A DNA stretch of 21,494 nucleotides, from positions 1 through 21,494 of the IMG/VR virus record IMGVR_UViG_3300030085_001423; one strand, 5' to 3'. Origin of the DNA: a virus. Of the stretch, positions 1 through 21,494 are shown in pieces. A program made the translations under genes and the position numbers. Under the pieces are notes generated by a model. It searched no databases, was not told the origin of the DNA, and saw nothing but the letters and a program-made list of their open reading frames with translations. Position 1 is the first letter of the stretch. Every line of letters starts with the position of its first letter.

Positions 1-1299
1 GCCATGTTGTATGACAAAGGCAAGATAGATGGTGCTTTAATTATTGCACCCAAAGGTGTTGTTAAAACTTGGTATGAACAAGAACTACCTACACATCTGC
101 CAAATCATATAGAAAACGTTACTGTATTATGGCAATCGAATATTACAAAAACACAACAAGAAAAATTAGAAACATTATTTGAAATAGAAACAGCATTACA
201 TATTTTAGTTATGAATGTTGAGGCTTTGTCTACAGACAAAGGTGTAAAGTTTGCAAGTAAATTTATTAACTCACATAAAACTATGATGGCTATTGACGAG
301 TCAACTACAATCAAAACACCTACAGCTAGACGTACTAAAAATATTATTGGTCTTGGTAAACATGCTAAATACAAAAGAATTATGACTGGTTCTCCTATTA
401 CAAAAAATCCATTAGATTTGTATACGCAGTGCGAGTTCCTTGATCCGTGGTTGTTGGACTTTACATCATACTACGCGTTTCGTAATAGATACGCAGAGAT
501 GAAGACCATGCATCTTAGAGGCAGATCTATACAAGTTGTTAGTGAGTTTAAGAATCTGGGTGAGTTATCAGAGACTGTAAAAAACTTTTCTTACAGAGTA
601 TTGAAAGAAGATTGCCTGGACTTACCACCAAAGAACTTTATCAAACGTCATATTACGTTGACACCTGCACAAAAGAAGATCTACGAGCAGATGAAGAAAG
701 CAGCTATGGCTGTATTGAATGGTAAGGTCACAACTACAATGACTGTGCTTACACAGTTGATGCGTCTACATCAAATTACATGTGGTCACTTTACTGCTGA
801 CGATGGTTCTGTTCAAGAAGTAGAAAGCAACAGACTAAATGAATTGATGTCTATACTTGAAGAGACAGAAGGCAAAGCAATTATCTGGGCCAACTATCAA
901 AGAGACGTTGCACAAATTATAGAACACATAGAAAAGAAGTATGGTAAAGGATCTATAGTTGACTACTATGGATTAACACCACAAGAAGATAGACAAGATA
1001 ATATTCGTAAATTTCAAAACGATTCTAATTGTAGATTTTTAATCGGTACACCACAAACAGGTGGTTATGGTATTACACTTACACAGGCTAATACTGTAAT
1101 TTATTACTCTAATGGTTACGACTTAGAAAAAAGATTGCAATCAGAGGACAGAGCACATAGAATAGGACAAAAGAAGACAGTAACTTATGTAGATTTAATT
1201 TGTGAGGACACTGTTGACGAAAAAATTGTGAAAGCTTTACGAGATAAAATAAATATTGCATCTGAAGTTATGGGTGAAGAATTGAAAGATTGGATATAA
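1..1299 (+). CDS. SNF2/DEAD-like superfamily 2 helicase, 5'-truncated by the window edge
   Basis: ATP-dependent DNA translocase or helicase, probably acting in phage replication, recombination or transcription. Numbering from the ATG at 4, the visible motifs are Ia (IIAPKGVVKTW, 13-23), II as D-E-S (98-100), III as TGSP (128-131), IV (KAIIWANY, 291-298), V (GTPQTGGYGITLTQA, 348-362) and VI (SEDRAHRIGQ, 380-389). The RAHRIGQ form of motif VI is typical of the SNF2 branch. The Walker A (motif I) that should precede Ia is absent, and the frame is open to base 1, so the true start lies left of the window and the ATG at 4 is internal. The stop codon shares one base with the start of the next gene. 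The family call is firm; the exact role (replication fork, transcription or anti-restriction) is not visible. Confidence 0.9.
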   Translation, partial: AMLYDKGKIDGALIIAPKGVVKTWYEQELPTHLPNHIENVTVLWQSNITKTQQEKLETLFEIETALHILVMNVEALSTDKGVKFASKFINSHKTMMAIDESTTIKTPTARRTKNIIGLGKHAKYKRIMTGSPITKNPLDLYTQCEFLDPWLLDFTSYYAFRNRYAEMKTMHLRGRSIQVVSEFKNLGELSETVKNFSYRVLKEDCLDLPPKNFIKRHITLTPAQKKIYEQMKKAAMAVLNGKVTTTMTVLTQLMRLHQITCGHFTADDGSVQEVESNRLNELMSILEETEGKAIIWANYQRDVAQIIEHIEKKYGKGSIVDYYGLTPQEDRQDNIRKFQNDSNCRFLIGTPQTGGYGITLTQANTVIYYSNGYDLEKRLQSEDRAHRIGQKKTVTYVDLICEDTVDEKIVKALRDKINIASEVMGEELKDWI

Positions 1300-1949
1300 T
1301 GAATTACCCTACGATTTGTGCTGATAATTTTTTAGAAAATCCTGAAGAAATAGTGGAGTATAGTAAAAAATTAAAATTTTCTAAAGCAGAGGACGGAAGA
1401 TGGCCAGGAGAAAGAGCACCATTAAATCAAGATCCTGTTAATACTTTTTTGTTACAAAAAATATCTACACTTATTCATCCATATAAAACACCAAAATTTC
1501 GTATGTATGCGGATAGTCACTTTCAAAAAATTAATAATCAATATGGTGATATTGGTTGGATTCACCGTGATCTTGGAATTGAACTTACCGCTATAATTTA
1601 TTTATCAAAAAATAAAAACTCTGGAACCTCTTTGTATAAACCAAAATCATTTAAAAATTTTTCAATACACGGTCAAGAAAAAGAAAACTTTTACAAGACT
1701 TTAAAAAAATCTAAACACTACGAAAAATGCTTAAAAGAAAATAATGATCAATTTGAAGAAACAGCATATTTTGAATCTATGTATAATAGAATAATTGTAT
1801 TCAATGGCAATCAATATCACGGAGTTAGAAATTTTGATAATGACGAAAGTGATAGATTAACTTTCATAACTTTTATAAAATTTTTAAGTGATGATGATTT
1901 AAGAAATGGTTTGCTTGAAAGCAGAAAAGTAATAACGCTATTAGACTAA
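1299..1949 (+). CDS. DUF6445-like putative 2-oxoglutarate/Fe(II) oxygenase
   Basis: 216-aa protein with a prolyl-hydroxylase-like double-stranded beta-helix pattern: H89-R-D91 (iron HxD), a GTSLY strand at 109-113, distal H174 in YHGVRNF, and R186 as the candidate 2-oxoglutarate anchor, followed by a hydrophobic strand. The length and the WIHRD...GTSLY...YHGVRNF order resemble DUF6445 proteins, which are common in marine phages and cyanobacteria; substrates are unknown. I chose the ATG at 1299, whose A is the last base of the helicase TAA (TAATG). An in-frame TTG at 1290 would add three residues but is less likely. The coupling suggests production together with the helicase. No signal peptide or membrane segment is seen. 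The 3' end overlaps the convergent endolysin gene by 9 bp. Hydroxylase activity is inferred from ligand residues only. Confidence 0.75.
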   Translation: MNYPTICADNFLENPEEIVEYSKKLKFSKAEDGRWPGERAPLNQDPVNTFLLQKISTLIHPYKTPKFRMYADSHFQKINNQYGDIGWIHRDLGIELTAIIYLSKNKNSGTSLYKPKSFKNFSIHGQEKENFYKTLKKSKHYEKCLKENNDQFEETAYFESMYNRIIVFNGNQYHGVRNFDNDESDRLTFITFIKFLSDDDLRNGLLESRKVITLLD

Positions 1950-2417
1950 ATCTTTTGCTTTTCCAATCACAGGTTTATATTTAGTCTTACCTTCTGATTT
2001 GTAGGCATGTAAAAATTGTTTTCTTGGTTGGTCAGATGTATAGCTGCAATGTATCCACCCACTGTTCGGCTCACCAGGAGTGTAGAACTCCAATATCAAT
2101 TGATCGTATTCTAAATTCTGATGAATCCAATCAGCTAATTCTGCATTGTCTGTGCCCATACATTCAAAATCGGCCGCCTCGGCTTTGGCATGTTGGCTGT
2201 TGACTGAGCTACCTATCTTTAGACACAGCTGCTCGCTACGGAACCCGCTCGTCACCTTGACCCTGCCAAAATGATCACGTACCGGCTGTAAAATATTTTC
2301 ACAAAGCAATCTTAATTTTTCTATCTGCCCTGAGTTTGGATTGTTATTGATATCTAAACGGATAGCAGTATCCGATTTAATTAATTCTTGAAGTGTGAAA
2401 TTACGACTTAAATTCAT
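1941..2417 (-). CDS. M15-family peptidase, probable endolysin
   Basis: 158-aa zinc peptidase of the Peptidase_M15_3 / D-Ala-D-Ala carboxypeptidase-like type, which cuts peptidoglycan cross-bridges. Visible elements: VTSGFRS (55-61), the zinc motif around S74-Q-H76 with D83 (H-x6-D), a candidate catalytic E110 in LILEF, and W121-I-H123 giving the third zinc ligand. The glycine usually three residues after the first histidine is alanine here (A79). The N-terminal FTLQELIKSDTA resembles the start of many phage M15 lysins. There is no signal peptide, so it should need a holin to reach the wall. The start is supported by AAGGAGA a few bases upstream (2422-2430 on the plus strand), and it overlaps the preceding oxygenase gene by four bases (ATGA). 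It is the last gene of the late operon, a usual endolysin position. Confidence 0.88.
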   Translation of the reverse strand: MNLSRNFTLQELIKSDTAIRLDINNNPNSGQIEKLRLLCENILQPVRDHFGRVKVTSGFRSEQLCLKIGSSVNSQHAKAEAADFECMGTDNAELADWIHQNLEYDQLILEFYTPGEPNSGWIHCSYTSDQPRKQFLHAYKSEGKTKYKPVIGKAKDLV

Positions 2418-2926
2418 GTTGTCTCCTTTTTATCAAATGATGCGTAAGCACTCAATATATATCTATATTTATTTTCTGGACAAGGTTGTCCTTTGTGTGC
2501 ATGTGTCCAAAATGCAGGAAATAATAAAGACCTTCCTTTCACTGATTTAACCATTCTACCATCAATAAATTCTGTGCCACAATTATGATCTGAAAGATAA
2601 GTTAAGACAGCAAGAACTCTTGGTTTATCATAAGCTTGTTCACTATGAAACTCATCAAAAAAATCTCCTGGATTAAATTTTTTAAATCTAAATCCTTTTA
2701 AAGACCAAAGATCTGAGGTGCAATTTATTTCTGGATTTTCTGTTTTATATTTTGGTAATATTCTTGCAACTAAATTTTGTAATATATTATCTTCGTAAGG
2801 CATGTCATAATAACTATAATTCCAAGGTGATTTTAATGAACCGTTTAATTTTGATGAATAGTTATTTATCAAATTATCACACTCCTCTTCTGATAACGAA
2901 TTATCAATAATACATATGTTATTCAT
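2414..2926 (-). CDS. 2OG-Fe(II) oxygenase (P4H-like) in the lysis cassette
   Basis: 170-aa prolyl-4-hydroxylase-like oxygenase. Visible: GFRFKKFNPGDFFDEFH leading to H94-S-E96, a hydrophobic strand with YLSDHN and CGTEF (116-120), GRSLLFPAFWTHAHKG with the distal iron ligand at H142 or H144, and K153-Y-R155 as the 2-oxoglutarate-binding basic residue. The first iron motif is HxE instead of the usual HxD, which some 2OG enzymes tolerate. The family is frequent in marine cyanophages and pelagiphages, with unknown substrates. It starts by a one-base overlap (TAATG) with the holin candidate and overlaps the endolysin by ATGA, so it lies between the two lysis genes. No clear Shine-Dalgarno is seen, so translation probably relies on coupling. 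No membrane segment is present. Confidence 0.85.
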   Translation of the reverse strand: MNNICIIDNSLSEEECDNLINNYSSKLNGSLKSPWNYSYYDMPYEDNILQNLVARILPKYKTENPEINCTSDLWSLKGFRFKKFNPGDFFDEFHSEQAYDKPRVLAVLTYLSDHNCGTEFIDGRMVKSVKGRSLLFPAFWTHAHKGQPCPENKYRYILSAYASFDKKETT

Positions 2927-3105
2927 TATTGAAACATATTCATGATCAAGGCAAGTATTATAGCTCCGCCTCCACCCATGATCATTCTCTCCATCCTTGT
3001 TACACGTTCTTTGATTTCTTTTATTTGTTCAAAGGTCTGCTTTTGCATTATTCTGCAAAGCTTTTCGTGATCCTCAATTTTTTGTAGTGCTGACTTCTTA
3101 GCCAT
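2926..3105 (-). CDS. Small one-TM protein, XhlA-like holin/hemolysin candidate
   Basis: 59-aa gene found by reading the gap between larger genes. The N-terminal two thirds are charged and heptad-like (MAKKSALQKIEDHEKLC, then EQIKEIKERVTRMERM), followed by a short glycine-led hydrophobic segment at 42-58 (IMGGGGAIILALIMNMF). A coiled coil followed by one C-terminal membrane helix, with the ERVTRMER pattern before it, resembles XhlA-type phage hemolysin/holin partners. Position supports this: it is directly upstream of the oxygenase and endolysin at the end of the late operon. The start has AGGAGAG about five bases upstream and shares one base with the stop of the 1404-aa gene. The membrane segment is short, so a spanin-like or other membrane role is possible. 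Confidence 0.7.
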   Translation of the reverse strand: MAKKSALQKIEDHEKLCRIMQKQTFEQIKEIKERVTRMERMIMGGGGAIILALIMNMFQ

Positions 3106-6100
3106 TATACTCTCCTACTCGCTATAATTTTTTCTTCAGGTGATAGTAAAGCTTCTTGCGTTGGTGTCAAGTTAGTATTTGGATTCACATTAGCTCTTGC
3201 TGTTTGCACCACAGGCATAGGTGTATTGCCTAATGGTGGTGTCTGTATATCAGCTAATTGTGTTGTTGTTTGTTGTTGTGGTGCTTCACTAAACAAATCT
3301 TTGATACTATCTAGACCTCTTTCAAATATACCTGGTTCTTGTTCCTCTGGTTTAATACTTTTTCTGTTATACAATCTTTCTATTTGTTTAAAGTTTCTTC
3401 TTGGATAAAAATAGTTTCTGTTGATTGCGCCCTCATTTAATTCTTTTGATAGTTTTTTAGCATCATCAACTCTTTTTTTCATACGACCATCATAACCAGA
3501 ATATGGAATATTAACACCTCTTAAAAGCTTTCTTGCATTTTTAGAAGATATACCTCTTTCCTTCATTATCTTTTTTAATTTTTGTGTGCTAACACCCATC
3601 GTATTTGCATCTTCTAATACTCTGTAAAACTGTCGATTAACTTTTAAGTTTTCTTCTTGTATTTGTTTGAACTCTTCAACTAAAACTTCAGGACCTCTTT
3701 GTCTAAAATTTTCTAAACTAAAAAATTTTTCTGTGGCTGTAACACTTCTTTTGTTCCTGTTGTACTCTGTAATTTTGTATTGCATAGTTCTTGGTACATC
3801 AATATTAATAATTCTTATACCAGATAATAATGCAAGTATTTCATCTTGTAGTGATACTGGTTGACCACCTCTTTTAACATCTTGTTTTAAACCTTGAACT
3901 AATTTTCTACCTGTTGTAAATGCACCAGGTTCTACCCCTTTTAATATGTGTACAAAACTTTTTGATATTTTTTCACCATCTGAGTCTGTATCAGAGTAGA
4001 CTTTTGCACCTGTTTTAGTTACACCTCCTCTGTTACCAAGACCTAACTCTGCAGGTAACACGTCAGTAAATCTTTCTAATGCAATTGATTGTGTTAAGAA
4101 CGGATCTAATAAAGTTCTAAGTGGTCCATCTTGATCTATTGCTTGTGATAAAAGTTTTTGACCAACTGTGTTTTTATCTAATGTTCCTTCTTGCCATTGT
4201 TTAAATATAGCTTCAATTGGTTTTGTTACTGTATCGTATGGACTAAAGTATGAAAAGTTAATTGCTTTACCAACACCACCTTTCCATTTATTAATAGGTA
4301 TGATTTGTGCTCTTTTCTCCCATGGTGCAGATAAACTTCTTTTGTATGCTTCTACTTCTTCCATTGTCACACCTGTCAAAGCTTGTGATATTTCTGATAC
4401 TGCTTTACCTGTACCACCTAAAGTTACATACGCTCCTAATAATCTTCTAAGACCCATTTGTCTTAATTTAGGGTTTGCTGATGTTGCTTCTTTCGCACCC
4501 AAAGATATAATATTATATGTTGTTCTAATCATCTCCGCAGGAAACGATACGAAGTTACCAAATGGTAACTTTCTAATATTTTGTACAAACTCTGGAACTT
4601 TACTATACGTTGGATATGTATTTCTAATATACCATGCAGCAGCCTCATCTACAGCTTCATCAAATGTTTTTAATTTACCAGTAAAAGTATTTTTTGGATC
4701 AAACTTTCTACCAACTATTTCATCATACCATTTTGCAATGTCTCCTGTTTTACTATAGATGCTACGTAGTTGTGACTTTACATATTCATGACCGTACCAC
4801 TTCCAAAGGTTATCACCTCCAGCATATACTCTTGCAGCTCCTTTACCAAACTTACTAATTGTTTCTCCAGTTTTTTTAAGAACAGTATCATCAAATGCAA
4901 ACTTACCATCTGATAAAGCTCTAATAATTCTATCTAAACTAGTTAATCCTTTTGTATTTTTAATCTCTTGTAATACTGCTTTAAGTTCTGATGCTACAAT
5001 ATTTTCGTCTAATACACCAAGACGTATTTTATTTTCTATGTTTTTAATAAATGCATCTTCATCTATAACTTTTCCTGCACCAAAAATGTCATCAACAGTC
5101 ATCTTTAATGCCTCTGATACAGATGATCGACCACCTATGTGACCGTTAGCTAATGGAAATAAACTTGCAGATGAAACGTTACGCACTTGTGTTACCGGTG
5201 ATAATACAGTTTTACCATACTGTGCAGCTACTTTTAATTGTAGTATGTTTCTATACACACCATTTTGTATCCAAGTATCTAAACCTTTTCTAGTTTGTCT
5301 AAAGACTTGCGTAAGCTCTGGTGTTGCAAAGTATTTAGACATATCACTTTTTAATAAACCTAAACTTTTTACATCACCTATTTTTTCTGCATCAAAATAT
5401 CTTTTAGCATCAGCTGCTGCTTTACTTCTAAACAACCAACCTTCATCTAAACCTATTTTAGCTAACTTATCAAAGGATTGTTTGTTAACTGCATGTGTGA
5501 TTGCATGTGATGTTGTAGTCAATACAGATGATTTTAAATTGTCTTCTTGTCCTAATAATTTTCTTATAGCATCTGGTAGTTCTTCTCCAGTTCTTATTAT
5601 TCTATCTGTTCTTAAAAAATCTTTACCGGCAATATTTTTTAAAACTTGTAATGGGTCTGCGCCATCTTGTTTGCCTGCTTTTAATATTTTATCTGTTAAC
5701 GATTCTGCAAACTCATCAATAGCTTGTTTATCTGTCATCTTTGCTGTTTTTAATTTTAATGCTTCTTCTCTTAAATCTTTGTTTTTTGTAACAACATTAT
5801 TTACTATCCAACTTCTGGCACCATCATATATTTTTTTGTCCGGTTGAAAGTTAGGGTTTGTAAAGATAGCAAAAGATTGTCTCATGTATGTTTTTAAATT
5901 ATCCAACATAAAATTTTTAAGATCACCTTGTGGTAATAAACCTGCAAACTTTTCTTTTATCAATGCCATTTCATCACCTAAACTTTTTGCGCTACCTTGT
6001 ATTTCAGTTGGTAGTGCTTTTAGTTTTATGTTGCCTTTTAAATATCCTAACACTTGATCTAAATAATAATCTTGACTAGCCTCTGATGCAGTTTTTGTGT

Positions 6101-7319
6101 TGTGCTTTGTTTCAAAATCTTTTGCTAAATTGTATGCTTTCTTTTCAATTGACTCTAAATATTTTTCTATTGTTCTTGATTGTGCTTTTATTTCTCTTCT
6201 AGCCTCTGATGATATTTGATAACCAAGACCTGTTTGTCCTCCTACAGAGGTAAACTTTTGTAAAAATCCTGACAGTCTTTTTAATCTTCTTTCTAAAGGA
6301 TCTTTACTATCTCTTGAAAATAATTTCCATTCTTCAAACTTAGGTAATTGTTTTGCACCTGTTCCTACTCTTATAGGAAACAAAGCTTTGTTTACTACGT
6401 AAGAACTTGCGTTTCTAAGTGCTTTACCAACTGGTTCTGGTATGGCTTTTGATCCAAGGTACGTGAGCGGTGATACCACAGCCTTGTCTACTGCTTTTAA
6501 TCCAATACCTGCTACCTTTGCACCAGGTTTGAAGATACCATATTTAAAACCAAGAGCTAATGGTTTTCCAACTAAAGAAAAACCCATACCAAGTAAAGCG
6601 CCATCTGCACCAAATCTAACTCTGTTTCGAAGTCTTGCTAATGCAAGATCACTTCCAGATAATCCTTCTGTATTTTCCTCTTTTACAAATAAAGTTTCTT
6701 TGTCAGGTGCAGATGCAACAAAATCTGTTGCAGCAATAGCACTAGACATATAGCCAACTCTTTTTGCAATTTGTGTTCCTTTTTGTAATTTAGTTCCTGT
6801 GTCTGCTAATTTTCTGTTTCTTTGAAATATTTTAAATCTGTTTAATATTTTAAAAGCTGCACCACCAGGCACACCATATTGTGTTAATACTTTCGCAACA
6901 GAACCTGTAAGTGTTTCAGGATCTTTTATTTTATTTTCTTCATAAACTTCTGTTAATTTTTCTGATAACTCTGTTTCTTTATCCGCTAAACTTGCTAAAC
7001 CATCTATTCCTGATGTAAGTAAATCACCTACAGCATATCCCAAATCTTGAACACCACCATACAAACCTTTTTCAAGATCTTCAAAAAAATCTATGTAGTC
7101 TTTTTCTTTTTCAGGTGCACCTTCTTGTAACTCTTTAATTCTCTCTAACTTTAATTTATCAAAAGGGTTAGTTTCTAAAAAACCAGATGCAAGATTCGCA
7201 AAACCTTTCCATGTAAACTTTACAGGTTTTTTCTTTTTGTTAAGAACTTCTTTCGCAAGTCCCGTTATACTTTCAGCTCTTTCTAAGCTTTTTTGTTTTT
7301 GCTTAAAGGGTTCAGCCAT
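3105..7319 (-). CDS. Giant internal virion / DNA-ejection-type protein (1404 aa)
   Basis: Largest gene of the window and last virion-type gene before lysis, the place held by T7 gp16-like ejection proteins. The N terminus is basic and charged (MAEPFKQKQKSLERAES), followed by several Gly/Ala-rich amphipathic or weakly hydrophobic stretches (about residues 85-115, 140-200 and 235-300), long charged helical regions, and a segment around 712-730 (RNVSSASLFPLANGHIGG) of a type I recognise from large proteins of uncultured marine phages. Around 920 lies GNFVSFPAEMIRTTYN, and the C terminus has a basic region, a Pro/Gln-rich linker and an end motif TPTQEALLSPEEKIIASRR. I see no lysozyme or protease motif. 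Its start has GGAGGG just upstream and follows the preceding stop by one base. The ejection role is inferred from size, place and composition, not from a recognised domain. Confidence 0.7.
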   Translation of the reverse strand: MAEPFKQKQKSLERAESITGLAKEVLNKKKKPVKFTWKGFANLASGFLETNPFDKLKLERIKELQEGAPEKEKDYIDFFEDLEKGLYGGVQDLGYAVGDLLTSGIDGLASLADKETELSEKLTEVYEENKIKDPETLTGSVAKVLTQYGVPGGAAFKILNRFKIFQRNRKLADTGTKLQKGTQIAKRVGYMSSAIAATDFVASAPDKETLFVKEENTEGLSGSDLALARLRNRVRFGADGALLGMGFSLVGKPLALGFKYGIFKPGAKVAGIGLKAVDKAVVSPLTYLGSKAIPEPVGKALRNASSYVVNKALFPIRVGTGAKQLPKFEEWKLFSRDSKDPLERRLKRLSGFLQKFTSVGGQTGLGYQISSEARREIKAQSRTIEKYLESIEKKAYNLAKDFETKHNTKTASEASQDYYLDQVLGYLKGNIKLKALPTEIQGSAKSLGDEMALIKEKFAGLLPQGDLKNFMLDNLKTYMRQSFAIFTNPNFQPDKKIYDGARSWIVNNVVTKNKDLREEALKLKTAKMTDKQAIDEFAESLTDKILKAGKQDGADPLQVLKNIAGKDFLRTDRIIRTGEELPDAIRKLLGQEDNLKSSVLTTTSHAITHAVNKQSFDKLAKIGLDEGWLFRSKAAADAKRYFDAEKIGDVKSLGLLKSDMSKYFATPELTQVFRQTRKGLDTWIQNGVYRNILQLKVAAQYGKTVLSPVTQVRNVSSASLFPLANGHIGGRSSVSEALKMTVDDIFGAGKVIDEDAFIKNIENKIRLGVLDENIVASELKAVLQEIKNTKGLTSLDRIIRALSDGKFAFDDTVLKKTGETISKFGKGAARVYAGGDNLWKWYGHEYVKSQLRSIYSKTGDIAKWYDEIVGRKFDPKNTFTGKLKTFDEAVDEAAAWYIRNTYPTYSKVPEFVQNIRKLPFGNFVSFPAEMIRTTYNIISLGAKEATSANPKLRQMGLRRLLGAYVTLGGTGKAVSEISQALTGVTMEEVEAYKRSLSAPWEKRAQIIPINKWKGGVGKAINFSYFSPYDTVTKPIEAIFKQWQEGTLDKNTVGQKLLSQAIDQDGPLRTLLDPFLTQSIALERFTDVLPAELGLGNRGGVTKTGAKVYSDTDSDGEKISKSFVHILKGVEPGAFTTGRKLVQGLKQDVKRGGQPVSLQDEILALLSGIRIINIDVPRTMQYKITEYNRNKRSVTATEKFFSLENFRQRGPEVLVEEFKQIQEENLKVNRQFYRVLEDANTMGVSTQKLKKIMKERGISSKNARKLLRGVNIPYSGYDGRMKKRVDDAKKLSKELNEGAINRNYFYPRRNFKQIERLYNRKSIKPEEQEPGIFERGLDSIKDLFSEAPQQQTTTQLADIQTPPLGNTPMPVVQTARANVNPNTNLTPTQEALLSPEEKIIASRRV

Positions 7320-7320
7320 T

Positions 7321-8319
7321 TTAACCCTCCTGTGCGATATTCAAACTTACGTTATACTTTTGGTTAAATTCGTCTACGTCTTGTTGGTCTCTTATGTTAG
7401 CAAAATCTAACAAAGCTTGTTTACTATTAGCAATCACTTGCACAACTTGATTGTCTATTGATGCAGGTAATCTTGATCTTAATTCATTGTAAGATAAATC
7501 TTGTACTTGATCGTCATCTGCTTTTGCAACATCAGGCATCATGGCACCTGGTTTACTACCAAGAGCTAGACCAACTCTACCACCTTTTGCTAATGCTTGA
7601 TCATCATATAATAAATCAGCTAATGCAGGATATTTATCTGCAACTTTTGCAGGATCAAATATATCGTTTTTAACACCAGCGATAATAATATCTTTAACAA
7701 ATGCATCTTCTGACATTTCACCTCGTAAGATAGATATATAACTTTTTTCTCTGTCTTCTCTTAATTTATCTATTTCGGATTGAATAGCACCTCTTTCAGG
7801 AGCAATGGCATTTTCTAATAACTGTTCTTGTTTTTTTATTTGTTGATCATAAAATGCGTTTGATAAGTTAGCTCTTGTAACTCTTTCAAATTCTGTAGAT
7901 CCTTTGCCTTTGTTCTTTTCTCTTTCCTCTGCCAAGCTATATTCAGATGCAAGTGCGGTTGTAAATAAATCCTCTCCTAAACCTCTTCTAGCTCTTTCAT
8001 CAGCTAATTCAGCTGCCTGAAATGTTTGAAAAGGTTCTTTAGCAGCTGTTGCAGCCGTTTGAAATATATTACCTTGTGGTGGTGTTGATAACAAATTTAA
8101 ACCAAATGACGTTAAAAAACCTGGTAATGCACTTGGTGCAAAACGACTTCTGTCGCCTTTTAATTTTTCTATTGCTTCTTGAGCCCTGATCGTTGTATCC
8201 AAAGCACTTTGAACCATATCTCCATTTGCATATTGTTGTCTTGGTTTATCTAAACCAGACGTGATGCCTTCTGCTGCACCACCCATTCTAAACATCGGTC
8301 TTTTAAGTGTTCTGCTCAT
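7321..8319 (-). CDS. Gly-Gly-motif internal virion protein candidate (332 aa)
   Basis: Its N terminus (RTLKRPMFRMGG, then GITSGLDKPRQQYANGD) is of a kind that recurs in marine phage genomes beside large internal proteins. A helical, charged middle (about 100-200) is followed by a KGGRVGLALGS motif near residues 243-253 and an acidic, then helical C terminus. It has no membrane helix strong enough to call and no enzyme motif. It lies between the 363-aa and 1404-aa genes with one base between each stop and start, so all three are probably made together, as the T7 internal core proteins gp14-gp16 are. No clear Shine-Dalgarno precedes its start (TAATATG context). The structural or ejection role is inferred from neighbours. 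Confidence 0.65.
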   Translation of the reverse strand: MSRTLKRPMFRMGGAAEGITSGLDKPRQQYANGDMVQSALDTTIRAQEAIEKLKGDRSRFAPSALPGFLTSFGLNLLSTPPQGNIFQTAATAAKEPFQTFQAAELADERARRGLGEDLFTTALASEYSLAEEREKNKGKGSTEFERVTRANLSNAFYDQQIKKQEQLLENAIAPERGAIQSEIDKLREDREKSYISILRGEMSEDAFVKDIIIAGVKNDIFDPAKVADKYPALADLLYDDQALAKGGRVGLALGSKPGAMMPDVAKADDDQVQDLSYNELRSRLPASIDNQVVQVIANSKQALLDFANIRDQQDVDEFNQKYNVSLNIAQEG

Positions 8320-8320
8320 A

Positions 8321-9412
8321 TTACGTTATGTTTTTAAACCTTTGCACTGGTGGATTTAATGAACCATAGATACCAGCAAGTGTTGTTCCAAGTCCTAATG
8401 CAGTTTGTAGTGGTGTAGGGTTAGGTATGTTTGTTGTTTGTGTTTGACCAGGATAACCACCCATGATTCCTGTTACTTGACCAGCAAATCTATCTAACTG
8501 TTCTTGTGGTAAGAATGTAGCTTGTCTTGCTGCTTCTCTTTGTGCATCAGCTACTGCTTGAGCTTGCGCTTGGTTCAGTGCGCCCAACTGACCTAAACGT
8601 GCGATATCTGTTCCTTGTAATGCTTGTGTTTGTGCTCCAAGTTGTGCTTGTTGACCAGCTAATCCAGATTGGAAAGCACCTAGACCCTGTGTCGCTTGCG
8701 CTAAGCCAAATCTATTTGCAATGTCTTGTTGTCTAGCCCCTTGTGCTTGTTGAAAACCTTGTTGCAAGAGACCGGCTTGTAATAACGCACGTTCTCTCGC
8801 AGCCCCTGTGCCAAACTCTGCGAGTTGCACTCCCGCTCGACCACTGCCGAGCGCACCCAAAGCTGCCTGTTGATCTCGTATACTTTGTTCTTGTATAGCT
8901 TTGTTACGATCAAATTCTTGTAGTGTTGCATCAATCACTTGTGATTGATATGGGGACATAAAATCTTGTACACCTTGTTGAAAAGATTGTGCACCTGTTC
9001 CAACTCCTGCTAATTGTCCAAGAGATGCGGCACCTAATCCACTAGCGAGTTGTGCTTGTGTTTGTGCTGTTTGTAAAAATGGTTCAAAAGAAGCTAATCC
9101 AGTTTTTTTTCCAGTAGTTGGATCTATTCCTGCAGCTTCTGCTCCTAATCTAGTTGCCGTTTGTTGTAATACATCTTGACCTGCAACTGTTGGTGCAAGT
9201 CCTGCTAAACTCTGTTGTCTAGTTTCAAATTCTCTAGCTGCTTGTTGTCTAGCTGCAAAATCATCAGCAGATTCACCAGGTCTTTGTGATATACCTGCTA
9301 ATCCAACTGATACTGTAGGTACACCAGATTGTGCTACAACTTGTTTTGCTAAATCTTGACCTAAGTCTTGTACGAATTGTGCAGGTAAATTTTGTACGGT
9401 TTGAACAGCCAT
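8321..9412 (-). CDS. Ala/Gln-rich DNA-ejection-type internal protein (363 aa)
   Basis: Very rich in Ala, Gln and Gly with long predicted helices. The central block FMSPYQSQVIDATLQEFDRN followed by QAALGALGSGRAG and a run of LLQQGFQQAQ-type segments is typical of phage DNA-transfer or ejection proteins that pack inside the virion and are expelled into the host envelope. A C-terminal hydrophobic Gly/Leu segment (LQTALGLGTTLAGIYGSL, about 334-351) could insert in a membrane. Its ATG shares one base with the stop of the 730-aa gene (TAATG), and AGAGGAAG lies upstream. Codons are somewhat richer in G and C than in the oxygenase genes, as expected from the Ala/Gln composition. The general class is fairly sure; the precise counterpart (P22 gp7/gp20 or T7 gp14) is not decidable by eye. 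Confidence 0.7.
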   Translation of the reverse strand: MAVQTVQNLPAQFVQDLGQDLAKQVVAQSGVPTVSVGLAGISQRPGESADDFAARQQAAREFETRQQSLAGLAPTVAGQDVLQQTATRLGAEAAGIDPTTGKKTGLASFEPFLQTAQTQAQLASGLGAASLGQLAGVGTGAQSFQQGVQDFMSPYQSQVIDATLQEFDRNKAIQEQSIRDQQAALGALGSGRAGVQLAEFGTGAARERALLQAGLLQQGFQQAQGARQQDIANRFGLAQATQGLGAFQSGLAGQQAQLGAQTQALQGTDIARLGQLGALNQAQAQAVADAQREAARQATFLPQEQLDRFAGQVTGIMGGYPGQTQTTNIPNPTPLQTALGLGTTLAGIYGSLNPPVQRFKNIT

Positions 9413-11604
9413 TATAATACTTCCTCTAATCTTTGTGATGTTTGAAACATTCTTCTTGCGCCTTCTAAGCCTTGCGATTCTTCAGATACTTCACCTCCGG
9501 CTTCGAGGTTTTTCATCATGTTATACATGACTTCTGCGCCTTTGTCTATATCTCCCTCACCAGCATTTCTTACAGCGTCAGCCGTAAATACAAATTCATT
9601 CTTAGATAGTCTAGCAGGTACATCATCAGCTCTTTCCATTCTACCCATGTCTACAAAACCACCTGTCTCTCTATAGTCTTTTTCTTTACCACCCATATCT
9701 AACAATGGCATGGTCTTCTTAGCCACTGGTTCTACATCTCCACCTTTTTGATAGCCTTCTTTAAATAATTTTTCGAACTGTTTAAACTTACCCTTATATT
9801 CTTTATTGTCTCTTGCCATATCAGGACTTACACCATACATTGTTTTAAAACCTTTGTATAAAGGACTCTTAGCCATTTCTTTCATATCTTCTTTACTCAT
9901 GACAGCTCCTGCTTCATCATAACCTAATCTCATTAGACCACCATCTGCTCTGGCAGAAAGCATTCTAACATCACCTTCAATATTACCCTCTGCTCTTGCT
10001 AGAATAGATCTTCTAGCTGCATCTATATCTATACCAGTCTCATCTGCTAGTTCCTGTGCTTGCTTTTCTTGTGCTGGTGTTAATGCTCCTGCTACCACTG
10101 ATGCTGCTGTAATTGCACCAAAAGGATTGTCTTTCACAAATCCTAATGCTTTTTGAAGAATACCCCCACTTCTAGTCATATTAGGTGCCACGGCATCTCC
10201 AAAAAGTTTATTTGTTAGTAAAGCTTTTGAAGCTCCTAAATTACTAAAAACATTAGTTGGTGAAAATATTCCAAGACCTGTTCCTGCTCTAGCTGCTCCT
10301 GCACCCAAAGCTCCTAGTCCTGCTGTTCCTGCATATAACAATGCAGCTTTACCTATCGGTGACTTTGCAACTTTTTTAACTGCACGTGTAACTTTCTTAA
10401 CAAGTTTACCTAAACCATACATCTGTCTTGCAGTTTCAAAATCATATTCACCACCTACAGGTCCACCTTCTGCGTAACCTGCTGCTGGTATGCCGCTTAA
10501 TGGTGTTTGCATTGCGACTGGTGTTTGAGGTGGGGTAACTTGTGAGAATGCTGGATTAGAAACAAATCTAGTTCCACCCGCTATACCAGGAACTATGCCA
10601 GGTCCTTTAGGACCTTCAAATCCCTCTGGGATAAGTCTTCCAGATTCAAGACCTTCTAATATAGAAGAAATTGTTTCTCCCCCTCTAAATCCAGATCCAG
10701 GTTGTGGTTGTCCAATTGGTTGTGTGGCAGGTTGAAAATTACCAGGGTTCAATGGTTGATCAAACCCATCACCTTCACCCAAACTAGATTCAGCTGATTC
10801 TAATCTTTGATTAATTTGTTGTAGCATTTGTTCTGCAGAAGATACACCACCACTTAATTCATTTAGTCTTGGCATGATACCACCTTGTTGTGCACCTATT
10901 CGTCCACCATCAGCTCTAAATGCTAATCTTAAACCTTCGTCTTCTTCTGTCGTATCTGTTCCTTGATCCATGTTGCTTGATGCCATATTAAATGTTGTGT
11001 CTACGGGTAAAATCATATTATTATTGTTATCATCGTCAAGTCCACTTTGAATAATTTCTCTACCCATAGCATCTGTTTCACCAGACATTCTACCTTGCAT
11101 GTACTCTTCATATGCTTTTTCTAATTGTGTATAATTTAAACCTGCTGCATTGTTATTAAGAACTCTCTCATAAAAAAATCTTCTGTTTGGTTGTCTATTA
11201 AGATTTCCAAGAAATTGCGCTGCTGGTGGAACATATCCAGGGTAGTTAGCAGGTTTGTTTATAAATAAATCTCTGTTTTGGTTTGTAATTCTTTCTCGTG
11301 TAGTTAATGGAATATCAACATCTTCAACAGGTGTATCACCTGGAAGTAAATCAAAATCTTCTGCAACAAATCTATTTTGGTTTCTTAATTGATTTGCAGT
11401 TTGTGTTGGAGTGCTTTTGTCATCTACTGTATTATCAGTAGGTCCTTGTTTTCCTGTACTTCCAGAATATGTCGATGTTCTACCTTGAACTTCTTGCGCT
11501 CTAGCACTTCTGTATCCCGGTCGTTTACCATCTGTAGATGGTTTTACCAACATACCTCCGTCTTGTAACATTTGTTTTGCTTGTTGTGCTCTAGTTATGG
11601 CCAT
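9412..11604 (-). CDS. Gly-Gly-motif structural/internal virion protein (730 aa)
   Basis: Long, low-complexity virion-type protein. Repeated short motifs occur along it: ADGGRIG, AEGGPVGG, ARADGGLMRLG, QKGGDV and AGGEV. Around 395-440 a basic stretch (GKLVKKVTRAVKKVAKSP) runs into an Ala/Gly-rich hydrophobic segment, possibly membrane-active. The C-terminal region (about 655-705) has DDVPARLSKNEFVFTADAVR followed by GAEVMYNMM, a block I recognise from large proteins of marine phages. The N-terminal third is Asn/Gln-rich and probably disordered. The start at 11604 lies nine bases after the preceding stop without a clear Shine-Dalgarno; the end is fused by TAATG to the 363-aa ejection-type gene. 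A tail or internal-core component is most likely; a scaffold or assembly factor is possible. Confidence 0.65.
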   Translation of the reverse strand: MAITRAQQAKQMLQDGGMLVKPSTDGKRPGYRSARAQEVQGRTSTYSGSTGKQGPTDNTVDDKSTPTQTANQLRNQNRFVAEDFDLLPGDTPVEDVDIPLTTRERITNQNRDLFINKPANYPGYVPPAAQFLGNLNRQPNRRFFYERVLNNNAAGLNYTQLEKAYEEYMQGRMSGETDAMGREIIQSGLDDDNNNNMILPVDTTFNMASSNMDQGTDTTEEDEGLRLAFRADGGRIGAQQGGIMPRLNELSGGVSSAEQMLQQINQRLESAESSLGEGDGFDQPLNPGNFQPATQPIGQPQPGSGFRGGETISSILEGLESGRLIPEGFEGPKGPGIVPGIAGGTRFVSNPAFSQVTPPQTPVAMQTPLSGIPAAGYAEGGPVGGEYDFETARQMYGLGKLVKKVTRAVKKVAKSPIGKAALLYAGTAGLGALGAGAARAGTGLGIFSPTNVFSNLGASKALLTNKLFGDAVAPNMTRSGGILQKALGFVKDNPFGAITAASVVAGALTPAQEKQAQELADETGIDIDAARRSILARAEGNIEGDVRMLSARADGGLMRLGYDEAGAVMSKEDMKEMAKSPLYKGFKTMYGVSPDMARDNKEYKGKFKQFEKLFKEGYQKGGDVEPVAKKTMPLLDMGGKEKDYRETGGFVDMGRMERADDVPARLSKNEFVFTADAVRNAGEGDIDKGAEVMYNMMKNLEAGGEVSEESQGLEGARRMFQTSQRLEEVL

Positions 11605-11613
11605 TTTACTATT

Positions 11614-11784
11614 CTATTTTGTTTTACTAAATAAATCAAGACTTGGCATCAACAGAGTTACATCTTTTCTAATGTCATCTGGTGATATACCCTTGTCTTT
11701 CCACTCTTTATCATTCTTATATTGTTCCCCTGTTTTTTTATTAGTTATCTTCTCTATTATTTTATCTGGTTGTATTTCTATCAT
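11614..11784 (-). CDS. Small conserved-type phage protein (56 aa), function unknown
   Basis: Recovered from the gap between the 113-aa and 730-aa genes. It begins MIEIQPDKIIEKITNKKTGE and continues with YKNDKEWKDKG, SPDDIRKDVTLLMPSLDLF, ending in TAG. It is charged and lysine-rich with no cysteines and no membrane segment; the C-terminal hydrophobic patch (VTLLMPSLDLF) could bind a partner. The ATG shares one base with the stop of the upstream gene, and AGAGAGGT lies upstream inside that gene, both supporting real translation. Its place between tail and internal virion genes suggests an assembly or minor virion role, but that is only context. Confidence 0.7.
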   Translation of the reverse strand: MIEIQPDKIIEKITNKKTGEQYKNDKEWKDKGISPDDIRKDVTLLMPSLDLFSKTK

Positions 11785-12125
11785 TATGTTGTTACCTCTC
11801 TTGGCTGTATCTCTAATATAGATGCTATGACGTGCAGCTCGTTCGCGTCAGCAGCTTGTACTTTTAATGTTTCACCTTCTTCCATAACTAATGGTTGAGT
11901 TAAAAGTTCTGTTGATGCTTTAGATCCTATCGCTTTATCTTTAAATAAATTAAATATGGCACTGCTAGAATTAACTAAAGTTATAGTTATTGTGGTCCCT
12001 GATCCAGCGTCCTCGGTTACTAATAATGACTTTACAACAGCTGTTTTGAAACTAGGCACTGTATACAGTGTTGTTAAATCTGTAGTCGTTAAATCTGCTT
12101 TTTTATTTATAAAACTGTTAGCCAT
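11784..12125 (-). CDS. Small beta-rich virion protein (113 aa), paralogue of the gene at 17815-18174
   Basis: Alternating hydrophobic strands and no charged helices point to a compact beta-sandwich. It aligns along its length with the 119-aa product of 17815-18174: VP (23-24), TAV (28-30), LL (34-35), then STELLTQPLVMEEGETLKV (71-89) against STLDLIGRPIYLDETDLIAV at an offset of ten residues, and a final hydrophobic strand. The two therefore probably share a fold and arose by duplication. Small proteins of this type sit among tail genes in many marine phages and are called virion or tail proteins; I cannot name the exact role. It is coupled at both ends by TAATG junctions (12123-12127 and 11782-11786). 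Confidence 0.7.
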   Translation of the reverse strand: MANSFINKKADLTTTDLTTLYTVPSFKTAVVKSLLVTEDAGSGTTITITLVNSSSAIFNLFKDKAIGSKASTELLTQPLVMEEGETLKVQAADANELHVIASILEIQPREVTT

Positions 12126-12289
12126 TAATTTAAAAAGAAGTTAAATGCTTCTACCTCATCCTTTAGTTCTTCTTGAAACGTTGTATTTAATTTTTCTACA
12201 ATAGCATCAAGATCTCTGACCTGTGATTCTGCAACTGTAACATCATATTCTTTACTAGCTCTTGTTAATACTTGTGCTATCTTTGCCAT
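12125..12289 (-). CDS. Small helical protein (54 aa), function unknown
   Basis: Recovered between the gp10-like gene and the 113-aa gene, filling the gap exactly. The product starts MAKIAQVLTRASKEYDVTVA, continues ESQVRDLDAIVEKLNTTFQE and ends in an acidic then aromatic tail (VEAFNFFLN). It should be almost wholly alpha-helical, perhaps a short coiled coil. No cysteine, signal or membrane segment is seen. Start and stop both lie in TAATG junctions shared with its neighbours, which strongly supports a real gene although the Shine-Dalgarno is weak (GGACG). A tail-assembly or minor structural role is inferred from position alone. Confidence 0.7.
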   Translation of the reverse strand: MAKIAQVLTRASKEYDVTVAESQVRDLDAIVEKLNTTFQEELKDEVEAFNFFLN

Positions 12290-14463
12290 TATCTACGTCC
12301 ATCTGGTTGTATGTCTAATCTAAATGTACCAAGTTTCCAACTTTGACTTGCAGCAGTATTTTCTATTTTCATAGCTACCGCTCTTGCTCTTGCACGTGTA
12401 TCTACCTTAGTAGTTGAAGAAGTTATGTCAAATGGTCCAAGTGGTGAACTAGCTTGTGAACTATTAGGATAGTTTTTTAATTGTATTGTAACTCTGGTTG
12501 CACCTGTTTGACTTATAAAGTCTGGAACAAATCTTCTTATTTTCATAATAAATTCACCATCTCCTCTTAAATCAGCTACACTTGTTGTTTGACCTCTTTG
12601 TGCTCTTTGACTTATATCGTAATCTCCAGATGAAATGTTTGCTGTGATTGCAGTAATAGTCCCATTTTTATTTTGATCGGTTCCTATTTCATGTTCATAG
12701 TAAGTTGTAATACCTTCTGTGTTTCCTACAACATCAAAAGATGTATCAGTATCTGCGTCGTATTCTGTTGCATGTGGAGTTCCAAACACTGCAGAATCTC
12801 TCCACATAGTTCTAGATAATGTGCCATTTGTCCAAACTGGTCTTTGTGGTGAAGAGTCAAAATAATTATATGAAACCATTCTATTTACAACAGACGATGA
12901 AGATGTTGGATAGAACCATATAACTTCTCCAAACAAGTTATTTAATCCAGCAGATACCATTTGATTACCAGATTCTAAATTTATATCATCGTACACATGA
13001 TCTTCTACCAAACATGGTAATGATTCTAATTTACCAGCATATCTAAAGAAACCGTTTTCTGACATCCAATATGCAGCACCATCAACTTCTACACATGCAT
13101 TTTTTCCAACCAACCCACAGTTGGTTCCAACTTGCGCAAACGCAAATGTAAATGGTTGACCAACAAAACGTTGTGTAAATAGAGCTGTATCAGTCCAGAC
13201 ATAGATCGCATCTCTACCTCTGATTGCCCCTCTGATCTGTGATCCATCAGCCAATCTTTGTGTACCAGCTGTATTGGTTGCTGTAGGTGTATAAGTATTA
13301 ATGTCTTCTTGATCAGAAAATCTTATAAACATATCGTCTTGTGTAGACGTATCACCAATTGTTGTTTCTGTTCCATAGAACACTAAGTGTCTATCGGGTG
13401 TTGATACAACCATGTGACGAGATGCTGTTGGTGCACCAGATATAATTGTTGCTCTTGTAGCTGTTGCGTTTGATAAAGATGAGTCCCATTCAAACACAGA
13501 ACCATTAACAATTAAACAAATTGCTTTGTCACCAAAATTGTCTAGTGACCACATACCTGGTTCAATAATTAAATCTCCTGATGCTGCTTCACCCCATGCA
13601 ATGTAATCAGTTGAGTTTGTGACTGTTGCACCATCACTATGAGATGCCGCTGTTGTTCCTGCCACTCCCCTTGTTAATCCTGTTAATGTGTTTCCACTAA
13701 CACCTGTGTAAGATATTTCTTCTGATCCAATAATGATAAAATTAGTTCCAGAATCAGGAAACTGTGAAGCGTCTGTTAATGTAAGAGTTGTTACTGATGC
13801 GTTAATAGCACCATTTAAAGTTGTGGTAACTGCTCCTGCAGCTTCACCACCCCAAGAACCTAATCCATATCCAAATCCTTCTGCTTGCACAGCTGGTCCT
13901 ACTGGATAATAATGTTGTACTCTAATACCCCCTGATGTTGTTGCACCAGATCCTGTCTCATTAGATGGCATTGTAATTGTTAGTGTTGTGGTTGAAGGCA
14001 CAGTCGTTACCATAAATTTTTTATCGTCAAAATCAGATGCACTAAAGTTAGATCCTGTTATTGTGGTAAAATTATCTAATAATATTATTTCACCTGCTGT
14101 AATATTGTGAGCAGTAGAAAATGTTATAGTGACTGTCGGTGATCCATTTGTTGTGCTAAATGCATTTGTTAAAGTGGTTGTAGTTTTAATTGGATGTATG
14201 TCATAAAATATACCTCCTGAATATGCGTATAGAATTCTATTACTCCCTATAATTGCATATTTTCTACCTAAACTATTTACATAATGATGAAGACCTCTAA
14301 CAGCTCCTGTTAAATCATCTGTTCCTAATTGTTTCCAACCACCTATTTTTTCAGGTGTGCCATATCTGAATCTAACATTATCGCAGTCTATCCACTGTCC
14401 CTCAGCTGTGGTTTCTGAGATTTGTTTGTTGATACCTGGTTGAAATCCTATTTTTTGTAACAT
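12289..14463 (-). CDS. P22 gp10-like tail / packaged-DNA stabilisation protein (tail tubular B analogue)
   Basis: Tail protein expected to extend the portal-adaptor stack and close the DNA channel. The N terminus (GFQPGINKQISETTAEGQW, then DCDNVRFRYGTPEKIGGWK, residues 6-44) is the family hallmark. Later parts show the beta-propeller-like repeats of this group, with R-H-M-V and W-x-D-S-type strands, SENGFFRYAGKLESLPCLVEDHV, and a C-terminal receptor-like beta region ending SWKLGTFRLDIQPDGRR. Two extra beta modules interrupt the N-terminal half: about 98-168 (SPTVTITFSTAHNITAGEI) and about 213-284 (FPDSGTNFIIIGSEEISYTG, then GLTRGVAGTTAASHSDGA). AGGT precedes the ATG. It lies directly after the cargo island and heads the TAATG-coupled run of small genes and internal proteins. 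Confidence 0.85.
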   Translation of the reverse strand: MLQKIGFQPGINKQISETTAEGQWIDCDNVRFRYGTPEKIGGWKQLGTDDLTGAVRGLHHYVNSLGRKYAIIGSNRILYAYSGGIFYDIHPIKTTTTLTNAFSTTNGSPTVTITFSTAHNITAGEIILLDNFTTITGSNFSASDFDDKKFMVTTVPSTTTLTITMPSNETGSGATTSGGIRVQHYYPVGPAVQAEGFGYGLGSWGGEAAGAVTTTLNGAINASVTTLTLTDASQFPDSGTNFIIIGSEEISYTGVSGNTLTGLTRGVAGTTAASHSDGATVTNSTDYIAWGEAASGDLIIEPGMWSLDNFGDKAICLIVNGSVFEWDSSLSNATATRATIISGAPTASRHMVVSTPDRHLVFYGTETTIGDTSTQDDMFIRFSDQEDINTYTPTATNTAGTQRLADGSQIRGAIRGRDAIYVWTDTALFTQRFVGQPFTFAFAQVGTNCGLVGKNACVEVDGAAYWMSENGFFRYAGKLESLPCLVEDHVYDDINLESGNQMVSAGLNNLFGEVIWFYPTSSSSVVNRMVSYNYFDSSPQRPVWTNGTLSRTMWRDSAVFGTPHATEYDADTDTSFDVVGNTEGITTYYEHEIGTDQNKNGTITAITANISSGDYDISQRAQRGQTTSVADLRGDGEFIMKIRRFVPDFISQTGATRVTIQLKNYPNSSQASSPLGPFDITSSTTKVDTRARARAVAMKIENTAASQSWKLGTFRLDIQPDGRR

Positions 14464-14505
14464 ATTTTACCTATATCACAGATTTTTTGCTTAATAAATA
14501 GATAG

Positions 14506-14733
14506 TTATTTATTGTTTTTTACTACAATATCTTCATTTGCTTTAGTTTGAAGATTTTGTAATTCTTTATTAAAATTACTATTCCAATCTGCAACAATCT
14601 TAACCAGATTATTTCCAAAATGTCTTAAAAAAGTATCAGATAAATGTACTTTTTTGTTTTTATTTATTACCTTTAACTCTTCGTCTGTAAAAACTAAATC
14701 ACAACTTCCGTCTTTGTATTGTCTAAATTCCAT
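14506..14733 (-). CDS. Small conserved-type marine phage protein (75 aa), function unknown
   Basis: Starts MEFRQYKDGSCDLVFTDEE, continues LKVINKNKKVHLSDTFLRHF, GNNLVKIVADWN and a lysine-rich tail. The FTDEE...HLS...LRHFGNNLVKIVADW pattern suggests a small helical domain; I recognise it as a recurring hypothetical of marine phages but know no function. There is a good Shine-Dalgarno (AAGGAAG) before the ATG and three bases between the previous stop and this start. It is the last gene of the cargo island. The 42 bases after it, before the gp10-like gene, hold only AT-rich sequence and the next ribosome-binding site. Confidence 0.75.
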   Translation of the reverse strand: MEFRQYKDGSCDLVFTDEELKVINKNKKVHLSDTFLRHFGNNLVKIVADWNSNFNKELQNLQTKANEDIVVKNNK

Positions 14734-14736
14734 AAT

Positions 14737-15300
14737 TTACTTCCTTGTTCGTTTTGTGGTTCCGTATATTGATCTTTTATCTCCTTCCCATTCTGTATAT
14801 TTCCCATTTTTATCTACATAATGCATAAATAATTGAGATTGCCAATCCCCTTTAAAATCCTCTCTTCCATGTTTTACCTCACATCCTAGATAAACTACAG
14901 CGTCTCCTGGTTTTAAATTTACTTTAACACCATTCATAGATATAGGCCACTCAGTGCCATCGGATCCTAACATTACTGTAACACTTATTTCACAAGCAGA
15001 TCGGTCTCTATGTTTTGGTAAATTAGCTGCGTAAGTATACATTCTCCAAAAAGCATATGTAGGCAGTAATTTTAAACCTGTTTCTTTTTCAATTACATTT
15101 TGTTTACCTAACATCACAGATTCCATAACAGCATCTCCATAATACATGGTGTCTAAATTATTAGACAAACCTAAAGGTGTATCAAAACTATCTGAATTAG
15201 CTCTGTGTTTTATTATTGAATAAATTGTTAATAACTCTACTTCTTTTTTAGTTAAAAATTTTTTAATTTTTTTATATTTAAAATCTCTTATAGTGCCCAT
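14737..15300 (-). CDS. 2OG-Fe(II) oxygenase, marine-phage type (187 aa)
   Basis: Visible elements: YAFWRMYTYAANLPKHRDRS, giving H97-R-D99 as iron ligands with R100 beside it, then ACEISVTVMLG, WPI, VNLKPGDAVVYLGCEVKHGRE with distal H144, and QSQLFMHYVD (154-163) closing the beta helix. The order fits a cupin-like 2-oxoglutarate dioxygenase. The usual basic residue about ten positions after the distal histidine is not obvious; R146 or K150 might serve. Substrate unknown; protein, nucleotide or small-molecule hydroxylation are all possible. The gene overlaps the previous oxygenase by 13 bp, so the two are probably translated together. No strong Shine-Dalgarno is seen. Confidence 0.82.
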   Translation of the reverse strand: MGTIRDFKYKKIKKFLTKKEVELLTIYSIIKHRANSDSFDTPLGLSNNLDTMYYGDAVMESVMLGKQNVIEKETGLKLLPTYAFWRMYTYAANLPKHRDRSACEISVTVMLGSDGTEWPISMNGVKVNLKPGDAVVYLGCEVKHGREDFKGDWQSQLFMHYVDKNGKYTEWEGDKRSIYGTTKRTRK

Positions 15301-15851
15301 GATACTATTGAATATCTTACTCCTTCTATTACAGGTTTAACTTCGTGTGGATATAAAAAAGTGCTTGGCCAAACAATAATGCGATTTGGTTTTGTTAAAA
15401 TAACATTATCGTTTGAACCATCCGGATCTTTAAAACAAAGTTCTCCACCTTTATAATCATTATTTAATAAAACAATAGCACTTAATGTTCTAGGAAATTC
15501 TAAACAATGATCCCAATGAGTTTTATAGAATCCATCTTTTTCATATTTTAAGGCTGTAACTTCTACTATCTTATTGTAATAATTAGTTGAAGTTTTTGAA
15601 AATGTTTTAGAGTAATCTATAAAACATTTGTGTAATACGTAGGTCCAAAGATTAGCCCAGTGCACGTTAGTTAGACTTGGAGACATAGGACTTAAATTAA
15701 GAGTCCAAGTTCTTCTAACACCAAAATCTTCTCCTTCAACAATTTTAGCTTTTGAAAATTCTTTACTTGAATTTAAATATTTTATAAAGCTACATAAAGA
15801 TGTAATTGGTAAAACATCATCATATGTTTTTATATAATCTTTTATTTCCAT
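15288..15851 (-). CDS. 2OG-Fe(II) oxygenase (P4H-like, 187 aa)
   Basis: A clear prolyl-hydroxylase-like pattern: LKYEKDGFYKTHWDHC with iron ligands H112-W-D114, RTLSAIVLLNNDYKGGELCF (121-140), RIIVWPSTFLYPHEV with distal H169, and G177-V-R179 as the 2-oxoglutarate anchor before the final strand YSIVSWAL. All four expected catalytic residues are present, so it should be active. I took the ATG at 15851; an in-frame TTG at 15866 would add five residues (MEKKI) but ATG is the simpler choice, with weak GGAAA upstream. It overlaps the end of the DUF6065-like gene by 10 bp and the next oxygenase by 13 bp. The family is widespread in cyanophages and pelagiphages; substrates are not established. Confidence 0.87.
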   Translation of the reverse strand: MEIKDYIKTYDDVLPITSLCSFIKYLNSSKEFSKAKIVEGEDFGVRRTWTLNLSPMSPSLTNVHWANLWTYVLHKCFIDYSKTFSKTSTNYYNKIVEVTALKYEKDGFYKTHWDHCLEFPRTLSAIVLLNNDYKGGELCFKDPDGSNDNVILTKPNRIIVWPSTFLYPHEVKPVIEGVRYSIVSWAL

Positions 15852-16591
15852 GATTTTTTTTTCCAAAATCTATTTTTATACACGTTAAAAAAATTTAATC
15901 TATAAAATGATTTTTTAGGAACTAAATCATTAGTTTTAAATTTTTTAATTTTCATTTTCCAATTATCTCTTTTAAAGGGTATGATCTGAACACAAGGAGT
16001 GCCTTTCTTTATAATAGTGTCTAATGAAGAATACTTGTCTCCATTAATTACAAAAGGAAAATTAACTTCTTGATTAAAAGTGTCCGTATCAACTATTCCA
16101 GGTATAATAGAAAATCTATCGTCTGCATTATTCATAGGAGGTAAAAACAAACAAGAATAACCTGGTGGTGTTTTTATGTGCCATGGATTTAATATTTTAT
16201 AAAAAGGTAAATTTTTATTTTTTTCTACAAAAGGAGATCCTGCTAGTTGTCCTGTTGAATGTATATCTCTTGTCATGTCAGAACTCAAATTAATACCTCT
16301 AGAATGTAAATAACCTGAGTCTATTTCTCCAGTGTGCACAAAACTATCTTTTTGTTTTGTTTCTGGATTTTCTACATTATGTTTAATGGAAATATCTTGT
16401 GGAATTCTTAATAAATATCCAGAGGTCAAAGTATCAAGAAAAGGCATGCATCCTTTAATTGTTCTAAAACGTGGGGAATGGTTTAATTTTTTAAACCACT
16501 CTGGTATATTAGTTTTTATTGGAGTGGGATAATCTTCTTTTAAATTAACATAATCTTCGTGACAAGAAAAAGTAATTATTTTTTCAAACAT
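15842..16591 (-). CDS. DUF6065-like conserved protein (249 aa), function unknown
   Basis: Recognisable landmarks: IPEWFKKLN (29-37), IKGCMPFLDTLTSGYLL (45-61), NPWHIKTPPGYSCLFLPP (135-152), PGIVDTD (164-170), VNFPF (176-180), KKGTPCVQIIPFKRDNWK (195-212) and a very basic C terminus (KKSFYRLN...WKKKSWK). The order of a Cys-Pro start, TPPGYS/PPxN, GIVDTD, FPF and KGTP fits the DUF6065 family, which occurs beside oxygenases in marine phages and bacteria; its role is not known to me. The fold may be beta-rich. It is the first gene of the cargo island, after a 48-bp spacer with a hairpin and an AT-rich element, and overlaps the following oxygenase. No Shine-Dalgarno is evident. Confidence 0.6.
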   Translation of the reverse strand: MFEKIITFSCHEDYVNLKEDYPTPIKTNIPEWFKKLNHSPRFRTIKGCMPFLDTLTSGYLLRIPQDISIKHNVENPETKQKDSFVHTGEIDSGYLHSRGINLSSDMTRDIHSTGQLAGSPFVEKNKNLPFYKILNPWHIKTPPGYSCLFLPPMNNADDRFSIIPGIVDTDTFNQEVNFPFVINGDKYSSLDTIIKKGTPCVQIIPFKRDNWKMKIKKFKTNDLVPKKSFYRLNFFNVYKNRFWKKKSWK

Positions 16592-16622
16592 ATATATCTT
16601 TATTTAAAAAATGTATTTATAA

Positions 16623-16655
16623 CTTTTTTAAAAAGAAGTCTACAATAATTGTAGA
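16623..16655 (-). terminator. Weak hairpin with T-rich tail between the 168-aa gene and the cargo island
   Basis: Read on the minus strand, TCTACAA-TTA-TTGTAGA forms a 7-bp stem with a 3-base loop (16655-16639) and is followed by a T-rich run (CTTCTTTTT) and an AT palindrome (CTTTTTTAAAAAG type). The stem covers the stop codon of the 168-aa gene. Only two of seven pairs are G-C, so it would be at best a leaky terminator or a transcript-processing signal. The spacer to 16591 also holds TATAAATA on the minus strand (16621-16614). It is the longest non-coding gap in the late operon (48 bp). Confidence 0.3.
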
Positions 16656-17146
16656 GAGCTGTAAACTGTTTGACCTTGACCTTGTGCGTAAGTTTCAAGA
16701 GTTGAATTTAAAGCCGTGCCATCAGACCAAATTGCAGTGTCATCGTCAACTGTAGCACTTTCACTTGGATCAGTTACTATGTCAGTTGCTTTTAAATTTT
16801 TAAGGTAATTTAAATAAGTCGTAACACCTGAAGCCATAGGTTTTGAAGAATTACTTTCTAACCATTTTTCTATGTCACTTATTCTACGATTTATTTCTTT
16901 TTGCAAATCAACAGCAAAATCATATCTCACACTCATGTCTTGATAAGTTACACTATCTCCAGTTTTACTTACTACAATTTTATTTCCTAATTTTACAGCT
17001 TCAAAATCAGAATCACTTACAGTAACTGTATCATAGAAACCATCATCCCAATTTTTATTAGCATCATAATTAGTTTGATTATCAGCTATTTTATATAAAG
17101 ATCCTTCTTGACCATCTGAATTTTTATGAAAAACAAATATTGCCAT
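16640..17146 (-). CDS. Putative tail/virion protein (168 aa)
   Basis: Starts MAIFVFHKNSDGQEGSLYKI, followed by short beta-strand and turn stretches, a helical segment around 74-100 (DLQKEINRRISDIEKWLES) that could form a trimeric coiled coil, and an acidic Ser/Thr-rich C terminus. The layout fits a small fibre-associated or fibre-tip protein. It directly follows the glycine-rich adhesin candidate with two bases between stop and start, and has GGAAG before the ATG. I do not recognise a named family; a chaperone for the adhesin is an alternative. Confidence 0.6.
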   Translation of the reverse strand: MAIFVFHKNSDGQEGSLYKIADNQTNYDANKNWDDGFYDTVTVSDSDFEAVKLGNKIVVSKTGDSVTYQDMSVRYDFAVDLQKEINRRISDIEKWLESNSSKPMASGVTTYLNYLKNLKATDIVTDPSESATVDDDTAIWSDGTALNSTLETYAQGQGQTVYSSLQLL

Positions 17147-17148
17147 AA

Positions 17149-17805
17149 TTAACTTCCACTATTTTCAAAGATCATCGCTAATCCAGCTCCACCTGCATTT
17201 CCAGGGTTTTGAGGTCCATTAGAAGGAGCAGCGTCACCTCCATTTCCTGCATCACCATAATTTGAACCTTGTATTAAAGTTTTAATATTCCAAGTTGTAG
17301 TTGCTCCTGGAGCAGATCCAGCACTTCCTGTAGACCCAGGACTTCCGTCGGAGCCTCCTCCGCCTCCGCCTCCGCCGTTTACAGTTCCAATATTTGCTAT
17401 AGTTGTTGCACCACCCGTACCACCGGATGATCCAGGTTGATATTGATTTCCACCAGCTCCTGGATTTCCACCAGCACCCACTGAATAAGGTTGTGAGAAT
17501 GGAGCAGTTACAGGTGATCCATAAAAACCAAATCCACCAATACCACCAGATCCTCCTGGTCTTTGATCATCATTTCTTCTAGCACCTCCGCCGCCTCCGC
17601 CTCCGCCAGCGTACAGGTATGCCCCTATAAAACTTGCGTTAGAAGTAAGCGTGCCTGAAGCAGGTCCAGCTGCAAAAACATTTGGTACAAAACCGCCTCC
17701 ACCTGCTGCTCCTGAAGCAGCTGATATAACTCTTCCAGAAGAGTCAATAGTTACAGTTGATGATGTAAATTCAGTTCTTGCTACTGGTTTAATTATTCTT
17801 GGCAT
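17149..17805 (-). CDS. Glycine-rich tail tip / adhesin candidate (218 aa)
   Basis: About one third glycine. Two runs of exactly eight glycines (67-74 and 144-151) and many GGxGG, GAGGN and PGSSGGTGG segments resemble the polyglycine II helical lattices of tail-fibre adhesins such as the Salmonella phage S16 gp38 type, where exposed loops bind the host receptor. The N terminus (RIIKPVARTEFTSSTVTIDS) and the non-glycine patches (YGSPVTAPFSQPYSVG, TTTWNIKTLIQGSNYG) would then be the framework and loops. It lies among fibre-like genes. AGGAGG six bases before the ATG gives one of the best ribosome-binding sites of the window, overlapping the previous TAG. The adhesin role is inferred from composition and place. 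Confidence 0.65.
   Translation of the reverse strand: MPRIIKPVARTEFTSSTVTIDSSGRVISAASGAAGGGGFVPNVFAAGPASGTLTSNASFIGAYLYAGGGGGGGGARRNDDQRPGGSGGIGGFGFYGSPVTAPFSQPYSVGAGGNPGAGGNQYQPGSSGGTGGATTIANIGTVNGGGGGGGGSDGSPGSTGSAGSAPGATTTWNIKTLIQGSNYGDAGNGGDAAPSNGPQNPGNAGGAGLAMIFENSGS
17353..17376 (-). repeat. Second polyglycine codon tract, alternating GGC/GGA
   Basis: Eight glycine codons in the order GGC GGA GGC GGA GGC GGA GGA GGC (coding strand), encoding residues 144-151 of the adhesin candidate. The GC-rich hexamer repeat stands out in an AT-rich genome and is prone to in-frame slippage, changing glycine-run length by one or two residues. Confidence 0.85.
17584..17607 (-). repeat. First polyglycine codon tract, alternating GGC/GGA
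   Basis: Eight glycine codons in the order GGC GGA GGC GGA GGC GGC GGA GGT (coding strand), encoding residues 67-74 of the adhesin candidate. It has the same hexamer core as the tract at 17353-17376, so recombination or slippage between or within the tracts could vary the adhesin. Confidence 0.85.
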
Positions 17806-17814
17806 CTAATCCTC

Positions 17815-18174
17815 CTAGTCTACCATTTCTACATAAGAAACGTGGAATGCTAAATCGTTAGCAGCTCCTGCTGTCACCGCGATTAAGTCTGTTTCATCTA
17901 AGTAGATAGGTCTTCCAATTAAATCTAATGTTGAATCTGCAGGTACTGAAATTGTACTTGCAATTTTATAATAAGTTGAGCCATTGTCGTTACTAATTTC
18001 TACTGTTGCATCAACAGCGTTAGTTCCATCAATGTTTGCTAATAATATTGTATCAATTCTAACTGCAGTTTCTGCAGGTACATCAATCATAGTAGTTCTA
18101 CTTGTATCAGATAAACTACCCATAGCATTTTTAGGTGTGATCGTTGCTATATTTACAAGATTCGGTGTTGCCAT
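17815..18174 (-). CDS. Small beta-rich virion protein (119 aa), paralogue of the gene at 11784-12125
   Basis: Predicted beta-sandwich with no long helix: VPAETAVRIDTILLANID (32-49), DATVEISNDNGSTYYKI, STLDLIGRPIYLDETDLIAV (81-100) and a final strand FHVSYVEMV. It matches the 113-aa protein about 6 kb downstream motif for motif. Proteins of this shape are usually minor tail or fibre-base proteins in marine phages. It has AAGGAG about ten bases before the ATG and sits between two fibre-type genes; the ribosome-binding site of the next gene overlaps its TAG. Function beyond virion structure is not shown. Confidence 0.68.
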   Translation of the reverse strand: MATPNLVNIATITPKNAMGSLSDTSRTTMIDVPAETAVRIDTILLANIDGTNAVDATVEISNDNGSTYYKIASTISVPADSTLDLIGRPIYLDETDLIAVTAGAANDLAFHVSYVEMVD

Positions 18175-18193
18175 TTTTTATTCTCCTTACGTA

Positions 18194-19012
18194 TTAATAT
18201 CCGAAAACCATGGAGAAGACAAGACTTTTTCCATCGGTAGTTGCTATTTGTGTTGAGCTTGTTCCTGGTGAAGCATTAGTTATTTTTACTCTACCAGTGC
18301 CATTTGGAGCTAAAGTCATATCTCCATTTGCACCATCTGCAAGTGTTACTGTACCTGCATTTGTGCCATTATTTGTGTTTAATATTAAATCTCCAGTCCC
18401 TTGTGTTGTAAGAGTAGCGTCAGCGTTATTGTCTCCTAGTTGAACTGTGTCTGCGCCAAGATTAACATCACCTGTTCCATTTGGAATAATGTCAATATCA
18501 GCGTTTGATGTAGAAACAATGTCATTTCCGTTAACATCTAAATCTCCACCTAATTGAGGTGATGTATCATCAACAACGTCACCACCAAATTCTACAGATG
18601 TAATATTTGGATTTGTACCATCATCTGCTTTTGCATAAGCAATAATAGTTTTACCTGCTGCAACTGCAGCACTTGTTCCTGTTCCTGAAACATATTTAAA
18701 TGTTACAGTTTGAGATCCCGAAGTTCCATTTTTTAAAATGTAAAAATTTTGCACATCAAGAGGAATTGTTACATTTCTTCCTGCTGTTAATGTTCCTGTA
18801 AATTCAATAATTCTATGTGCAAGAGTTGCACCAGTTGCTCCATCTGATACTGAAAGAGTTGTATCTGCACCATCAGTTACTGCTTGAGTTGTATAACCAC
18901 CAGAAACTTGTTCAAAAATTTGTAAATTAGTATTTGTTTTTGTACCCCATGTACCCGCGTTTTCACCGGTTGCTTGAAGTTCTACCCCTAAAGGTGTGTA
19001 TGTTGATGCCAT
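18194..19012 (-). CDS. Tail-fibre-like protein (272 aa)
   Basis: The N terminus YTPLGVELQATGENAGTWG, followed by KTNTNLQIFEQ, is a block common at the start of marine phage tail-fibre proteins, probably the virion-attachment part. The C-terminal half is made of short beta repeats of the IIPNGTGDVNLGADTVQLGD, TTQGTGDLILNTNNGTNAG and MTLAPNGTGRVKI kind, as in a beta-helical shaft, ending in an aromatic tip (SLVFSMVFGY). There is no chaperone-type autocleavage domain visible. CGGAGATT precedes the ATG. Confident as a fibre-like protein; the receptor-binding part may instead lie in the glycine-rich protein downstream. Confidence 0.75.
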   Translation of the reverse strand: MASTYTPLGVELQATGENAGTWGTKTNTNLQIFEQVSGGYTTQAVTDGADTTLSVSDGATGATLAHRIIEFTGTLTAGRNVTIPLDVQNFYILKNGTSGSQTVTFKYVSGTGTSAAVAAGKTIIAYAKADDGTNPNITSVEFGGDVVDDTSPQLGGDLDVNGNDIVSTSNADIDIIPNGTGDVNLGADTVQLGDNNADATLTTQGTGDLILNTNNGTNAGTVTLADGANGDMTLAPNGTGRVKITNASPGTSSTQIATTDGKSLVFSMVFGY

Positions 19013-19026
19013 AATTTAATCTCCGA

Positions 19027-20121
19027 TTACGCTGCTTTTCCTGTTACGTCTGTATAACTAATATTAGATCCAGTGTCAATAGCTTGATATGCTTGAATTC
19101 CAAATCCAGTAGCAGTTCCAAATGAAGCAACGGATGTAGTAGCTTCTACACCTGTTAAACCTATTACGTCTGCAGGTGTTAATGTTCCAATATTAGCAGT
19201 TGCTGAAACTCCTGTCAATCCCATAACATCTGCGGGAGTGATTGAACCCACAGAAGAGGTTGCTGAAACTCCAGATAATATTGCAGTGGGGTTAGATGTA
19301 ATACTAACTTCACCAATACTTGTTGTTGCTGAAACTCCTGTAACTCCTATTACATCTGCAGGAGAAATTGATCCAACAGAGGCTGTTGCTGAAACTCCTG
19401 TAACTCCTATTACATCTGCAGGAGAAATTGTTCCAACAGAGGCTGTTGCAGATACACCAGTTAATGTCTGAGTTATGTCTGCTATTACTGATGGTGATCC
19501 AACACTTGCTGTTGAAGATACTCCTGTTACTCCCATAACATCAGCAGGTGAAATAGATCCAACACTTGCTGTTGCTTGTTGACCATCTAATAATACATCA
19601 CCTTGAATGCCCCACGCATTTTCGTTCCATGGTTGTCTACCCCAACCTGAATTTATTTCTGCATCTACTGTTACGGAGCCAATAGAGGAAGTTAGTCCAA
19701 AACCTGTAACTGAAACATCAATACCATCTTGTGAACCCCATAAATTTTGATTCCAAGGTAAAACACCCCATGTATTTGAATCTACTGTATTTGCTTGTCC
19801 ACCCATTCCTGAGTGATTAGTACAATAATAATATAAAGTTGGTGCGGAAGCAGCTACAGTAATTTGTGTGTAAGCATCCGTGTTTCCAGGTGTTCCATTT
19901 GTGGTTACACCAGTTGTATACTCAGTGCCTTCATTATGTGTTCCGCCACTTGTTGTAGAAAATCTTAAAGGGTGATTAGCGTTCGATGAATCAGATTGAT
20001 CAAACCTATATGTATAACCTTCAGCTAAATTAACAGTATCTTGTTGTACACCGTCAATAGCATATTTATTACCAGCGCCGGTAGAAACTACCGTTACTGT
20101 AAAAGTTCGAGTAACGGACAT
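19027..20121 (-). CDS. Virion protein with cupredoxin-like domain and tandem 20-residue repeats (364 aa)
   Basis: Three parts. First, residues 1-112 form a cupredoxin-like domain: YRFDQSDSSNANHPLRFS supplies H50, and LYYYCTNHSGMGG supplies C100, H103 and M106, the four ligands of a type 1 copper site with the C-x2-H-x2-M spacing of amicyanin. Second, two W-G-x2-P-W-N-x-N-x-W-G motifs (118-129 and 160-171). Third, about 182-348 holds tandem repeats of the GVSATASVG/SPADVIGVT type, about 20 or 22 residues each. It lies between tail genes with a strong GGGAGGT ribosome-binding site. The repeats suggest a beta-structured fibre or baseplate part; the domain's copper binding is inferred from ligands only. 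There is no signal peptide, consistent with virion use, not export. Confidence 0.75.
   Translation of the reverse strand: MSVTRTFTVTVVSTGAGNKYAIDGVQQDTVNLAEGYTYRFDQSDSSNANHPLRFSTTSGGTHNEGTEYTTGVTTNGTPGNTDAYTQITVAASAPTLYYYCTNHSGMGGQANTVDSNTWGVLPWNQNLWGSQDGIDVSVTGFGLTSSIGSVTVDAEINSGWGRQPWNENAWGIQGDVLLDGQQATASVGSISPADVMGVTGVSSTASVGSPSVIADITQTLTGVSATASVGTISPADVIGVTGVSATASVGSISPADVIGVTGVSATTSIGEVSITSNPTAILSGVSATSSVGSITPADVMGLTGVSATANIGTLTPADVIGLTGVEATTSVASFGTATGFGIQAYQAIDTGSNISYTDVTGKAA
19080..19580 (-). repeat. Tandem 60/66-bp coding repeats
   Basis: Repeat array inside the 364-aa virion protein, with about eight units encoding (G)VSATASVG followed by SPADVIGVT or a divergent stretch. Most units are 60 bp; two (near SPSVIADI and EVSITSNPTA) are 66 bp and diverged. 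Two adjacent units (about 19326-19445) are nearly identical in DNA over more than 55 bases, with a single A/T difference at the GAAATTG-A/T-TCC site, pointing to recent duplication or conversion. Confidence 0.85.
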
Positions 20122-20134
20122 CCGTTAACCTCCC

Positions 20135-20572
20135 TTAAGCTATTCTTATGATCGCGTTTGTTGCGTCTGCTGTTGGAAATTGAATTGTGAAAGTACCACT
20201 TGTTACAGTTTTATCTCCACCAAAAGCTATAACTGCAACAGCTTTATCAGATTGATCATCATTATAAATTAATGCACCGTTTGCTGTAAAAGACGCAGAA
20301 GAAAAACTTACATCTGCAAAATCACAAAGTGCAGTTGTTCCAGAAGTTGTTGGTGTAACACTTGTTAAAGTAGCTCCACCTGCAGTGTATGCAGTTCCAG
20401 ATGAGTTTGTAATTTCATTTGATGTTGAATAAGCTGTAGTTCCAGCACCTAAAGTTGCAGAGCTAGTGTATAAAGCTATTTTAAAAGTGTCTCCACTTGT
20501 AGCTGTAAAGTTGTGTGTACCAACTAATATTTCTTGTTTAAAACTTGTGCATACTGCCGATGTTATTGCCAT
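20135..20572 (-). CDS. Putative virion structural protein (145 aa)
   Basis: Small beta-rich, Ser/Thr/Ala-rich protein: SFKQEILVGTHNFTATSGD, FKIALYTSSATLG, AYSTSNEITNSSGTAYTAGG, SFSSASFTANGALIYND and a final FTIQFPTADATNAIIRIA. I recognise this SFKQEILVGTHNF...FKIALYTSSA pattern as frequent between adaptor and fibre genes of marine phages and prophages, where it is unnamed or called structural. It may be a tail-collar, baseplate or fibre-connecting protein. AGGAG lies about nine bases before the ATG; no overlap with the neighbours. No enzyme motif. Confidence 0.7.
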   Translation of the reverse strand: MAITSAVCTSFKQEILVGTHNFTATSGDTFKIALYTSSATLGAGTTAYSTSNEITNSSGTAYTAGGATLTSVTPTTSGTTALCDFADVSFSSASFTANGALIYNDDQSDKAVAVIAFGGDKTVTSGTFTIQFPTADATNAIIRIA

Positions 20573-20582
20573 AATTTTTCTC

Positions 20583-21287
20583 CTATGGGTTTGCTGAGTT
20601 TACCGGTATACGAACAGCGCCATCAGTGTAGTCATCTCTTCGTCTTCTACCAACTTGCTCGTTAGCAAACTTCTGTACCTCTTGTTTATACTTATTTTCG
20701 TATAGTGTCAACATATCAATTGGACCTTTTAAAAATCCATATGCTTCTGATAGACAACAATATAATAGCCCATTTGGGAAGTTAAGACTAATATAATTAG
20801 TATCATCATTTTCTAATAATGCAGGAGCTGCATTGTAGTGTACCCTAAATTTGTATGTATTGTCTGGAACTGGGGCAAACATCATTTTTCCAGATGTAGT
20901 GTCTGACTCTCCTGTGCCACCACCAAACATAGCATAATATTTTGGTTGCCCTCTTTTAGCAGATGCGGTTGATGATACGTATTCCTGTAGATAAGTAATA
21001 TCTTTTTTTTCTAACCAAATATTAGGACCAGTTATAGCTGAAGTAGAATCGTATACTTGTATTCCTCTTATGAACACAGCGCCTGCTGGGGCATTAACTG
21101 TTTCTTGTCCTGTAACTAAATTACCTGATTGTTGTTTTCTATCTGCATCTATAGGCACATCTCTAAAAATTCTATATTGTGCATTTAAAATTATATTTTC
21201 TAAAACAGAATCCGATAAAACATTTGAATCTGTTTCGGTATAACTTCTAATTTGTGTTTTTAACCCTGATGCACTTAATCCAGCCAT
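20583..21287 (-). CDS. SU10-type adaptor / head-tail connector protein (234 aa)
   Basis: Links the portal to the tail. It begins with a helical segment (GLKTQIRSYTETDSN, SDSVLENIILNAQYRIFRDV, 8-44), then a beta-rich core with INP-like landmarks: W91-LEKKDITYLQEYV, GQPKYYAMFGG (113-123), MMFAPVPDNTYKFRVHYNAA (135-154) and LLEN, then a C-terminal helix block SLNFPNGLLYCCLSEAYGFL (167-186) and YENKYKQEV with a basic tail QVGRRRRDD. This order fits the SU10-adaptor/tail-tube-A class. The ATG shares one base with the previous TAA, and AGAGAGG lies upstream. Its place ahead of all tail genes agrees. Confidence 0.8.
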   Translation of the reverse strand: MAGLSASGLKTQIRSYTETDSNVLSDSVLENIILNAQYRIFRDVPIDADRKQQSGNLVTGQETVNAPAGAVFIRGIQVYDSTSAITGPNIWLEKKDITYLQEYVSSTASAKRGQPKYYAMFGGGTGESDTTSGKMMFAPVPDNTYKFRVHYNAAPALLENDDTNYISLNFPNGLLYCCLSEAYGFLKGPIDMLTLYENKYKQEVQKFANEQVGRRRRDDYTDGAVRIPVNSANP

Positions 21288-21478
21288 TATACTGCTGCCT
21301 CTCTACAAATAGGACAATTTTTTTTATATCTATTATGTGTACCACATTTTATAGCTTTTCCATCTTTGTTTGTATACTCTTCAACATATGGTTCTGCCTC
21401 TTCATATAAAACAAGATGTGGATCTTGTTTTTCTGGTGTAAATATATTTTTTATCCAATTCCAAATTTTATTTATCAT
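21287..21478 (-). CDS. Zinc-ribbon-like miniprotein (63 aa)
   Basis: N-terminal amphipathic and aromatic helix (MINKIWNWIKNIFTPEK), an acidic middle (LYEEAEPYVEEY), and a C-terminal C45-G-T-H48...C55-P-I-C58 cluster (C-x2-H-x6-C-x2-C) fit to bind one zinc. CGTHNRYKKNCPICRE is a pattern I recognise from small unnamed marine phage proteins. It lies just before the adaptor gene, to which it is joined by TAATG. The frame upstream of the ATG stays open to the window edge but offers no other start, and ATGA overlap with a possible upstream gene supports this ATG. Function unknown; a small virion-assembly or nucleic-acid-binding factor is possible. Confidence 0.65.
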   Translation of the reverse strand: MINKIWNWIKNIFTPEKQDPHLVLYEEAEPYVEEYTNKDGKAIKCGTHNRYKKNCPICREAAV

Positions 21479-21494
21479 GCCGTTACTGTTACTG
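21475..21494 (-). CDS. Possible 3' end of an upstream late gene (partial)
   Basis: Read on the minus strand from the window edge, one frame gives Val-Thr-Val-Thr-Ala-stop, with the TGA overlapping the ATG of the zinc-ribbon gene (ATGA). This four-base overlap style is used elsewhere in the operon (2414-2417). In this genome order, a capsid or other head gene would be expected here, but six codons cannot identify it. Confidence 0.3.

Follow-up and report, generated by a model that had tools for sequence, protein, structure and literature searches.

The locus and its genes

The DNA analysed here, referred to as the window, is a stretch of 21,494 nucleotides whose source record is a viral contig of 23.7 kb. 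It carries a structural module in which an SU10-type adaptor gene, a phrog_644 gene, an ORF of 364 amino acids and a phrog_31104 gene with a weak match to a tail connector follow in this order (Table 1). No export signal was seen in the 364-aa protein. Its relatives without the N-terminal domain described below consist solely of the Trp-Gly-rich/TGVSATASVGS-type repeat part.

Table 1. Positions of the domain-bearing gene, its predicted metal ligands and its neighbours in the window
Feature	Position	Strand	Details or evidence
Domain-bearing ORF	19027-20121	-	364 aa, intact, ATG start
Ribosome-binding site AAGGGAGG, 5' of the ATG of the 364-aa ORF	20129..20136	-	Sequence
Predicted cupredoxin-fold domain, residues 1-112 of the 364-aa protein	19786..20121	-	AF2 model, Foldseek/VIA copper-protein matches, family profile
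Remainder of the 364-aa protein, Trp-Gly-rich segments and TGVSATASVGS-type repeats	19030..19785	-	Translation
60-base tandem repeat within the repeat part	19324-19449		
H50 codon, predicted N-terminal His ligand	19972..19974	-	His in 248/249 distinct domains with a residue there
C100 codon, predicted Cys ligand	19822..19824	-	246/246 distinct domains
H103 codon, predicted C-terminal His ligand	19813..19815	-	245/246 distinct domains
M106 codon, predicted axial Met ligand	19804..19806	-	244/245 distinct domains
phrog_644 gene, unknown function, upstream neighbour	20135..20572	-	PHROG E 4.6e-22
SU10-type adaptor (connector) gene, same structural module	20583..21287	-	PF24175 E 5e-19

Ligand residues and their conservation

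The first-pass annotation, made from the letters of the window, had claimed a complete blue-copper ligand set with amicyanin-like spacing. In the translation of the 364-aa ORF, H50, C100, H103 and M106 do stand at the positions and in the order and spacing that were claimed, and C100 is the sole cysteine of the domain. The probability of such a pattern arising by chance was estimated by searching the 30 frames of at least 100 aa in the window for CxxHxxM with a His 38-75 residues upstream. The pattern occurs once in these frames, and at least once in 8 of 1000 residue-shuffled sets. On its own the test is modest support; conservation decides.

A profile of 20 diverse domains (A1) was used to align the domain copies across 281 sources, yielding 318 aligned copies of which 250 are distinct. 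The H-C-H-M quartet is present in 243 of these. Among the seven exceptions, L102, L203 and L164/L165 run off the end of the sequence retrieved, L088, L093 and L095 each contribute a degenerate second copy, and L156 reads HCQE, having lost H103 and M106 together. Because the motif was itself part of the patterns by which many loci had been retrieved, a motif-independent set was also defined, comprising 170 fully covered domains with a non-motif pattern or no pattern, from which 59 motif-only rows, 3 truncated rows, the window itself and the phage-record loci had been set aside. Here the order expected of a putative type 1 site, His...Cys-xn-His-xn-Met, is conserved in 169 of the 170 domains, the remaining one being HCQE. 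The four residues are near-invariant among homologues and neither C100 nor H103 varies freely (Table 1); with the quartet and the C-x2-H-x2-M loop conserved, the claimed type 1 ligand set with amicyanin spacing holds up.

The six most conserved columns among the 250 distinct domains are F40, C100, H50, Y98, H103 and M106. The ligand loop of amicyanin is C-x2-H-x2-M, and the phage domain has it in common, with a spacing that is invariant in all 244 distinct domains holding the motif; the distance from H50 to C100 ranges between 41 and 75 residues. Synonymous codons vary at C100 (TGT 158, TGC 86), H103 (CAC 123, CAT 121) and H50 (CAT 132, CAC 113), and hence selection acts on the amino acid. Exactly one Cys is found in 237 of the 250 domains, so that it has no disulfide partner within the domain.

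Two domain copies occur in 23 of 295 frames. The proteins of L088, L093 and L095 are large cyanophage structural proteins in which an intact copy is followed by a degenerate second copy. Decay of the loop tends to affect its residues as a set (L156, L326, and the second copies of L088 and L095). For example, C, H and M are all absent at the loop in L326 and in the second copy of L088, the Cys alone remains in place in that of L095, and the alignment of the second copy of L093 stops short of the loop. The earlier suggestion that the metal might stabilise the fold is thereby weakened, as is stabilisation as the sole role: L326 and the second copies of L088 and L095 persist despite loss of the loop, and the domain is missing from the majority of orthologous repeat genes. 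A purely stabilising role fits poorly because the loop is gone from such copies although the remainder of the domain is kept.

Predicted fold

The AF2 model built from 17 aligned rows has a pLDDT of 83.8 and a pTM of 0.78, and the one built from 48 aligned sequences, with nine strands, reaches 94.5 and 0.88. When the 48-row model was searched against PDB with Foldseek, the top match was a copper nitrite reductase of Hyphomicrobium (E 1.7e-4), followed by multicopper oxidase, rusticyanin, AcoP, small laccases and pseudoazurin. Judged by their titles, 49 of the 50 matches listed are copper proteins of cupredoxin fold or chimeras, and the lone exception is an antibody chain (8si1_L). The 17-row model gave weaker matches (best E 0.017). 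The second-look aligner VIA superposed 102 residues on 2dv6 at 2.8 A (Z 10.0), and every one of its 50 rows is a nitrite reductase, a laccase or rusticyanin. The best structural matches are thus domains of multicopper oxidases and three-domain copper nitrite reductases (2dv6, 6tfo; Z 9.6-10.0), which belong to enzymes with further copper sites, whereas the domain of the phage tail protein has one predicted site.

The structure prediction and search that had been proposed as a check bear out the cupredoxin fold, the modelled domain being a Greek-key beta-sandwich of the kind that defines the superfamily. As judged from this model and from the conserved residues, the first 112 residues of the protein make up a cupredoxin domain whose predicted His-Cys-His-Met site is intact. 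Among predicted viral proteins (BFVD), 58 matches were obtained at E up to 0.001, led by proteins of S-TIM5 and other cyanophages. Beta-sandwich proteins from Pithovirus and Marseillevirus records (A0A481Z6J5, A0A481Z7Q7 and A0A481YY19) also match the model structurally.

Sequence relationship to known cupredoxins

The small blue copper proteins (amicyanin, plastocyanin, pseudoazurin; PF00127) share with the phage domain the fold and the His-Cys-His-Met order. The window domain differs from them in having no PF00127 match and in residing on virion proteins without an export signal, in marine phages. The single window sequence gave no cupredoxin match in Pfam or in phmmer searches of PDB. PF00127 (Copper-bind) did not match the window protein at E up to 1, its curated cut-off not being reached, and matched 1 of 20 A1 members (E 9.4e-4). 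Likewise, the amicyanin model TIGR02657 was not reached by the window domain, which has no NCBIfam match at all, and matched 2 of 20 A1 members (best E 0.006). The Pfam matches obtained were a weak DIP2311-like one for the window protein and CBM_4_9 for the domain (E 0.031).

The apparent sequence link to cupredoxins grows with profile depth. The A1 profile searched against PDB gave a best E of 0.0043, and 18 of 21 rows are, by reading, copper-protein folds. A1 contains one divergent row, the second domain of L091; a 14-row rebuild that drops it and five others gave a best E of 0.17, with copper-protein folds in 5 of 12 rows. The case rests on structure and conservation because of this rise in the best E. 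The 249-row family profile was compared by hhalign with the groups of PF00127. It matched the pseudoazurin/plastocyanin-like group at 91.4 percent (E 9e-7), against at most 1.1 percent for 30 shuffled decoys, and in this alignment C, the second His and Met coincide and H50 lies one column off. The azurin-like group gave no match (0.4 percent, with one shuffled decoy at 44.2 percent), nor did the remaining group (9.8 percent).

A scan of 299 genomes matched two multicopper oxidases (L318/L319), in whose alignments the type 1 His and Cys of the oxidases pair with the predicted ligands: H50 with a His in HHPIHIHGH, C100 with the YHC cysteine. At a nominal database size of 100,000, the family profile reaches them with E 2.9e-4 and 8.9e-4, and A3 with 0.0048 and 0.028.

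Another source of matches was the antibodies, which were the only hits of the single-sequence phmmer search of PDB (best E 0.034). These probably reflect the YYC before the loop, and the fold search ranks copper proteins first. Two viral proteins, those of L091 (P-HM1, 2560-6231) and BFVD M4QD42 (MED4-213), are annotated as immunoglobulin V-set (PF07686). The cupredoxin domain may have been misread in these annotations, as YYC resembles the end of an antibody V domain. Such annotations (PHM1_104 and M4QD42), the antibody hits and the existence of degenerate copies would all suit a relic, i.e., an Ig-like stickiness module that is metal-free and keeps its ligands for packing. Yet the four potential ligands are near-invariant while their neighbours vary, and an antibody chain is just 1 of the 50 structural matches listed, which makes the relic very improbable.

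Occurrence among phages and optional presence

A tblastn search of 50,697 phage records found the domain in 87, which are named as phages of Synechococcus, Prochlorococcus, Pelagibacter and Methylophilales, cyanophages, and marine or uncultured phages. IMG/VR scans with four queries gave at least 595, 97, 467 and 21 relatives. The hunch that the domain is widespread is borne out by these phage records and by the IMG/VR relatives, at least 595 for one query. Plasmids gave no match to the domain.

The domain is found in several kinds of protein. For example, it lies in the C-terminal part of a T7-type tail fibre (PF03906) in L293, at the end of a gp9-like fibre connector (phrog_677), and in gp7 of P-HM1; baseplate proteins and large cyanophage structural proteins also carry it. 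In PHROGs it is present only as part of tail-fibre and unknown families. By the annotation of relatives, the carriers are predicted to be virion tail, connector and baseplate proteins. In L032, the domain ends a 246-aa gene between two adaptor-like genes, and the repeat protein there is without it. This locus (3602-4342 and 6609-7175) represents a sister group in which the module has moved between neighbouring genes, the domain lying upstream of an adaptor gene.

Optional presence was examined from an anchor other than the domain, namely phrog_644, for which 80 loci were fetched and plus-strand frames alone were read. The domain is missing from 62 of them. Among the 67 loci with at least 1.5 kb downstream of phrog_644, it lies just downstream in 17 and is absent in 50. 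In most of the 50, the repeat protein starts directly with the WG-rich part, and in a few another fibre-like gene comes next. The 17 carriers against 50 domain-less loci indicate that the domain is an exchangeable accessory. An essential assembly role is rejected for this clade by the same counts. Similarly, the Ig-like accessory domains of phage tails are optional beta-sandwich modules on many virion proteins, but the structure search gives the phage domain a different fold, and they are without a conserved metal-type quartet.

Cellular relatives

Bacterial and archaeal assemblies gave 26 loci, and the quartet is kept, by reading, in all 27 domains shown. One of these genome-contig loci, L293, is a phage region with the T7-type fibre, which rules out a bacterial origin for it; the other 25 are not individually proven phage. 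Clearly cellular forms are rare, with matches in 4 of 299 genomes of the phylum of G001, a Pelagibacteraceae assembly, and in 3 of 100 of the phylum of G004. The former four include G001 itself and the two oxidases. G161 has two short proteins that start with signal-peptide-like segments, and L321, with CHRD domains, and L322, with a weak sorting-domain match, have an exported look. These exported bacterial relatives share the H-C-H-M quartet. They suit a copper site because bacteria handle copper outside the cytoplasm.

A predicted metal site on virion proteins

Type 1 copper sites have been described in enzymes and in electron-transfer proteins of the periplasm, the extracellular space and organelles. 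The near-exceptionless quartet suggests that the virion particles, too, bind a metal, most likely copper. The domain is probably an exchangeable, optional module of the virion surface that holds one copper ion in a type-1-like site, is loaded outside the cytoplasm and aids host contact; copper binding, the identity of the metal, the geometry of the site and its function are here what we infer. The domain would be made metal-free in the host cytoplasm, from which free copper is excluded, and with no export signal in the window protein, copper loading needs a later step. Once released into seawater, or on reaching the host surface, the domain could then bind a single copper ion in a mononuclear type-1-like site, and its metal-set face may assist the contact of the tail with the host surface. 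Such a contact role is modelled on other accessory domains of phage tails; electron transfer would be possible and is not required. The small blue copper proteins have Asn after the first His, whereas the phage domain has Pro, which counts against this reading. Pro also follows the type 1 His in the oxidases L318/L319, like in the phage domain.

The metal need not be copper in life. The cytoplasm in which virion proteins are synthesised offers zinc but little copper, and the window protein is without an export signal; cupredoxin sites can, moreover, take zinc in vitro. Zn(II) from the host cytoplasm could thus serve, for example, as a structural cross-link in the virion protein. This is unlikely, however, given that the soft Met at the fourth place (244/245) is better suited to copper, loop-less copies persist beside intact ones, and the cellular relatives are exported.

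Greater activity of the copper site may also be imagined, in that it would swap electrons with a partner at the host surface or in the periplasm, or pose as a copper source for an uptake receptor. The complete type-1-like ligand set would allow this. Electron-transfer cupredoxins have an open His edge, and the small residue at position 104, beside H103 (S, A or G in 230/244), would leave such an edge open in the phage domain. An analogous iron hypothesis has been published (PMC11705849, in its accessible part). No partner is known, however, and G001 has no PF00127 match; a generic role better suits a domain found at several virion places in phages of quite different hosts. Hence a redox or decoy function appears quite improbable. 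A broader proposition, which is doubtful, is that marine tailed phages display working blue-copper sites on their host-contact machinery, as copper bait or for redox-sensitive docking, which would make virions a hitherto unrecognised reservoir of strong ligands for copper in seawater.

Metal sites have likewise been predicted elsewhere in the part of a phage that touches its host. In the accessible part of PMC11705849, HxH motifs form trimeric octahedral iron sites in T4 gp37-type tail fibres, also of marine phages, and an iron Trojan-horse hypothesis is tied to these sites. There is no HxH motif in residues 1-112 of the window protein, and its predicted set includes Cys and Met, unlike the HxH iron fibres. 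The cyanophage plastocyanin gene petE is another phage-encoded cupredoxin fold, but a metabolic one; it is a host-derived metabolic gene, not described as a virion part in the accessible text (PMC3037559). A cupredoxin or type 1 copper site as a virion part is not reported in the literature searched, which left most subscription papers outside, and the accessible part of PMC8875312 is unrelated to virion cupredoxins. The fold and the type of site are therefore already known; what is added is a virion-borne family whose window domain is recognised by no Pfam or NCBIfam model. It is shared by podovirus-like and T4-like phages whose hosts rank among the most abundant bacteria of the ocean. A conserved virion copper site, if true, would make it testable whether marine virions carry copper and whether infection is affected, would carry the Trojan-horse hypothesis for iron over to a second metal, and would offer a physical handle on many phage proteins annotated as hypothetical or as Ig.

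Other genes of the window

A small ORF adjoining the adaptor gene (21287-21478, minus strand) ends in CGTHNRYKKNCPICREAA, a Cys/His cluster like that of a zinc knuckle. Four further ORFs (1290-1949 on the plus strand; 2414-2926, 14737-15300 and 15288-15866 on the minus strand) may encode 2-oxoglutarate/Fe(II)-dependent oxygenases, as judged by eye from a motif of such enzymes. Two of these four oxygenase-like ORFs lie inside the structural module.
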